From: Spirochaeta thermophila DSM 6578
Lineage (GTDB): Bacteria > Spirochaetota > Spirochaetia > Winmispirales > Winmispiraceae
Direction of reading: 5' to 3'
Assembly (NCBI RefSeq): GCF_000184345.1
Contig: NC_017583.1
Coordinates: 186,001 to 250,000, forward strand
Length of the DNA: 64,000 nt
The translations under genes and the position numbers were made by a program. Numbering within the stretch: the stretch's first letter is position 1; the number at the start of each line of letters is the position of its first letter. The notes beneath the pieces were generated by a model. The model was not told where the DNA came from. It worked only from the letters and a program-made list of their open reading frames with translations, and searched no databases. This document shows positions 1 to 64,000 of the stretch, in pieces.

Positions 1-932
1 TTCTCCTCGGCGATGGCAGGATAGAGCCATGGGTTGTTGTAGAAGGAGTCGGCAAGGTCCCAGAGGGTATCCCCCCATGTGGGGGTGTAGATGATGGTGA
101 ACTCGGAGGGTGCAGGTCGTGCTGCCTCGGGTGCCTGCGTGGGGGCGGGGATTGGGGTGGCGGCGGGTGTGGTCCGGGGTGGGGCGGACACCTGGGGAGC
201 CGTCACCTCTCCCAGGAGACGGGGGAGGAACAGGTAGGAGAGTACTCCCCCTACGAGTACGCCCAGGATGAAGCCGAGGATGAAGGGGACCCACATGGAG
301 GGCTTTCTCTTGACGGGAAGGGCGGCCGATCGTTCTTCTTCCTCCCGCTCGAATCCCGACTGGAGCAGGTTCTGTTCCTCCTCGCTCATGAGGCTGGAGG
401 AGGAACCCCGCTCTTCTTCGAACGAAAACCCTTCCTCTTCCTCGCCCTCCTCGTATGAGAGGGAAGCCTCCTCATCGAACGGGGTGCCGAAGTCCTCGTC
501 GTAGGAACGTTCCGTGAGGGATTCCTCCTCTTCCTCGAAGTCCTCTTCCTCGGCGGACTCCTCTTCTTCGGGCATCCGGGTGAGCATGGAGAAGTCTGTG
601 TCGGGAGAGGGCTCTTCCATGGTGAGTTCGAGGTGCCGCGTCTCACCCGAAGTCCTCTCTCGGGCGGTGGCGGAGAGGTGCTCGTGTGCATCCATCTCCA
701 GGACGAGTTCCACCTCGGGCTTCTCACCGTCATAGTCGGGGAGGTCGACGGTGAGGGTCCCCAGATATTCCCCTCCCTCCTCGTCGAGGGTGCGATAGAG
801 ATCTATGTGGACCGCTCGTTGATGGGTGTGGGCAGGTTCGAGAACCACGCGCTTCCGCGAAGGGGTGCCCTCTTCCAGAACGGGAAAGAGGCTGTTGTCA
901 GCGAGCTTTATGGCGATACGAGGTCGTGCCAT
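1..932 (-). CDS. Partial TM/LysM protein with acidic linker (C-terminus beyond window)
   Basis: The minus-strand reading frame is open from an ATG at 932 to the window edge, giving 310 codons with the C-terminus missing. A Shine-Dalgarno (GGAGAGGAT) precedes the ATG. Residues about 40-95 resemble the beta-sandwich of an Hsp70 substrate-binding domain (segment LVLEMDAHEHLSATA). Residues 110-205 are a Glu-rich linker, 213-240 a hydrophobic membrane segment, then a Pro/Ala/Thr spacer and from about 279 the beginning of a LysM-like peptidoglycan-binding domain (GDTLWDLADSFY). This suggests a cytoplasmic N-terminus and a periplasmic LysM end. Function unknown; the Hsp70-like reading is by eye. Confidence 0.8.
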   Translation of the reverse strand, partial: MARPRIAIKLADNSLFPVLEEGTPSRKRVVLEPAHTHQRAVHIDLYRTLDEEGGEYLGTLTVDLPDYDGEKPEVELVLEMDAHEHLSATARERTSGETRHLELTMEEPSPDTDFSMLTRMPEEEESAEEEDFEEEEESLTERSYDEDFGTPFDEEASLSYEEGEEEEGFSFEEERGSSSSLMSEEEQNLLQSGFEREEEERSAALPVKRKPSMWVPFILGFILGVLVGGVLSYLFLPRLLGEVTAPQVSAPPRTTPAATPIPAPTQAPEAARPAPSEFTIIYTPTWGDTLWDLADSFYNNPWLYPAIAEE

Positions 933-988
933 TGGGATCCTCTCCATTGACCGTCTATGTTAATTATCGTCACTCCAAGGTATAAAAA

Positions 989-1002
989 CAAGGGGCCCCT
1001 TG
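989..1002. promoter_or_regulatory. 14-bp perfect palindrome between divergent genes
   Basis: CAAGGGGCCCCTTG lies in the 102-bp gap between the divergent LysM-protein gene and trmJ. It is next to an AT-rich run containing TATAAA at 981-986. It could be an operator for one or both genes, or chance in a GC-rich genome. No regulator is implied by the sequence. Confidence 0.3.
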
Positions 1003-1034
1003 CACGGTGTACGATCTTGTGCTGAGATAGGGCC

Positions 1035-1741
1035 ATGGTCCGCGTGATTCTGGTTGAGCCTGAAGGAGCGGAGAACGTGGGGATGGTGGCCCGGGCCATG
1101 GCGAACATGGGACGCGAGAGGCTCGTCCTGGTGCGGCCTGCGTGTGACCACCTCTCACCACCGGCCCAGAGGTATGCGGTGCACGCCGAATCGATCCTGG
1201 AAGGGGCGAGGGTGTGTGAGACCCTGGCGGAAGCCCTGGATGGTGTGGATCTCAGGGTGGCGGTCACCCGCCGGCACGGCCAGTACCGGATGCCCGATCT
1301 CTACCTCCCGGAGTTCCCCGCCTTTCTCGCGGAGTTCACCGGGAGGGAGGTGGCGCTCGTCTTCGGAAGGGAACGGACGGGCCTCACCTCGGAAGAAGTG
1401 CAGGCGTGCGACCTCATCCTCACCATTCCCTCGTCGGGCTCGTGTCCTTCGCTCAATCTCGCCCAGGCGGTGATGGTGGTGCTCTACGAGCTCATGCGGG
1501 CGAGTTTCCTCTCGCTCGCACCGAACCGGGAGGAGGATCTGCGGCCCTATCTCGAGGAGGCGGTTGTCAGGGCCAGGGAGGTGCTCGAAAAACTGGGCTA
1601 CTACCGGAACATCCCCGAGGAAAAGGTGGCCTTCTCGGTGAGGAAGGTGATCGCCCGCATGGTGAGGGACAGGGAGACCGCCGTGAGGGTCTCCCGCTTC
1701 TTCTCGCACGTGGCGGCCAGGCTCGACCTCCACGGGAAGGA

Positions 1742-1745
<4 letters not shown>
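1035..1745 (+). CDS. trmJ: TrmJ-like tRNA 2'-O-methyltransferase (SpoU/TrmH superfamily)
   Basis: The protein has 236 residues. SPOUT motifs are in order: an N-terminal substrate segment (PEGAENVGMVARAMANMG), motif 2 (LVFGRERTGL, about 110-120) and motif 3 (IPSSGSCPSLNLAQAV, about 134-150), followed by the C-terminal helical extension typical of TrmJ. TrmJ methylates the 2'-O of residue 32 in the tRNA anticodon loop using SAM; the exact target here is inferred from the family. The gene starts with ATG after a weak ribosome site. Its stop codon shares the palindrome CTAG with the convergent aspS stop. Confidence 0.85.
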
Positions 1746-3535
<1,790 letters not shown>

Positions 3536-3542
3536 GGGTGCA

Positions 3543-3571
3543 ACTCTAACACAGTGAGAGGGCAAAGGCAA
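3543..3571 (-). promoter_or_regulatory. aspS promoter, leaderless type
   Basis: On the minus strand TTGCCT (3566-3571), a 17-bp spacer and TAGAGT (3543-3548) form a sigma70-like promoter. Only 7 nt separate the -10 hexamer from the aspS ATG, so transcription would start at or next to the start codon. Confidence 0.5.
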
Positions 3572-3581
3572 GGAAGAGCCC

Positions 3582-4553
3582 TCATGCACCCGGATCCGCG
3601 GGGGGCTCCTTACTCCTCGCTCGCCGACGGAGCTGGCGATCCTTCCATGTCTCGAAGGGTTCCACGTGGATGGTGGCCTCGAGCCCCAGCTCCCTCCTCA
3701 GATCCTGCTCGATGACCGAGACGATCTCGTGGGCCTTCCTCAGCGAGGTCTCCCCATCGAGGACCACGTGGAAGGTGACCTCGGTGTGTCGCCCGTAGTG
3801 GTGGACGTGGAGGTGGTGGATATCAGGGCCTTCTGGTTGTGTTCGCCGCACCACCTCCTGTATCCGGGTCTCCAGCTCCTCAGGAGGAGCCTCACCGAGA
3901 AGGGGAGAGAAGGCCTCCTTCAGGATGCTGTACGAGGTGTAGCCCAGAAACACGCTCACGCCCAGGGCGAGGGCGCTGTCCATCCACCAGAACCTGCCGC
4001 CTGCGAGGATACCCACGAGGAGGAGGAGCGAGGAGAGGGCGTCGCTCCTGTGGTGCCAGCCGTCGGCCTTTACCGAAGAGTAGCCGGTCTTCCGGGCCAC
4101 CGCAAAGGCGTACTGGGCCATGGCCTCTTTGGCGAGGATGGAGAACCCCACCACCCAGAGGGTGAAGTCGGTGTAGTGGGCCCCCTCATGGTGGAAGAGG
4201 CGTTCCACGGCGTCGAGGGCGAAGGTGATGCCGATCATCCCCAGGATGGTGCCGATCATCACCGTGCTTATGAGTTCGGCCCGCCCATGGCCGAAAGGGT
4301 GGTCGTCGTCGGCGGGTTTGCGGGCGGTACGGGCTCCCACCAGCAGGACGATCGACGAGATGCTGTCCGAGAGGGTGTGCCAGGCATCGGCCACCACGGC
4401 GATGGATCCGCTGGTGAGTCCTGCGGCGAGTTTTATGCCGAAGAGGACCACGTTTCCCACGATGGAGAGGAAGCCTGCCCTCTGAATCGTCCGCATCTCG
4501 TGGCCGGTCGTTCCTCTAGTCCCTGCACCTTGAACATCCGAGGATCCGTACAT
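3582..4553 (-). CDS. Cation diffusion facilitator (CDF) metal efflux transporter
   Basis: The 323-residue integral membrane protein has about six TM segments and a cytoplasmic C-terminal ferredoxin-like domain. Two metal-site HxxxD signatures are visible: DAWHTLSD (TM2) and DGWHHRSD (TM5). DDDHPFGHGRAE is the conserved cytoplasmic loop. Family members exchange Zn2+, Mn2+, Fe2+ or Co2+ for protons; the metal cannot be told here. The start at 4553 is supported by a strong ribosome site (GGGAGGAAAC) and makes the gene overlap the preceding zinc-ribbon gene by 38 nt, so the two are probably cotranscribed and translationally coupled. Confidence 0.9.
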   Translation of the reverse strand: MYGSSDVQGAGTRGTTGHEMRTIQRAGFLSIVGNVVLFGIKLAAGLTSGSIAVVADAWHTLSDSISSIVLLVGARTARKPADDDHPFGHGRAELISTVMIGTILGMIGITFALDAVERLFHHEGAHYTDFTLWVVGFSILAKEAMAQYAFAVARKTGYSSVKADGWHHRSDALSSLLLLVGILAGGRFWWMDSALALGVSVFLGYTSYSILKEAFSPLLGEAPPEELETRIQEVVRRTQPEGPDIHHLHVHHYGRHTEVTFHVVLDGETSLRKAHEIVSVIEQDLRRELGLEATIHVEPFETWKDRQLRRRARSKEPPADPGA

Positions 4554-4929
4554 GTTTCCTCCCTGTTCTGGTGTTCTCGAACATGCGGGCCACGAGCACG
4601 TCCGTGACCAGCAGGTCTTTCCCGCACACCGGGCACCTCCGTCTCACCTCCCGGGGGGCGGGGTAGCAGTGGGGGCAACCGAGGATGTGGGCCATGCTCT
4701 CCACGATGCCCAGCTGGTTCGCCTGTTTCCCTCTGGAGAAGACGCGGGATGAGACCCGCTCGCCCGGAGCGAGGGGGGTCCTGCACACCGGACAGCGGGG
4801 AAGGGCAGAGGAGTCTCTCCCGGAGGTCCGGGCCCGTTCCCTGCTCAGCACGTCCTTCACCATCCCGGCGGCGAGCAGGCCTATGAGGATCACGGTGACC
4901 GTCCCCAGTATCAGGATGACAGGGTCCAC
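4516..4929 (-). CDS. Small membrane-anchored zinc-ribbon protein, unknown function
   Basis: The 137-residue product has an N-terminal TM helix (about residues 3-24) and three cysteine pairs: CPVCRTPL, CPHCYP and CPVCGKDL, plus CSRC at the C-terminus. These look like two rubredoxin-like zinc ribbons on the cytoplasmic side. It is upstream of and overlaps the CDF transporter gene, hinting at a metal-related role, though the pairing may be incidental. The GTG start at 4929 has no Shine-Dalgarno but a TATAGT hexamer 7 nt upstream, so the mRNA may be leaderless. Confidence 0.8.
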   Translation of the reverse strand: MDPVILILGTVTVILIGLLAAGMVKDVLSRERARTSGRDSSALPRCPVCRTPLAPGERVSSRVFSRGKQANQLGIVESMAHILGCPHCYPAPREVRRRCPVCGKDLLVTDVLVARMFENTRTGRKHVRILGCSRCRD

Positions 4930-4944
4930 GAGGTGTACTATACT
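4916..4944 (+). promoter_or_regulatory. rsmI promoter overlapping an opposing -10 box
   Basis: Plus strand: ATGACA (4916-4921), 17-bp spacer, TATACT (4939-4944). The minus-strand -10 of the zinc-ribbon gene, TATAGT, occupies 4937-4942. The two divergent -10 elements therefore overlap in ACTATACT, so the two genes probably compete for RNA polymerase. Confidence 0.6.
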
Positions 4945-4980
4945 GGAATCCGCGCATTTTTACCACACGAGGGAGGATAC

Positions 4981-5661
4981 GTGGCGAGTCTCTTCGTGGT
5001 CGCGACCCCCATAGGCAACCTCGAGGACATCACCCTGAGGGCACTCAGGGTGCTCAAGGAGGTGTCGCTCATCGCCTGCGAGGACACCCGACGGACCCGC
5101 ATCCTCCTCTCACACTACGGCATCGAGACCCGCACCATAAGCTATCACAGCCACAAGCGGGAGGAAGGCGTGCCCCCCATACTCTCGGCCCTCGAGGAAG
5201 GCAAGGACGTGGCCTACGTGACCGATGCGGGCACACCGGCCTTGAGCGATCCCGGCGCCTTTCTCGTGGCGAAGGTGAGGGAGGCGGGGTTCAGGGTGGT
5301 CCCGGTCCCCGGTCCATCGGCCTTCACCACCCTCGTGAGCGCGAGCGGCATCGAGGAGAAGACCATCACCTTCGAGGGCTTTCTCTCGCCCAAACAGGGG
5401 AGGAGGAGACGCCGGCTCGCCGAGCTCCTGGACCGGGGCGAGGCCTTCTTCCTCTACGAGGCGCCCCACCGCATCCTCAAGCTCCTCGACGATCTCTCGG
5501 TTCTCTCCCCCGACAGGACCATCGTAGTGGGGCGTGAGCTCACCAAGATGCACGAGGAGATACTCAGAGGTACCGCCGAAGAGGTCGCAACCTCGCTCAA
5601 GGAGGGAAATTCCGTTCGAGGAGAGTTTTCTGTGCTTGTCTGTGGGACCAAAAAGGGGTAA
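4981..5661 (+). CDS. rsmI: 16S rRNA (cytidine1402-2'-O)-methyltransferase RsmI
   Basis: The 226-residue protein is of the tetrapyrrole-methylase fold. The signature VVATPIGNLEDITLRAL is at the N-terminus, followed by ACEDTRRT, VTDAGTPALSDPG and VPGPSAF. RsmI uses SAM to methylate C1402 in the ribosomal P site. The GTG at 4981 is preferred as start because GGGAGGATAC sits just upstream and the conserved domain begins there; an upstream in-frame GTG at 4933 would lie inside the promoter. Confidence 0.93.
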   Translation: MASLFVVATPIGNLEDITLRALRVLKEVSLIACEDTRRTRILLSHYGIETRTISYHSHKREEGVPPILSALEEGKDVAYVTDAGTPALSDPGAFLVAKVREAGFRVVPVPGPSAFTTLVSASGIEEKTITFEGFLSPKQGRRRRRLAELLDRGEAFFLYEAPHRILKLLDDLSVLSPDRTIVVGRELTKMHEEILRGTAEEVATSLKEGNSVRGEFSVLVCGTKKG

Positions 5662-5686
5662 AATTGAAGGGAGCGGGTGACGATAC
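5659..5686 (+). promoter_or_regulatory. Possible sigma28 (FliA)-type promoter of the flgM-like gene
   Basis: TAAA (5659-5662, overlapping the rsmI stop) is followed after 16 nt by GACGATAC (5679-5686). The FliA consensus is TAAA-N15-GCCGATAA, so this matches 6 of 8 bases in the -10 with spacing one base long. A FliA promoter would suit an anti-sigma28 gene. Tentative. Confidence 0.35.
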
Positions 5687-5707
5687 TGCTAGTGAAAGGA
5701 CGGAGCC

Positions 5708-5992
5708 ATGACAGTCGAACGAACCGGACCTGTCGATCCCATCGGGCGATACCTCAAGACCCAGAAGACCGAAAAGGTGGTGAAGAAACAGGAAGGCGAC
5801 AGCATCACCCTCTCGGAAGAGGCGAAGTTCCGCGCGGAACTGCACAAGTCGATCGAACTGGTGAAACAGGCTCCGGACATTCGACAGGATCGAATCGAGG
5901 AGATCAGGAAGAAGCTCGAAGACCCCTCCTATATCGACGACAAGGTGATCGAAGTGGTGGCCGACAGGGTCCTCAAGATGTTCGGCCTCTAG
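5708..5992 (+). CDS. flgM: FlgM-family anti-sigma28 factor
   Basis: The 94-residue, charged, helix-rich protein resembles FlgM. Its N-terminal half is polar and probably disordered. The C-terminal half (DIRQDRIEEIRKKLEDPSY to ADRVLKMF) matches the sigma28-binding helices, where FlgM typically has an R-x-x-K-V/I-x-x-I/L-R motif. FlgM holds FliA inactive until the flagellar hook is complete. An ATG start with GGACGGAG upstream is used. It is followed 22 nt later by a degenerate Fe-ADH-like gene. Confidence 0.8.
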   Translation: MTVERTGPVDPIGRYLKTQKTEKVVKKQEGDSITLSEEAKFRAELHKSIELVKQAPDIRQDRIEEIRKKLEDPSYIDDKVIEVVADRVLKMFGL

Positions 5993-6014
5993 GCCCTCTT
6001 CCCCGGGGCATACC

Positions 6015-7154
6015 GTGACCTATCGAGAACTAGAGTTTCCCTTCACCATCATAGAAGGAACGGATGCACTCTCGCGGCTGGGACCCCTCGTTGCAGGGAT
6101 GGGTGACCGTGCCTTTGTGCTCGCCGACCCCGTGGTGGTGGAACACGACCTGCACATCCCTGTAGTCCAGCTGCTCAAGGCCTCCCGCGTCGAGGCCGTG
6201 CTCTTTCACGAGATCTCGCACACCACTTCTCTCCACGACCTGGTGCGCATCGGCCGCATCCTCTCGGCCTCGCGCGCCCAGGTGGTGGTCGTCCTCGGCG
6301 GGCCCACCGCCCTCCGCACCGCCCGTCTCCTCTCCGCCACCCGCGGCGACCTCGACCTCCTCCAGACCCTTCCCCGGTCCGTCCCCCCCCACCCCCTCCC
6401 CCTCGTCGCCCTCCCCACCACCCCCCGCATCCCCCACCTCTTCGCCCCCCGCGTCCTCCTCGTCCAGGACCCCCCCGACCCCCACCTCCTCGTCCCCCTT
6501 CCCCACGTCCCCTCGCTCCTCCTCGCCGACCCTGCCCTCACCCGCACCCTCCCCCCCCGAGCCACCGCCTCCACCCTCCTCGCCCTCCTCGCCGACGCCG
6601 CCGAGACCCTCCTCGCCTCGCCCCCCGGCCTTGCCGCTGCCTGCGCCTCCCACACCCTCGGCCTCCTCTCCCGCATCGCCGAACCCGCCGTGCTCCGGCC
6701 CGACCCATCCCCCCTCCGTCCAACCCTCCTCCAGGCAGGTCTCCTCTCCGCCCTCGCCCGACGCTTCACCCCCGACGGCCCCCTCACCCTCCTCTCCCTC
6801 GCCCTCTCGTGCCGCGGACTCCCCGGTTCCTGGACCACCGCCCTCCTCTTCGTCCACGCGGCCCCTCGGCTCGCCGAACTCGCGCCCGAAGTCCTCAAGG
6901 AAGTCGCCGCCTCCCTCGGGATCACCGGCGTAGCGGCAGAAGTCGCCGCCGCCGAGACCGCATCGTTCGTGCGCCGCCTCCTCGCCCGCGCAGGCCTTCC
7001 CACCCGCCTCACCGACCTTGAACTCCCCCGCGCCGCCCTCCCCGAGATCGCCCGTACCGCCTGGGACCTCGACCACCCCCTCCGCCAGCTCGCCGCCTTC
7101 CCCTCCTCGCCCGACCAGGCCTTCCTCCTCGGTCTCCTCGAAGCCGCCTGCTAG
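6015..7154 (+). CDS. Degenerate iron-alcohol-dehydrogenase-fold protein, probable pseudoenzyme
   Basis: The 379-residue protein starts with GTG and no clear ribosome site. The N-terminal 110 residues follow the Rossmann layout of Fe-ADH/dehydroquinate synthase proteins, with VVVLGGPTALRTA where active enzymes have GGGSxxDxAK, and ALPTTPRIPH where they have PTTxGTGSE. The Asp/His metal ligands of the helical domain are not recognisable. Residues 120-330 are extremely rich in Leu, Pro and Ala because the coding strand is almost a polypyrimidine tract. It either evolved a non-catalytic role or is decaying, although the frame is intact. The next gene begins 2 nt after its stop. Confidence 0.6.
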   Translation: MTYRELEFPFTIIEGTDALSRLGPLVAGMGDRAFVLADPVVVEHDLHIPVVQLLKASRVEAVLFHEISHTTSLHDLVRIGRILSASRAQVVVVLGGPTALRTARLLSATRGDLDLLQTLPRSVPPHPLPLVALPTTPRIPHLFAPRVLLVQDPPDPHLLVPLPHVPSLLLADPALTRTLPPRATASTLLALLADAAETLLASPPGLAAACASHTLGLLSRIAEPAVLRPDPSPLRPTLLQAGLLSALARRFTPDGPLTLLSLALSCRGLPGSWTTALLFVHAAPRLAELAPEVLKEVAASLGITGVAAEVAAAETASFVRRLLARAGLPTRLTDLELPRAALPEIARTAWDLDHPLRQLAAFPSSPDQAFLLGLLEAAC

Positions 7155-7156
7155 CC

Positions 7157-7954
7157 ATGATCACTCCCCGCAAGTTCGCGCGTCTTACCCCCTCGGCCCG
7201 GCTGCGGAAGCTCCGCACCCTGCTGCGCACCTGGCGCACCCTCTCCCCCCCCGAGTGGGAGACCGTGCGGCCCATGGTACGCGACATCCTCTCCTTCGTG
7301 GCACGGGACGAGGAGGCCCCGGCGCCGCTCCGCGAAACCTGCGCCGGGCTCCTCCCCTACCTCCCCCAGACCACCGACCCCGAAGCGCTCGCCCGGCCCT
7401 TCCTCAGGGCCGAGATCTTCCTCGACGAACTCCTCGGCACCTGGACCGCCGACTGGGACCTCTCACCCGAGCCTCGGGGAGAGCTCCCTCCCCGCACCTC
7501 GCTCCCCATCTGGGTCTACCTCGAAGATCTGCGTTCCCCCTACAACGTGGGCGCCATCTTCCGGAGCGCCGAGGCCTTCGGCGCCTCTGGCATCTACCTC
7601 TCGCCCGCCACCCCGACACCCGACCATCCCCGTGCCGCGCGCACCGCCCGCGGCACCCAGCACCTCCTCCCCTGGCGACGGCTCGCCCCGGACCAGGTGG
7701 GAAGCCTCGGTCTCCCTGTGATCGTCTTGGAGACACGAGGCACCCCCGTGGACGAGTATACCTTTCCTGAACAAGGGATTGTGGTGGTGGGAAACGAAGA
7801 ACTCGGCGTGAGCCCCGAACTCCTTGCCCTCGCCGAGTCCTCGCAGGGAAGGGTGAGCATCCCCCTCGTGGGGACCAAGGGATCGCTCAACGTGAGCGTG
7901 GCCGCAGGGATCCTCCTCTGCTACTGGAGCAGGGCCCTCACCCGTCGAGCCTGA
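7157..7954 (+). CDS. SpoU/TrmH-family RNA 2'-O-methyltransferase
   Basis: The 265-residue protein has an N-terminal helical extension of about 110 residues, then the SPOUT domain. Motif 1 is VYLEDLRSPYNVGAIFRSAEAFG, split here as EDLRSPYNVGAIFRS; motif 2 is VVVGNEELGVSP; motif 3 is IPLVGTKGSLNVSVAAGI with the conserved Asn. The target could be rRNA or tRNA and cannot be assigned. The gene follows the Fe-ADH-like gene by 2 nt with no own ribosome site, so coupling is likely. Its 3' end overlaps the convergent osmC-like gene by 17 nt. Confidence 0.88.
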   Translation: MITPRKFARLTPSARLRKLRTLLRTWRTLSPPEWETVRPMVRDILSFVARDEEAPAPLRETCAGLLPYLPQTTDPEALARPFLRAEIFLDELLGTWTADWDLSPEPRGELPPRTSLPIWVYLEDLRSPYNVGAIFRSAEAFGASGIYLSPATPTPDHPRAARTARGTQHLLPWRRLAPDQVGSLGLPVIVLETRGTPVDEYTFPEQGIVVVGNEELGVSPELLALAESSQGRVSIPLVGTKGSLNVSVAAGILLCYWSRALTRRA

Positions 7955-8354
7955 TCTCGTAGGTGATCCGGGCCGTCTTCCCCAGCATCGCCGAGACCCC
8001 GCAGTACTTCTCCTGGGAGAGACGCACCGCCTTCTCGATCTTCTCCCTGTCGAGCGCATCCCCGGTGAAGGCGTACACGAGGTGGATCCGGGTGAAGACC
8101 TTGGGATGCTCCTCGCTGAGGTCCGCCTCGATGTGCAGGGTGAACGAGTCGTACGGCATGCGCATCTTGCCGAGGATGGAGACCACGTCCATCCCCGTGC
8201 ATCCCGCGAGCCCGGCGAGCAGGAGGTTCTTGGGCCGGGGGCCCGCATCCTTTCCCCCGAACTCCGGGTGGGCGTCCACCGTGAGGGTGTGACCGTCCAC
8301 CTCCACGTCGAAGGCCATATCCCCGGTATGGCGGGCTGTGACCTTTGCCGCCAT
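7938..8354 (-). CDS. OsmC-family peroxide-reducing protein
   Basis: The 138-residue protein has both conserved OsmC cysteines, in LLAGLAGCTGMDVV and SQEKYCGVSAML. OsmC/Ohr proteins reduce organic hydroperoxides through this thiol pair, recharged by dithiols. Its ATG shares one base with the stop codon of the upstream glutaredoxin-like gene (TGATG), so the pair is a coupled redox operon. Confidence 0.9.
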   Translation of the reverse strand: MAAKVTARHTGDMAFDVEVDGHTLTVDAHPEFGGKDAGPRPKNLLLAGLAGCTGMDVVSILGKMRMPYDSFTLHIEADLSEEHPKVFTRIHLVYAFTGDALDREKIEKAVRLSQEKYCGVSAMLGKTARITYEIRLDG

Positions 8355-8587
8355 CACGCGCTCCTCAAGGCACGTTCGATCTCGGGCAGGTTGAAACCCA
8401 CGATGACCTTGCCGTTGATGTCGATGACCGGCACGCCCATCTGCCCCGACTTGCGCACCATCTCCTCGGCCCTGCGCATGTCCTGGGCCACGTTGTACTC
8501 CACGAAGGGGATCCTGTTCTTCCGGAAGTAGTCCTTGGCCATCTTGCAGTAGGCACACGTGGGAGTCGTATAGAGCACGACCTTCAT
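8354..8587 (-). CDS. Glutaredoxin-like thiol-disulfide protein
   Basis: The 77-residue protein has a glutaredoxin fold with redox motif CAYC in VVLYTTPTCAYCKMAK and the cis-Pro region GVPVIDINGK. It resembles the YruB/NrdH-like branch. The start at 8587 is chosen over an in-frame ATG at 8599 because GGAGGAGACG lies directly before it. It is the first gene of a two-gene operon with the OsmC protein and may supply its electrons. The 5' region (8600-8640) is AT-rich, with the run TTATATTAAG; a regulator site there is possible but unproven. Confidence 0.88.
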   Translation of the reverse strand: MKVVLYTTPTCAYCKMAKDYFRKNRIPFVEYNVAQDMRRAEEMVRKSGQMGVPVIDINGKVIVGFNLPEIERALRSA

Positions 8588-8659
8588 CGTCTCCTCCATA
8601 TTGTATTAGATTTTCTTAATATAAGATGATGCATTTACATCGTGCCGTCAAGAGGCGGT

Positions 8660-10153
8660 TCAGGACCGACGCTTCATCTCCCGCTCGAAGCTCCTTCTCA
8701 GGGAACGTCTGAGCTGATCGAGGCCCTCCTTGTCCGTGATCTGGAACCGGGAGAGGATTCCGTGGTCGATCTGTTCCCAGGTGAGCCGTCCTTCCTCGAA
8801 CATGGCGATGGCATTCGCCGCGTATACCGTCTGGACGATCCGGTCCATCTCACCCGGTGCGCCCTCCGGAGTGTGGTGGAAGCGTATCGCGGCGACGAGA
8901 AGGTCGGGGAAGTTCCACTTCTCGGCGAGAAGCGCCCCTATCTCGGCGTGGTGGAGCCCTCCGTAGAGTTCCTCCAGGAGGTTCTGAGGAATGTCCCTTT
9001 CCCTGCGGAGCAGCTCTATCTTCTCGAGGAGGGTAGGGTGCACCCGGGAGAAGACGATCTTTCCCATGTCGTGGAGGATGCCCCCCACGTACACGTCCTC
9101 CATGAGCTCCTTGTCCCTGAACACGGTCTGTGCGAGGTTGTAGGCATAGTAGGCAGTCCGGAGCGAGTGGTCCCACAGGTGCTGTTGCTCCTCGGTGCCG
9201 AGCCCCAGGATCTTCTGGGTCCCGTAGGTGTAGAGGAGGTTCTTGAGTCCCCTGAGACCCAGAATCTTCACCCCCTCGAGGATGGAGTCCACTTTCTTCG
9301 GCAGCATGAACTGGGCGGAGTTCACCACCTTGAGGAGGTCGGCGGTGAGCGAGGGATCCGTGGAGATCTGTCGGGCGATGTCCTGTACCGTGCTGTTCGG
9401 GTCGTCGATGAGCTTCTGCAGATAGAGGACGTTCTCCGGAAACTGGGGGAGGGACTCGATCTCGCCCACCACCCGTTCCGTGAGTTCCGTGAGCCGTGAG
9501 AGGTGTATCCGGTCCATGGGGATGGTGAGCCGGGCCACGGTCTCTTCCCCCACCACGTCGATGTCGAAGGCCTCCTCGGAGAGGCCCAGTCGCTTGAGGA
9601 TCATGATGAGGGTCACGATGCCCAGGCCCGCTCCCTCGGTGACGTCGTAGGCGGTGGTGAGGGCCTCCTCCAGGGTCTCGAAGAGCCGCGCCCTCGCCAC
9701 CCTGTCGAAGATACGGATCTGTTCCTCCTTGAGGAGGGGGGCGTTGTTGGCCACGGTGAGGTAGAAGGTGTTGTTCTTCAACTGGAAGGTGATGCGGGTG
9801 TAGAGCCCCAGCTCCTTGAGGAGCTCGAAGTAGTGGCGGGGGGCCTCCGAGAGGACCTCGTGGAAAACCCGCATGCCCTCTTCGTACTCCTCCTCGTCCT
9901 CTATGTCGAGACCCCGCTCGTGGAAGAAGGCCCGTTTGGCATTGGCCTTCTGTGCGTTGGCAGCGAGTTCCTTGAGACAGTAGAGGAGGGCGTCCCGCAT
10001 CTTCTCCCTGCCTATGTCGGTGAGGACGAGGTCGAGGATCTCCTCCACACGCTCTTCGATCTCGGGCGTCATCGCGTGGATCTTGATGGTGACAGGCAGG
10101 TTGTGGCGGATCGCCTGAAGTACCTTGGAGTTGTCCACGACTGCCTTCTTCAC
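8660..10153 (-). CDS. HDOD signalling protein with ATPase-like N-terminal domain
   Basis: The protein has about 497 residues from a GTG at 10153 with AAGGAGAG upstream; longer readings run into the lon-like gene. Residues about 50-190 resemble a histidine-kinase-type HATPase domain: an N-box-like ELAANAQKANAKRA, LTVANNAPLL and a G-box-like EGAGLGI. Residues about 225-430 form an HDOD domain (an HD-like fold lacking catalytic His-Asp), with the segment GGILHDMGKIVF retained and ALLAEKWNFP. HDOD proteins are regulatory scaffolds. Stand-alone role unknown. Confidence 0.8.
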   Translation of the reverse strand: MKKAVVDNSKVLQAIRHNLPVTIKIHAMTPEIEERVEEILDLVLTDIGREKMRDALLYCLKELAANAQKANAKRAFFHERGLDIEDEEEYEEGMRVFHEVLSEAPRHYFELLKELGLYTRITFQLKNNTFYLTVANNAPLLKEEQIRIFDRVARARLFETLEEALTTAYDVTEGAGLGIVTLIMILKRLGLSEEAFDIDVVGEETVARLTIPMDRIHLSRLTELTERVVGEIESLPQFPENVLYLQKLIDDPNSTVQDIARQISTDPSLTADLLKVVNSAQFMLPKKVDSILEGVKILGLRGLKNLLYTYGTQKILGLGTEEQQHLWDHSLRTAYYAYNLAQTVFRDKELMEDVYVGGILHDMGKIVFSRVHPTLLEKIELLRRERDIPQNLLEELYGGLHHAEIGALLAEKWNFPDLLVAAIRFHHTPEGAPGEMDRIVQTVYAANAIAMFEEGRLTWEQIDHGILSRFQITDKEGLDQLRRSLRRSFEREMKRRS

Positions 10154-10190
10154 GAGTCTCTCCTTGTCATACAGAACCCCCTTCTTTATC

Positions 10191-10219
10191 AGTATGGGTT
10201 CTCGAGGTGACGGTGTCAA
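10191..10219 (-). promoter_or_regulatory. Promoter of the HDOD gene
   Basis: Minus strand TTGACA (10214-10219), 17-bp spacer, CATACT (10191-10196). The -35 is a perfect consensus. It lies in the 104-bp gap after the lon-like gene, so the HDOD gene is transcribed on its own. Confidence 0.6.
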
Positions 10220-10257
10220 GAAAATTTCGGAGCGGTTCGAGCGTCCCTTTCTCGGAA

Positions 10258-12651
10258 TCAGCTCCCGAACTCCTTTACCACACGGGCCATCTCCCTGAGC
10301 CTGGTCTCGATGCGTTCGTTGACGGTCCCCGGAGCAAACGTCCCCCTGCTCGTACGAGTGCCCGCCTCCATCCCGGTGAGCACCTCCATGGCCTGATCGA
10401 TGGTCTCCACCGCATAGATGTGAAAGAGGCCCTCGCGCACCGCCTCCTGGACATCCTTTTCGAGGATGAGGTTCTTGAGGTTGAGTCGCGGGATGATGAC
10501 CCCCTGGGTGCCGGTGAGCCCCTTCTTCCTGCACACCTTGAAGAAGCCCTCCACCTTCTCGCTGATCCCTCCCACGGGTTGCACCTGGCCCATCTGGTTG
10601 ATGGACCCGGTGACCGCGATCTCCTGCCTAAGGGGGATCCCCGCGATGTCGGAGAGCAGGGCGCACATCTCTGCGAGCGAGGCCGAATCGCCGTCGATCT
10701 CCACGTACGACTGTTCGAAGGCGATGCTCGCCTTGATGGAGAGGGGGAAGCGCCGCGCGTACCGGCTCTGGAGGTAGCCCTGGATGATGTAGACCCCTTT
10801 GTCGTGGAGCTCGCCCGAGAGCCCGGACTCGCGCTCGATGTTCACGATCCCTTCGGTGCCGGGGGCCGTGCGCGCCGTGATGAGCACTGGTCTGGCGAAG
10901 GAGTGGAATCCCCGGTCGAGGATGACCAGGCCGTTGATCTTCCCCACGGCCGTGCCTTCGAGCTGGATGAGGAGCTCTCCCGAGAGGATCTGTTCGTCGA
11001 TCTTCTCCTCGAGGAGTCCGAAGAGGTGGTTCCTGTGGCGCTGGACCGCCTCGACCACTTGGCGGTCGATGTGGTCGCTGCCCATGGTACGCGCCCAATG
11101 GTCCGCCTCCCTGAGGATGTCGGTGACGAGGGAAAAGCGGGCCGTGAGTTTGTCGCGCTCCTCGCCGAGACGTACGCCGTACTCGAGGAGGGCGGCGATC
11201 CCCGAGGTGTCCACGGGCAGGAGGTGCTTGCGTTCGCACGTGGCGCGTATGAAGCCGATGTACTCTCGAATCGTCTGGTCGTTTAAGGGGATGGTGGTGT
11301 CGAACTCCGCGGGGATCTTGAAGAGCTTGCCGAAGTCCTCGTCCTGGAGGAAGAGGTACTCGTACTGGAACTCGTTGCCTATGAGGATGGCCTTCACGTC
11401 CACCTGGATGGGTTCTGGTTTGAGGGCGCTCGGTGCACTGAAGGGGCCGGGAGGGGTGCGGATCTCGAGTCGGCCGTCGAGGAGCACGCGTTTGAGGGTG
11501 GCCCACAGCTCCTCGTGACGGAGCAGGTCCTCCACCCTGAGGATGATGAAGCCGCCGTTGGCCTTGAGGATGGACCCGGGCCGTATCATGAGGAAGTTGG
11601 CCCGCTCCTCGCCGGCCTTCTCGGGTATGCTCTCGATGGTGCCGAAAAGGGTGGTGTAGTCGGGTTGGGACTCGAAGACCACAGGGGCCCGGTCGGGATC
11701 CTCCACCTCGTGCATGATGTGGATGGTGTAGCGGAGGGAGATGGGCATGCCGTCCTCTTCGCCGGCCGTGTCCTCTTCGAGGAAGGCGGCAAGATGGTCG
11801 AGGACGTCGCGTTCCATCTCCTTGAGGTGCTGGAGGAGGGGCCCCTCGGCGTGGAAGGAGGCGGCGAGGCGCTGGATCTCTGCCCGCACGTCGGGTGCGA
11901 CGTGGGTGCGCTGGATCTCGGCGAGTCGTTCCTCTGCGGCGAGGCGCTTGAGATCGAAGGTGGCGAAGAGGTCCTGGAGTTTCTCGAGGAGGGGGAAGTA
12001 CTTCTGCCTTCGCTCCTCGACGAGTTCGTGGGGTACCTCGCCCCGTGAGGCCTTCTGGGCGAGCTCGTCGAACTCGATGGGCTGTCCGTGCCACAGAGGC
12101 ACGAGGTCGGTGAAGGTCTGGCCGTCACCGGGCCGCTCGAGCATGGTGAAGCCCTCGCGGCGCAGTTCCTCCTGGAACTGTTCGAGGAGTCTGCGTTCCT
12201 CCGCTTCCACCTCCCGCATGAGGGCGGTCTTCTTCCTGAGGTAGCTCTCGCTCGTGAGCCTGTGGCGGATGCCCTTGGTGAGCTTCTCCAGGGTGCGCCT
12301 GAGGGCGCGCTTGAACCGTGCGGCGGTCCGTGCAGGGAAGTAGAGCACGCGGGGGGTTTGCGGGTTCTGGAAGTTGTAGGCGTAGGCGATGTCCTTCCCC
12401 CAGCGGTTGGGGGGCGAGAGGGTCTCGAGGATCCGGCGTATGGCGGTGTGCCGGCCCGTGCCCGGGGGGCCTGCCACGAAGATGTTGTAGCCCTTGCCTG
12501 AAAGCTGTATGCCGAGGGTGAGGGCCTCCACGGCCCGGGGTTGACCGATGATGGTGCCGGGCTGGACTCCCTCCTGGAGGGCCTGGATGTGTTCCTCGGG
12601 GATGGAGAATCCCACCTCTTCCGGGGAGAGTCTGTATGGTTCGTGCTGCAT
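10258..12651 (-). CDS. Lon-like ATP-dependent protease (LonB/YcbZ-type, AAA_32)
   Basis: The 797-residue protein starts at ATG 12651 (MQHEPYRL). The N-terminal P-loop reads GPPGTGRHT (residues 61-69), with Arg where Walker A has Lys. A long coiled-coil insertion follows (about 130-270), then GGFIILRVEDLL in the second half of the AAA module. The C-terminal Lon protease domain (about 560-770) has the Ser-Lys dyad: Ser in DGDSASLAEM and Lys in PVGGISEKVEG. It lacks the Lon substrate-recognition N-domain. Probable cytoplasmic quality-control protease. Confidence 0.9.
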   Translation of the reverse strand: MQHEPYRLSPEEVGFSIPEEHIQALQEGVQPGTIIGQPRAVEALTLGIQLSGKGYNIFVAGPPGTGRHTAIRRILETLSPPNRWGKDIAYAYNFQNPQTPRVLYFPARTAARFKRALRRTLEKLTKGIRHRLTSESYLRKKTALMREVEAEERRLLEQFQEELRREGFTMLERPGDGQTFTDLVPLWHGQPIEFDELAQKASRGEVPHELVEERRQKYFPLLEKLQDLFATFDLKRLAAEERLAEIQRTHVAPDVRAEIQRLAASFHAEGPLLQHLKEMERDVLDHLAAFLEEDTAGEEDGMPISLRYTIHIMHEVEDPDRAPVVFESQPDYTTLFGTIESIPEKAGEERANFLMIRPGSILKANGGFIILRVEDLLRHEELWATLKRVLLDGRLEIRTPPGPFSAPSALKPEPIQVDVKAILIGNEFQYEYLFLQDEDFGKLFKIPAEFDTTIPLNDQTIREYIGFIRATCERKHLLPVDTSGIAALLEYGVRLGEERDKLTARFSLVTDILREADHWARTMGSDHIDRQVVEAVQRHRNHLFGLLEEKIDEQILSGELLIQLEGTAVGKINGLVILDRGFHSFARPVLITARTAPGTEGIVNIERESGLSGELHDKGVYIIQGYLQSRYARRFPLSIKASIAFEQSYVEIDGDSASLAEMCALLSDIAGIPLRQEIAVTGSINQMGQVQPVGGISEKVEGFFKVCRKKGLTGTQGVIIPRLNLKNLILEKDVQEAVREGLFHIYAVETIDQAMEVLTGMEAGTRTSRGTFAPGTVNERIETRLREMARVVKEFGS

Positions 12652-12692
12652 GGTGTGGCCTCTATGGTAGCGAAGTGGGGTCCGAGAGTAAA

Positions 12693-13337
12693 TCACCCCC
12701 TGGAAGGGTGGAGGAGGTGGTAGAGGATGCCGGCGGTGATGCCCCAGAGGGGTCCGTGGGGGGTGTGCCAGAGGTAGATGGGCCTGAGGGGGCCTTTCCA
12801 GGGGGTGTGGTAGTGGGAGGGGAGGCCGAGTGCGGAGGCGGGGAGGAGTTCGGTCCCGCCTTCGCGTGGGTGGAGGGTGAGGCGGACGTGGTGGATGCGG
12901 GGAGGGGTGGTGTGGAGCCAGGAGAGGGGGAGGGTGAAGAGGTGGGAGACTTCGTCCGGGGAGGGGTGCGCCTCGTGCCACGAGGGGACGAGGGCGGGGA
13001 AGACGTGGATGAGCCTGCCGCTCGCCGAGAGGAAGGCGCCTGCGTACCGGATGTGGGGGATGCGGGAGCCGGGGATGCCGAGTTCCTCCCCGGTCTCCCT
13101 GAGGGCGGTGTGAAGGGGGGAGGGGTCGTGGGGCTCGACGAGGCCTCCGGGGAAGCAGATCTCCCCTTCCTGGGGGATACCGTGCGCCCGGACCTCGAAG
13201 CCGATGTGCCAGCCGGTGGGGGTGGGGATGCAGGGGACGAGGACGGCGGCCTGGGTGAAGTCGGGGGCGTTGAGGATGAGGGGGGAGGGAGGGGCGTCGG
13301 GGGTGCAGGGGGTGCCGGGAAGGGGGAAGTCCTCCAT
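12693..13337 (-). CDS. Nudix hydrolase, CoA pyrophosphatase (NudL)-like
   Basis: The 214-residue protein has a Nudix box in which REtGEELGI is intact, preceded by GEICFPGGLVEP. This upstream GExxFPGG element is typical of the NudL/CoAse branch, which splits CoA to phosphopantetheine and 3',5'-ADP. The coding strand is strongly C-rich, giving many Pro, His and Thr residues. No ribosome site is visible before the ATG at 13337. It is divergent from the nitroreductase gene with a 51-bp gap. Confidence 0.75.
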   Translation of the reverse strand: MEDFPLPGTPCTPDAPPSPLILNAPDFTQAAVLVPCIPTPTGWHIGFEVRAHGIPQEGEICFPGGLVEPHDPSPLHTALRETGEELGIPGSRIPHIRYAGAFLSASGRLIHVFPALVPSWHEAHPSPDEVSHLFTLPLSWLHTTPPRIHHVRLTLHPREGGTELLPASALGLPSHYHTPWKGPLRPIYLWHTPHGPLWGITAGILYHLLHPSRG

Positions 13338-13388
13338 ATTCGGGGAAAACTATGGTACAATCCTGGAAAACAGGCAAGGAGGTGCGCG

Positions 13389-13916
13389 ATGCTCGATGCG
13401 ATATTCGCGAGGAGGAGTATCCGGAGGTACCGGCCCGATCCCGTGCCGGATGGGGTCCTGAAGGAGGTCCTGAGGGCGGGGATGGCGGCTCCCAGCTCGT
13501 GGAACGGCAGGCCGTGGGCCTTCGTGGTGATCGATGATCCTGCGGCCCTGGAGGAGATCGCGCGGCGGCATGGGTATGCGGCGATGTGCAGGGAGGCGCC
13601 GGTGGCGGTGCTGGTGTGCGGGATCCCGGAGGGGATGAAGGAGCCGGACTTCCTGCCGCAGGATCTCTCTGCGGCCACGGAGAACATGCTCATCGCTGCC
13701 ACGGAGCTGGGGCTGGGGAGTGTGTGGGTGGGGCTCTTCCCCCACGAGGACCGGATGGGGGTCCTTCGCGAGGTGTGTGGCCTTCCGCCCGAGGTGGTGC
13801 CGTTCTCGCTGGTGGTGCTTGGCTATCCTGCGGAGACGAAGCGGCCGCACGAGGGGTGGATGGACGGGCGGGTCTTCCACGGGCGGTGGGGGAGGGGGTG
13901 GCGGCCGGGTGAGTAG
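13389..13916 (+). CDS. Nitroreductase-family flavoprotein
   Basis: The 175-residue protein has the FMN-binding start FARRSIRRYRPDPVP, the middle AAPSSWNGRPW and the C-terminal GLGSVWVGLFP. These enzymes reduce nitro groups, quinones or flavin substrates with NAD(P)H and usually act as dimers; the physiological substrate is unknown. AAGGAGGTGCGCG precedes the ATG, and TACAAT at 13358-13363 is a likely -10. Confidence 0.9.
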   Translation: MLDAIFARRSIRRYRPDPVPDGVLKEVLRAGMAAPSSWNGRPWAFVVIDDPAALEEIARRHGYAAMCREAPVAVLVCGIPEGMKEPDFLPQDLSAATENMLIAATELGLGSVWVGLFPHEDRMGVLREVCGLPPEVVPFSLVVLGYPAETKRPHEGWMDGRVFHGRWGRGWRPGE

Positions 13917-13919
13917 GGG

Positions 13920-13946
13920 GGCCTGCAGGGGTCAGCCCTGCAGGCC
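13920..13946. terminator. Bidirectional terminator hairpin enclosing the glyA stop codon
   Basis: GGCCTGCAGGG (13920-13930) pairs perfectly with CCCTGCAGGCC (13936-13946) around the loop GTCAG. The minus-strand stop codon of glyA (13932-13934) is in the loop and its last codons form one arm. It serves the convergent nitroreductase gene too. There is no U-tract on either strand. Confidence 0.6.
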
Positions 13947-15440
13947 GAGGGCTTCCTCCAGGAAGGCGAGGTCGAGCCGGGGGTAGAGGGGGAAGCGGGA
14001 GAGGAGGGCCTCCACCCGGGAGCGGGCCTCTTCCTTTGCCCCAGGATCGAGGTGGTAGCGTGCCTTGCTGGGGGATCCGTCCTTTACTTCGGGGCTCACG
14101 TGGGTGAGGATGAGCTTGAAGATCCGGGCGATCTCCCTCATCTCTTCTCTGCCCATCCCGAGGGTGGTGACGGCGGGGGTGCCTATGCGGAGCCCGCTCG
14201 TGTACCAGGGGCCGTTGGGATCGTAGGGGAGGGCGTTGCGGTTGAGGGTGATGCCGCACTCCCTCACCGCCGCCTCTGCCTGGCGGCCGGTGATCCCGAA
14301 GGGTCGCACGTCGATGAGCATGAGGTGGTTGTCGGTGCCGCCCGTGGCTACGGTGATGCCCTCCTCCTGGAGGAAGGCGGCGAGGGCCTGGGCGTTCTCG
14401 ACGATCTTGTGCGCATACTCTCGGAAGGCAGGGCTCCGCGCCTCCCTCAGGGCCACGGCCTTGGCCGCGATCACGTGGGGGAGCGGACCGCCGAGGACCA
14501 TGGGGCACCCCTTGTCCACGAACTCGGCGAGCTCCTTCACGCAGAGGACGATGCCCCCCCGAGGCCCGCGGAGGGTCTTGTGGGTGGTGGAGGTGACGAT
14601 GTGGGCGTGGGGCACGGGGTTGTAGGGGCCTTCGAAGACGCCTCCCGCCACGAGGCCTGCGAAATGCGCCATGTCCACCATGAGGACGGCCCCCACCTCG
14701 TCGGCGATCTCTCGCAGTCGGGCGAAATCGATCTTTCTTGGATAGGCGCTGTACCCCGCGAGGAGGATGAGAGGACGAATCTCCCGTGCGAGGCGGGCGA
14801 TCTCATCGTAGTCGAGGAGCCCTGTCTCCGGGTTCACGCCGTAGGAGTAGGCCTCGAACATCTGGGCCGAGACATTGTAGCGGTACCCGTGGGTGAGGTG
14901 CCCTCCCGAGTAGTAGTCGAGTCCCAGGAGCCGCTGGTTGCCGAGCTCCTTTCGCAGGGCCTCCCACTCCTCTTTCGAGAGGTCATAGAGGTTCTTCTTG
15001 CCCAGCTTCTCCAGGGCCGGGGCCTGGACCTTCCACTGGAGCACGGCCCAGAAGGCCACCAGATTGGCGTCTGCCCCGCTGTGAGGCTGGACATAGGCGT
15101 GCTGGGCACCGAAGAGGGCCTTCGCCTCCTCACAGGCGAGGCTCTCCACCTCGTCCACGTTGTCGCAACCGGCATAGAACCTGTGGCCGGGGTACCCTTC
15201 GGCGTACTTGTCGGTGAAGAGGTTCGCCATGGCGAATTGCGTGGCGAGCGAGGAGTAGTTCTCGCTCGCGATGAGCTTGATGTTTCGCCGCTGATCCCGC
15301 AGTTCCTTCACGATCGCCCGGGCCACTTCCGGCGCAGTCCGGATGATCACCTCGAGCTGGGCCACGAAACCCACCATCTCGGGGTTGGAGGCGGCCTGCG
15401 GATGAGTCGTAAGGTATGAAGCGAGCAGTGTCTGGGACAT
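13932..15440 (-). CDS. glyA: Serine hydroxymethyltransferase, long spirochaete form
   Basis: The 502-residue PLP enzyme interconverts serine and glycine with tetrahydrofolate. The PLP-lysine motif is [13 protein letters not shown] and the start of the catalytic core is [11 protein letters not shown]. It is about 80 residues longer than E. coli GlyA, with an insertion (about residues 125-215) between [14 protein letters not shown] and the large domain; long forms are known from spirochaetes. The start at 15440 is set by GGAGGGAAGC just before the ATG; in-frame codons upstream show no homology. Confidence 0.95.
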
Positions 15441-15546
15441 GCTTCCCTCCAGATGCGTGGTATATCCCCCTGCCCAGGCGCGCGACAGGGGAGGAAAAGA
15501 CTTCCCGGCGGTCGATTCCGCCTCGGAGGGCGCCAGTCGTCGGCTC

Positions 15547-15576
15547 ATTATCGCGGGAAGTGCAGGGAGGTGTCAA
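15547..15576 (-). promoter_or_regulatory. glyA promoter
   Basis: Minus strand TTGACA (15571-15576), 18-bp spacer, GATAAT (15547-15552). This leaves a leader of about 100 nt before glyA that contains a GGCGG/CCGCC stem and a CCCCTG/CAGGGG pair. I see no known riboswitch in it. Confidence 0.65.
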
Positions 15577-15641
15577 TGAAGGCAGACGACGCCGTGGATG
15601 CTGAGTATATTAGTAAAAGACCATATTTTGAGGAGCGAGAC

Positions 15642-15863
15642 ATGAAAGGAAACGTGGGAACGATCGACAGGATCATCAGGGTGGTGCTGGGCCTGGTGCT
15701 CATCGGCCTGGGGATCTTCGTCCGGGGTGGGGCCTACTGGTGGCTCGCCGTCATCGGGGCCGTCTCCCTCGTGACGGGAGCGGTGGGCTTCTGCGGGCTC
15801 TACACCCTCTTCGGGGTCTCCACCTGTCCTCGTAAGGAGGGGACAGACCCCTCGAAGACCTGA
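15642..15863 (+). CDS. Small DUF2892-type inner-membrane protein
   Basis: The 73-residue protein begins MKGNVGTIDRIIRV, followed by two TM helices (about 14-30 and 36-56) and the cysteines FCGLYTLFGVSTC. This matches DUF2892 proteins, also found at the end of YgaP rhodanese proteins. The start at 15642 follows GAGGAGCGAGAC. Function unknown. Confidence 0.85.
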   Translation: MKGNVGTIDRIIRVVLGLVLIGLGIFVRGGAYWWLAVIGAVSLVTGAVGFCGLYTLFGVSTCPRKEGTDPSKT

Positions 15864-15885
15864 AGGCGCTCGCGGGCATCTGAAA

Positions 15886-15911
15886 CAGCCCCTCCCTGTC
15901 GGGAGGGGCTG
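15886..15911. terminator. Hairpin terminator between DUF2892 gene and tRNA genes
   Basis: CAGCCCCTCCC (15886-15896), loop TGTC, GGGAGGGGCTG (15901-15911): a perfect 11-bp stem. On the minus strand it is followed by GTTTC. It could end both the small membrane-protein mRNA and the opposing tRNA transcript. Confidence 0.7.
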
Positions 15912-15916
15912 TGCCA

Positions 15917-15990
15917 TACCCCGGAGACGACTCGAACGTCCGACCTACTGCTCCGGAGGCAGTCGCTCTATCCACCTGAGCTACCGGGGC
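15917..15990 (-). tRNA. tRNA-Arg (anticodon CCG)
   Basis: A 74-nt cloverleaf can be folded. The acceptor is GCCCCGG with CCGGGGT (a G-U closing pair), the D-arm starts GCTCAGG, the anticodon arm is ACTGC-CTCCGGA-GCAGT with anticodon CCG, and the T-arm carries GTTCGAGTC. The CCA end is not encoded. It is transcribed after the tRNA-Arg(CCT) gene. Confidence 0.93.
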
Positions 15991-16003
15991 ATGTCTTTGC
16001 TCC

Positions 16004-16077
16004 TACCCCGGATGCGATTCGAACGCATGACCTACTCCTTAGGAGGGAGTCGCTCTATCCGACTGAGCTACCGGGGC
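16004..16077 (-). tRNA. tRNA-Arg (anticodon CCT)
   Basis: A 74-nt cloverleaf with the same acceptor arm as its neighbour, anticodon arm ACTCC-CTCCTAA-GGAGT (anticodon CCT, reads AGG) and T-arm GTTCGAATC. No encoded CCA. It is the first of the tandem pair, 13 nt before tRNA-Arg(CCG), and is closely similar to it. Confidence 0.93.
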
Positions 16078-16090
16078 ATTCCGTCTCTAT

Positions 16091-16120
16091 ATAGTATCCA
16101 TATCGAAGGGATTGTGTCAA
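16091..16120 (-). promoter_or_regulatory. tRNA-Arg operon promoter
   Basis: Minus strand TTGACA (16115-16120), 18-bp spacer, TACTAT (16091-16096). The -35 overlaps the stop codon (16117-16119) of the upstream glycogen-binding-like gene. Confidence 0.75.
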
Positions 16121-16839
16121 TCTTGCAGCCGGGCCGATATGCGGGGCGGCACCTCCACGAGCGACACCGGGATCGCGTCCAGATACACCCGACGCGGATT
16201 CTCGGGATCGGCGATGCGCTTCCCGTCGGCCAGGAAGTAGTAGGCATAGGTCCCTGCAGGGAGGGAGAGGGTCTTCCGGTAGAGTCCGGGCTCCACCTCT
16301 TCCATGGGGAGGAGGAACGGGTCCCAGTTGCAGAACTCGCCCACCAGGAAGACCCGTCTGCCCGGTGTGTACCTGAAGAGGAATGCGATCTCCCCTTCCA
16401 GCGGGACCGGCCCTGCTTCCTCTGCTGGACGAGGGGGCAGGGATACGAGTGAGAGGCGCACGCCGTCTTCGTCCTCCACGACTACGGGGTTGGAGGGGTC
16501 CGCCATCCACACGCCGTCGACCACGAGGCGGTAGGTGAATCGGTCCTCCGGTGGATCGAGGACATAGAAGAAGATGCGGGAGGGGTTACGGGCCATGAGG
16601 TGAACGGTTCGGAAACGTTCGAAGGAGAAGGCGATGCCCACGCTCCTCGTCCGCGTGCTCCCCTGGAAGGTGAAGACGAGGCGGTTCTTCTTCGTGTGCG
16701 GAGGTCTTGCCTCCTTGAGATCGAGGAGGTAGAGGTGGAGGTCCTTGTCCTCGACGATGAATCCGAGGTCCTGGGAGGAGAGTGAAAGGCCGAAACAGAG
16801 GAGGCACACACCCGCCAGGATGAATTTGCTTTTTTCCAT
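16117..16839 (-). CDS. Secreted protein with CBM48/glycogen-binding-like E-set domains
   Basis: The 240-residue protein has a signal peptide (MEKSKFILAGVCLLCFGLSLSSQ). Two immunoglobulin-like modules follow. The second (about 150-230) has VFLVGEFCNWDPFLLPMEEVEPGLYRKT, split here to its core GEFCNWDPFLLPM, plus AYYFLADGKRIADPEN, as in AMPK/isoamylase glycogen-binding (CBM48) domains. The first contains YRLVVDGVWMADPSNP, a similar repeat. Probably periplasmic or surface exposed; sugar ligand unproven. Confidence 0.8.
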   Translation of the reverse strand: MEKSKFILAGVCLLCFGLSLSSQDLGFIVEDKDLHLYLLDLKEARPPHTKKNRLVFTFQGSTRTRSVGIAFSFERFRTVHLMARNPSRIFFYVLDPPEDRFTYRLVVDGVWMADPSNPVVVEDEDGVRLSLVSLPPRPAEEAGPVPLEGEIAFLFRYTPGRRVFLVGEFCNWDPFLLPMEEVEPGLYRKTLSLPAGTYAYYFLADGKRIADPENPRRVYLDAIPVSLVEVPPRISARLQD

Positions 16840-16876
16840 CTTTCTGCTACAGTATTCGGAAGATGGGGCGGCGAAG

Positions 16877-16902
16877 TAAAGGGTTTTATCCCAGGCCCAT
16901 AA
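16877..16902 (+). promoter_or_regulatory. Possible sigma28-type promoter of the large TPR gene
   Basis: TAAA (16877-16880), then 14 nt, then GCCCATAA (16895-16902), matching 7 of 8 bases of the FliA -10 GCCGATAA. Spacing is one base shorter than the consensus 15. It would place the TPR gene in the flagellar regulon. Confidence 0.4.
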
Positions 16903-16927
16903 CGGCCGACTCATATACAGAGGGACG

Positions 16928-19822
16928 ATGCCTGAAGAACGTGACATAGAACGGCTTGGCCGGGAACTCCTCAAGCTCAGGGAAGAGCCCCGGGTGCTCG
17001 ACGAATGGGGGGAGACGGTGGAGATCCCTCCCCCGGTGGAGCCCGAGGTCCACGTGCCGGTCTCGCGGACGGGGGAGGAAGAGGAGCGTGCCGGTGAAGG
17101 GGAGGAGTCGATAGAGGGGCTTCTCTCGAGGTTCGGGGACGAGCAGCCTGAGGAAGAGAAGTCCGAGGGGGATGCCTTCGAGGCGCTCGGTTTCGAGCCT
17201 CTCGAGGAGGATCTCGAGGGAGAGATGCCGCAGGCCGACCTCCCGGAGGAGCTTCCCGAGGGTCTCTTCGATCTCGGGGAGGAAGAGACTCCTGCCGGTG
17301 AGGACCTGGGAGTGCTCGAAGAGCTTCCAGAACTCGGAGAGGAAGGGCCGGAGGAGGCGGCCCCGTCTGTCGAAGGACTGGAAGGGGTGTCGCCGGAGGA
17401 CGCTGAGGCGACTCCACCGGTGGAGGATCTGGCAGGTGGGGAGCCGGCCGGGGAGGGGAGGGAGGAATTCGTACTCCCTGATTTCCATGAGCTCGAGGAG
17501 GAACCCGGGGAGGCACTTCCGGAGCCCGACGAGGATCTCGGCCTTTCCCTCGATTTCACCGAAGACGAGGGAGAAGTCACACCGGGGTCCCCGGAAGAAG
17601 AAGCCCCTCCGGTGCCGTCCCCCGAGGATCTCGCCCTGGAGGAGGAGGCCCTCCTCGCCGAGGAATTCCCCGAGGACATAGAGGTTGAAGAGTTCAGCCT
17701 CAGGGATCTGGGTGAGGAATTCGGCGTGGTGGAGGAGGAGCCGGGGCTCGTGGCCGAGGAGGAATCCCTCAACCCCGCCATAGCCATCACCCCCGAGGCC
17801 GTGGAAGAGCTCCCCGAGACGGGATTCGGCCTCACCGAGCAGGAGTTCAGACGCCTGCAGGAGCACCTCTTCTCCCTGCCTCGGAACCTGAAGATGGAGA
17901 TCGAGTCCCTGGTGGCCGAGGCGAAGGTAGGTGGGGAAGACCTGGAGCGGCTCGTGAGGATGCTCGTCGAAGGGGAGTCTCCCCGGGCGCTCGCGGCCTT
18001 CGTGGGTCGCCTCACGGGCAAGCGCATACGGATACCGGCCCGTTATGAGCGGGGTACGGGGGCCGAATTCGAGGAGGCGAAGGGCGGGCTCTGGTATCTC
18101 GTGAGGTACCGCCTCCTCCCTGTGGTGAGGGCCGTGCTGGTGGGCACCCTCATCCTCGCAGGTCTCACGGCCGTGGTATTCCAGTTCGTCTACCGTCCGA
18201 TCAGGGCTCACCTCCTCTACACCGAGGGCTACAGGCAGATCTTCCAGGAGGAGTACGACGCGTCACTCCTCAGGTTCGAGCAGGGACTCCGGCTGTGGCG
18301 CATGAAGGGGTGGTTCTTCAGATACGCACGGGCCTATACCGAGATGAGACAGTATCCCCTCGCCGAGGAGAAGTACGAACAACTCCTCGCCTATTATCCG
18401 CTGGACAAGGAGGCCACGCTCGAGTACGCGGAGTTCGAGAGCAGGGTGCTCGCCAACTACGAGAAGGCCGACCTGCCCCTCGAGCGGTACCTCCGGCTCG
18501 AGAACCTGAAGGATCTCGACGTGCTCCTCGCCCGTGGGGACAATTTCCTCAGATGGGCCGACGAGGGAGGAGCCGAGGACTTCGACAGGTTCGAGGAAGC
18601 CCGCAAGATGTATGCCCGGGCCATGGAGTATCACGGGAGCAGGGCCCCGATCGTCCAGCGCATGCTGATGTACTTCGTGCACCAGGAGGAGAAGGCGGCG
18701 GAACTGGGGAGGACCGATGTCGACAACCTCTCCCACGTGGAGCAGCTGGTGGAGTACATCCTGGAGCGTCCGAAGCTCGTGGTCGATGCGGGCGAGCTCG
18801 CCCGGGCGGGGGGATATCTCATCGACAGGAACCGTATCGACAGGGTCCGGGACGTCCTCTTCAGGGCGAGAGAGATCCAGGACCCCCATCCGGAGGTCCA
18901 CTACCAGCTCGCCCGGTACTTCAGGATAGTGGAGCGCCCGGCCGACGAGGCCAAGGCCCTCCAGGCTGCCCGCCTCCTCCTCGAAGACCTCCCGATGCGT
19001 ACACGCCGCCAGACAGCCCAGCTCGTTGATACCTACCGGCGGCAGGGGGATCTCTTTTACGGTCAGGGGGAACTCCTCTCGGCGGAGGACGCCTACCGGG
19101 ACGCCATACGGCTCTACGAGCAGGCCCTCTCATCGAGGCTTCTCAGACGCTCCGCCCGCTTCGGCAGCATCTATGCCTCCCTCGCTGATATCTACTACTA
19201 CCACTCGGCCGAAGAGGAGACCGCGCTCACCCTCTACGAGACGGCCGAATCGCATGGCTACGTGACACCGGAGAACGCGTACAAGAAAGGGCGGCTGCTC
19301 TACCGCAAGGGGCTCTACGACAGGGCACTCACGGAGTTCGCGAAGTCCGAGGAAGCCTTCAGGAACAACCGGGTGGTGCTCTTCGCCCTGGCCAACGCGC
19401 TCTATTTCAAGGCCAGTTACACGGCCGCCGAAGGCTACTACCGGCGTCTCCTCGACATGCTGGAACGGGAGAAGGCCGCCCTTCCGGCCCTCAGGGTGGA
19501 CGAGAATCCCGACCACCGGGCTCTGGTCGAGGGCATCATCAGGGTGGAGAACAACCTGGGGGTGACGCTCTTCAAGAGATCCGGAGGGAGAGAAGGACAC
19601 CCCGCCTATCCTGAGGCCCTCACCTTCCTCACCGACGCCCAGGAGCTCTTCGTCAACCTCTACCGCGATCCCGAGACCATGGAGCGGGCCGGAGCGGTGA
19701 ACCTCGCCTACCTCAACATGGACGCCATCCTCCATCCCACCGTGCCGTTTGCTCAGCTTCCCCTCGCCATCTACCGGAGCCTTCCCGTGGATGTGAAGGC
19801 CCGGGGGCTCTCGGGTCCGTAG
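16928..19822 (+). CDS. Large membrane-anchored TPR protein, FlcB-like flagellar-collar candidate
   Basis: The 964-residue protein has three parts. Residues 1-320 are very acidic (Glu/Asp/Pro-rich, probably disordered) and cytoplasmic. A single TM helix lies at about 396-423. From about 430 to the end are helical TPR-like repeats (YTEGYRQIFQEEYDASLL, FFRYARAYTEMRQYPLAEEKYEQLL, ADIYYYHSAEEETALTLYE as short samples of each). Size and order resemble Borrelia FlcB (BB0326), part of the spirochaete periplasmic flagellar collar. That match is from memory and needs a profile search. Start: ATG after AGAGGGACG. Confidence 0.75.
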   Translation: MPEERDIERLGRELLKLREEPRVLDEWGETVEIPPPVEPEVHVPVSRTGEEEERAGEGEESIEGLLSRFGDEQPEEEKSEGDAFEALGFEPLEEDLEGEMPQADLPEELPEGLFDLGEEETPAGEDLGVLEELPELGEEGPEEAAPSVEGLEGVSPEDAEATPPVEDLAGGEPAGEGREEFVLPDFHELEEEPGEALPEPDEDLGLSLDFTEDEGEVTPGSPEEEAPPVPSPEDLALEEEALLAEEFPEDIEVEEFSLRDLGEEFGVVEEEPGLVAEEESLNPAIAITPEAVEELPETGFGLTEQEFRRLQEHLFSLPRNLKMEIESLVAEAKVGGEDLERLVRMLVEGESPRALAAFVGRLTGKRIRIPARYERGTGAEFEEAKGGLWYLVRYRLLPVVRAVLVGTLILAGLTAVVFQFVYRPIRAHLLYTEGYRQIFQEEYDASLLRFEQGLRLWRMKGWFFRYARAYTEMRQYPLAEEKYEQLLAYYPLDKEATLEYAEFESRVLANYEKADLPLERYLRLENLKDLDVLLARGDNFLRWADEGGAEDFDRFEEARKMYARAMEYHGSRAPIVQRMLMYFVHQEEKAAELGRTDVDNLSHVEQLVEYILERPKLVVDAGELARAGGYLIDRNRIDRVRDVLFRAREIQDPHPEVHYQLARYFRIVERPADEAKALQAARLLLEDLPMRTRRQTAQLVDTYRRQGDLFYGQGELLSAEDAYRDAIRLYEQALSSRLLRRSARFGSIYASLADIYYYHSAEEETALTLYETAESHGYVTPENAYKKGRLLYRKGLYDRALTEFAKSEEAFRNNRVVLFALANALYFKASYTAAEGYYRRLLDMLEREKAALPALRVDENPDHRALVEGIIRVENNLGVTLFKRSGGREGHPAYPEALTFLTDAQELFVNLYRDPETMERAGAVNLAYLNMDAILHPTVPFAQLPLAIYRSLPVDVKARGLSGP

Positions 19823-19842
19823 AGGGTAGAACCATGCACACG

Positions 19843-19859
19843 CCGGGGTCTCGCCCCGG
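19843..19859. terminator. Weak bidirectional hairpin between convergent genes
   Basis: CCGGGG (19843-19848), loop TCTCG, CCCCGG (19854-19859), located between the TPR gene and the convergent ilvE. Only 6 bp and no U-tract, so a terminator role is plausible but not firm. Confidence 0.4.
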
Positions 19860-19891
19860 TCTCGGTTTCGGGAATCGGAGGTCCGGCCTCA

Positions 19892-20986
19892 TCACTCCAC
19901 GGGGACCATCCAGCCGAAGGGATCCTCCTTCGCTCCGTACTGGATCCCCTTCAGGGTGAGAAGCAGGGTTCGGGTCACTTCCCCCATCTTCCCGTCGTTG
20001 AAGACCGCGGTTTTCCCCTCGTGGGTGATCGACTCGATGTAGGAGATGCCCGCAGCCGTCCCCGTGACGAAGACCTCCTTTGCCTCGGAAAGGACCTCGT
20101 CTATGGAGATCTTGCGCTCCTCGGTGGGGATGCCCATGTGTGTTGCGAGGGCGAGCACGCTCTTTCTCGTGATACCGGGAAGGATGGTGTCTCCCAGCTC
20201 GGGCGTGACGAGGGTGCCGTTCTTCAGGTAGAAGAAGATGTTACAGGAGGAGCCTTCCTCCACGTATCGCTGCTCGCGGGCATCGAGGAAGATCGCCTCC
20301 ATGTAGCCTTGTTCGTTCGCTTCCTTCTTGACGAGCGTGGGAATCACGTAGTTCGCGGAGCACTTGATCCATCCGGTACCCTTGGGGGTGGCGCGTATCC
20401 TGTCGGTGGTGACGGCCTTGTTGTTCGGTCCCTCGAAGTAGGCGCCCACCGGTGTGGTGATGATGACCACCCAGGGGTGGTGCGAGAGGTCGAGCCCGAT
20501 TCCCGGCTCGGTGTAGGAGAAGGGTCGTATGTAGACCGCGTGGCCCGAGAGGAAACCGTCTTTCTCCCACTCGGGGTTGTAGCGGGGATAGAATCCCAGC
20601 TCCTTGTTCCGACGCACCACCTCCTTCACCGCGAGGACGAAGAGCTCCTCGGGGAAGCCGGGCATCTTGAGGCCTTCCATGGAGCGGCGCATGCGTCGGG
20701 CGTTCTCGTCGGGTCTGAAGAGCTTGAGCGAGCCGTCCTTCTGAGGAAAGGCCTTGAGGCCCTCGAAAACCGAGAATCCGTACTGGGTGCTGTAGTTGAC
20801 GAGCGGGAGGTCGGGGAAGGAGTTGCGCCTCGCGAGGAGGGCCATCCTCCCCTCGTGGGGGAGTGCCGCCTCGGCCTCGGGGGCGAGGTGCACCTTCGCC
20901 TCGAATGCTTCCTGCCACGAGCCGTCGGGTTGGTGTTGGGCCTTGTACACCCAAGGGTAGAGGGAGAGGCTGAAGCTCTTTGCCAT
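19892..20986 (-). CDS. ilvE: Branched-chain amino acid aminotransferase
   Basis: The 364-residue class IV PLP aminotransferase is of the long group II (eukaryote-like) form. Visible motifs are NYSTQYGFSVFEGLKAF, the PLP-lysine region GTGWIKCSANYV and EEGSSCNIFF with ITRKSVL and TGTAAGIS near the end. It makes Val, Leu and Ile from their 2-oxo acids with glutamate. Start at 20986 (MAKSFSLSLY) with GGAG about 10 nt upstream. Confidence 0.95.
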   Translation of the reverse strand: MAKSFSLSLYPWVYKAQHQPDGSWQEAFEAKVHLAPEAEAALPHEGRMALLARRNSFPDLPLVNYSTQYGFSVFEGLKAFPQKDGSLKLFRPDENARRMRRSMEGLKMPGFPEELFVLAVKEVVRRNKELGFYPRYNPEWEKDGFLSGHAVYIRPFSYTEPGIGLDLSHHPWVVIITTPVGAYFEGPNNKAVTTDRIRATPKGTGWIKCSANYVIPTLVKKEANEQGYMEAIFLDAREQRYVEEGSSCNIFFYLKNGTLVTPELGDTILPGITRKSVLALATHMGIPTEERKISIDEVLSEAKEVFVTGTAAGISYIESITHEGKTAVFNDGKMGEVTRTLLLTLKGIQYGAKEDPFGWMVPVE

Positions 20987-21022
20987 GGATCCCGTGCTCC
21001 TTAACGATGGAGGATAGCATGA

Positions 21023-21051
21023 ATTGTATGCCGGAGAAGGGGATGCGTCAA
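21023..21051 (-). promoter_or_regulatory. ilvE promoter
   Basis: Minus strand TTGACG (21046-21051), 17-bp spacer, TACAAT (21023-21028), giving a leader of about 30 nt. No attenuator-like leader peptide fits. Confidence 0.75.
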
Positions 21052-21135
21052 GGAGAATCCTCCTCCGGGGTGGTCTCGAGTCCGAAAAAAAGGTAGTCTT
21101 GAGGTGAGAGCACATGAGCGACGAGGAGGTGTCGT

Positions 21136-22194
21136 ATGGTGGACGTGGTGGTCGTACTCGCCGGAGGGAAGGGCACGAGGCTCTGGCCTGCCTCGACCGA
21201 GGCCCATCCCAAGCAGTTCCTCACGGTGGAAGGAGGGAGGACACTCCTCGAGGAAGCCCTCCTGCGGGCCTGGGCCCTTGCTCCGAGAGAGGGTGTGATC
21301 GTGGTGACCGGAGACCGCTACCTGGAGGCCTCACAGGAGGTGATGGGGGCGCTTCCCCGGGAACAGCAGGCGGCGACCGTCCTGGTGGGGGAACCTGAGG
21401 GGAAGAACACCGCCCCGGCCGTGATGTGCGCCGCAACCCTCATGAAGGCGACGGAAGGGGTGATGGTGGTGCTCACGGCGGACCACCTGGTGAGGCCGCT
21501 CGAGTCCTTCGTGGAGGATGTGGAGAGGGCCGTGGAGATCGCCCGCGATGGCTACCATGTGACCTTCGGGATACCCCCCGTGCGTCCCGAGACGGGATAC
21601 GGGTACATCCACGTGGGCGCGCCTTATAAAGGAGGGTTTCTCGTGGAGTCGTTCACCGAGAAGCCCGATGAGGCCACGGCACGACGCTACGTGGAAGAGG
21701 GGACCTACTACTGGAACTCGGGGATGTTCGTGTTCAGGCGTGACGTGTTCCTCGATGAGATGGAGCGCTACGCCCCCCGGATCGCCCGGCCCTTCCTCGA
21801 GACGGGGCTCGGGGCACTCGACCTTGCAGAGGGACCTGTGAGGGGGGATGTCCTCGAGGAGGTCTACGCCCGCATTCCCGCCGACTCCATAGACTACGCC
21901 CTCATGGAGCGGACCGAACGGGCCGCCATGGTGCCCGCACGCTTCTCCTGGAGCGACATAGGGAGCTGGGAGGAGTATGCGGCCTGGTTGGGCGATCACC
22001 TGGGCGAGGTCCTCGAGGTGGAGTCGGAAGGATGTACCGTGGTGAGCGACCTGCCGGTGGTGCTCTGCGGGGTGGAGGACCTGGTGGTGTCCTGCAGGAA
22101 CGGCCGGATACTGGTGCTCAGGAAGGGGCGGGGGCAGCTCGTGAAGAAGGCGGTGGAGCGGATGAAGGAGGAGGGAAAAGGGTGGGAAGAGTGA
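21136..22194 (+). CDS. manC: Mannose-1-phosphate guanylyltransferase
   Basis: The 352-residue nucleotidyltransferase makes GDP-mannose from Man-1-P and GTP. Signatures are LAGGKGTRLWPAS with Pro-Lys following (HPKQF), the ADH metal triad segment VLTADHLV, ETGYGYIHVG, SFTEKPD and YYWNSGMFVF. It lacks the C-terminal isomerase domain of bifunctional enzymes. Start: ATG with GAGGAGGTGTCGT upstream. It would feed envelope glycan synthesis. Confidence 0.92.
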   Translation: MVDVVVVLAGGKGTRLWPASTEAHPKQFLTVEGGRTLLEEALLRAWALAPREGVIVVTGDRYLEASQEVMGALPREQQAATVLVGEPEGKNTAPAVMCAATLMKATEGVMVVLTADHLVRPLESFVEDVERAVEIARDGYHVTFGIPPVRPETGYGYIHVGAPYKGGFLVESFTEKPDEATARRYVEEGTYYWNSGMFVFRRDVFLDEMERYAPRIARPFLETGLGALDLAEGPVRGDVLEEVYARIPADSIDYALMERTERAAMVPARFSWSDIGSWEEYAAWLGDHLGEVLEVESEGCTVVSDLPVVLCGVEDLVVSCRNGRILVLRKGRGQLVKKAVERMKEEGKGWEE

Positions 22195-22222
22195 AGGAAC
22201 GGCTCCTCCCGAATGTGGTGGA

Positions 22223-22243
22223 GCGAAAAAGATTTGTTTTCGC
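22223..22243. repeat. 7-bp inverted repeat just upstream of the porin promoter
   Basis: GCGAAAA (22223-22229) and TTTTCGC (22237-22243) flank AGATTTG, 12 bp before the -35 box at 22256. It may be an operator or part of an AT-rich upstream element; it could also serve as a manC terminator stem. Confidence 0.35.
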
Positions 22244-22255
22244 AGTGAAAAAACC

Positions 22256-22285
22256 TTGACAACTGAGAGCGTGCACGGATATAAT
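22256..22285 (+). promoter_or_regulatory. Consensus sigma70 promoter of the major outer-membrane protein
   Basis: TTGACA (22256-22261), 18-bp spacer, TATAAT (22280-22285): both hexamers are perfect. An A-rich tract lies directly upstream. Transcription should start near 22292. Confidence 0.92.
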
Positions 22286-22303
22286 GAGCGCTAAAGAGGA
22301 TAA

Positions 22304-22322
22304 GGACGATCTTCGATCGTCC
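22304..22322 (+). promoter_or_regulatory. 5'-end mRNA hairpin in the porin leader
   Basis: GGACGATC (22304-22311), loop TTC, GATCGTCC (22315-22322). It lies about 12 nt from the predicted transcript start in a leader of about 70 nt. 5'-terminal stems like this can stabilise abundant outer-membrane protein mRNAs (known for ompA); that role here is inferred. Confidence 0.5.
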
Positions 22323-22362
22323 CCCTCGCGACTCCAAACTTTGTGCAAGGAGGGAACTTGCT

Positions 22363-23703
22363 ATGAAGAGAGGATTACTGCTCCTTCTTGCAATGGCGCT
22401 GGTGGTAGGGTATGCCTTTGCTGACAGTCAGGTGGACTACTCTATAAGCGGAAGCGCCACTGCAACCATAGGGTACGATCTCGATGGTAAGACGTTCGGA
22501 ATCAAGAACGAGACCAGTGCTGATCTTACCATCACCTTTGTTGAGGGAAGCGAGGAAAAGGGCGGTGAAGGCACCGTGTACGGCTGGATCTCCCTCTCCG
22601 GCTTCTCGGCAAAGGCTGGGAACAACATCGTAGAAGAGGACGTGGTGTTCTACGATGCCGATGATAATGATGTTACCGACAGCGTGAAAAATAATCTTGG
22701 TGTGGATTCCATCAAGGCTAAGAGCGACTTTGTGATCACGCCTCCCAGCATCACCGCCAAGCTCATGATGGGGCCTGCCTACCTCCTCATTACCACTAAG
22801 GGTGCTGACATCGATAAGGCTTCCCTTGATCCTGACTTTATCAAGGAAGAAGCATTCGGTGGCAACGATGTGGCAGCCTCCAGCTTCGAAGATAATGATT
22901 ACAACAACCTCACCCTTGGCGTGGACACCGATGTGGTGGATGCGTCGGTGACGCTCGGTACTGAGGACGACTGGAATGGCGACTCTGAGAATGCTGGGTT
23001 GGTTGCTGGTGAAGTCTCTGTAAGTGTGGCTGGTGCGACGCTTGGTGTTAACGTGAGTGGTCTGTTTGGTAACAACGGTGGAAGCATCGGCGAAGATGCT
23101 GACAATCCCCTTGCTGTTGGTGTGAATGCCTCTTATGCCGCTTCTGTGGGCGAGGGGCTCTCCATTACTCCCTCTGTGGCGTATGATCTTGTGAAGAAGG
23201 GAGATGCGCTTGCCCACGATATCCTTGGTGGTCTGAGCGTGGGGTACAATGGGCTCAGCACTAGTGTGAATGTGCTTTACGTAATTCCTGCTGAGAACCA
23301 GTACAAGCTCCTTGTGAAGGGTTCCGTCTCTGATGGCGGTATGATCCCTGTGGTAGATGTGAGCCTCAATGGTGAGTATGGAATGATGGATACCGATACG
23401 GAAGCCTCTGCGTTCGCTCTGAAAGCTGATCTCAGTGCTGGGCTTGGGGTTGCGAAGCCCTTCGTTGGTGTGATCTATGAGCAGACCCTTACCGAGGGCG
23501 TAAGTGGTGATGACCAGTCTGACTTCATGATGCAGGTAGGAACTGACATCACTGCGGTGCAGAACACCACCTTCACCCTCAAGTATGCCTCGGGCGACCT
23601 CACTCACGAGGAGTCTGCGGCTGATTACACTGCTGACGTGTTTGCTAACGATTCTGGTGCTCGCCTCGGTGAGATCACCTTCGCTATCAAGATCAGCTAC
23701 TAA
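22363..23703 (+). CDS. Abundant outer-membrane beta-barrel protein (spirochaete porin-like)
   Basis: The 446-residue protein has a signal peptide (residues 1-20, cut after YAFA). The rest is rich in Gly, Ser, Val and Asp with alternating hydrophobic segments (ATIGYDL, SVSVAGATLGVNVSG, LSVGYNGLSTSVNVLY) and ends in FAIKISY, an aromatic C-terminus typical of outer-membrane barrels. AAGGAGGGAACTTGCT precedes the ATG. Consensus promoter, leader hairpin and strong terminator all indicate a monocistronic, highly expressed gene. Codons ending in T are far more common than in neighbouring genes, fitting codon optimisation or separate origin. Pore substrate unknown. Confidence 0.8.
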   Translation: MKRGLLLLLAMALVVGYAFADSQVDYSISGSATATIGYDLDGKTFGIKNETSADLTITFVEGSEEKGGEGTVYGWISLSGFSAKAGNNIVEEDVVFYDADDNDVTDSVKNNLGVDSIKAKSDFVITPPSITAKLMMGPAYLLITTKGADIDKASLDPDFIKEEAFGGNDVAASSFEDNDYNNLTLGVDTDVVDASVTLGTEDDWNGDSENAGLVAGEVSVSVAGATLGVNVSGLFGNNGGSIGEDADNPLAVGVNASYAASVGEGLSITPSVAYDLVKKGDALAHDILGGLSVGYNGLSTSVNVLYVIPAENQYKLLVKGSVSDGGMIPVVDVSLNGEYGMMDTDTEASAFALKADLSAGLGVAKPFVGVIYEQTLTEGVSGDDQSDFMMQVGTDITAVQNTTFTLKYASGDLTHEESAADYTADVFANDSGARLGEITFAIKISY

Positions 23704-23724
23704 TTCCAGTAGCAGATAATGTGT

Positions 23725-23757
23725 GAGCGCCCTGCAGGAGCAGGGCGCTCTTCTTTT
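23725..23757 (+). terminator. Strong rho-independent terminator
   Basis: GAGCGCCCTGC (23725-23735), loop AGGA, GCAGGGCGCTC (23740-23750), then TTCTTTT: an 11-bp GC stem plus U-tract after the outer-membrane protein gene. Confidence 0.93.
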
Positions 23758-23813
23758 ATGTACCCACCAGAGTACAAAATTCAGTGGAAGCGCTTGTTTC
23801 TTCCAAAAGAATC

Positions 23814-23842
23814 TTGACAGGGTAGTAAAAGTGTGATACCGT
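23814..23842 (+). promoter_or_regulatory. trp operon promoter
   Basis: TTGACA (23814-23819), 17-bp spacer, TACCGT (23837-23842). The weak -10 combined with a perfect -35 would suit a regulated promoter. Expected start near 23850. Confidence 0.55.
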
Positions 23843-23847
23843 ATGCG

Positions 23848-23873
23848 GTGCGTTTCTATAAAAAGAAACGCAC
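23848..23873. promoter_or_regulatory. 26-bp palindrome at the trp operon transcription start
   Basis: GTGCGTTTC (23848-23856) and GAAACGCAC (23865-23873) are perfect 9-bp inverted arms around TATAAAAA, 24 nt before trpE. It may be a repressor operator at the start site or a leader hairpin. It does not match the E. coli TrpR operator, and no leader peptide with tandem Trp codons is present. Confidence 0.55.
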
Positions 23874-23896
23874 GATCCCTTGAGAAGGAGCGCGCT

Positions 23897-25315
23897 GTGG
23901 AGCGATCAGATGTCCGGGTGCGGATGCTTCCCTCGGAGCGGTTCACGCCGTTCAGCCTCGCGAGAAAGCTCGATGCCAGGGTGTTGCTGGAGTCGGCCTC
24001 GCTCCAGCAGGGGAGGGGGCGGTACTCCCTGCTTCTCGTGGACGAGGCCTTCAGGGTCTCTCAGACCAGGGAGGGCGTCTTCCTCTCTCGGGGGGGAAAG
24101 ACCTTCCGGATAAAGCATCCGGGGCGCGACATCCTCGACGTGCTCTTCTACTTCGCTCAGCAACACGCGCCACTCGACGGCGGGCTGCCGTTCCCCGCGG
24201 GGGGCGTGGGTTTCCTCTCCTACGAGTTCTGTACCTTCTGCGATACGATCCGTCTCGAGCAGAAGCCCGATCCGCTCGGTCTTCCCCTGGGGAGTTTCCT
24301 CTTCGGCCACGTGTGGGTGGTGATGGACCACTACACCGACAGGATGTACCTGGTGGGGATGAACTACCGGGAGGCCGAGGTGGACCTCGAGCGGGCCCTC
24401 GATGCGGTAGAGAGGAAGCTGGAGAATTTGGACTTTTCCTTCATGGAGGCTCCTGAGGAGGGGCGGTATCCGGTGGAGGACCTTTCAGGTGATCAGAGTT
24501 GGTTCCTCGATGCGGTGAACGTGATAAAGGACCACATCGTGAGGGGCAACCTCCTCCAGGCCGTACCCTCCAGGCGGAAGGCCCTCAAGACCGAGCTTCC
24601 CGCCTTCGAGGCCTACCGGGTGCTCAGGTCGGTGAACCCTTCCCCCTATCTCTTTTTCCTCGACTTCGGCACGTTCCAGCTTTTCGGTTCCTCTCCTGAG
24701 GTGCACGTGAAGGTGAAGGGCGGGGAGGCGATCATCAGGCCCATCGCGGGGACGAGGAGGAGGGGACGAGATCAGGAGGAAGACACGGCCCTCGAGGCCG
24801 AGCTCCTCTCCGACGAGAAGGAGCGGGCTGAGCACCTCATGCTCGTGGATCTCGCGCGGAACGACCTCGGGAGGGTCTGCGAGCCTGCGAGCGTACACGT
24901 CGCCGACCTCATGATGGTGGAGCGGTATTCCCACGTGATGCACATCGTCTCCGAGGTGCGGGGAAGGCTTAGGGAAGGAAAGACCGGGATCGATGCCCTC
25001 AGGGCGAGCTTCCCTGCGGGTACGGTGACCGGGGCTCCCAAGATCAAGGCCGGAGAGGTGGTGAGCGGGCTCGAGCCGGTGGCGAGGGGCTTCTACGCCG
25101 GGGTGGTGGGGTATCTCGAGCCGGACGGGAGCCTCGATACGTGCATCACCATTCGGAGCGGACTCAAGAAGGGCGATATGCTCTTCCTACAGGCGGGGGC
25201 GGGGGTGGTGTACGACTCGCGGCCCGAGCGTGAGTTCGAAGAGACCGAGGAGAAGCTCGCCGCCCTCATGCATGCCATAGGACTGGAGGATGCCAATGTA
25301 CCTTCTCATCGATAA
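23897..25315 (+). CDS. trpE: Anthranilate synthase component I
   Basis: The 472-residue chorismate-binding enzyme has [38 protein letters not shown] and the C-terminal [10 protein letters not shown]. It makes anthranilate from chorismate with ammonia from TrpG. The GTG start at 23897 follows GAAGGAGCGCGCT; an upstream in-frame ATG lies in the operator palindrome. It is the first gene of the trp operon and overlaps trpGD by 20 nt. Confidence 0.95.
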
Positions 25316-26894
25316 CTACGATTCGTTCACCTACAACATCTACCAGTACCTCTGTGAGCTCGCCGAAGAGCCGGTGAGGGTGGTTCGAAACGACGAGATC
25401 ACGGTGGAAGAGGTGGAGGCCTTGCACCCCAGGGGGATCATCATCTCCCCCGGACCGGGACGGCCCGAGGATGCGGGGATCTCGCTCGAGGTGATACGCC
25501 GGTTCGCCGGCAAGGTACCCATCCTGGGGGTGTGTCTGGGGCACCAGTGCATCGGACAGGCCTTCGGTGCGCGCATCGTGCAGGCGAAGCGTATCATGCA
25601 CGGCAAGACCGATACCGTGCACCTGGACGGTAAGGGGATCTTCCGGATGCTCCCCAGGACGCTCACCTGCGTCCGCTATCACTCCCTGGTGATCGACGAG
25701 GAGAGCCTTCCGCCCGAGTTCGAGGTCACGGCACGTAGTTCGGACGGTGAGATCATGGGGGTCCGTCACAGGGAGTGGGTCCTCGAAGGGGTGCAGTTCC
25801 ATCCCGAGTCGATCGCCACCGAGGAGGGAAAGCGTATGCTCGCCAATTTCCTCTCCTACAAGCGCGAGCCGTTCGACTATCGCGGGTTTCTCAGCAGGCT
25901 CCTCGAGGGTGAGGACGCCTCCCGCGAGGAGGCCGAGGAGTTCATGGACGAGCTCACGAGCGGGAACCTCACACCTGCGCAGATCGCAGGGGCCCTCGTG
26001 GCGCTCAATGCCAAGGGGTTTGCCCCCCAGGAGGTGGCAGGGTGTGCAGCGGTGCTAAAGCGTAAGGCAGTGCCGTTTCCGGCAGAGGGGGCGTTTCTCG
26101 ACACGTGTGGGACAGGGGGTGACGGCCTCGGCACCTTTAACATTTCGTCCTGTGCGGCCCTGGTTGCGGCTGCGTGTGGGGTTCCGGTGGCCAAGCACGG
26201 CAACCGGGCGGTGAGCTCGAAGAGCGGGAGCGCGGACTTCTATGCGGCGCTGGGGATTCCAGTGGACCTTCCGCCTGATGTAGCGGCACGGATGCTCGAG
26301 CAGGAGGGCTTTGTCTTTCTCTTTGCTCCCCGGTACCATGGAGCCATGAAGTACGCAGCAGGGCCGAGACGGGAGCTGGGTATCAAGACTATCATGAACT
26401 TCGTGGGGCCGCTCTCCAACCCGGCGGGTGCGGTCTACCAGTTGGTGGGCGTCTTCTCGCGCGACTACCTCTCACTCATGGCCGAGGCAGCCCTGCAGTT
26501 GGGGGTGAGGCGGGTGATGGCGGTGCATGGGGAAGACGGGCAGGATGAGGTGTCGGTGACCGGCCGCACGTTCTACGTATACCTGGATGCGGAGGGGAGG
26601 AGGGAGGAGGGAGTCTTCGAGCCGGAGGACCTGGGGGTGGGGCGCTACCCGCTCGAGGAGGTGCTCGGTGGGACGCCTGAGGAGAACGTGGAGGAGGCGC
26701 GACGGGTTTTCGCCGGTGAGGGCAGGCCTGCGCTCCGGGATGCGGTGGCGGCGAACGCCGGGGTGGCCCTCTACGTGGCAGGAGCGGTGAGTAGCCCGTC
26801 AGAAGGGGTGGGGACGGCGCTCGATGTGCTCTCCTCTGGGAAGGTGGGGGAGTTGGTGGAACGGCTCGTCTCCCATGGGAAGGAGCGGGTATGA
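25296..26894 (+). CDS. trpGD: Fused anthranilate synthase glutaminase / anthranilate phosphoribosyltransferase
   Basis: Residues 1-190 of 532 are a class I glutamine amidotransferase: Cys in [10 protein letters not shown] and the His-Glu pair in QFHPES. From about 205 the TrpD domain follows with [24 protein letters not shown] and [10 protein letters not shown]. It supplies ammonia to TrpE and attaches phosphoribose to anthranilate. The ATG at 25296 is preferred to 25290 because GGAGG directly abuts the latter. It overlaps trpCF by the ATGA motif. Confidence 0.95.
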
Positions 26895-28333
26895 GGAGCG
26901 GGGTCTCGGGGGATATCCTGGATACGATCGTGGAGGCGAGGCGGAGACGGGTGGCGGAGGAGGGGCCTGCACAGGGGATGCGGCTTCCCGCGCGGAGGGA
27001 TGTGCCGCTGGTGCCCTTCGCCCAGGATCCGTGTCTCATCGCGGAATTCAAGCGGAGATCTCCCTCACGTGGTGCCATCGCTGAGGAGGCGGACCCGGTG
27101 GAGCAGGTAGGCGCCTACGTGTCGCAGGGGGTACGGGCGGTGTCGGTGCTCACCGAGGAGGGGTATTTCGGTGGGTCCCTCGGTGATCTCGTCCGCATCA
27201 AAGAGCGTTTTCCCCGTGTGGCGGTGCTCCGGAAGGATTTCCTCCTCTCCGAGGAGGATGTGGAGGTGTCCTGGCGTGCAGGGGCCGACGCGGTGCTCCT
27301 CATCGCCCGGGTGCTCCCCGAGGATGTGCTGGGCCGAATGCTTCGGAGGGCAGAGGAGTTGGGGCTTTCGGCTCTTGTGGAGGTACACACGCCTGAAGAT
27401 GTGGAGAAGGTGAGGCGGTTCGAGCCTCTCCTGGTGGGGATCAATGCGAGGGATCTGGCTACCTTCCGGGTGGATCTCCTCCACCCGGTGAGGATGCGAC
27501 GGCTCATCGACTGGGATGCGCGCGTGGTCTTCGAGTCGGGGCTCTGGACGAGGACGCATGGATATGTGGCGGGGAGTGGCGGGGCGTGGGGGGTGCTGGT
27601 GGGTGAGGCGGTGATGCGGGAGCGGGGGAGGGTGCGGGCGATCATGGAGGGACTCGCCGCCGGGAAGCGGGACTGGGTGAGGGGGAGGAGGTTCTGGAGC
27701 GGGCTTGCGGCCGGGAGGACGCTCGTGAAGGTGTGTGGTCTTGCCCGGGAGGAGGACGTGGAGCTCGCGGATAGGTCGGGGGCCGATATTCTTGGCTTCA
27801 TCCTCGCCCCCTCTCCCCGGCAGGTGGATCGCTCGTTCCTCGAGCGGATGGGGCCGGTGCGGGCGAGGAGGGTGGGGGTGGTGGTCGGAGAGCAGGGGGG
27901 TGGGCTGGAGGAGGCGGTGCGTTTGGTGGAGGAAGGTCTCCTGGACGGGATCCAGTGCCACGGTGAGGAGGATCCGGAGGTGCTGGGATCGCTGTGTGTG
28001 CCGTGGTACAAGGCGGTGCGGGTGAAGGAGCGGGGGGATCTGGAGGGGGTGGAGCGGTACGGTGCGGTGCGGGTGCTGCTGGATGCGAGGGTCGAGGGGG
28101 CGTACGGGGGGACGGGGATGCGGGTGCCGGAGGGGGTGGTGGAGGCGGCGGGGGAGAGGGGGCCTGTGTGGCTGGCGGGGGGGCTGGGGCCGGGGAGTGT
28201 GGGGGAGGTGGTGCGGCGCTTCAGGCCCGAGCTGGTGGATGCATCCTCAGGGCTCGAGGCGGCGCCGGGAGTAAAGGATAGGGGCAGGCTCGAACGATTC
28301 TTCAGGGAGATCCGAGATGCAGAAGGTGTATAA
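26891..28333 (+). CDS. trpCF: Fused indole-3-glycerol-phosphate synthase / phosphoribosylanthranilate isomerase
   Basis: The 480-residue protein has two TIM barrels. TrpC (about 1-250) shows [32 protein letters not shown] and [11 protein letters not shown]. TrpF (about 275-475) shows [26 protein letters not shown] and the C-terminal [11 protein letters not shown]. This C-F fusion occurs in enterobacteria too. The second half is unusually G-rich on the coding strand (runs such as GGGGGGACGGGG). It overlaps trpGD by 4 nt and trpB by 17 nt. Confidence 0.94.
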
Positions 28334-29540
28334 CGACTTTTTCGGGACCTTCGGGGGGCGGTACGTGGCCGAGGTGCTCAGGCGCCCGCTCGACGAACTG
28401 GAGCAGGCCTTTCTGGAGGCCATGGCCGATCCCGCCTTCCATGTAGAGCTCGCCGAGGCCCGGCGCCACTTCGTGGGACGTCCCACCCCTCTCCTGTACG
28501 CAGAGAATGCCACCAGGGCGCTGGGAGGAAGCAGGATCTACATAAAGCTCGAGGGTCTCGCCAACACAGGGGCTCACAAGATCAACAATGCCCTCGGCCA
28601 GGCCCTCCTTGCCAAGCGGATGGGCAAGCGGAGGATCATCGCCGAGACAGGGGCAGGGCAGCATGGGGTGGCGACGGCGAGCGTGTGCGCACGGCTTGGC
28701 CTCGAGTGCACGGTCTACATGGGAGAGGTGGACATGGCGCGACAGCGGCCCAATGTCTACCTGATGGAGCTCTTCGGTGCGAAGGTGGTCCCGGTGTGCA
28801 GTGGCTCTCGCACCCTCAAGGATGCGGTGAACGAGGCCCTGCGTGACTGGGCCGCCTCCTGGGAGGATACCCACTACCTGCTCGGTTCGGCTCTGGGGCC
28901 GAGCCCCTTCCCCGACATGGTGCGGGAGTTCCAGTCGGTGGTCGGGAGGGAACTCGTGGAGCAGATGAGGGAACAGGTGGGTGAGGAGGTGGTGGCCCTG
29001 GTGGCATGTGTGGGGGGAGGGTCGAACGCCATCGGATTCTTCGCCCCGTTCATCGAGGCCGACCGGCCGAAGCTCGTGGGTGTGGAGGCCGGGGGGAGGG
29101 GGAACGGTCCAGGAGAGCATGCCGCCCGTATGAGTGGGGCAGGGGTGGAGGGAGTGGTCCACGGCTACAAGAGCCTCTTCCTCCTCGACGAGGACGGGCA
29201 GGTGCTCCCCACCCACTCGATCTCGGCCGGACTCGACTATCCGGGGATAGGGCCTCAGCTCGCCCATCTGGGGAGGACCGGCAGGATCTCCTTCACCACG
29301 GCCTCGGACGAGGAGGCGCTCGAGGCCTTGAAGTTCTTCGCCCGCCATGAAGGTCTGGTCTTTGCCCTCGAGAGCGCCCACGCAGGAGCCGTGGCCATGA
29401 AGATGGCGCGGGAGGGCTCCCCGGAGAAGGCCATCATAGTGAACATGTCTGGCAGGGGCGATAAAGACATCTTCATCACCGCCAAGGCCCTCGATGGTGA
29501 GAAGTGGCGGGAATTCCTGCTGAGAGAGGCTTCCTCATGA
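28317..29540 (+). CDS. trpB: Tryptophan synthase beta chain (TrpB1)
   Basis: The 407-residue PLP enzyme has the catalytic lysine in NTGAHKINNALGQ, the AETGAGQHGVATA loop, and the phosphate-binding ACVGGGSNAIG. These are features of the TrpB1 class that works with TrpA. It joins indole and serine into tryptophan. The start lies 17 nt inside trpCF; its stop overlaps trpA by ATGA. Confidence 0.97.
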   Translation: MQKVYNDFFGTFGGRYVAEVLRRPLDELEQAFLEAMADPAFHVELAEARRHFVGRPTPLLYAENATRALGGSRIYIKLEGLANTGAHKINNALGQALLAKRMGKRRIIAETGAGQHGVATASVCARLGLECTVYMGEVDMARQRPNVYLMELFGAKVVPVCSGSRTLKDAVNEALRDWAASWEDTHYLLGSALGPSPFPDMVREFQSVVGRELVEQMREQVGEEVVALVACVGGGSNAIGFFAPFIEADRPKLVGVEAGGRGNGPGEHAARMSGAGVEGVVHGYKSLFLLDEDGQVLPTHSISAGLDYPGIGPQLAHLGRTGRISFTTASDEEALEALKFFARHEGLVFALESAHAGAVAMKMAREGSPEKAIIVNMSGRGDKDIFITAKALDGEKWREFLLREASS

Positions 29541-30298
29541 GTGCACGCATCATGGCCCATATGGTCTCGTTCTTCCCGGACGAGGCGCGTTCCCGGGAGG
29601 TGGCACAGGCCCTCGTGGAAGGAGGTGCGTGGGCGCTCGAGATACAGTTCCCTTTCTCGGATCCCACGGCCGACGGTCCTGCGATTCAGGAGGCATGCAC
29701 GCGGGCTTTGGAGGCGGGCTTCACCGTGGAGAAGGGGTTCCGGTTCCTCGAATGGCTGAAGGGACGGTGGCCCGATCTGCCGGTCTTCCTCATGTGTTAT
29801 GGGAGTATCCCGGTGCGAAAGGGGGTGGATCCCTTCGTGGAACGGTGTGCAGAGCTCGGACTCGAGGGGCTCATCGTTCCCGACCTTCCTCCTGACTACG
29901 ACGAAGGCCTCTACGAGGCCGGAGCCCGCCATGGGATTCCGGTCGTGCCGGTGGTGATTCCGCAGATTCGAGGTGAGCGACTCTCCCGTATCCTCTCCCT
30001 TTCCCCCGCCTATGTGTATGCGGCCCTCAGGAAGGGGATCACCGGGTATCACACCGAGATCGGGGAGGAGAACCTTTCCCTGCTCGACACGCTCGAGGCC
30101 GCAGGGACGAGAACGCTCGCCGGGTTCGGCATCGATTCACCCGAGCAGGTAGCCCTCCTCGCACCACACGTCCACGCGGTGGTGGTGGGATCGGCCTTCG
30201 TCCGAGTGATCGCCTCATGCAGCGGGAGCCCCGCGGCTCCCCTCAAGGCGAAGATAGGGGAGCTTCTCTCTTCGAAGGAGGCTAACCGCCGAGAGTAG
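29537..30298 (+). CDS. trpA: Tryptophan synthase alpha chain
   Basis: The 253-residue TIM-barrel protein splits indole-3-glycerol phosphate to indole. The catalytic Glu (ALEIQFPFSDP) and Asp (DPTADGP) are present, as is the phosphate loop VGSAFVR. It is somewhat short for TrpA (usually about 265). Start at 29537 by the ATGA overlap with trpB. It is the last gene of the operon; no strong terminator follows. Confidence 0.95.
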   Translation: MSARIMAHMVSFFPDEARSREVAQALVEGGAWALEIQFPFSDPTADGPAIQEACTRALEAGFTVEKGFRFLEWLKGRWPDLPVFLMCYGSIPVRKGVDPFVERCAELGLEGLIVPDLPPDYDEGLYEAGARHGIPVVPVVIPQIRGERLSRILSLSPAYVYAALRKGITGYHTEIGEENLSLLDTLEAAGTRTLAGFGIDSPEQVALLAPHVHAVVVGSAFVRVIASCSGSPAAPLKAKIGELLSSKEANRRE

Positions 30299-30356
30299 AC
30301 GGTATATAAAAGTTTTGTGATATTTTCCTTGACAACAATAGAGGTAGGAGGGCGTC

Positions 30357-30677
30357 ATGTCGCTTCATGTGAAGGCAGCCGACTTTGAAAAGGAAGTCTT
30401 GAAGGCCGATATCCCTGTACTCGTGGACTTCTGGGCCGAATGGTGCATGCCGTGCCGGATGGTCTCGCCCATCCTCGACGAGCTCGCCGAGGAATATGCC
30501 GGGAAACTCAAGGTGGTGAAGGTGAACGTGGACGAGGAACCGGACCTCGCGAGCAGGTTCGGCATCGTGAGTATCCCCACCATCCTTCTCTTCAAGAATG
30601 GGCAGGTGGCAGCCCAGCAGATAGGGGCCGCTCCCCGGCAGGTCTTCGAGCAGATGATCCAGCCCCATCTCGGCTAG
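30357..30677 (+). CDS. trxA: Thioredoxin with variant active site CMPC
   Basis: The 106-residue thioredoxin fold has FWAEWCMPCRMVSPIL in place of the usual WCGPC, and the cis-Pro SIPTILLF. The Gly-to-Met change alters the redox loop but keeps both cysteines. It reduces disulfides in the cytoplasm (no signal peptide). GGAGGGCGTC precedes the ATG. Its TAG stop is shared in palindrome CTAG with the convergent lipoprotein gene. Confidence 0.92.
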   Translation: MSLHVKAADFEKEVLKADIPVLVDFWAEWCMPCRMVSPILDELAEEYAGKLKVVKVNVDEEPDLASRFGIVSIPTILLFKNGQVAAQQIGAAPRQVFEQMIQPHLG

Positions 30678-31681
30678 GGTGTGTAGACCTCGTCCGAGTT
30701 GGGTTCGCCGAACGTGGCCCCTCCCGTGGGTACGATGTGCCAGTCCTCCTTGGTGTCGGTGTCTTGAGGAACAGAGGCCCTGCAGATGGACCGCGTGGCA
30801 GTGGAGGGGTCCGGATCGATGCAGTCACCGGGGGTGAGGGGAGAGGAGTCCCCCTTCCAGCCGCCGAGCCCCTCCACCTCCCTCACCCGATCGAGCACCT
30901 TTTTCTGGGCAAAGCCTTCGTACTTCTCGGACGTCCCGGTGCTGTAGACCACCGCATCGAGGAGGCGGCCCCCCGGTCGTGTGTAGAGGGTGAGCACCCC
31001 GTTGTTGCCGGAAAGCCCTTTCCCGTCGGGAAGCCAGAAGTCCCAGGCGGAAGGGTGACTGTCCTTTCCGCCGGAAGCCGCGGGGTCGGTCGTTTCGTCA
31101 ATCTCTTCGGGGATACCTTCTGGCTTGGTGTGGAGGATCACGAAGCTCCCCGCAGGAAGGTCGAGAGGGGGGAAGACGAACATCTGATCCCAGTCCGTGT
31201 CCGTGCCCTCGTAGAAGACGAGGCCGCCTATGTTCCCCTCGGTGGCCAGGTAGAGTTCCACGCAATCGGGGTGCGAGGAGCTCCCCTGTGTGGTGAACTC
31301 GTTGATGAGCACCTCGGGGAGCCTTTCGTTGTACCCGTAGACCACGAGGAAGAAGGTGAGGGAGTTGCCGACCCTGTCCCTCACTCTCCCCTCGAGGGGG
31401 AGAGCTTCCCCCGGTGAGGAGGGTGGGGAGATGGTGAGCCGCAGGTCCTCACCTCCCACGGTGAGGGAGGTGAGCGTTCTCCCTTGTGGAAGGAAGAAGT
31501 CATCCGGTGAGGCGTTCACCTCTTCCGTGAAGGAGATGAGGATCTCCTCTTCGGAGACCGCCTCCCATGAGACGAGTTCCGGAGGTGCGAGGTCGAAGGC
31601 ATCTTCTATCCCCTCCTCGAGGCACGCACTCGATATCACGCAAGAGATGACGACAAGGAGTATTTGCACTTCTCTCATCAT
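30674..31681 (-). CDS. Lipoprotein with lamin-tail (LTD) domain
   Basis: The 335-residue protein has a lipoprotein signal (VVISCVISSAC, lipobox SSAC, Cys near 20). Residues about 25-115 resemble a bacterial Ig-like domain, and about 120-230 a lamin-tail domain (LINEFTTQGSSSHPDCVELY, GLVFYEG). LTDs are found in secreted and surface proteins, often for binding. Adjacent ATGs at 31681 and 31678 both fit; there is no ribosome site. It is divergent from the cNMP-domain regulator gene with 48 bp between. Confidence 0.82.
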   Translation of the reverse strand: MMREVQILLVVISCVISSACLEEGIEDAFDLAPPELVSWEAVSEEEILISFTEEVNASPDDFFLPQGRTLTSLTVGGEDLRLTISPPSSPGEALPLEGRVRDRVGNSLTFFLVVYGYNERLPEVLINEFTTQGSSSHPDCVELYLATEGNIGGLVFYEGTDTDWDQMFVFPPLDLPAGSFVILHTKPEGIPEEIDETTDPAASGGKDSHPSAWDFWLPDGKGLSGNNGVLTLYTRPGGRLLDAVVYSTGTSEKYEGFAQKKVLDRVREVEGLGGWKGDSSPLTPGDCIDPDPSTATRSICRASVPQDTDTKEDWHIVPTGGATFGEPNSDEVYTP

Positions 31682-31729
31682 AGGGCTATACTGGATATTC
31701 GGTGAACCCGCTTCAAGAAAGGAGCATGC

Positions 31730-32353
31730 ATGGCAGCAAACCCCCTCGTGGAGAAGTACGGGCAACTGTTTCCCGCGGGCAGGATCATCTTCAAGGAAGG
31801 AGATCCCGGCGATAAGATGTACATCATCCAGGAAGGCAAGGTGCGGATCTCGAAGCAAGTGGGAGGGAAGGACCATACGCTCGCGATACTCGAGAAAGGG
31901 GACTTTTTCGGAGAGATGGCCCTGGTGATGAGATCGCCTCGCACCGCCACGGCCACGGCAGTCACCGATGTGCTCGCCCTGGGCTTCACCCGCGAGGGGT
32001 TTCAGAGCATGGTGGAGAAGAACGCGCGTATCGCCCTCGCCATCATCGACAAGCTCTGCCGCAGGCTCAATCAGACCAACCTCCAGCTCCAGTATCTGGT
32101 CCGCCGCAACCTCAAGAACCTCATCCTCCTGGATCTCTACTTCGTCTTCAAGGGGACGCAGGGGCTCGTCCGGACCGTCCCCTACAACCAGACCGTGCAC
32201 GAGATCGCCCTCAACAAGGAGGTGGATGCGGCTGAGGTGGAGCGCGCGATACAGGATCTCATCGGGCGGGGGATCCTGGAGCGATCGGGGAACGATCTCG
32301 TGCTCATGGACATGGACGGCCTCAAGGCCATGGTCGACGGGGCCGAAAGATAA
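31730..32353 (+). CDS. Crp/Fnr-like protein with cyclic-nucleotide-binding domain
   Basis: The 207-residue protein has an N-terminal cNMP beta-roll (residues about 15-115: FKEGDPGDKMYIIQEGKV, GDFFGEMALVMRSPRTATA), a long helix and a C-terminal region (about 145-205) that may be a winged helix (ALNKEVDAAEVERAIQDLI). The phosphate-binding FGEMAL..R..A cassette suggests that it really binds a nucleotide. Whether it binds DNA is uncertain. AAAGGAGCATGC precedes the ATG; TATACT at 31685-31690 is a likely -10. Confidence 0.82.
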   Translation: MAANPLVEKYGQLFPAGRIIFKEGDPGDKMYIIQEGKVRISKQVGGKDHTLAILEKGDFFGEMALVMRSPRTATATAVTDVLALGFTREGFQSMVEKNARIALAIIDKLCRRLNQTNLQLQYLVRRNLKNLILLDLYFVFKGTQGLVRTVPYNQTVHEIALNKEVDAAEVERAIQDLIGRGILERSGNDLVLMDMDGLKAMVDGAER

Positions 32354-32423
32354 CGTGGGAAATTGAAGAGAGCGTTCCCATGTGGTATGTTGATGTATAG
32401 AACTTCGTGAAGGGGGCCCTTCC

Positions 32424-34247
32424 ATGTGTGGAATCATCGGCTATTGTGGTCCAAAGCCCACCGCTCGGGTCCTGCTCGAGGGGCTCAAGCGACTCGAGTA
32501 TCGGGGCTATGACTCCGCGGGGATCGCCACCGTGCGGGACGGCGCGCTCACGGTGATCAAACGGGCGGGCAAGATCAAGGACCTCGAGGGGATCGTCCCA
32601 CAGGATCTCGACGGCGAGTATGGGATAGGGCATACGAGGTGGGCCACGCACGGGGGGGTCACCGACACCAATGCCCATCCGCATGTTTCCCAAAACGGAA
32701 AGATCGCCGTGGTCCACAACGGGATCATCGAGAACTTCCAGTCGCTCAAGGAGACCCTGGAGGAGCGAGGATATCGGTTCGTATCCGAGACCGATTCCGA
32801 GGTGCTCGCCCACCTCATCGAGGATTTCTATGAGGGATCGCTCGAAGAGGCGGTGAAACGCGCCCTCTCCCTGGTGAAGGGTACGTACGGTCTCCTGTGT
32901 GTGCACGCGGACGAGCCTCAGGTGATCGTCGGTGCGCGGAACGGCTCCCCTCTCGTGTTGGGAGTGGGGGAACACGAGATGTTCCTCGCCTCCGATGTCT
33001 CCGCCCTCCTGGGGCATACCCGACAGGTGGTCTACCTGGAAGACAACGAGGTGGTGAGGGTCACCCCTGAGGAGTTCCTGACCACGGACCTGAGGAACAC
33101 CGTCATCGACAAGAAGGTGGAACTCATCACGTGGGAGCTGGAGGAGATAGAGAAGGGCCCCTACCAGCACTACATGCTCAAGGAGATCTTCGAACAGCCT
33201 GAGTCGATCAAGCGGGCCATGCAGGGGAGGATCGACGAGGAGTATGCCACCGCCCACCTGGGAGGGCTCAACATGACCAGTCGCGAGCTCCTCGAGGTGG
33301 AGCAGGTGGTGATCATCGGTGCAGGCACCTCCTACTATGCGGGTATGCTCGGGGCGTATGTGATCGAGCAGCTCGCGAGGATCCCTGCGGTGGCGGAGCT
33401 CTCTTCCGAGATCCGCTATCGGAACCCGGTGGTGAGGAAGAACACCCTCTACTTCGCGGTCTCGCAGTCGGGTGAGACGGCCGACACCCTCTACGCCCTT
33501 CGAGAGCTCAAGCGGAAGGGGGCCCGCGTCCTCGGGATCTGCAACGTGGTGGGCTCCTCCATCCCCAGGGAATCCGACGGCGGGGTGTACATCCACTCGG
33601 GGCCGGAGATCGCGGTGGCCTCCACCAAGGCCTTCACCTCGCAGGTGACGGCCTTCTACCTCTTCGCGCTCCTCATGGCGAGGATGCGCCATCTCTCCTA
33701 CGAGGAGGGCCTCCTGTTCATACGGGCTCTCCGCGAGGTTCCGGAAAGACTGCGGGAGGTGCTCGAGAAGGCTCCGGAGATCAAGGCCCTTGCCCGGAAG
33801 TACGCATGGGTGAAGAACTTCCTCTTCCTCGGAAGAGGTCTCAACTATCCGGTGGCCCTCGAGGGGGCGCTCAAGCTCAAGGAGGTCTCGTACATCCACG
33901 CCGAGGGCTACAGTGCGGCGGAGATCAAGCATGGACCCATCGCGCTCATCAATCCCGAGACGCCGAGCGTGTTCCTCGTGCCCCATGATGAGCTACGTGA
34001 GAAGGTCCTGAGCAACATGAAGGAGGTCAAGTCACGAGGGGGGAAGGTGGTCGCCCTGTGCACCGAGGGAGATCCGGATGTGAGGGAGATCGCCGATGAT
34101 GTGATCGAGATTCCGGCGGTCTACCGGTACATGTATCCCTACCTCATGGTGGTTCCTCTCCAGCTCTTCGCCTACTACATGGCCCTCGAACTGGGACGCG
34201 ATGTGGATCAGCCGCGGAACCTCGCGAAGAGCGTCACGGTGGAATGA
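32424..34247 (+). CDS. glmS: Glutamine--fructose-6-phosphate aminotransferase
   Basis: The 607-residue enzyme starts MCGIIGYCG, with Cys1 as glutaminase nucleophile after Met removal. The N-terminal Ntn domain (to about 240) is followed by two SIS domains (GAGTSYYAGML and FLGRGLNYPVALEGALKLKE, ends NLAKSVTVE). It makes glucosamine-6-P for cell wall and LPS-like glycans. GAAGGGGGCCCTTCC precedes the ATG. The 70-nt upstream gap is too short for a glmS ribozyme. Confidence 0.97.
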   Translation: MCGIIGYCGPKPTARVLLEGLKRLEYRGYDSAGIATVRDGALTVIKRAGKIKDLEGIVPQDLDGEYGIGHTRWATHGGVTDTNAHPHVSQNGKIAVVHNGIIENFQSLKETLEERGYRFVSETDSEVLAHLIEDFYEGSLEEAVKRALSLVKGTYGLLCVHADEPQVIVGARNGSPLVLGVGEHEMFLASDVSALLGHTRQVVYLEDNEVVRVTPEEFLTTDLRNTVIDKKVELITWELEEIEKGPYQHYMLKEIFEQPESIKRAMQGRIDEEYATAHLGGLNMTSRELLEVEQVVIIGAGTSYYAGMLGAYVIEQLARIPAVAELSSEIRYRNPVVRKNTLYFAVSQSGETADTLYALRELKRKGARVLGICNVVGSSIPRESDGGVYIHSGPEIAVASTKAFTSQVTAFYLFALLMARMRHLSYEEGLLFIRALREVPERLREVLEKAPEIKALARKYAWVKNFLFLGRGLNYPVALEGALKLKEVSYIHAEGYSAAEIKHGPIALINPETPSVFLVPHDELREKVLSNMKEVKSRGGKVVALCTEGDPDVREIADDVIEIPAVYRYMYPYLMVVPLQLFAYYMALELGRDVDQPRNLAKSVTVE

Positions 34248-34291
34248 CGGGATAAACCACCTCCCCATGGGTGCCGATCCTGTATAGTGGG

Positions 34292-35395
34292 ATGAAAGGC
34301 AGTGGTGTCCTGGCGTGTCTCCTCCTCTCCGTCGGCGCGCTCGGAGGACTCGATCTCTCTCTTTCACCGGACGACCTTCTCGTCGAACAGGCCCTAGAGG
34401 GGGGGTATCATCTCTGGATCAGGAAGAAACCGGACATTGCCTCGGTCCTGCTCACGGAGTCCACGGAGGACCCAGCGAGAAAGGTGGCATCCTACGCCTT
34501 CCGCACCACGGAGTACAATCCCGTGAACGGGGACGAGCGGCGGATCCTCGACGGTGAGTTCCTCGATACCTCGAGGGGCTACCACCTGGTGGATTCAACC
34601 CCGGAATCCCACCCTGTCTTTGGCGAGGCTTTTCACATCTTTATCCCGTACGTGGTGATCTACGGCTATCCATGGTCGCGTTCGGGTGAGCTCCTCGTGG
34701 TGGACGGGACCTACCTCAATGTGCGCACCTTCGAGAAGCCCTATGCCGACTACACCGGGGCCTTCCAGGACAATCCTTTCATCCTCAGGGTGATACAGAA
34801 GCCGTTCGAGGGCCCCCCTGAGGAGAACTACATGCCCGCCGCCGTGGAGAGTTTCACGAGGCTCGCCGAGGAGAGCCGGACTCCCCTCCTCTATTCCACG
34901 GGACAGGAGGATGTGCTCAAGAGAATAGAGGAGGTGCTCTCGGAGAGGGAGGGGGACACCCTCGACCTGGTGGTCGTGCTCGATACCACACAGAGCATGG
35001 AAGACGATATTCCCTACGTGAAGCGGGAGCTCGGGCCGCTCGTCCGACGTGTGTGTGCCCCCTACCGGAGCGTGAGGATAGGTGTGGTGCTCTACAAGGA
35101 TTACATGGAGGAATATCTCAACAAGGTGATACCGTTCGAGAGCGATATGGGGGAGTTCCAGCGCCTCGTCCAGGGCATAAGGGTCTCAGGCGGGCGGGAT
35201 CTCCCCGAGGCGGTCCATGAGGCCTTGTATGCGGCCCTCGTCCGATTCGACTGGCAGGCCGAGGACAGGAAGATCATACTGGTGGGAGACGCACCTCCTC
35301 ATCCGAGGCCTCGTGGGGCGGTCACCGAGGAGATGGTACGCCGGGAGGCGGAGAGGAAGAAGGTGCGGATCTACCCCGTACTCCTCCCCCAGTAG
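34292..35395 (+). CDS. Secreted von Willebrand factor A-domain protein
   Basis: The protein has about 367 residues with a signal peptide (MKGSGVLACLLLSVGALGG). The first 210 residues are of unknown fold. The C-terminal vWA domain (about 222-365) carries the MIDAS motif DTTQSM and later VLVGDAPPHP, resembling vWA domains that bind divalent metal. Likely periplasmic, in protein binding. The start is uncertain: ATG 34292 lacks a ribosome site, and TATAGT sits only 3 nt upstream. Confidence 0.8.
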   Translation: MKGSGVLACLLLSVGALGGLDLSLSPDDLLVEQALEGGYHLWIRKKPDIASVLLTESTEDPARKVASYAFRTTEYNPVNGDERRILDGEFLDTSRGYHLVDSTPESHPVFGEAFHIFIPYVVIYGYPWSRSGELLVVDGTYLNVRTFEKPYADYTGAFQDNPFILRVIQKPFEGPPEENYMPAAVESFTRLAEESRTPLLYSTGQEDVLKRIEEVLSEREGDTLDLVVVLDTTQSMEDDIPYVKRELGPLVRRVCAPYRSVRIGVVLYKDYMEEYLNKVIPFESDMGEFQRLVQGIRVSGGRDLPEAVHEALYAALVRFDWQAEDRKIILVGDAPPHPRPRGAVTEEMVRREAERKKVRIYPVLLPQ

Positions 35396-35396
35396 G

Positions 35397-35810
35397 TCAG
35401 GAACCCTGTGCCTCCTGTTCGGCTTCCTTCTCCTGGATCCAGGAGAGGTGTTTCTCGGAGAGGACCTTGATCCAGAGGGGAAGCGAGGTTCCCTCCTGCG
35501 TGTCATAGTAGGACAGGATGGTGAGGAAGAGTTCCTTCGCTTCTCCGTAGAGCCCCTGTTTGTAGTAGATGTGGGCAATCTCGTACTCCGCGGCGGCCCG
35601 TCCCTCGAGATCGTCGGGATAGCGTTCGAGGACCGTCTGATAGTAGAGGAGCGCCGTCTGTTCGTCCCCCCGATCGACGGCCTCCTGTGCCCGCTGGAAG
35701 AGCTCTTCCCGGGAAAGACCCTCGGGGATCTCGGGCGGGGTGCTCTTGCATGCACCTGTCGAGAGGATCGTGATCACAAGGACGCCGACCAGAAACGCTG
35801 TACGCCGCAT
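35397..35810 (-). CDS. Small TPR-type lipoprotein
   Basis: The 137-residue protein has a lipoprotein signal (VLVITILSTGAC, Cys21), then helical tandem repeats (FQRAQEAVDRGDEQTALLYY, YEIAHIYYKQGLYGEAKELF) of tetratricopeptide type, as in short BamD-like proteins. It is probably anchored in the periplasm. GGAGGCATGCG precedes the ATG. Its stop lies 1 nt from the stop of the convergent vWA gene. Confidence 0.82.
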   Translation of the reverse strand: MRRTAFLVGVLVITILSTGACKSTPPEIPEGLSREELFQRAQEAVDRGDEQTALLYYQTVLERYPDDLEGRAAAEYEIAHIYYKQGLYGEAKELFLTILSYYDTQEGTSLPLWIKVLSEKHLSWIQEKEAEQEAQGS

Positions 35811-35830
35811 CGCATGCCTCCACCTGATGG

Positions 35831-36136
35831 TTAGGATGAAATCTCGTAGGGGTCGTCCTGCACGGGAAGGGTCTTCTTGAGTTCCCTGAGAAACTCCTCC
35901 TCGTCTCCCATCGGTTCATAGGCCTCACATTCCGTCATCACCCTTCTCATGACGGTGGAGAGGCGGTAGAGCTTCTCGGCACCCATCTTCTTCCTCCATT
36001 TGCCCGCAGCACAACGTACCCTGAGCAGGTACCCCCCTCCGGTTGGTTCTGCAGACACCTTGCAGTGAATGCAGTTTGCACAGTAGATCTTCTTCTTTTT
36101 CTCTCTGGATGAGAGAGTGGAACCCGACTTTCCCAT
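35831..36136 (-). CDS. Conserved-looking cysteine-motif protein, unknown function
   Basis: The 101-residue protein is basic and soluble, with cysteines in IYCANCIHCK, RVRCAAGKW and TECEAY, so a small zinc site is plausible. I do not recognise a family. It is followed by the TPR lipoprotein gene after 20 nt and probably heads that operon. The start at 36136 overlaps a GGGGGGAGG run. Confidence 0.7.
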   Translation of the reverse strand: MGKSGSTLSSREKKKKIYCANCIHCKVSAEPTGGGYLLRVRCAAGKWRKKMGAEKLYRLSTVMRRVMTECEAYEPMGDEEEFLRELKKTLPVQDDPYEISS

Positions 36137-36156
36137 CCTCCCCCCTTGGCACCGGT

Positions 36157-36186
36157 ATACTACTATCATCGTGGTTTACCGGTCAA
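36157..36186 (-). promoter_or_regulatory. Promoter of the cysteine-motif/TPR-lipoprotein operon
   Basis: Minus strand TTGACC (36181-36186), 18-bp spacer, TAGTAT (36157-36162). It is divergent from the DUF554 promoter. Confidence 0.55.
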
Positions 36187-36204
36187 TAGTTTAGATATAT
36201 CTCT

Positions 36205-36232
36205 TTTACATGTAACGAGCTTCTGATATACT
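36205..36232 (+). promoter_or_regulatory. DUF554 gene promoter, leaderless type
   Basis: TTTACA (36205-36210), 16-bp spacer, TATACT (36227-36232), then 7 nt, then the ATG at 36240. The predicted start site is the A of ATG and there is no Shine-Dalgarno. Confidence 0.7.
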
Positions 36233-36239
36233 ACGCTTC

Positions 36240-36926
36240 ATGATAGCGACGTTCGTGAACATGGTGACGGTGATCGTGGGATCCCTGCTGGGGCTTCTGT
36301 TCCATGCGAGGATCTCGGAGGACTTCAAAAAGGTGGTCTACCAGGGGGTGGGGATCTTCACCCTGGTGATCGGGTTGAGCATGGCCCTCGAGAGCCAGCG
36401 GGTGCTCTGGATGGCCCTTTCCCTCGTCGCGGGAGGGATCCTCGGCACGTGGTGGGACATAGAGGGAGGGATCTACCGCTTCGGGGAGTTCCTCAAGCGC
36501 AGGGTAGCGCGGGCGGAGGGTGAGAGTACCTTCGCCTCGGGGTTCCTCGACGCCTCCATCCTGTTCTGCGTGGGGGCTATGACCCTGGTGGGGGCCTTCA
36601 AGGCCGGGACCGAGGGGGATTACACCCTCCTCCTCACCAAGTCGGTGATGGACGGCTTCATGGCCATCCTCCTCACCGCGGCCCTGGGGATGGGGGTGGC
36701 CTTCTCCGCCCTCACCATACTGGTGTATCAGGGGGGGCTCACCCTGCTCTCGGGGTTCCTCCAGCCTCTCGTCACGGAGACGATCCTCAATGAGGTGACA
36801 GGGGTGGGAGGGGCCATGGTGATAATGATAGGGCTCAACCTCCTGGGAGTGACCAGGATCAAGACCGGGAACTTCTTTCCCGCCCTCATACTGGTGGTCC
36901 CCCTCTGTTTCGTCCCCTGGTTTTGA
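36240..36926 (+). CDS. DUF554 membrane protein
   Basis: The 228-residue protein has about seven hydrophobic segments and matches the DUF554 (YdfK-like) pattern: a start MIATFVNMVTVIVGSLLG, a middle FLDASILFCVGAMTLVG and TGVGGAMVIMIGLNLL. It probably sits in the inner membrane. No function is established. It has its own leaderless-type promoter. Confidence 0.88.
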   Translation: MIATFVNMVTVIVGSLLGLLFHARISEDFKKVVYQGVGIFTLVIGLSMALESQRVLWMALSLVAGGILGTWWDIEGGIYRFGEFLKRRVARAEGESTFASGFLDASILFCVGAMTLVGAFKAGTEGDYTLLLTKSVMDGFMAILLTAALGMGVAFSALTILVYQGGLTLLSGFLQPLVTETILNEVTGVGGAMVIMIGLNLLGVTRIKTGNFFPALILVVPLCFVPWF

Positions 36927-36956
36927 TGGGTCTCAGAGGAGGAGGGTCGGTCCTCT

Positions 36957-38279
36957 CTATCCTATGGACTCTTCGTGTTCGTCCACGATGGGGATGATGA
37001 CGGGTCGCTCGTGTACCGTGGGAAGGTTCCCTATGCGGTCCGCCGCCTCCTGAACACGGGCTTCTCCCACCGTGTGGGTGATGATCACGATGGGCACGTG
37101 GTTCGTGCCCCTGCCCTCGGGGACTTCCTTCTGGAGCACGGAGGAGATGCTGATGTCGTGCTCTCCCAGGATACCGGTGATCCGGGCGAGGACACCGGGA
37201 CGGTCTTCCACCATGATGCGGAGATAGAACCGCGAGATGGTGGCCTCGAGAGGGAGGTATGTCGGAGGAGTCCCCCTGTCGGGCCAGAGGGGGAGGGCCT
37301 GGAACAGCCGGGGATAGGTGCCCGTCACCAGGGCCACGATGTCGGCCACGATGGCGGAGGCGGTGGGACGGGAGCCGGCGCCCCTCCCGTAGTACATGGT
37401 GTGGCCTGTCGCATGGCCGTAGACGCTCACGGCGTTGAACGAGCCGGAGACCCACGCGAGGGGGTGTTCGGTGGAGATGAAGGAGGGTCTCACCACCAGA
37501 GAGAGACCACCTTCCTCCCGTCTCGCCACGGCGAGGAGCTTCATCACGTACCCGAGCTCTCGACCGTAGGTGATGTCGAGGAGCTCGAGCCTGTGGATAC
37601 CCTGCACGGGGACGGCGTCGAGATCGACTCTGCAACCGAAGGCGAGCGATGCCATGATGGTGAGTTTGTGTGCGGAGTCCATGCCCGAGACGTCGAGGGT
37701 GGGGTCTGCCTCTGCAAAACCCTGTTCCTGCGCCTCTTTCAAGGCCGCTTCATAGGGTATCCCCTCTCCTATCATGCGGGTGAGAATGTAGTTGCAGGTG
37801 CCGTTCACGATGCCGTAGAGGGCGTCGATGCGGTTGGCGATGAGGCCGTCGTAGAGGGCGCGGATGATCGGGATCCCTCCTCCACAGCTTGCCTCGAAGG
37901 CGACGGCCACTCCATGCTCCCTCGCGAGGCGCAGGAGGTCGGGGCCGTGGTGCGCGAGGAGGGCCTTGTTCGCGGTGACCACGTGTTTGCCCGCCTTGAG
38001 GGCCTCCTCGGTGATGGTCTTCGCTACACCGGTGCCGCCCACGAGCTCCACGACGATCTCCACCTCGGGGTCTGCGAGGGCCTTCCGGTAGTCGTCGCAG
38101 AAGAGGCGCTCGTCGAGGCCCAGGGCGCGCGCCCGGGAGAAGTCCCTGTCCACGACATAGGCGAGATGGAGGTGTCGACCGGTCCTCTGTGCGAGAAGAT
38201 CCGCATCCTTCGTGAGGAGGGCGGCCACGCCGCTCCCCACCGTGCCGCAACCTATGAGGGCGATCTTGTGTCGGTCCAT
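36957..38279 (-). CDS. hom: Homoserine dehydrogenase with ACT domain
   Basis: The 440-residue enzyme has a Rossmann start (IALIGCGTVGSGVA), the catalytic core NGTCNYILTRM and GFAEADPTLDVSGMDSAHKL, and a C-terminal ACT domain (about 355-430, VEDRPGVLARITGILGEHDI) for threonine feedback. It reduces aspartate semialdehyde to homoserine, feeding Thr and, through metH in this window, Met. AAGGAGCAGCT precedes the ATG. No aspartokinase is fused. Confidence 0.95.
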   Translation of the reverse strand: MDRHKIALIGCGTVGSGVAALLTKDADLLAQRTGRHLHLAYVVDRDFSRARALGLDERLFCDDYRKALADPEVEIVVELVGGTGVAKTITEEALKAGKHVVTANKALLAHHGPDLLRLAREHGVAVAFEASCGGGIPIIRALYDGLIANRIDALYGIVNGTCNYILTRMIGEGIPYEAALKEAQEQGFAEADPTLDVSGMDSAHKLTIMASLAFGCRVDLDAVPVQGIHRLELLDITYGRELGYVMKLLAVARREEGGLSLVVRPSFISTEHPLAWVSGSFNAVSVYGHATGHTMYYGRGAGSRPTASAIVADIVALVTGTYPRLFQALPLWPDRGTPPTYLPLEATISRFYLRIMVEDRPGVLARITGILGEHDISISSVLQKEVPEGRGTNHVPIVIITHTVGEARVQEAADRIGNLPTVHERPVIIPIVDEHEESIG

Positions 38280-38299
38280 AGCTGCTCCTTGGTGCCGGT

Positions 38300-38329
38300 A
38301 TGGTACGGGCAACCTCGTGGAGGTGTCAA
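38300..38329 (-). promoter_or_regulatory. hom promoter
   Basis: Minus strand TTGACA (38324-38329), 18-bp spacer, TACCAT (38300-38305). Confidence 0.6.
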
Positions 38330-38374
38330 TATCGGCGGTGGCCGCATGACCGGGTTGCATGGTAGAGTAGGGGC

Positions 38375-39262
38375 ATGAAGCGTGCGGTCTATCCTGTATC
38401 GGCGTTGAAGAGGAGACTCCCGGAGGCGGAGATCTGGGAGGAGCCTTCCCTCCCTTCCGAGGGTGCGCTCCGAAGGGGGGTGGTCCCCCCGCTCCTCTGG
38501 GCCCCTGACGGGCTCGTGTGGAGCGGGGCCCTCTGCGATCGTCTCCGGGAGGCGGGGTGGAAGGAGATCCCCGTGGTACTGCTCGAGGGGGAGGAGGCAC
38601 GTCCCCTCAACCGGATCACGGCCGCCTTGGAGTGCGAGAACAGGGCAGGGGCCTACACCTGGGAGGAACAGGCGCGTATCTACGAGCTCTGCAGGACCTA
38701 CGGCCTCCTCGAGGAGGCGGAGCGGATCGTCCCTCTCGTGGTTCCGGGCAAGCGCGATTTCTCCCACGTGGAGCGTTACCTGTCCCTTCCTGCGTCGTTC
38801 AGGGAGATGGTCCGTGAGGGCAAGGTGGATCTCAAGACGGCCTGGGAGGTGAGGGATCTCCCGGATCCGGTGGGAGGGCTCGTTTCCTACTATCCCCACA
38901 GGATGACCTTCTCGGAAAGGAGACAGATCCTCGTGATGCTGGCCGAGATCGTCCGGCGGGAGGGGCTCGACGAGCGTGCGGCGATGCACCGCGCGGGGGA
39001 ACTGCTCGCGTCGCCCAAACCCCTCGAAGCGGTGTGGAGGGCCCGTTTCCCGCGTCTCGCCGGCATGGAGGATTCCTTCGCTGCGTCGAGGCGAAGGCTC
39101 CTCGACGGTACCGGGGTGGCACTGGAGGCGCCCCCGGGGTTCGAGGGGCATTCCCTGAGGGTGAGTTTCCGGTTCTCCTCCCGTACGGAGTTTGGGCGGA
39201 GGATGAAGGCGCTCTCGAAACTCGAGGAGCATCTGGATGAGTTCCTTTCGTTCCTTGGCTGA
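38375..39262 (+). CDS. ParB-like protein of unknown function
   Basis: The 295-residue protein follows a ParB/Srx N-domain plan at residues about 30-110: PPLLWAPDGLVWSGALCDRL stands where ParB has the GERRxxA box, here degenerate, then IPVVLLEG, ALECENR and WEEQARIYEL. A helical part (about 110-165) resembles the ParB helix-turn-helix linker (VERYLSLPASFREMVREGKV). Residues 165-295 are unassigned. It overlaps the radical SAM gene by 26 nt, so they form an operon. Not next to parA or oriC genes, so chromosome partition is unlikely. Confidence 0.6.
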   Translation: MKRAVYPVSALKRRLPEAEIWEEPSLPSEGALRRGVVPPLLWAPDGLVWSGALCDRLREAGWKEIPVVLLEGEEARPLNRITAALECENRAGAYTWEEQARIYELCRTYGLLEEAERIVPLVVPGKRDFSHVERYLSLPASFREMVREGKVDLKTAWEVRDLPDPVGGLVSYYPHRMTFSERRQILVMLAEIVRREGLDERAAMHRAGELLASPKPLEAVWRARFPRLAGMEDSFAASRRRLLDGTGVALEAPPGFEGHSLRVSFRFSSRTEFGRRMKALSKLEEHLDEFLSFLG

Positions 39263-40325
39263 GATCGCTCACGTCTACGTAGAGCGGGACGCGCTCTCCC
39301 TCCCTGCAGTTGAGCGGGCGAGGGAGTCCCTCGCAGGGGCCTCGTGGCACGTGGTGGAAGGGAAGGAGGAGATGCCTCCCGAAGACCTCAACAGCAGGAC
39401 GCTCTTCCTCACCCGGCCGAAGGGGAGGATCGTCGGGCGGTGTCCCGGGTCACGAGGGCACGTGTGCTGCAACTACCTCACGGTGGACCTCTACGTGGGA
39501 TGCCCGCTCGGCTGTTCCTACTGTGTGATGAAGGGATATCTCAACTTCTCCCCGCTGGTGGTGCACGTGGATCCTCGACCCGCCGTGGAGGAGCTGGTGC
39601 GACTCGCGGAGACCCATCCCGACCGGCCGATACGGGTGGGCACGGGGGAGGTGGGGGATTCGCTGTTCCTCGACCCTGTCTTCAGACTCTCGGAGGAGTT
39701 CATCCGGGCCCTCGCCCCTTATCCCCACGTGAGCTTCGAGGTGAAGACCAAGACCGCCTCGGTGGATCACCTGCTCGGGGTGGCTCCCAAGGGCCGGGCC
39801 GTGGTGGGGTTCTCCCTCAATCCTCCCCGGGTGGTGGCGGAAGAGGAAGGGGCCGCCGCTCCGCTGGAGGAGCGTCTCGAGGCGGCGAAGAAGGTCCTTG
39901 ATGCCGGGTTCCGCCTCTCCTTGCATTTCGATCCCATCTTTCGTTTCCCCGGATGGGAGGATGCCTATGCCCGGGTGGTGGGGGCCCTCGCTCCGTTCCC
40001 GGCCGACGGAATCGCCTGGGTGAGTCTGGGGACCATCCGATACCTGCCGGCCCTGAAGGAGAGGATGTCGGGGCGCCCCTATCTCTACGACGAGTTCGTC
40101 CTCTCCCGGGACGGCAAGTTCAGGTATCTTCAGGCGATGAGGGTGGAGGTGTACCGATACATGAAGGATCTCATCACCGGTATCTGGCCCGGGACCCCCG
40201 TGTACCTGTGCATGGAGAGCGCCGCGGTCTGGTATCGCGTATTCGGTACCCTTCCCCGGAAAATTCCCGAGCTTTGGGCTATATTTGAAAGGGTAGCGCT
40301 CTCGGGAGAAAGGAGGAAGCGATGA
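39237..40325 (+). CDS. Spore-photoproduct-lyase-like radical SAM enzyme
   Basis: The 362-residue protein has the radical SAM cluster motif CPLGCSYC (CxxxCxxC, about residue 90) and SPL-type surroundings: GRCPGSRGHVCCNYLTVD, GTGEVGDSL, FEVKTKTASVDHLL and LHFDPI. SPL repairs thymine dimers in spores; this organism shows no sporulation genes here, so the substrate may be another DNA lesion. GAGGAGCATCTGG precedes the ATG inside the ParB-like gene. It ends in ATGA with the FecR gene. Confidence 0.85.
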   Translation: MSSFRSLAEIAHVYVERDALSLPAVERARESLAGASWHVVEGKEEMPPEDLNSRTLFLTRPKGRIVGRCPGSRGHVCCNYLTVDLYVGCPLGCSYCVMKGYLNFSPLVVHVDPRPAVEELVRLAETHPDRPIRVGTGEVGDSLFLDPVFRLSEEFIRALAPYPHVSFEVKTKTASVDHLLGVAPKGRAVVGFSLNPPRVVAEEEGAAAPLEERLEAAKKVLDAGFRLSLHFDPIFRFPGWEDAYARVVGALAPFPADGIAWVSLGTIRYLPALKERMSGRPYLYDEFVLSRDGKFRYLQAMRVEVYRYMKDLITGIWPGTPVYLCMESAAVWYRVFGTLPRKIPELWAIFERVALSGERRKR

Positions 40326-41386
40326 AACGTATGGTGCTCGTGTCCCTGTTCGTATGTGCGGGCCTGTATGCCACGGGCCCCGAGATGGGTATGGTGAGCT
40401 ATGTGGAAGGCGAGGTGGTGCTCCTCAGAGAGGACAGGGAGCTCCTCCCGGTGGACTTCGGGATGGAGGTGCGTGAGTACGACCTCATAAGGACGGGACG
40501 GGACGGGTACGTGGTGGTGGACTTCCTGGAGGAGGGGGGCATCTCCGGTTCGGTGGAGATACGGCCGGGAAGCGTGTTCCAGGTGGTGCGCGAGGAAGAG
40601 GAGAAGACCACGACCATGGAACTCTTCGCCGGTCAGGTCTTCCTGAAGGTGAAGCGGCTCGCGGGCACCGACGAGGTGGTGGTGCGTACCGAGGGTGCGG
40701 CGATGGGGGTGCGGGGGACGGAGTTCGAGGTGATCACCTCCGCGGGAGGTGATCTCCTGGTGATCTGTACCGAAGGGAGGGTGGCGTGCCGGGCTGGGGA
40801 GGGAGAGACCGCCTTCGCCGAGCCGGGCAAGGCCGTGGAACGCCGGGTGGGGGAGCGGCTGAGAACCGTGCTCTTCCGGCTCGCCGAGGCCGAGGACCTC
40901 AAGCGGAACTGGCTCACCGAGCGGATGGAGGCCTTCAGGGCCAACGCACCCCGTGTCTTTTCGCTCTATGCCCGCCTCTATCGGGAGAGAAAGCGAGCCT
41001 TTGATGAGGCCTACGGGGATCTCCTCAGGAGGCAGGAGGTGGTGAACGAGTGGATACGGCGCTACAAGCAGGGGAGGCTTTCTGAAGGGGGACCCGAGGC
41101 CTTACGGGAACGCAAAGAGCTTGCGGGGGTCATGCTCCGATTGAGGAAGGAACTGTTCCTCTTCTCACGGGTCTACTACAGGTTGATCGAACTGGTCTCG
41201 TACTACCACGAAGGAGTGGGGCACGGGAGGCTCGATACCGGAGAGGAGATAGGGAGCTTCGTCGCACAGGTGGAGAAAGAGGCGAGGGAGCTGGCCTCGA
41301 GGCTCCAGTACGTGCGGTTCGTCATGTTCCTCTTCGAACAGCGGGGACGTTCACTGCTGGGCGAGTCGCTTCTCTTCGAGGACTGA
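40322..41386 (+). CDS. Secreted FecR-domain protein
   Basis: The 354-residue protein has a signal peptide (about 1-18) and a FecR-like beta domain (about 24-165, with GDLIRTG-like YDLIRTGRDGYVVVDF and AAMGVRGTEFEV). The C-terminal 180 residues are helical and highly charged (YARLYRERKRAFDEAY). Without a TonB receptor or ECF sigma factor next to it, a role in iron signalling is unlikely; similar stand-alone FecR proteins occur in spirochaetes. GGAGGAAGCG precedes the ATG. Confidence 0.82.
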   Translation: MKRMVLVSLFVCAGLYATGPEMGMVSYVEGEVVLLREDRELLPVDFGMEVREYDLIRTGRDGYVVVDFLEEGGISGSVEIRPGSVFQVVREEEEKTTTMELFAGQVFLKVKRLAGTDEVVVRTEGAAMGVRGTEFEVITSAGGDLLVICTEGRVACRAGEGETAFAEPGKAVERRVGERLRTVLFRLAEAEDLKRNWLTERMEAFRANAPRVFSLYARLYRERKRAFDEAYGDLLRRQEVVNEWIRRYKQGRLSEGGPEALRERKELAGVMLRLRKELFLFSRVYYRLIELVSYYHEGVGHGRLDTGEEIGSFVAQVEKEARELASRLQYVRFVMFLFEQRGRSLLGESLLFED

Positions 41387-41406
41387 TGAGGGGTACACCC
41401 GTGAAG

Positions 41407-41434
41407 AAAGGGGCTGCCATACGGCAGCCCCTTT
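41407..41434. terminator. Bidirectional terminator
   Basis: AAAGGGGCTGCC (41407-41418), loop ATAC, GGCAGCCCCTTT (41423-41434): a perfect 12-bp stem with A/T ends on both sides, between the convergent FecR and ugpC-like genes. Confidence 0.9.
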
Positions 41435-41450
41435 GGTCTGGGGTCTCGGT

Positions 41451-42548
<1,098 letters not shown>

Positions 42549-42581
42549 ACAAACCTCCGATAGGTATATCTTATTGTTCCC

Positions 42582-42610
42582 ATGATACGGTATGGCGGAG
42601 GATTTGTCAA
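42582..42610 (-). promoter_or_regulatory. ugpC-like gene promoter
   Basis: Minus strand TTGACA (42605-42610), 17-bp spacer, TATCAT (42582-42587). Confidence 0.8.
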
Positions 42611-42617
42611 ACAATTC

Positions 42618-43802
42618 TCACGGGGCGAGGGACTCTCCGGCCTCTCCTTCGAGGGCCGCCTCGAGCCAGGGGAGGAAGGATTCGTCGTAGAACCGTCTCA
42701 CCTCTTCACGGGGAGGGGGGGTGAAGAGGATGGCGTTCGGGGGTGGGATCTTTCCTGCGAGCCGGGGGTGGATACGCGGGAGGATGCCTTCACTCACCTC
42801 CACGAGGCTGCTCAGGCCTCCCGCGAGCCCGAAGAAGGGGATCCCCGTACGACCCAGGTGGGCGAGGATCTCTTCCTGTCCCTCGGGGTCGAGGAGCCAT
42901 CGGAGGAAGTGCTCGGCGGTGTCGCGGTGGGGGGCGTCTCTCAGTATGGAGGCGGTGGTCACGGGGGAGATGGCCGGCACCCGTCCCCGGTGGGAGAGGT
43001 AGACGAAATCGAGGGAGGATCGGGCCTCCTCCGGTATCATGAAGAAGCTCGAGAGGGGGAGGTAGAGCATGGTGGCCCTCCCCTGGCGGAGGTTCTCTGC
43101 AGGGGGGAGGGTGAGGTAGCGTTCCCTGTAACGGACGACATCCCGATGGGAGATGCCGGCCCGGTCATACCAGGAGGTCAGGAAGTCCATGAATCCTTCG
43201 AGCGAGCGCTGGTCCCATACGATCCTCCCCCCGGGGCCGGGGAGGAAGGTGACGTCGAAGAGGGGCAGGTAGTGTTCCACCCACGATGGTGCGAGTCCCG
43301 GGAAGAATCCGATGCGGGTGATGGCGCCCCTCCTCGTGGTGGTGTGGTCTGCGCTCAGTTCGATGACGGTCTCGAGGTCGGTGAGGGAACCGGGCTGGAG
43401 CTCGGAGAGGGAGGCGGTCGCATAGGCGAGCACAGGAAGGGAGAACGAGAGGGGATACCGGATGAGGGTGCTGCCGTTGCCCAGGGCCGCGAGGATACCG
43501 GGATAGAACGAATCCGGGTCACACAGGGGGTTCTCCGCTCCCGGAGGATAGGGGAAGAGCCTGGAGGCCGGGAGGGTTTCTTCCGAGATGACGAGGTCGA
43601 TGTCGCGGTAGCGTGAGAGGCCCTCCTCGAGCGAGGGGGCGTAGAGGACCTCGATGTGGTCGTGGGAATAGGTGCGATGGAAGGCCTCCACCCACAGGGC
43701 GGTCTCCGGGATCGTGGTGAGGAGGCGGGCCGAGAAATCCACGGTGGTCTCGCATCCTGTGAAGGAAAACACGATGAGGAGGAAGAGGAGCACGCCTCTC
43801 AT
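42618..43802 (-). CDS. Extracellular solute-binding lipoprotein
   Basis: The 394-residue protein has a lipobox (VFSFTGC) and a two-lobe substrate-binding pattern of the family 1 type (NGSTLIRYPLSFSLPVLAYA, GIPFFGLAG, HFLRWLLDPEGQEEILAHLG). It probably binds sugars or other solutes for an ABC importer whose permeases lie elsewhere. It sits directly upstream of the stand-alone ATPase. The start at 43802 has TAGAGT 7 nt upstream, so the mRNA may be leaderless; a GAGG there would be mostly untranscribed. Confidence 0.85.
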   Translation of the reverse strand: MRGVLLFLLIVFSFTGCETTVDFSARLLTTIPETALWVEAFHRTYSHDHIEVLYAPSLEEGLSRYRDIDLVISEETLPASRLFPYPPGAENPLCDPDSFYPGILAALGNGSTLIRYPLSFSLPVLAYATASLSELQPGSLTDLETVIELSADHTTTRRGAITRIGFFPGLAPSWVEHYLPLFDVTFLPGPGGRIVWDQRSLEGFMDFLTSWYDRAGISHRDVVRYRERYLTLPPAENLRQGRATMLYLPLSSFFMIPEEARSSLDFVYLSHRGRVPAISPVTTASILRDAPHRDTAEHFLRWLLDPEGQEEILAHLGRTGIPFFGLAGGLSSLVEVSEGILPRIHPRLAGKIPPPNAILFTPPPREEVRRFYDESFLPWLEAALEGEAGESLAP

Positions 43803-43809
43803 GGGCCTC

Positions 43810-43838
43810 ACTCTAGAGACGGTGTACGCTCTTGTCAA
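43810..43838 (-). promoter_or_regulatory. Promoter of the solute-binding lipoprotein gene, leaderless type
   Basis: Minus strand TTGACA (43833-43838), 17-bp spacer, TAGAGT (43810-43815), then 7 nt to the ATG. The -35 overlaps the -35 of the divergent radical SAM gene. Confidence 0.65.
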
Positions 43839-43860
43839 TCGGTGGAGGATGGGCGAGTAT
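43832..43860 (+). promoter_or_regulatory. Divergent promoter of the radical SAM gene, leaderless type
   Basis: TTGTCA (43832-43837), 17-bp spacer, GAGTAT (43855-43860), then 7 nt to the ATG at 43868. The -10 is weak (3 of 6). Confidence 0.4.
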
Positions 43861-43867
43861 TGAGGTG

Positions 43868-44821
43868 ATGGAGGACCGGGAAGGGCCGCGGTATCGTTCG
43901 TTCTCGCGCTATCTCAAGGAACGCTTCGGCGGGGTGGTCTACCGGGTGGGGGTCGATGCGGGATTCTCCTGCCCCCATCGGGACTCGAGGGAGGGACGGG
44001 GGTGCGCCTTCTGCGATGTGGAGGGGTCCCGGGCGCCCTATCTCGGTGATGTCCGGGGGCTCGAGGAGCAGGTGCGGCGGGCCAAGGGGTTCCTGAAGGC
44101 GCGCTACGGGGCCTCGCGGTTCCTGCTCTACTTCCAGGCGTACACCAATACGTACGGCCCGGTGGAGGAGCTCCGGAGGGTGTACGAGGCGGGGCTGGCG
44201 GCGGGTGAGGGGGAATGGGTGGGGCTGATCGTCTCTACCCGACCGGACTACCTTCCCGACGAGGTGCTCGACCTCCTCGCTTCCTACAAGGCGCGGGGCC
44301 TCGAGGTGTGGGTGGAGCTGGGGCTCCAGTCCGCCTTCGACGAGACGCTCAGGAGGATACGGCGAGGGCACACCGTGGCCCAGTGGGAGGATGCGGTGCG
44401 GCGGGCAGGTGAGGCCGGGCTCCTCCGGGCGGCCCATCTCATCGCAGGCCTTCCCGGCGAGGGGAGGGAGGCGTTCTGGGAGAGCGCCCGGTTCGTGGCC
44501 GAATCCGGGGTGGAGGGGATCAAGTTCCACGATCTCCACCTTCCGGTGGGTGCACCCCTCTTCCAGGAGTATCTGAGGGGTGAGCTCTCCCTCCTCTCAC
44601 GGGAGCGCTACCTCGAGTACGTGATGGGGGCCCTGGAGCGGATACGGCCCGATATGGTGGTGATGCGGCTCGTCACCGACACCCCGCCGGAGAGGAGGGG
44701 GGTCCCCGGACAGTACATGCCCAAGGGCCGGTTCTTGAGGAGGCTCGAGGATGAGATGAGGAGGAGGGGGACACGGCAGGGGAGGTTGTGGGTTGAAGTG
44801 GGGGGAAGAAAAACGAGGTGA
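43868..44821 (+). CDS. Radical SAM protein of the YtqA/TIGR01212 type
   Basis: The 317-residue protein has an iron-sulfur motif in FSCPHRDSREGRGCAFC, with YQAYTNTY-like FQAYTNTYGP and GLQSAFDETLRRIRRGH downstream, as in YtqA-like radical SAM proteins. Substrate unknown; some relatives modify tRNA. GAGGTG lies just before the ATG, but a -10-like GAGTAT sits 7 nt upstream as in the leaderless genes here. Confidence 0.85.
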   Translation: MEDREGPRYRSFSRYLKERFGGVVYRVGVDAGFSCPHRDSREGRGCAFCDVEGSRAPYLGDVRGLEEQVRRAKGFLKARYGASRFLLYFQAYTNTYGPVEELRRVYEAGLAAGEGEWVGLIVSTRPDYLPDEVLDLLASYKARGLEVWVELGLQSAFDETLRRIRRGHTVAQWEDAVRRAGEAGLLRAAHLIAGLPGEGREAFWESARFVAESGVEGIKFHDLHLPVGAPLFQEYLRGELSLLSRERYLEYVMGALERIRPDMVVMRLVTDTPPERRGVPGQYMPKGRFLRRLEDEMRRRGTRQGRLWVEVGGRKTR

Positions 44822-44919
44822 ACGTAAAGGGAGATCAATGGTCCTGGAGATTCATGCCCGAAGGCTTGGGTTTCCCTGGACGTTGACGATACAGACATTG
44901 TAGCAAGGAGGAACGCGGT

Positions 44920-46545
44920 ATGTGGTGGAAACGTGTGTTGGAGAGATCGTATCAGGAGGCCGACCTCATCGTGAAGCGGAAGGTCAACTCCCTCCTCTTC
45001 CTCGATACGTTCCTCGGTATAGGGTTCGTGTGCCTCGCCCTGGTGCGCCTCTTCCAGGGGATGGTGCGGATGGGGGTGGGGGAGCTGGTCGTGGCGGGGG
45101 TGTTCCTCGTCTACGTGATACTCCTGCTGCTGGGCCGTTTCAAGCTGGTGAGCACGGGGAACGTCTTCCTCATGTGGTTGGCTGCGCTCGTCCTCTTCTC
45201 CATGCGGGAGATCGTCTCCCCTCGGGACATCTACGTCCAGGCGACGTATCTCATTCCCACGCTCATCTGTCTTCCCCTGCTCGCCTATGCCTCGTGGCAG
45301 GTGATCACCCTCATCGTCCTGAACGTGCTCACGCTCGTCTTCGCGTATGGGGTCCGGATCCGGCCCGTGACGCTCTCTGCAGGTATGGGGGATGGCCTTT
45401 CTGAGGCGCTGGTGGCGCTCATCCTCATGATCTTCAGCGCTGCGTTCATCGTACACATCTTCAACCTCCAGTACCGTTCGTTCAGGGAACTCCAGGAACA
45501 GGCGAAGGTTGCCGAGGCCCGGTATCGAGGCCTTCACGGCCTGGTGGAGGAGTCGGCCGTGGCCTTCAACCTCGGCGAGCACCTGAGCGAGCACGCCGCG
45601 AGGAACGCCCAACGGTCCTCCGAGATGAGGGAGGGGCTCGTGCGCATGGGTGAGCTTGTCCTTCAGCTCTCGGACTATGCGGCGAGCGCCGGAGAGGCGG
45701 AAGGGCGGGTGAAGGGGGCGAGGGGACTCGTGAGGGAACGGATGGGGGCGGTGAAGGAGGCGGTGGCCCAGACATCCTCTGCCGTGGAGGAGCTCCAGGC
45801 ACAGGTGCGGAACATGGTCTCCACTGCCTCTTCCCGTCGGGAGGAGCTGGAGGCTCTTGCGGGCGAGGCGGCTGCAGTGCTCGGGAGGTTCGAGGGGGCG
45901 CGGGAGCTCTTCCACAGGATCGGTGCGCACTCCGGAGAGATCCTCCAGATCGCCCAGACCATCACGAAGATCGCCGGAAGCACCAACCTCCTCGCCCTCA
46001 ATGCGGCCATAGAGGCGGCCCATGCCGGTGAGGCGGGGAAGGGGTTCGCCGTGGTGGCCGAGGAGATCCGTAAGCTCGCGGAGGAGAGCAACGCCCAGGC
46101 CCGGAGGATCGGCGAGACGCTCGGGGAGAACAACGCCCTGGTGCAGGAGGCCGTCCAGGCATTGGAGGAGTTCAGGGAGGTGTTCGCGGGGATGAAGGAG
46201 AGGATAGAGGAGACGAGGGACTCGCTCGTGGAGATACTCGGAGGCATGAGCGAGTCAGCGGCGGGGTATCGCCAGATAGAGGAGGCCGTGGCGAGCCTCT
46301 CCGGGCTTTCCCAGGAGGTGGAGGAGGCCCTGCGGAGTATGGAAGCGGAGCTGGATGCGAGCGGGGCTTCCATCGAGGGGATGCGGGGGCTGGTGGATGT
46401 GGTGCGGGAGGAGGTGGAACGCGTGGCGTCCCATGCGGATGCCGTCTTGGAGAGCACCCGGGAGCTCTCCCGGAAGGGTGAGGAGAACCTCGCGGCCTAC
46501 AGGCGGGTGATGGACGGGCTTAAAGAGCTCGACAGGATGGGATGA
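44920..46545 (+). CDS. Methyl-accepting chemotaxis receptor with multispan N-terminus
   Basis: The 541-residue protein has about six TM helices (residues 20-185), so sensing is in the membrane or on the cytoplasmic side; there is no periplasmic ligand domain and no HAMP motif visible. A coiled-coil signalling rod follows, with the tip [21 protein letters not shown] conserved. It would control CheA in flagellar switching. AAGGAGGAACGCGGT precedes the ATG. No FliA promoter could be fitted, although GACGATAC occurs upstream as it does before flgM. Confidence 0.93.
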
Positions 46546-46549
46546 GGAG

Positions 46550-46571
46550 GGGCCGGGGGTATCCCCGGCCC
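46550..46571. terminator. GC-rich bidirectional terminator hairpin
   Basis: GGGCCGGGG (46550-46558), loop GTAT, CCCCGGCCC (46563-46571), between the convergent MCP and aminotransferase genes. No U-tract. Confidence 0.6.
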
Positions 46572-46586
46572 GTGGTGGATCGCTCC

Positions 46587-47879
46587 CTATGCGAGGCTGC
46601 GGGCGGTCTCGAAGATCTCCGAGAAGAGTTCCTCCAGGTGCTCCTCAGGGATGCTCGCGAAGGTGACGCGGAGCACGTCCCTTCCCAGAGAGATGGTCCC
46701 GATGCCCTTCTCCAGGAGGGCCTGTCTGAGTGCCTCTGCATCGATCCCCCTGGTCTTGAAGCACATGAAGTAGCCCGAGTTGAAGGGCTGGGGGACGAGG
46801 GGGACGTCGTCGCCCATGCGCGAGAGGATCTGGCGGGTCTTCCGATAGCGGGCCTTGAGGAGATCGGCCCACTTCGCGAGTTCGGAGGGGGTGTGGGCGC
46901 TCGTGAGGGCGCGCTTGAGGAGGCTCTGGGCGAGGCGGTTGGAGTTGGAGACGGTGGCGCGGAGGGATCCTGCGAGCTTCTGGTTGAGTGCGTCGAACTG
47001 GCCTGCGGTGAGGACCGGGGATCCGAAGGTGAGGAAGCCGATGCGGAAGCCCCACACGTAGAGCTCCTTGGTGGGGCCGTCCACCTTGACCGCGAGGAGG
47101 TTGGGGTGCGCGGTGGCGAGGAGGTTGAAGAGGGAGTGGGGGTAGATCCCTTCCTCGTAGAAGAGGCCGAAGTAGGCGTCGTCGCAGACCACCAGGAGGT
47201 CTTTCTCTTCGGCGCACCTGGCAAGGAGGCCGGCCATGGCCCGTGCCTCGTCCACGGTGGGGGTGTAGCCGGTGGGGTTGTTGGGGAAGTTGAGGACGAG
47301 GACGGCCTTCTTCGCGGGAATGTCCCTGATCGTGCGCTCCAGGGCCTCGAGATCGAGGGAGCCTTCCTCGGTGAAGAGGGGATAGGTGACGAGCCGGGCT
47401 TCGCGCCGTCCTTCGAAGAGGAGGCGGTAGTTGCCCCAGAAGAAGTCGGAGACGAGGACGTGGTCGTGCGGGTTCACGAAGAGGTCGGCCACCTGACTCA
47501 GGGCACCGGTGAGGCCCGAGGTGACCATGGGAAGGGAGATGCGATCAGGGGGTACGTCCGGGTTCTTCCGGAGGATCTCCTGCTGCCAGAGCTTCCGGAG
47601 TTCCGGATCGCCGGGGGTGGGGGCGTAGGAGACGATCTCCGCAGGGGAGAGCTCGGGGACCCACCGGTGGATCTCTTCGAGGATGATGGGTTTTCCCCGC
47701 TCCACGTTCGCGATGCCCACGGTGGCGTCGAACCGGTGGGCCTTCTCCTTGGCCTCCATGCTCTGGGCTGCGACTCCTCTGGGGAAGAACATGCGTTTCC
47801 CCAGATCCGACAGGAGCCTGTAGGCGACGCTCCCTTCCAGGGTCTGGTTGAGAGACTGGGCGAGTGGGTTGAGTTTCAT
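46587..47879 (-). CDS. PLP-dependent aminotransferase, fold type I class I/II
   Basis: The 430-residue enzyme has LVLNFPNNPTGYTP, the PLP-binding VVCDDAYFGLF, and a likely catalytic lysine in KVDGPTKELY with Arg (WGFRIGF) following. It is of the aspartate/aromatic aminotransferase family; the substrate is not clear. No ribosome site precedes the ATG. A promoter with CATCAT ends 9 nt upstream, and two similar 12-bp boxes lie further up. Confidence 0.88.
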   Translation of the reverse strand: MKLNPLAQSLNQTLEGSVAYRLLSDLGKRMFFPRGVAAQSMEAKEKAHRFDATVGIANVERGKPIILEEIHRWVPELSPAEIVSYAPTPGDPELRKLWQQEILRKNPDVPPDRISLPMVTSGLTGALSQVADLFVNPHDHVLVSDFFWGNYRLLFEGRREARLVTYPLFTEEGSLDLEALERTIRDIPAKKAVLVLNFPNNPTGYTPTVDEARAMAGLLARCAEEKDLLVVCDDAYFGLFYEEGIYPHSLFNLLATAHPNLLAVKVDGPTKELYVWGFRIGFLTFGSPVLTAGQFDALNQKLAGSLRATVSNSNRLAQSLLKRALTSAHTPSELAKWADLLKARYRKTRQILSRMGDDVPLVPQPFNSGYFMCFKTRGIDAEALRQALLEKGIGTISLGRDVLRVTFASIPEEHLEELFSEIFETARSLA

Positions 47880-47888
47880 AGCAAGGCT

Positions 47889-47917
47889 ATGATGTCCGAA
47901 GGGGAGGGGTTTGTCAA
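47889..47917 (-). promoter_or_regulatory. Promoter of the aminotransferase gene
   Basis: Minus strand TTGACA (47912-47917), 17-bp spacer, CATCAT (47889-47894), with 9 nt to the ATG, so the leader is at most about 2 nt. Confidence 0.6.
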
Positions 47918-47918
47918 T

Positions 47919-47960
47919 GCATATTCATGCAGGAATGGGGGTGTTTTTGTATATTTATGC
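47919..47960. repeat. Pair of 12-bp direct repeats spaced 30 bp apart
   Basis: GCATATTCATGC (47919-47930) and GTATATTTATGC (47949-47960) differ at two positions. The first one is next to the -35 of the aminotransferase promoter. Spacing is close to three helical turns, suggesting an activator or repressor that binds in tandem. Confidence 0.45.
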
Positions 47961-47972
47961 TCCCGATCGGGA

Positions 47973-48923
47973 TCATGAGAGACGAAGGACGGCCCACCGG
48001 GCCGCATCGCGGAGGACGGGATCGGGGTGGGTGAGGTAGGGTTCGACGTAGGGGAGGAGGGGGCGGGCTCCGGTGGCGGCTGCGGCGAGGAGGGCGTTGC
48101 GCTGGAGGGTGAGGGGGGAGAGCCAGCCGAGGTGGAGGGCGGAGCCCCGGAGGAGGGCCTTGAGGAGGGGGGCGGGGGTGCCGAGGAGGAGGGTGAGGGG
48201 GAGGGCGGGGCCTATCCGGCCGCGGAGGACGGGCCTCCGTCCGGGTGCGGGGCGTCTGTTGTAGGGGCAGGCGGCCTGGCAGTGAGGGCAGCCGTAGAGG
48301 GTGGGGCTCCAGGCGGCCTTGACGGGGTCGGGGACGATCCCGTGGGTGCTCGCCCAGTACTGGATGCACCGCTCCTTCCTGAGGGTGCCGTCGCCGGGGA
48401 GGGCGCGGGTGGGGCAGGCGGTGAGGCAGGCGGTGCAGGGGCCGCAGGGGGAGAGGGGGGGCGGAGGGGGTGGGGACGGGGGGAGGTCGAGGGGGAAGGG
48501 GAGGAGGATGCCGCCGAGTGCGATGTAGGAGCCGTAGACCGGGTGGATGATGAGCCCGTTCCTCCCGGGGACCCCGAGTCCCGCGCGGTGGGCCATGGCC
48601 CGTTCGGGGAGTGGTGAGTTGGAGAAGACCCGGAAGGCGGACTTCGGGTGGCCGGTGCGCTGCCCGATGAGGGAGACGATCCGCCTGAGGGTGTGGGAGA
48701 GTTCCCGGTAGTGGTTCGCGCAGGCGAAGGGGGCGATGCGGGCGGAGGGGAGGGGGGAGGGGTGGGGGGTGGGGATGGTGTAGGGGAGGTGGGTGATGAG
48801 GAAGGAAGGGTGGCGGTGCGGGTCGAGGCCGGGGATGCCTTCGGAAGAGGACGGGTAGACCTCCGTGAGACCCGCCTCCCGGCAGAGGTCGAGAATCGCT
48901 TCGAAGGTGAGGCCCTTGCTCAT
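47973..48923 (-). CDS. QueG-like iron-sulfur protein with apparent loss of the catalytic Asp
   Basis: The 316-residue protein has two [4Fe-4S] motifs: CGPCTACLTACP, and a later Cys plus CPHCQAACP. It ends in a HEAT-like repeat, as in epoxyqueuosine reductase QueG. The conserved AHRAGLGVPGRNGL segment is present, but the preceding VDxxPxxER motif reads FSNSPLPER, lacking the Asp thought to be catalytic. It is about 60 residues shorter than E. coli QueG. A Pro run (PPSPPPPPP) precedes the first cluster because the coding strand is nearly polycytosine. It may be a paralogue with another role. Confidence 0.75.
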   Translation of the reverse strand: MSKGLTFEAILDLCREAGLTEVYPSSSEGIPGLDPHRHPSFLITHLPYTIPTPHPSPLPSARIAPFACANHYRELSHTLRRIVSLIGQRTGHPKSAFRVFSNSPLPERAMAHRAGLGVPGRNGLIIHPVYGSYIALGGILLPFPLDLPPSPPPPPPLSPCGPCTACLTACPTRALPGDGTLRKERCIQYWASTHGIVPDPVKAAWSPTLYGCPHCQAACPYNRRPAPGRRPVLRGRIGPALPLTLLLGTPAPLLKALLRGSALHLGWLSPLTLQRNALLAAAATGARPLLPYVEPYLTHPDPVLRDAARWAVLRLS

Positions 48924-48929
48924 ATTTCG

Positions 48930-48959
48930 TTGACAGTTCAGTATATTTTCACCTAGTAT
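48930..48959 (+). promoter_or_regulatory. Leaderless-type promoter of the spirochaete protein gene
   Basis: TTGACA (48930-48935), 18-bp spacer, TAGTAT (48954-48959), then 7 nt to the ATG at 48967. No Shine-Dalgarno. Confidence 0.75.
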
Positions 48960-48966
48960 GTAAAGT

Positions 48967-50541
48967 ATGAGTGACGGTATTCCGGGAACCGCCCCGGTGC
49001 GGAAAGGGTTTCTGGGGAGGATACTCGACATCATCCTGGGGGCGAACGATCCCGCTCGTCAGAAGAGGCGTGCCCTCAGACAGATCGCGAAGGAGATACG
49101 CAGGAGCAAGTATCGCTTCTACAACCCCCGGTCGGATGAAGCCCTCCCACAGCTCGCTCAGTTCTTCTTCCAGATATATCGGGTGATCGGTCCAGCGCAG
49201 ACACTCCTCCAGCACGCCGATTCTTCGAAGGCGCTGAGGCGTCTCGTGGTGGAGTCCTTCCTCCCCGAGGAGAAGCGGGGGATCCTCGCCCGGCTCGATC
49301 CAGGGGCGCTCCGCGTGAGGGTGAAGGAGGTGTCGCTCGAACAGCTCACCGAGGAGGTGAAGGGCGATCTCGTCGAGCTCTACGATCTGTGCAGCCGCGA
49401 CAGAGCCGAGCGGATGAACAGGGTCTACGAGACCATCCTCTACCTCGTGGGATTCGTGAAGTTCGATTTCTACTTCCTCCTCAAGAAGTTCGACGCTTCC
49501 TTCCCCGAGCAGGACCCCTCGTATACCCCCAGGTTCGAACCCATCTCGGCCGAGTACGTGGTGGACGATCTCAAGGACTTCCTGGATGTGATAGGGCCCC
49601 TCGATCCTGGCCTTCCGTGGCAGGAGGTCTTTCCCGTCCTCAGGCTCTACAAGGGCGTGGAGGTGGTCGATCCGAGGCTCTGGCAGCGGATGTTCAACGC
49701 CCTCATGGCGGTGAAGCGGAGCGATATCCTGGTGAAGATCGTGCAGCATGTGGAGAAGAATCCTGCCTTTCAGCCGGAGGTGAGGGTCTCACGCCAGGAT
49801 ATCGTCGAGGGGGTGCTCGAAGAGCTCAGACGAGATGCGGAGGCCGTGATACGAGGACTCAGGGAAGAGAAGCGGAAGATGAAGCTCGGCCAGCTCCTCA
49901 GGATGGTCTTCGGGACCGATGCGGTGGCGAGGTCCCGGTACTACACGGAGGCCACGGCTTCGGCCTTCGCCCGTCACGATGTGGGGACCTTCCTCTACGT
50001 GGAGCCGTTCAACTACCTCAAGGCCTTTCTCCTGGACTTCTACAAGCGCGACGTGAGGATGCTCGCCGAGCTTTTCATCGTGCGCGGGAAGTGGACCGCT
50101 CCCCAGGTCTCCCAGGAGCTCTCGGACGCCTACTACCGGGTGATGGACATCGCCCAGGAGGTGGTGGAGCTCGATGAGTCCCTGAGCGATGAGGGGGAGC
50201 GGGGGCAGAAGATCCGTCAGTACCTCCACCGGAGCGGGAGCGGAAAGGAACCGGCGGTGAAGCGCGTCCTCAAGCAGTACATAGACGACGTGAACGAGGC
50301 CGTCCGGCGGATGGTGATGGAGACCGCCCAGAACCTCATCTCGATAGGCAAGATCTTCAAGAGTCTCATAGAGGACTCCCAGGGATCGAAACGGGAGGTC
50401 ATCCTCAACTGGCGTGAGGTGGAGAACGCCTATGAGGGGGAAGACCTCCAGAGGGATATGGTCGAAACGTACAAGAAGATCTACTACTTCATCCAGATCC
50501 TCCAGCTCTTCTTCACCAGGAAGCGGCAACCCGAGGAGTGA
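48967..50541 (+). CDS. Spirochaete protein of unknown function (DUF5312-like)
   Basis: The 524-residue protein is helical, charged and has no signal peptide. A basic hydrophobic start (FLGRILDIILGANDPARQKRR) and regular helices (FDFYFLLKKFDASFPEQD, YYFIQILQLFFTRK) suggest a cytoplasmic or membrane-associated scaffold. I believe that it belongs to a spirochaete-restricted family (DUF5312), but that is from memory. It is divergent from the QueG-like gene and has a leaderless-type promoter. Confidence 0.7.
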   Translation: MSDGIPGTAPVRKGFLGRILDIILGANDPARQKRRALRQIAKEIRRSKYRFYNPRSDEALPQLAQFFFQIYRVIGPAQTLLQHADSSKALRRLVVESFLPEEKRGILARLDPGALRVRVKEVSLEQLTEEVKGDLVELYDLCSRDRAERMNRVYETILYLVGFVKFDFYFLLKKFDASFPEQDPSYTPRFEPISAEYVVDDLKDFLDVIGPLDPGLPWQEVFPVLRLYKGVEVVDPRLWQRMFNALMAVKRSDILVKIVQHVEKNPAFQPEVRVSRQDIVEGVLEELRRDAEAVIRGLREEKRKMKLGQLLRMVFGTDAVARSRYYTEATASAFARHDVGTFLYVEPFNYLKAFLLDFYKRDVRMLAELFIVRGKWTAPQVSQELSDAYYRVMDIAQEVVELDESLSDEGERGQKIRQYLHRSGSGKEPAVKRVLKQYIDDVNEAVRRMVMETAQNLISIGKIFKSLIEDSQGSKREVILNWREVENAYEGEDLQRDMVETYKKIYYFIQILQLFFTRKRQPEE

Positions 50542-50548
50542 GTGAAAA

Positions 50549-50570
50549 GGGGAAGGGTTTCCCCTTCCCC
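50549..50570. terminator. Bidirectional terminator
   Basis: GGGGAAGGG (50549-50557), loop TTTC, CCCTTCCCC (50562-50570): a 9-bp stem between the plus-strand DUF5312-like gene and the outer-membrane gene ending the export operon. Confidence 0.8.
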
Positions 50571-50577
50571 GTGTGGT

Positions 50578-51744
50578 TCAGAAGGTGTAGCGAACCCCTC
50601 CTGCGAGGGCGATGCCTCCGGGGTGCGAGGGGCTGTAGAGGTCGGTCTCCTCCCCCACCTGGAGGGAGAAGAAGGAGTAGAGGTGGAGGCCCTGGTCGAG
50701 GTTCCAGTCGAGACCTGCGATTCCCACGCCGCTCAGATCGATGGGAGAGAGGAGCCCCCGGAAGAGGAGGGTGAGCCGGTCCGAGGGGGCCAGGCTGAGC
50801 TCGTGGTAGAGGTGGATGCCGTAGTCCGAGAGGTCTCCTGCCGTTCCCTCCTCCCACGATGCGTCGGGGATGACGAGGGCCTCGATCCTGAGGCTGAGCC
50901 CCTCACCCACCTCTATGGGGTTGAGCCAGAAGGCGCCGAGGGAGAGGACGAGCTCCTCCCTGAGAGAGGTGGTGACGTCTTCCGTGTCCTTCGGGATGGA
51001 AGAGCAGAGGGAAGCGTAGAGGTCGGCACCCAGGTTGCCCTGGATCGTGAAGGCCCCCACATGTGTGCCCTGCGGTCCGTCATGGAGGTAGGCGGCCTCG
51101 AGGAGAAGGGGGCCAGCCTTGGTGTGGAGCCGTGCGCCGAGCGAGGTCTCCTCTGGTGCGGGGAAGAGGGGGGCCTCCGAGGCAGGGGCGAGGGCCACGA
51201 GGGCCACCGGTTCGAGGAAGGCGTAGGTGCCGAGCGGGAGGTAGAGGGAGGCGTACCACGCCGTATCCTCCCTCACCGGGCCTTCCACCGCGAGCAGACT
51301 CGCCCCTTGCGTGGCCGTGGGGTTGAAGGCGATGTTTCCCGCGTTGAAGAGCGAGCCGACCCCCCAGGTGAGGGCGTTCTTTCCCATGGAGAGACGCACG
51401 GCGTACCGCTCGGCGAGGGGGATGCGGACCTTCACGTAGGCGTAGTGGATGCCGAAGGTGGCGGTCTCCCTTCCCGTGAGGCTCGGCGTGCCTTCGCCGG
51501 TGCCCACCTCCTGACCGAGTGATGCGGTGAGGGAGAGACGGGCCCGCACGTTCCTGCTCCCCCTGCTCTGGAGGTCGAGTTCGCCGTTTCCCGAGGAGAA
51601 GAGAGACCAGGTCTCCTCGTCGATACGCATACCGAAGACAGCGGTGTCCATGATCACCCTGACCTGTTGCTCCCCCCACAGGGGAATGACCCCGAGGAGG
51701 AGCAGCATCGACAGGATGGCCCACTTTGAGCGGAGGGTTACCAT
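50578..51744 (-). CDS. Outer-membrane beta-barrel protein of the ABC/LolA-like operon
   Basis: The 388-residue protein has a signal peptide (about 1-24, ending PLWG) and a chain of amphipathic strands ending in GGVRYTF, a C-terminal Phe as recognised by the BAM machinery. Samples are RETATFGIHYAYVKVRIPLA and LSLRIEALVIPDASW. It is last in the operon and would be the outer-membrane partner or exit. GGAGGAACTCAC precedes the ATG, which overlaps the end of the LolA-like gene (ATGGTAA), so translation is coupled. Confidence 0.82.
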   Translation of the reverse strand: MVTLRSKWAILSMLLLLGVIPLWGEQQVRVIMDTAVFGMRIDEETWSLFSSGNGELDLQSRGSRNVRARLSLTASLGQEVGTGEGTPSLTGRETATFGIHYAYVKVRIPLAERYAVRLSMGKNALTWGVGSLFNAGNIAFNPTATQGASLLAVEGPVREDTAWYASLYLPLGTYAFLEPVALVALAPASEAPLFPAPEETSLGARLHTKAGPLLLEAAYLHDGPQGTHVGAFTIQGNLGADLYASLCSSIPKDTEDVTTSLREELVLSLGAFWLNPIEVGEGLSLRIEALVIPDASWEEGTAGDLSDYGIHLYHELSLAPSDRLTLLFRGLLSPIDLSGVGIAGLDWNLDQGLHLYSFFSLQVGEETDLYSPSHPGGIALAGGVRYTF

Positions 51745-52478
51745 GTGAGTTCCTCCAGCGAGAAGATGCGTTCGTCGAGGGGGATGTCCACTTCGATCCC
51801 AGAGATGAGGAACTCGGTGGAGGAGTTGCGCTTCAGCATGTCCCTGAAGACGTAGTGGACCGGTATGGAGTGCCCCTTTATCTCCTCGATCTCCTTCACC
51901 TCGACCTCCTTGAGCACCTTGCCCGAGAGGGCGAAGTACTGGGCCTTCCATCCCACGAACAGCTCTTTGTCCACCCAGAGCTTCTGTCTGGGATAGGCCA
52001 CGTCCTTCACCTTGGCCTCGAGCACCAGCACGTAGCAGGGACGACCGTTGGCCGTCTCCTCGCCTTCGATGCTCACGCGGTACTTGTCCTTGAGCTCCTT
52101 GCCGCCGGTGAGGTCCTCGTACGAGAGGTCGGAGCCTGCGACCGATTCCCTCAAGGCCGCCCCCTGGAGGCGGATGAGCTCCTCGGCGTCGGGGTAGTAG
52201 AGGTAGATCTCGTCCTCGGTGCGGAGGATCTTCTGTCCTGCCTCGTCTATGCTCGTGAACTCGATGAGGGACTGTTCCTCGCCTTTTGCGTAGAATCTGA
52301 AGGTCTTGGTGCGGGTGCCGAACCTGTCGGTGATCACCATCTTGCCCTCTCCCCGGAAGGTGGAGAAGGTCTGATTCTCCTCCACCCGGTCGAGGATTTC
52401 CTCGGGCGTGAGGGCGGAGAGGAGCCCTCCTGCGAGGAGGAATACGAGCAGTGTCGATGCGATGCGTCGTGTGTTCAT
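51738..52478 (-). CDS. LolA-like outer-membrane lipoprotein-sorting protein
   Basis: The 246-residue protein has a signal peptide (about 1-22) and a mature part resembling LolA-like periplasmic carriers (LDRVEENQTFSTFRGEGKMVI, IYLYYPDAEELIRLQG, KLWVDKELFVGWKAQYF). These have a half-barrel that shields lipids or acylated proteins. In its operon it would carry cargo from the FtsX permeases to the barrel protein. It lies 10 nt after the second permease gene. Confidence 0.85.
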   Translation of the reverse strand: MNTRRIASTLLVFLLAGGLLSALTPEEILDRVEENQTFSTFRGEGKMVITDRFGTRTKTFRFYAKGEEQSLIEFTSIDEAGQKILRTEDEIYLYYPDAEELIRLQGAALRESVAGSDLSYEDLTGGKELKDKYRVSIEGEETANGRPCYVLVLEAKVKDVAYPRQKLWVDKELFVGWKAQYFALSGKVLKEVEVKEIEEIKGHSIPVHYVFRDMLKRNSSTEFLISGIEVDIPLDERIFSLEELTW

Positions 52479-52488
52479 GAGGCGCCTC

Positions 52489-53745
52489 CTATATGGTCCT
52501 GAGTGCCTGTATGGGATTGAGCTTCGCCGCCCTCCGTGAGGGGATGAAGGATGTGACGGCCCCCACCACCACGGAGAAGAGGAAGACGAAGAGGTAGGTG
52601 CGCCACGTGGGAGTGCAGTAGTAGATGTTGGAGATCGGCCACTGGATGTCCTGGGTGGCGGCGGTGTAGTCGATGCCGTAGATGCCCAAGGGGTAGGCGA
52701 AGAGTGCGCCGAGGCCCACCCCCACCGCGGCCCCGATGAGTGCGAGGTAGAGGGCCTCCAGGAAGAAGAGCCCCACGAGCTGGCCCCCCTCCATGCCCAT
52801 GGCGCTCATGGTCCCTATCTCCCTCATGCGCTCGTAGATGACCATCATGGTGGTGTTGATGATGACCGTGCTGCCCAGGAGGAGGAAGAGGAGCCCTATG
52901 ATGTTGTAGGTGATCTCGGCGATCCGGATGACGGAGTAGAGGGTGGGGAGCTCCTGCCAGGGCTTGGCCTCGACGTCTCCGTAGCTCCCCGTGGCGAGGA
53001 GCGCCTGGACGTGCGGGAGCACGTCTCGTTCCTTCACCCCCTCTTCGAGGAGCACCACCACCTCGCTCGCGGCATCGAATGTGCTCCCGTTCAGGGATCG
53101 CATCCTGAGGAGCCGTTGTCCGGTGTCGAGGGGGATGAAGAAGGCCCGGTCGAGGGAGCTGAAGGGAAAGCGGACCAGTCCGGTGATCGTGAAGGTCATG
53201 GCGTTGGTGCCATAGGTGGCGGTCCGGGCCATGAGGGTGAGGGTGTCCCCCACCTGTTTGCCGAGTTCCTCTGCGAGGGAGGGGGTGAGGAGGATCTCCC
53301 TCGACCCTGCCTTCGGGAACTCGCCGGTGAGGAGGTACTCGTCGAGGTTCGCCACCTTTCGTTCCTGTTCCATATCCATGGCCCTGCCGTAGACGCCGAG
53401 GAAGGTGCCCTCCTCTTCCAGGACCATGGCCGGGAAGCCTATGCGGGCTGCGGCCGCCCTCACGCCGGGGATCTGTTCGATCTTTTCCACCAGGTCGAGG
53501 GCGTGCTCCACCTTGAGGTGGAGGGGGGAGAGGTGCTCGTAGGTGTCGAACTCTCTGTCCCGGATGCGGATCTGGCCGGTGTAGAACCTGAAGAGGTTGG
53601 TCCTGAGGTCGTCCTTCATCCAGTCTATGAGGCCGAAGAGGAGCACCAGGCTCATGGCCGCGATGGCCAGGGCGAGCACCGAGAGGAGGCTCCTCCTCCT
53701 GTTCCTGAAGATATTGCGCCAGGCGATCTGTGAGAGTTTCATCAT
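52489..53745 (-). CDS. FtsX/MacB-type ABC permease 2
   Basis: The 418-residue protein has an N-terminal TM helix (about 20-40), a periplasmic MacB-like domain (about 45-265) and three C-terminal TM helices (FtsX domain). Motifs are WRNIFRNRRRSLLSVLAL, the cytoplasmic coupling loop ERMREIGTMSAMGM and the final SRRAAKLNPIQALRTI. It pairs with permease 1. The start is 7 nt after the upstream stop. Confidence 0.92.
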   Translation of the reverse strand: MMKLSQIAWRNIFRNRRRSLLSVLALAIAAMSLVLLFGLIDWMKDDLRTNLFRFYTGQIRIRDREFDTYEHLSPLHLKVEHALDLVEKIEQIPGVRAAAARIGFPAMVLEEEGTFLGVYGRAMDMEQERKVANLDEYLLTGEFPKAGSREILLTPSLAEELGKQVGDTLTLMARTATYGTNAMTFTITGLVRFPFSSLDRAFFIPLDTGQRLLRMRSLNGSTFDAASEVVVLLEEGVKERDVLPHVQALLATGSYGDVEAKPWQELPTLYSVIRIAEITYNIIGLLFLLLGSTVIINTTMMVIYERMREIGTMSAMGMEGGQLVGLFFLEALYLALIGAAVGVGLGALFAYPLGIYGIDYTAATQDIQWPISNIYYCTPTWRTYLFVFLFSVVVGAVTSFIPSRRAAKLNPIQALRTI

Positions 53746-53752
53746 CTCCTCC

Positions 53753-55018
53753 TTAGTGGTAGTGGAGGCAGTCCACGATGCTCTTCTTGAAGGCCCTGCG
53801 GACCGGGAATATGGCGACCACCGTGGCGATGAGCACGCCCATGACGAACGCGGTGAGGAAGGAGCCCGGATCCCAGGTCCCTTTGAAGGCCCCGGCGATG
53901 CGGTAGCCCACGTCCATCTCCCTGATGAGCCAGCCGTAGTCGATCCCGTACTCCACCAGGAAGTAGTTGATGGGAACGGCGAGGATCACCCCCATGAGGG
54001 CGCCGAGGAAGCCTATGCCCGCCGCCTCGAGGAGGAAGGAGAGTCCGATCTGCGACTCCTTCATGCCCAGGGCCCGCATCATGCCGATCTCGCGGAACCG
54101 CTCGTAGATGGACATGAGCATGGTGTTGGAGATCCCCACCGCGGCGATGACGAAGAGGAGGAGCAGGATCATGCTCGTCCCTCCCTGCTTTGCCTGGGCG
54201 ATGGCCACGTACCCCGGTGCGAGGTCCTTCCACGTCTTGAGGGTGAGGTCGGGGAAACGTGCCGCAAGCGCGGGCCCGAATGCGGCGACCTGTTCCTCCA
54301 CGGGGATGTGCTCGGGGAGGGAGAGGGCGATGGAGGTGACCGTGCCTCCCATGTCCAGGTAGAAGTCTGCGGTGTCGAGGGGGAGGTACACACCGGTGCG
54401 GTTCACCACGGGATTGGGGGTCGCCACGATCCCCACGATGGTGAGGTCCATGGTCTGATAGGCCCCGTCCCGGGTGCGGGTGACGAGCGTGACGGGGTAG
54501 CCCACCCTGGCGCCGAGGTCCTCTGCGAGCCACTGGCCCAGGATCACGCCCTCCTCACCGGGCGATCCCGAGAACCAGGAGCCCTCCACCACCTCGTCCT
54601 CGAGCCTGAAGACCTCGGGGTCACGCACCGGGTCCACGGCCGTGATCCGTACCTGGAGCGAGCCGTCCTCGGGGTAAGGGTCCTTGTAGACCACGAGCTC
54701 GCCCAGGGCGGTGACCCGGGGGGCTGCCTTCACGCCTTTCGAGGCGAGGAACGAGAGTACCTCGTCCGGCTCTTCGATACCCTTGTTGAGGGGGAGACGG
54801 TCCTTCTCCTCCCAGAACTCCCCGGTGAAGATCTGGGCGCTCCCGGTCTCGTACCAGAGGAGATTGCGTTCCGAGTCCCTCTCTGCACCTTTGAGTATGG
54901 AGTCCACGAAGATGAAGAGGAGGATCCCCACGGCCACAGCCGAGGCGGTGATGATGGTGCGCCTGGTGTAGCGCGTGAGGTTCTTCAGAGAGAGTGAGAA
55001 GAGGGTCTTTGCCTTCAT
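53753..55018 (-). CDS. FtsX/MacB-type ABC permease 1
   Basis: The 421-residue protein has the same layout as permease 2: LSLKNLTRYTRRTIITASAVAVG at the N-terminus (sample LKNLTRYTRRT), a large periplasmic domain (residues 45-275), coupling loop ERFREIGMMRALGM and PVRRAFKKSIVDCLHYH at the end. Two different permeases plus one ATPase match the LolCDE plan. It overlaps the ATPase gene by ATGA. Confidence 0.92.
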   Translation of the reverse strand: MKAKTLFSLSLKNLTRYTRRTIITASAVAVGILLFIFVDSILKGAERDSERNLLWYETGSAQIFTGEFWEEKDRLPLNKGIEEPDEVLSFLASKGVKAAPRVTALGELVVYKDPYPEDGSLQVRITAVDPVRDPEVFRLEDEVVEGSWFSGSPGEEGVILGQWLAEDLGARVGYPVTLVTRTRDGAYQTMDLTIVGIVATPNPVVNRTGVYLPLDTADFYLDMGGTVTSIALSLPEHIPVEEQVAAFGPALAARFPDLTLKTWKDLAPGYVAIAQAKQGGTSMILLLLFVIAAVGISNTMLMSIYERFREIGMMRALGMKESQIGLSFLLEAAGIGFLGALMGVILAVPINYFLVEYGIDYGWLIREMDVGYRIAGAFKGTWDPGSFLTAFVMGVLIATVVAIFPVRRAFKKSIVDCLHYH

Positions 55019-55704
55019 GACTCCCTCCTTATGTCTTCCTGGATGAGTCCGTCGTGCAGGAGCACGAGCCTGCGGGCGTGGTCCATCACCATCTTGTCGT
55101 GGGTGGAGAAGATGAAGGTGGTGCCGTACTTCTCGTTGAGCTCCTGCATGAGGTGGACGATGGCCTTTCCGGTCTCGGAGTCGAGGTTGGCGGTGGGCTC
55201 GTCGGCCAGGACGAGGATGGGATTCTTCACCAGGGCCCTGGCGATGGCCACGCGCTGTTGCTGACCACCCGAGAGCTGGGCCGGTCTCCTGTCCTCCATG
55301 CCCTCGAGCCCCACGTCCTTGAGGATCTGCATGGTGCGCTCCCTCACCTCGCGTTCAGGAAGGTCGAGGAGGTCGAGGGCGAAGGCCACGTTCTCGTAGG
55401 CCGTGAGCACGGGGATGAGGTTGAAGGTCTGGAAGACGAAGCCGATCTTTCCGCGTCTGAAGCGGGCTCGCTCCTTCGGATCGAGGGACGGGATATCGGT
55501 GTGGTCGATGATCACCGTCCCCTCGTCCGCGGAATCGAGGGTGCCGATGATGTTGAGGAGGGTGGTCTTGCCCGAACCCGAGGGTCCGGCGATGGCGAGG
55601 AACTCGCCCGGTTCCACCTGGATGTCCACCCCCCTCAGGGCGTGTACCACGGTCTCTCCCGTGTGGTAGTCTTTCTTCACTCCGGAAAGTTCAACGATCG
55701 CCAT
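55015..55704 (-). CDS. LolD/MacB-type ABC ATPase
   Basis: The 229-residue ATPase has Walker [10 protein letters not shown], signature LSGGQQQRV, Walker [12 protein letters not shown] and an X-loop of the MacB/LolD class. It powers the two FtsX permeases by mechanotransmission. AAAGGAGCAGACA precedes the ATG; the gene overlaps the tetR stop by 14 nt. Confidence 0.95.
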
Positions 55705-56410
55705 TGTCTGCTCCTTTCTCTAGGTATGCCTTGGTGGCCCGGAGAAACTCTCCGATCCTGAAGTCCAGATATCCCTCCGGGAGCCCCAGCATCCGCTCGT
55801 AGGCGTACTGGAAGCTCTCGTAGAGGGTGGTGAACTTCTCCTCGTACTCGGGATGATCCTTAAGGCCCAGGAGGTATTCGGCGGTCTCGTTGGTGATGGC
55901 GAACGAGAGGGTCATGATGAATCGCGCCACGTCCCGGGGCCTCATCCTGCCTATGTGGAAGAGCCCGGCCTCGGTACCTTCCTCGATGAAGCGGGCCATG
56001 AGGGGGAGGGATTTCTCGAGTGAGAGCTGCTCCATCTTCTCGCGGAAGGTGACGTTGGCGGGGTCGAGCCATGACTTGAGGATGGTGAGCATGAGGGGGA
56101 TGCTCTCGAGCTTGAACTGCACGGACTGGTTCATGAGGAGGTTGAGCTTCTCCTCGATGGGGATGGAGGTGTCCCGAAGGGTCTTGTCCAGCCGGTCGAT
56201 GAACGCGTCGGTGAGGGTCTCGACCACGGCGTCCAGCAAGTCTTCCTTCGACCGGAAGTGGTGGTAGAAGGTGCCTTTTGCGATGCCCACCTCACGAATG
56301 ATCCGCTCTACAGGGACGCGGTCGTAGCCGTGCTCCCAGAAGAGTCGGGAGGCGGTCTCTATGATGCGGGCGCGGGTGTCGCGGACCGTGTGAAAATCTG
56401 ATCCGGTCAT
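55691..56410 (-). CDS. TetR-family repressor of the export operon
   Basis: The 239-residue protein has an N-terminal helix-turn-helix ([23 protein letters not shown]) and a C-terminal helical ligand domain of unknown specificity. It is the first gene of a six-gene operon and is probably autoregulated through the palindrome at 56439-56453. Confidence 0.93.
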
Positions 56411-56438
56411 GCAGGCGATTCCTCCGCAGAACGTGTTC

Positions 56439-56453
56439 GACCGACCGTCGGTC
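56439..56453. promoter_or_regulatory. TetR-type operator palindrome
   Basis: GACCGACCGTCGGTC consists of 7-bp arms around one central base. It starts 8 bp downstream of the -10 of the operon promoter and covers the predicted transcription start, 29 bp before the tetR ATG. Confidence 0.8.
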
Positions 56454-56461
56454 TAATGGGA

Positions 56462-56490
56462 AGTATAGTGTGTTTCGTGCGCATCGTCAA
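56462..56490 (-). promoter_or_regulatory. tetR-ABC-LolA-OMP operon promoter
   Basis: Minus strand TTGACG (56485-56490), 17-bp spacer, TATACT (56462-56467). Near consensus, so repression would matter. Confidence 0.85.
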
Positions 56491-56590
56491 GCGCCATGCT
56501 CGAAATATCGCAATTCCTGCTTGAACCGGGCGGCACGATTGGACAGAATGGGCTCTTTTGTGCTACTCTTACGGATCGAGGAGGCAGCAG

Positions 56591-57385
56591 GTGAACGTTC
56601 GGAGTTTCCTTGCCCGTAAGCGGCAGGGCAAGAAGATCTCCATGGTGACGTGTTACGATGCGAGCTTCGCACGGGTCCTCAACGAGACCGAGGTGGATTG
56701 CCTGCTCGTGGGGGACAGCCTCGCCATGGTGATCTACGGGTATCCCACCACGGTGCACGCAACCCTGGAGATGATGGTCCGGCACACCGAGGCGGTGCGA
56801 CGGGGGGCGCCCGACAAGATGATCATCGCCGACATGCCCTTCCTCTCGATGCAGCAGGGCAAGGCCCATGCGGTGCACGCTGCAGGGGAGCTCATACGGG
56901 CAGGGGCCGATGCGGTGAAGGTGGAGGGGTGGAAGGGGATCGAGGAGGAGATCGCCCACCTGGTACAGGCCGGGATCCCGGTGATGGGGCATCTGGGCCT
57001 CACCCCGCAGTTCTACTACGCCTTCGGCGGGTTCAGGGTGCAGGGGAGGGACGAGGCCTCCCGCACCTACATCCTGGAGGGCGCCGGGAGGCTGGAGGCG
57101 CTCGGGTGTTTCGGGATCGTGCTGGAGTGCATCCCCTCAGGACTCGCCCGTGTGGTGACGGAGCGCATCTCCATTCCCACGATCGGGATAGGGGCGGGAT
57201 CCGACACCGATGGCCAGGTGCTTGTGCTCTACGACCTTGGGGGGGTGGGGCTGGAGAAGCCTTTCAGGTTCGTGAGGCGATACGCCGAGGTGGGGCTCGC
57301 GGTGAAAGAGGCGGTGGATCGGTTCGTGGAGGACGTGGTGGAGGGTCGGTTCCCCACCCGGGAGGAGAGTTTCGAGGACGAGTGA
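56591..57385 (+). CDS. panB: 3-methyl-2-oxobutanoate hydroxymethyltransferase
   Basis: The 264-residue TIM-barrel enzyme makes ketopantoate from 2-oxoisovalerate and methylene-THF. Motifs are MVTCYDASFA, LLVGDSLAMVIYGYPTT, IIADMPFLSM, VKVEGW and GIGAGSDTDGQVLV. The GTG start at 56591 has GAGGAGG six bases upstream. It is the first gene of a plus-strand CoA cluster. Confidence 0.95.
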   Translation: MNVRSFLARKRQGKKISMVTCYDASFARVLNETEVDCLLVGDSLAMVIYGYPTTVHATLEMMVRHTEAVRRGAPDKMIIADMPFLSMQQGKAHAVHAAGELIRAGADAVKVEGWKGIEEEIAHLVQAGIPVMGHLGLTPQFYYAFGGFRVQGRDEASRTYILEGAGRLEALGCFGIVLECIPSGLARVVTERISIPTIGIGAGSDTDGQVLVLYDLGGVGLEKPFRFVRRYAEVGLAVKEAVDRFVEDVVEGRFPTREESFEDE

Positions 57386-57444
57386 GGCCGGTCTCTTCGA
57401 TGGGCCTCCCCCGCCCATGAGAACGAATGAGGAGGATGGTGTCG

Positions 57445-57984
57445 ATGTCGAAGCGCATACTCCTGCACCTGACGGGCTCGGTGGCCTGTTTCAAGGCCGC
57501 TGCCCTCGCCTCGATGCTCGTGAAGGAGGGGTACGAGGTCCAGGCCACGGCCACCGAGCGCGCCCTCCGGTTCATTGGCCCTGCAACCTTCGAGGGGATC
57601 ACCGGACGGCCCGTGCTCACCGACATGTTCGCGGGCCAACCCGACTTCATCCCGCACATCACCCTCGCCCAGGAGTGGGCCGATCTGCTCCTGGTGTATC
57701 CCGCCTCGGCGAACTGCATCGCGCGCCTGGCTGCAGGGCTTGCCGACGACCTGTTCGGCGCGATCTTCCTCGCGAACAACTTCCAGAGGCCGGTGTGGCT
57801 CGCCCCGGCGATGAACACGCAGATGTACCTCCACCCCGCCACCCAGCGCAACCTGAAGGTCCTGGAGGAGTGGGGGGTGGTGATCCTTGCCCCGGTGGAG
57901 GGGAGGCTCGCCTGCGGCACGGTGGGGACCGGGAAGCTCGCGGATCCCGAGCTCGTCTTCCAGAAGATAAAGGAGGATCTGTGA
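57445..57984 (+). CDS. coaC: Phosphopantothenoylcysteine decarboxylase, monofunctional
   Basis: The 179-residue flavoprotein (HFCD family) decarboxylates phosphopantothenoylcysteine. Visible elements are LLHLTGSVACFKAA at the FMN site, PASANCIARLAAGLADDL, PAMNTQMYLHPATQRNL and the catalytic-loop Cys in GRLACGTVGTG. In most bacteria it is fused to CoaB; here it stops after the CoaC domain. The ATG at 57445 is favoured with GGAGG 9 nt upstream. It overlaps coaB by GTGA. Confidence 0.92.
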   Translation: MSKRILLHLTGSVACFKAAALASMLVKEGYEVQATATERALRFIGPATFEGITGRPVLTDMFAGQPDFIPHITLAQEWADLLLVYPASANCIARLAAGLADDLFGAIFLANNFQRPVWLAPAMNTQMYLHPATQRNLKVLEEWGVVILAPVEGRLACGTVGTGKLADPELVFQKIKEDL

Positions 57985-58667
57985 GGATCCTGGTGACGGG
58001 TGGGGGGTGCCGGGAGCCGGTGGACGGAGTGCGTAGCCTGGTGAACACCTCCACGGGGAGGACCGCGGCCCTGGTGGCAGAGGAGGCGGCGCGGAGGGGG
58101 CATGAGGTGACGGCCCTGGTGGGGGTGGCGGAGGTGGTGCCGGAGGGGGTGGAGGTGGTGCGGTTCTCTTGCTTCGCCGAGCTTGCCGGGCGGCTCGAGG
58201 GGCTCCTTCGTGGGGGTGCCTGGGATGCGGTGGTGCATGCGGCTGCGGTGAGCGATTTCAGCGTGGCAGGGGTGTGGGAGGAGGAGGCGAGGGAGGAGGA
58301 GGAAGGGAGGCTGCGGGTGGTGTTGAGGCGGGTGGAGGGGGGCGGGAAGGTGGACTCGGCCGGGCCGGTCTGGATCGGGCTCGCGAGGAACGAGAAGCTC
58401 CTCGCTGGGATCAAGGGGTGGGCGCCGGGGGTGGTGCTCGTCGGGTTCAAGCTCACGGTGGGGGCGCGGGGTGAGGCGGTGGAGGAGGCGGTGAGGCGTA
58501 TCTTCGAGGAGGGGGCCGACCTCGTGGTGCACAACGACATGGAGGAGATGGGGAGGGGGGTGAGGGCGCGGATCTTCACCTCGCCGGGGGAGGCGGAGGA
58601 GGTGCCTACCACCGAGGCGCTCGCCTCCCGGCTTGTGGGCCTTCTGGAAGCGCGGGTCCTTTCCTGA
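57981..58667 (+). CDS. coaB: Phosphopantothenate--cysteine ligase, monofunctional
   Basis: The 228-residue protein has the CoaB start RILVTGGGCREPVDGVRSL with NTSTGRTA, the AAAVSDF site, and HNDMEEMG near the end. It joins cysteine to 4'-phosphopantothenate. The GTG start is set by AAGGAGGATCT and the 4-nt overlap with coaC. Coding strand is strongly G-rich. Separate CoaB and CoaC also occur in streptococci. Confidence 0.88.
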   Translation: MRILVTGGGCREPVDGVRSLVNTSTGRTAALVAEEAARRGHEVTALVGVAEVVPEGVEVVRFSCFAELAGRLEGLLRGGAWDAVVHAAAVSDFSVAGVWEEEAREEEEGRLRVVLRRVEGGGKVDSAGPVWIGLARNEKLLAGIKGWAPGVVLVGFKLTVGARGEAVEEAVRRIFEEGADLVVHNDMEEMGRGVRARIFTSPGEAEEVPTTEALASRLVGLLEARVLS

Positions 58668-58727
58668 ACAGTGAGTTTCTGGTATCTTTTCTAAAGATCC
58701 CTTTTAAGTGGAGCAAGGAAGAGGCTG

Positions 58728-59084
58728 ATGTTCATAGAGGTGCTCAAGTCCAAGATCCATAGGGCTGTGGTGACCGAGACGAGACTCGACTACGAGGGGT
58801 CGATCTCGGTGGATCCCGAGCTCTACCGAGCGGCGGGTATGTTCCCGCACGAGAAGGTTGATGTGTTCAACCTCAACAACGGCGCCCGCTTCACCACCTA
58901 CCTCATCGACGGGAGGCCCGGGGAGATCTGCATAAACGGCGCGGCCGCGAGGCTCGCCCAGCCCGGCGACTTGGTGATCATCGTCTCCTATGCGCACCTC
59001 ACCCCGGAAGAGGCCTCTTCCTGGCAGCCCACCGTGGTGCTGGTGGACCATCGAAACACGGTGAAGAAGGTGCTGAAACCCGGC

Positions 59085-59090
<6 letters not shown>
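58728..59090 (+). CDS. panD: Aspartate 1-decarboxylase
   Basis: The 120-residue pro-enzyme has VLKSKIHRAVVTETRLDYEG followed by SISVD; the Gly-Ser bond (about 24/25) is the self-cleavage site that creates the pyruvoyl group. YLIDGRPGEICINGAAARL and GDLVIIVSYA are typical. It makes beta-alanine for pantothenate. GGAAGAGGCTG precedes the ATG. Its stop codon abuts that of convergent metH in TCATGA. Confidence 0.96.
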
Positions 59091-62726
<3,636 letters not shown>

Positions 62727-62741
62727 CGGACCTCCCTATGG

Positions 62742-63500
62742 TCAGTCTGCGAGCTCGTGGGCTGTGGCGGTGAGGTGGTGCACGATGGCCGAGAGGGCCT
62801 CGGCCAGGATCCTCTTGTTGTCGTAATCGGGGACGGCGAGGGAGGAGGGATCATCCCTGTGGCGTTCGATCACCTCTATGAGGAGGGGAAGGGCGCGCAC
62901 GATGTTGTCCACGATGGTCACCGTGGCGGTCCGGGCCGTGCGGGAGAGGGGGTTGAGGTCCACGGTGATGACCTTCTTTCCCAGGCGCACGAGGGCCTCG
63001 GTGCGGTCGCCGTCCTCCAGAGGCACGAAGACGCAGTCCGCCTCGAGGATCCCCTCGGGATCGACCCTGCGCCGCTCGCTCGAGAGCTCGGGGATGACGG
63101 CCTCGGCCCCCACGCCGAGCACCTGCTCGGCACCGTGTTCCCTGAGCACCCGTGCGATCGCCTCCTCGCGTTCGCGGCTCCGGTAGAAGAGGTTCACCTC
63201 GAGGGGGGCCCCCGTCACCTTAGAGAGGCGTACCAGCTCCTCGGGGCAGAGGGCCACCACGTTCCCGTTCACCGAGACGACCGGGTGCCTGCTCGTGAGC
63301 AAGAGGAAGGCCGCCTGACGTATGGCCGTGTGGGCGTGGGGATGGGTCCGCTCGCCCAGGAGGTAGTCGAAGGCCTCGCCCCTCCCGTGGGCGATGAGTC
63401 CTGCGGGCGCGGTGACCTTCTTCTCCATCCCTTCGATGAGCCGTTCCCTGTAGAGGAGGGAACGGTACCGCGGATGGTCGGGGGGGATTTCCACGCTCAT
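62742..63500 (-). CDS. Archaeal-type 4-phosphopantoate--beta-alanine ligase (phosphopantothenate synthetase)
   Basis: The 252-residue protein resembles archaeal PPS along its length as I recall it: IPPDHPRYRSLLYRERLIEG, AGLIAHGRGEAFDYLLGE, HPVVSVNGNVVAL, VPLEDGDRTEALVR and VDLNPLSRTAR with VDNIVRA. PPS joins 4-phosphopantoate and beta-alanine using ATP. It is normally found in Archaea in place of bacterial PanC. The ATG start (63500) overlaps the pantoate kinase stop by ATGA, so the two steps are coupled. Confidence 0.9.
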   Translation of the reverse strand: MSVEIPPDHPRYRSLLYRERLIEGMEKKVTAPAGLIAHGRGEAFDYLLGERTHPHAHTAIRQAAFLLLTSRHPVVSVNGNVVALCPEELVRLSKVTGAPLEVNLFYRSREREEAIARVLREHGAEQVLGVGAEAVIPELSSERRRVDPEGILEADCVFVPLEDGDRTEALVRLGKKVITVDLNPLSRTARTATVTIVDNIVRALPLLIEVIERHRDDPSSLAVPDYDNKRILAEALSAIVHHLTATAHELAD

Positions 63501-64000
63501 ACCACCTTCCCCCTCTCCCCCGTGATGGAGCACACGAATGTCGTGCCGCCGGGGAGGAGCCTTCGGTAGAGGTCCTCCACCTCGGGGGTGCGGGCCTCTT
63601 CCACCAGGGAGTAGAGACCGTCGCCGAACATGAGCATGGCGTGGTGGATCCCCTCTTTGGCGCAGGCCTCTGCGAGGGGACGAACCGTGGGGGAGAAGAG
63701 GTCCACCCGTCGTGAGAACTCCCGGGAGAGGGCGAGGAACCGCTCGAAGGTGGGCTCTGCGGCGAGTGCCGCATGGAGGGCCTTCCCGGCCTCCTCCACA
63801 CGGGCCCGAACCCCGGTATTCTGGAGGGCCTCCTGGGTGGGGAAGGGGCCTGCCACCCCGATCACCACTCGGATCGTCTCGGGCACCTCGATGGCCCGCG
63901 CCTCGCCCCTGCCCGGCGCGCCCATCGCCACGCTCACCTTGCACCCGCCTGCGTAAAGCCCCAGGACGGTGCCCAGGCCGGTCTGTGCGAGAATCTCGGC
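63497..64000 (-). CDS. Archaeal-type pantoate kinase, C-terminal part (N-terminus beyond window)
   Basis: The frame is open to the window edge (167 codons visible). The visible part begins AEILAQTGLGTVLGLYAGGC, continues with VSVAMGAPGRGEARAI and ends GTTFVCSITGERGKVV. This fits the C-terminal half of the GHMP-fold pantoate kinase PoK, whose gene partners PPS in Archaea. The ATP-binding GHMP motif would be outside the window. An internal GTG at 63937 is not needed as a start because the frame continues upstream with coherent sequence. Confidence 0.75.
   Translation of the reverse strand, partial: AEILAQTGLGTVLGLYAGGCKVSVAMGAPGRGEARAIEVPETIRVVIGVAGPFPTQEALQNTGVRARVEEAGKALHAALAAEPTFERFLALSREFSRRVDLFSPTVRPLAEACAKEGIHHAMLMFGDGLYSLVEEARTPEVEDLYRRLLPGGTTFVCSITGERGKVV

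Follow-up and report, generated by a model that had tools for sequence, protein, structure and literature searches.

The window analysed here is a 64,000-nucleotide stretch of DNA from Spirochaeta thermophila DSM 6578 (NC_017583.1, positions 186,001 to 250,000), in which three open reading frames on the same strand overlap by 26 nt (genes 1 and 2) and 4 nt (genes 2 and 3), as the first-pass annotation had described and as the ORF coordinates confirm (Table 1). They encode a ParB-like protein, a radical SAM enzyme resembling spore photoproduct lyase (SPL), and a FecR-domain protein. The assignment of gene 3 is sound (37.5 bits against Pfam FecR, for which the cutoff is 24), but its proposed place as a steady third member of the group is not, since a FecR gene lies downstream in only about 27 of the 47 loci with room for one, or about 57% (a script counted 22 within 300 bp, to which offsets add about five). 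FecR was therefore rejected as a component of the system. No convincing SOS box or promoter is seen upstream of gene 1, and ParA is absent among the neighbours in the ORF list and, as judged by eye, does not recur in the neighbour clusters. A further radical SAM protein is encoded downstream (window positions 43832-44821), and a similar gene is found near the pair in 9 of the 55 loci fetched from other genomes.

Table 1. Features of the three-gene locus, with positions in the window.
Feature	Position	Strand	Evidence
Gene 1, ParB-fold partner, 295 aa	38375-39262	+	Profile, AlphaFold/Foldseek, ParB_N in distant orthologs
Position of the ParB GERR (CTP phosphate) box; gene 1 reads WSGAL, family pattern G-[FWHY]-x-[LI], arginines lost	38519-38533	+	HMM alignment to 7bnk, column counts
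E88-N89-R90, what is left of the ParB ENxxR box; E in 59/66 and R in 60/66 rows	38636-38644	+	HMM alignment, column counts
HTH end and following helical module (LP..., TFSERRQILVMLAEI), matching the N-terminal domain of long SPL-like enzymes	38813-38974	+	hhalign
R-[YF]-P ... P-x-x-F-E-G, the best-conserved stretch among partner proteins; candidate enzyme-contact surface	39044-39148	+	Alignments
Gene 1/gene 2 overlap, 26 nt	39237-39262	+	ORF coordinates
Gene 2, SPL-like radical SAM enzyme, 362 aa	39237-40325	+	Pfam SPL, structure match
C69-x7-C77-C78, extra invariant cysteines directly before the cluster motif	39441-39470	+	Alignment
[4Fe-4S] cluster motif CxxxCxxC; C89, C93, C96, invariant	39501-39524	+	Alignment
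GTGEVGDS; invariant E138 at the SPL H-donor position (C141 in B. subtilis)	39639-39662	+	Alignment
YLCMES, C325 signature; shared by every partner-type and long form examined, none in canonical SPL	40203-40220	+	Alignment
Gene 3, FecR-domain protein, 354 aa, likely signal peptide (by eye)	40322-41386	+	Pfam FecR

Gene 2 encodes an SPL-fold radical SAM protein, in agreement with its earlier description as SPL-like. It scores 63.1 bits against the Pfam SPL family (PF20903, cutoff 27), and its structural model (pLDDT 83, pTM 0.85) matches six SPL structures in Foldseek with E ~1e-19 and TM-scores of 0.71-0.77 over about 340 columns, the first non-SPL fold following at E 2e-5. Its scores with the NCBIfam models are low: it reaches 66.8 bits with TIGR04070, under the 400-bit equivalog cutoff of a model on which B. 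velezensis SplB scores 516.9 bits, and 37 bits with TIGR03886, for which the cutoff is 437 bits. Compared with SplB itself (PDB 4fhc; E 1e-19, TM ~0.75, 22-23% identity over ~340 residues), the protein shares the CxxxCxxC motif, the conserved core, and the SAM-side tyrosine (Y97 in B. subtilis numbering), which is Y95 in gene 2. It departs from canonical SPL in having a glutamate for C141, in lacking Y99, in its additional cysteines C69, C77, C78, and C325, and in being accompanied by a ParB-like partner.

These replacements fall on residues of known function, since in B. subtilis SPL the hydrogen atom donor is C141 and Y99 serves as the radical relay (PMC3742179). The C141 position is an invariant glutamate (GTGE) in the 14 aligned enzymes of the same short form as gene 2 and a glutamine (GTGQ) in the longer forms described below, and Y99 is replaced by valine or isoleucine in the short forms. 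C325 lies in a Y-x-CME signature at the point where B. subtilis SPL ends. In clostridial SPL the cysteine donor is C74, on the opposite side of the pocket (PMC5368176), and PDB entry 4rh0 is, by its title, an SPL C140A/S76C mutant. By analogy with these two proteins, it is plausible that the H-donor cysteine has been relocated in the gene 2 enzyme. In one lineage (loci L164 and L165), the partner is present and the enzyme has none of C69, C77, and C78. In several genomes of one genus (L164, G111:C1:1230000-1234000, positions 1404-2441, and related genomes of family f52), the SPL match crosses an in-frame TGA directly after CME, which marks either the end of the protein or an unusual stop.

Gene 1 as a single sequence gives no useful match in Pfam, NCBIfam, PADLOC, or PDB searches. 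A family profile built from an alignment of 15 orthologs, however, matches solved structures of Myxococcus and Caulobacter ParB with E-values of 5e-5 to 1e-3, and the first 26 ranks of a Foldseek search with the AlphaFold model (mean pLDDT 93) are taken by structures of ParB, Noc, and Spo0J. Global TM-scores with these structures are low (0.2-0.4) because the domain arrangement differs, so that support for the fold comes from the family-wide ranking and the E-values rather than from any single superposition. Distant orthologs also match Pfam ParB_N, the best at E 1.1e-5 and 25.8 bits, slightly below the 26.3-bit cutoff. Gene 1 thus has the ParB fold (N domain plus HTH), and its initial description as ParB-like is borne out by profile searches as well as by structure. 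It shares with chromosomal ParB and Noc, which are CTP-dependent clamps, the layout of N domain, HTH, and C-terminal domain, but lacks the GERR box and shows no sign of pairing with ParA at the locus, which also sets it apart from the ParABS partition system. A separate, genuine ParB (193.7 bits) is encoded in the same genome.

The degeneracy of the GERR-like box remarked on in the first-pass annotation is evident from the HMM alignment and column counts, in which the box falls on WGFxL, with the glycine retained in 60 of 66 rows and the arginines replaced in nearly all Spirochaetia rows. Several distant orthologs retain GxNR here, as GFNR or GHNR, implying that the box was probably lost inside the partner family. 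Given the loss of these arginines, CTP clamping by the gene 1 product is unlikely on sequence grounds, and the earlier suggestion that the partner might bind CTP is not supported. Conservation in the partner is concentrated in the C-terminal domain and not in the HTH. The N domain and HTH are so weakly conserved that Pfam fails to recognise them in several lineages, and DNA binding by the partner may therefore not be universal.

The proposal that the two genes are coupled is well supported by their distribution. Among 60 related genomes, the short enzyme is present in 16, and the partner gene is found in the same 16, adjacent to the enzyme gene in every case, and in none of the other genomes. 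A scan of 84,980 species yielded 55 loci, all with Spirochaetes titles, and in all 55 of the fetched loci the ParB-like gene lies directly upstream of the SPL-like gene. For counting across 296 Spirochaetota genomes we used a profile of the C-terminal half of the partner (A5), because a broad full-length profile (A3) also caught true ParB proteins, whose matches stop near position 190-200 of 299. The partner is present in 103 of these genomes and the enzyme in 138, comprising 98 of the 103 with the partner and 40 of the 193 without it (Fisher p 1e-38, not corrected for kinship). The five partner-bearing genomes that lack the enzyme are drafts with completeness of 66-93%, and all 29 partner-bearing families, counted by eye, also have the enzyme; in about 15 genomes, a partner-type or similar enzyme is seen and the partner is undetected. 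Of the 98 pairs, no more than about 25 lie side by side (coordinates read by eye), most being unlinked, and in the one-contig genome G062 the two genes are separated by ~1.46 Mb. The co-inheritance is therefore more than synteny alone. In G062 and G103, the partner gene lies away from the enzyme gene and near apparent genes for RNase H, plsY, and the GTPase Der (loci L130 and L145), a setting that appears to be a conserved place in these distant genomes.

A longer enzyme, mostly of about 400-480 aa with an added helical N-terminal domain, occurs without the partner in 29 of the 60 relatives. The partner is found in none of 13 long-form genomes, and no genome has both the short and the long form, against 7.7 expected (p 2e-6, uncorrected). 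The added domain aligns with the HTH exit and next helix of the partner (LP...LSFSxRR...EI) over 56 columns in hhalign (probability 80%, E 1.4e-5, score 36.1), whereas scores do not exceed 16.2 for shuffled columns (60 shuffles per target), 18.8 for reversed profiles, and 15.9 for unrelated neighbour families, and the short enzyme family itself scores 15.5. A narrow partner profile gave a probability of only 11%, compared to 80% for the broad one, and we retain the match together with its controls. The long enzyme therefore appears to be a partner module fused to the enzyme, an assignment in which our confidence is moderate because the match is short. This fused module is the strongest hint that partner and enzyme would be in direct contact. 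In a 36-row tree, the short forms, the long forms, and the L164/L165 lineage each form one group, and partner-type enzymes are spread over several deep branches.

Spore photoproduct (SP) arises in SASP-coated spore DNA. The earlier remark that this bacterium shows no sign of sporulating is consistent with our searches, which found no match to Spo0A in its genome and no match to SASP in 21 genomes including that of S. thermophila. In addition, at least one carrier record is titled as coming from horse feces, a dark habitat. Taken together, these observations make classical SP repair unlikely as the main role of the pair. A role in UV damage, which had been proposed along with heat damage, is a guess, because the H-donor of SPL is replaced, SASP is missing, and some carriers come from dark habitats. 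Photolyase has no match in the S. thermophila genome, and its co-occurrence was uninformative as a hint of UV exposure, with matches in 7 of the 16 genomes that have the short form, 14 of the 29 that have the long form, and 3 of the 14 that have neither. Two genomes, G028 and G048, carry a second SPL of clostridial type alongside the partner-type enzyme (L108, G028:C1:1396500-1399500; L109, G048:C1:2806500-2809500), which suggests separate roles for the two enzymes; this second SPL has neither C141 nor the cysteine before the cluster motif.

The most economical reading of these data is that a ParB-derived adaptor guides a radical enzyme that acts on DNA, a description that covers both lesion reversal and base modification. 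We consider the chances about even that the products of genes 1 and 2 make up such a dedicated two-protein system, with DNA as the presumed substrate, and the pair is probably a DNA-repair or DNA-modifying system in bacteria with no sign of sporulation. More tentatively, a ParB fold deprived of its CTP switch may now serve as targeting subunit for a radical SAM enzyme that repairs or modifies DNA, in a two-component Spirochaetota pathway with a relocated H donor and a one-chain, fused variant. The gene 1 product, as a ParB paralog that retains the layout and has lost the CTP box, would most likely be a static DNA-binding adaptor that delivers the enzyme to its DNA target. Gene 2 would then cleave SAM at the [4Fe-4S] cluster and abstract a hydrogen atom from a DNA base or base adduct, after which a hydrogen atom would be returned by a relocated cysteine in place of C141. 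This donor would be C325 or, on the same side as in clostridial SPL, one of C69, C77, and C78. The net outcome would be reversal of a DNA lesion, or modification of a base, without SAM recycling via Y99. In related Spirochaetia, the fused, partner-derived helical module would take the place of the separate subunit.

Instead of repairing damage, the pair might make a DNA (or RNA) base modification, the ParB-like protein reading the sequence and the radical enzyme altering a base. The replacement of the SPL H-donor and tyrosine relay by an invariant glutamate and new cysteines is consistent with this alternative, as are the missing SASP, which makes spore photoproduct an unlikely substrate, the presence of at least one carrier in a dark habitat, and a weak match of long forms to TIGR03916, a "putative DNA modification/repair radical SAM protein". 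The enzyme, however, has the SPL fold over its full length with no catalytic domain added, and nothing specific to a known modification pathway is seen alongside. We regard this alternative as unlikely, if worth keeping in mind. A true spore photoproduct lyase that uses a relocated cysteine donor to act on SP of dry or frozen cells, with the partner aiding lesion finding, seems rather improbable. The SPL fold and the movable donor implied by the clostridial enzyme and the 4rh0 mutant argue for it, and the loss of the C141 and Y99 positions, the missing SASP, and the second, clostridial-type SPL in G028 and G048 argue against it.

Less probable still is that the ParB-like protein regulates transcription of the SPL-like gene, or serves as its stability factor, and stands outside the enzyme's reaction. 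An overlapping HTH-protein gene directly upstream would suit a regulator, for which Bacillus splA-splB, annotated as a small regulator gene beside the lyase, provides a precedent, yet the partner is retained even when unlinked from the enzyme gene, its helical module is fused in the long enzymes, and its conserved part is the C-terminal domain and not the HTH. There is a slim chance that the enzyme has a protein substrate, which could be the partner, and works in the manner of peptide-modifying radical SAM enzymes. The invariance of RYP...P..FEG within a fast-evolving partner and the extra enzyme cysteines, which could hold a second Fe-S cluster, speak for this. SPL structures are nevertheless the nearest folds, far ahead of SuiB or anSME, and the part of the partner that bears the motif has no place in the long enzymes. 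The possibility that the neighbourhood is inherited synteny with no functional link is very remote and largely refuted, because co-occurrence persists where the two genes are unlinked and the FecR gene, though part of this block, goes missing much more frequently than the partner does, even though several flanking genes are likewise syntenic in Spirochaetia (neighbour clusters).

Very few radical enzymes, SPL among them, are known to reverse damage to DNA, and the pair bears on the question of why SPL-like enzymes are present in bacteria without spores. Such enzymes in non-sporeformers are already known as TIGR03886, and the gene 2 group scores far below both NCBIfam cutoffs. None of the papers searched describes an SPL/ParB-like coupling of this kind, the one co-mention of the two being in a Clostridium genome paper. 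The co-inherited, ParB-derived partner, together with the natural experiment of the fused form, makes the question testable, and the partner offers a handle for purifying the active complex and finding its substrate. If our reading is correct, this would be a new use of the ParB fold beyond partitioning and nucleoid occlusion.

Among known relatives, SPL of the clostridial type (C. acetobutylicum, C74 donor) falls with the partner-type enzymes and not with Bacillus SPL in a midpoint-rooted tree and likewise offers a candidate donor cysteine ahead of the cluster motif, but it lacks the partner and the GE..DSL and CME signatures. TIGR03916, a radical SAM family linked to uracil-DNA glycosylase, resembles the gene 1/gene 2 pair as a predicted DNA modification/repair radical SAM protein with a dedicated neighbour; the families are distinct, however, and the only match, with a long form, is weak and partial. 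TIGR03886 proteins share the SPL fold and the lack of C141, with GEN at that place, but are without C69, C77, C78, and CME, and no partner is seen in the two plasmid loci viewed (Streptomyces and Deinococcus). At the Streptomyces plasmid locus (L104, positions 1507-2556), the TIGR03886 gene, which has a glutamate at the C141 position, adjoins a cryptochrome/photolyase gene.
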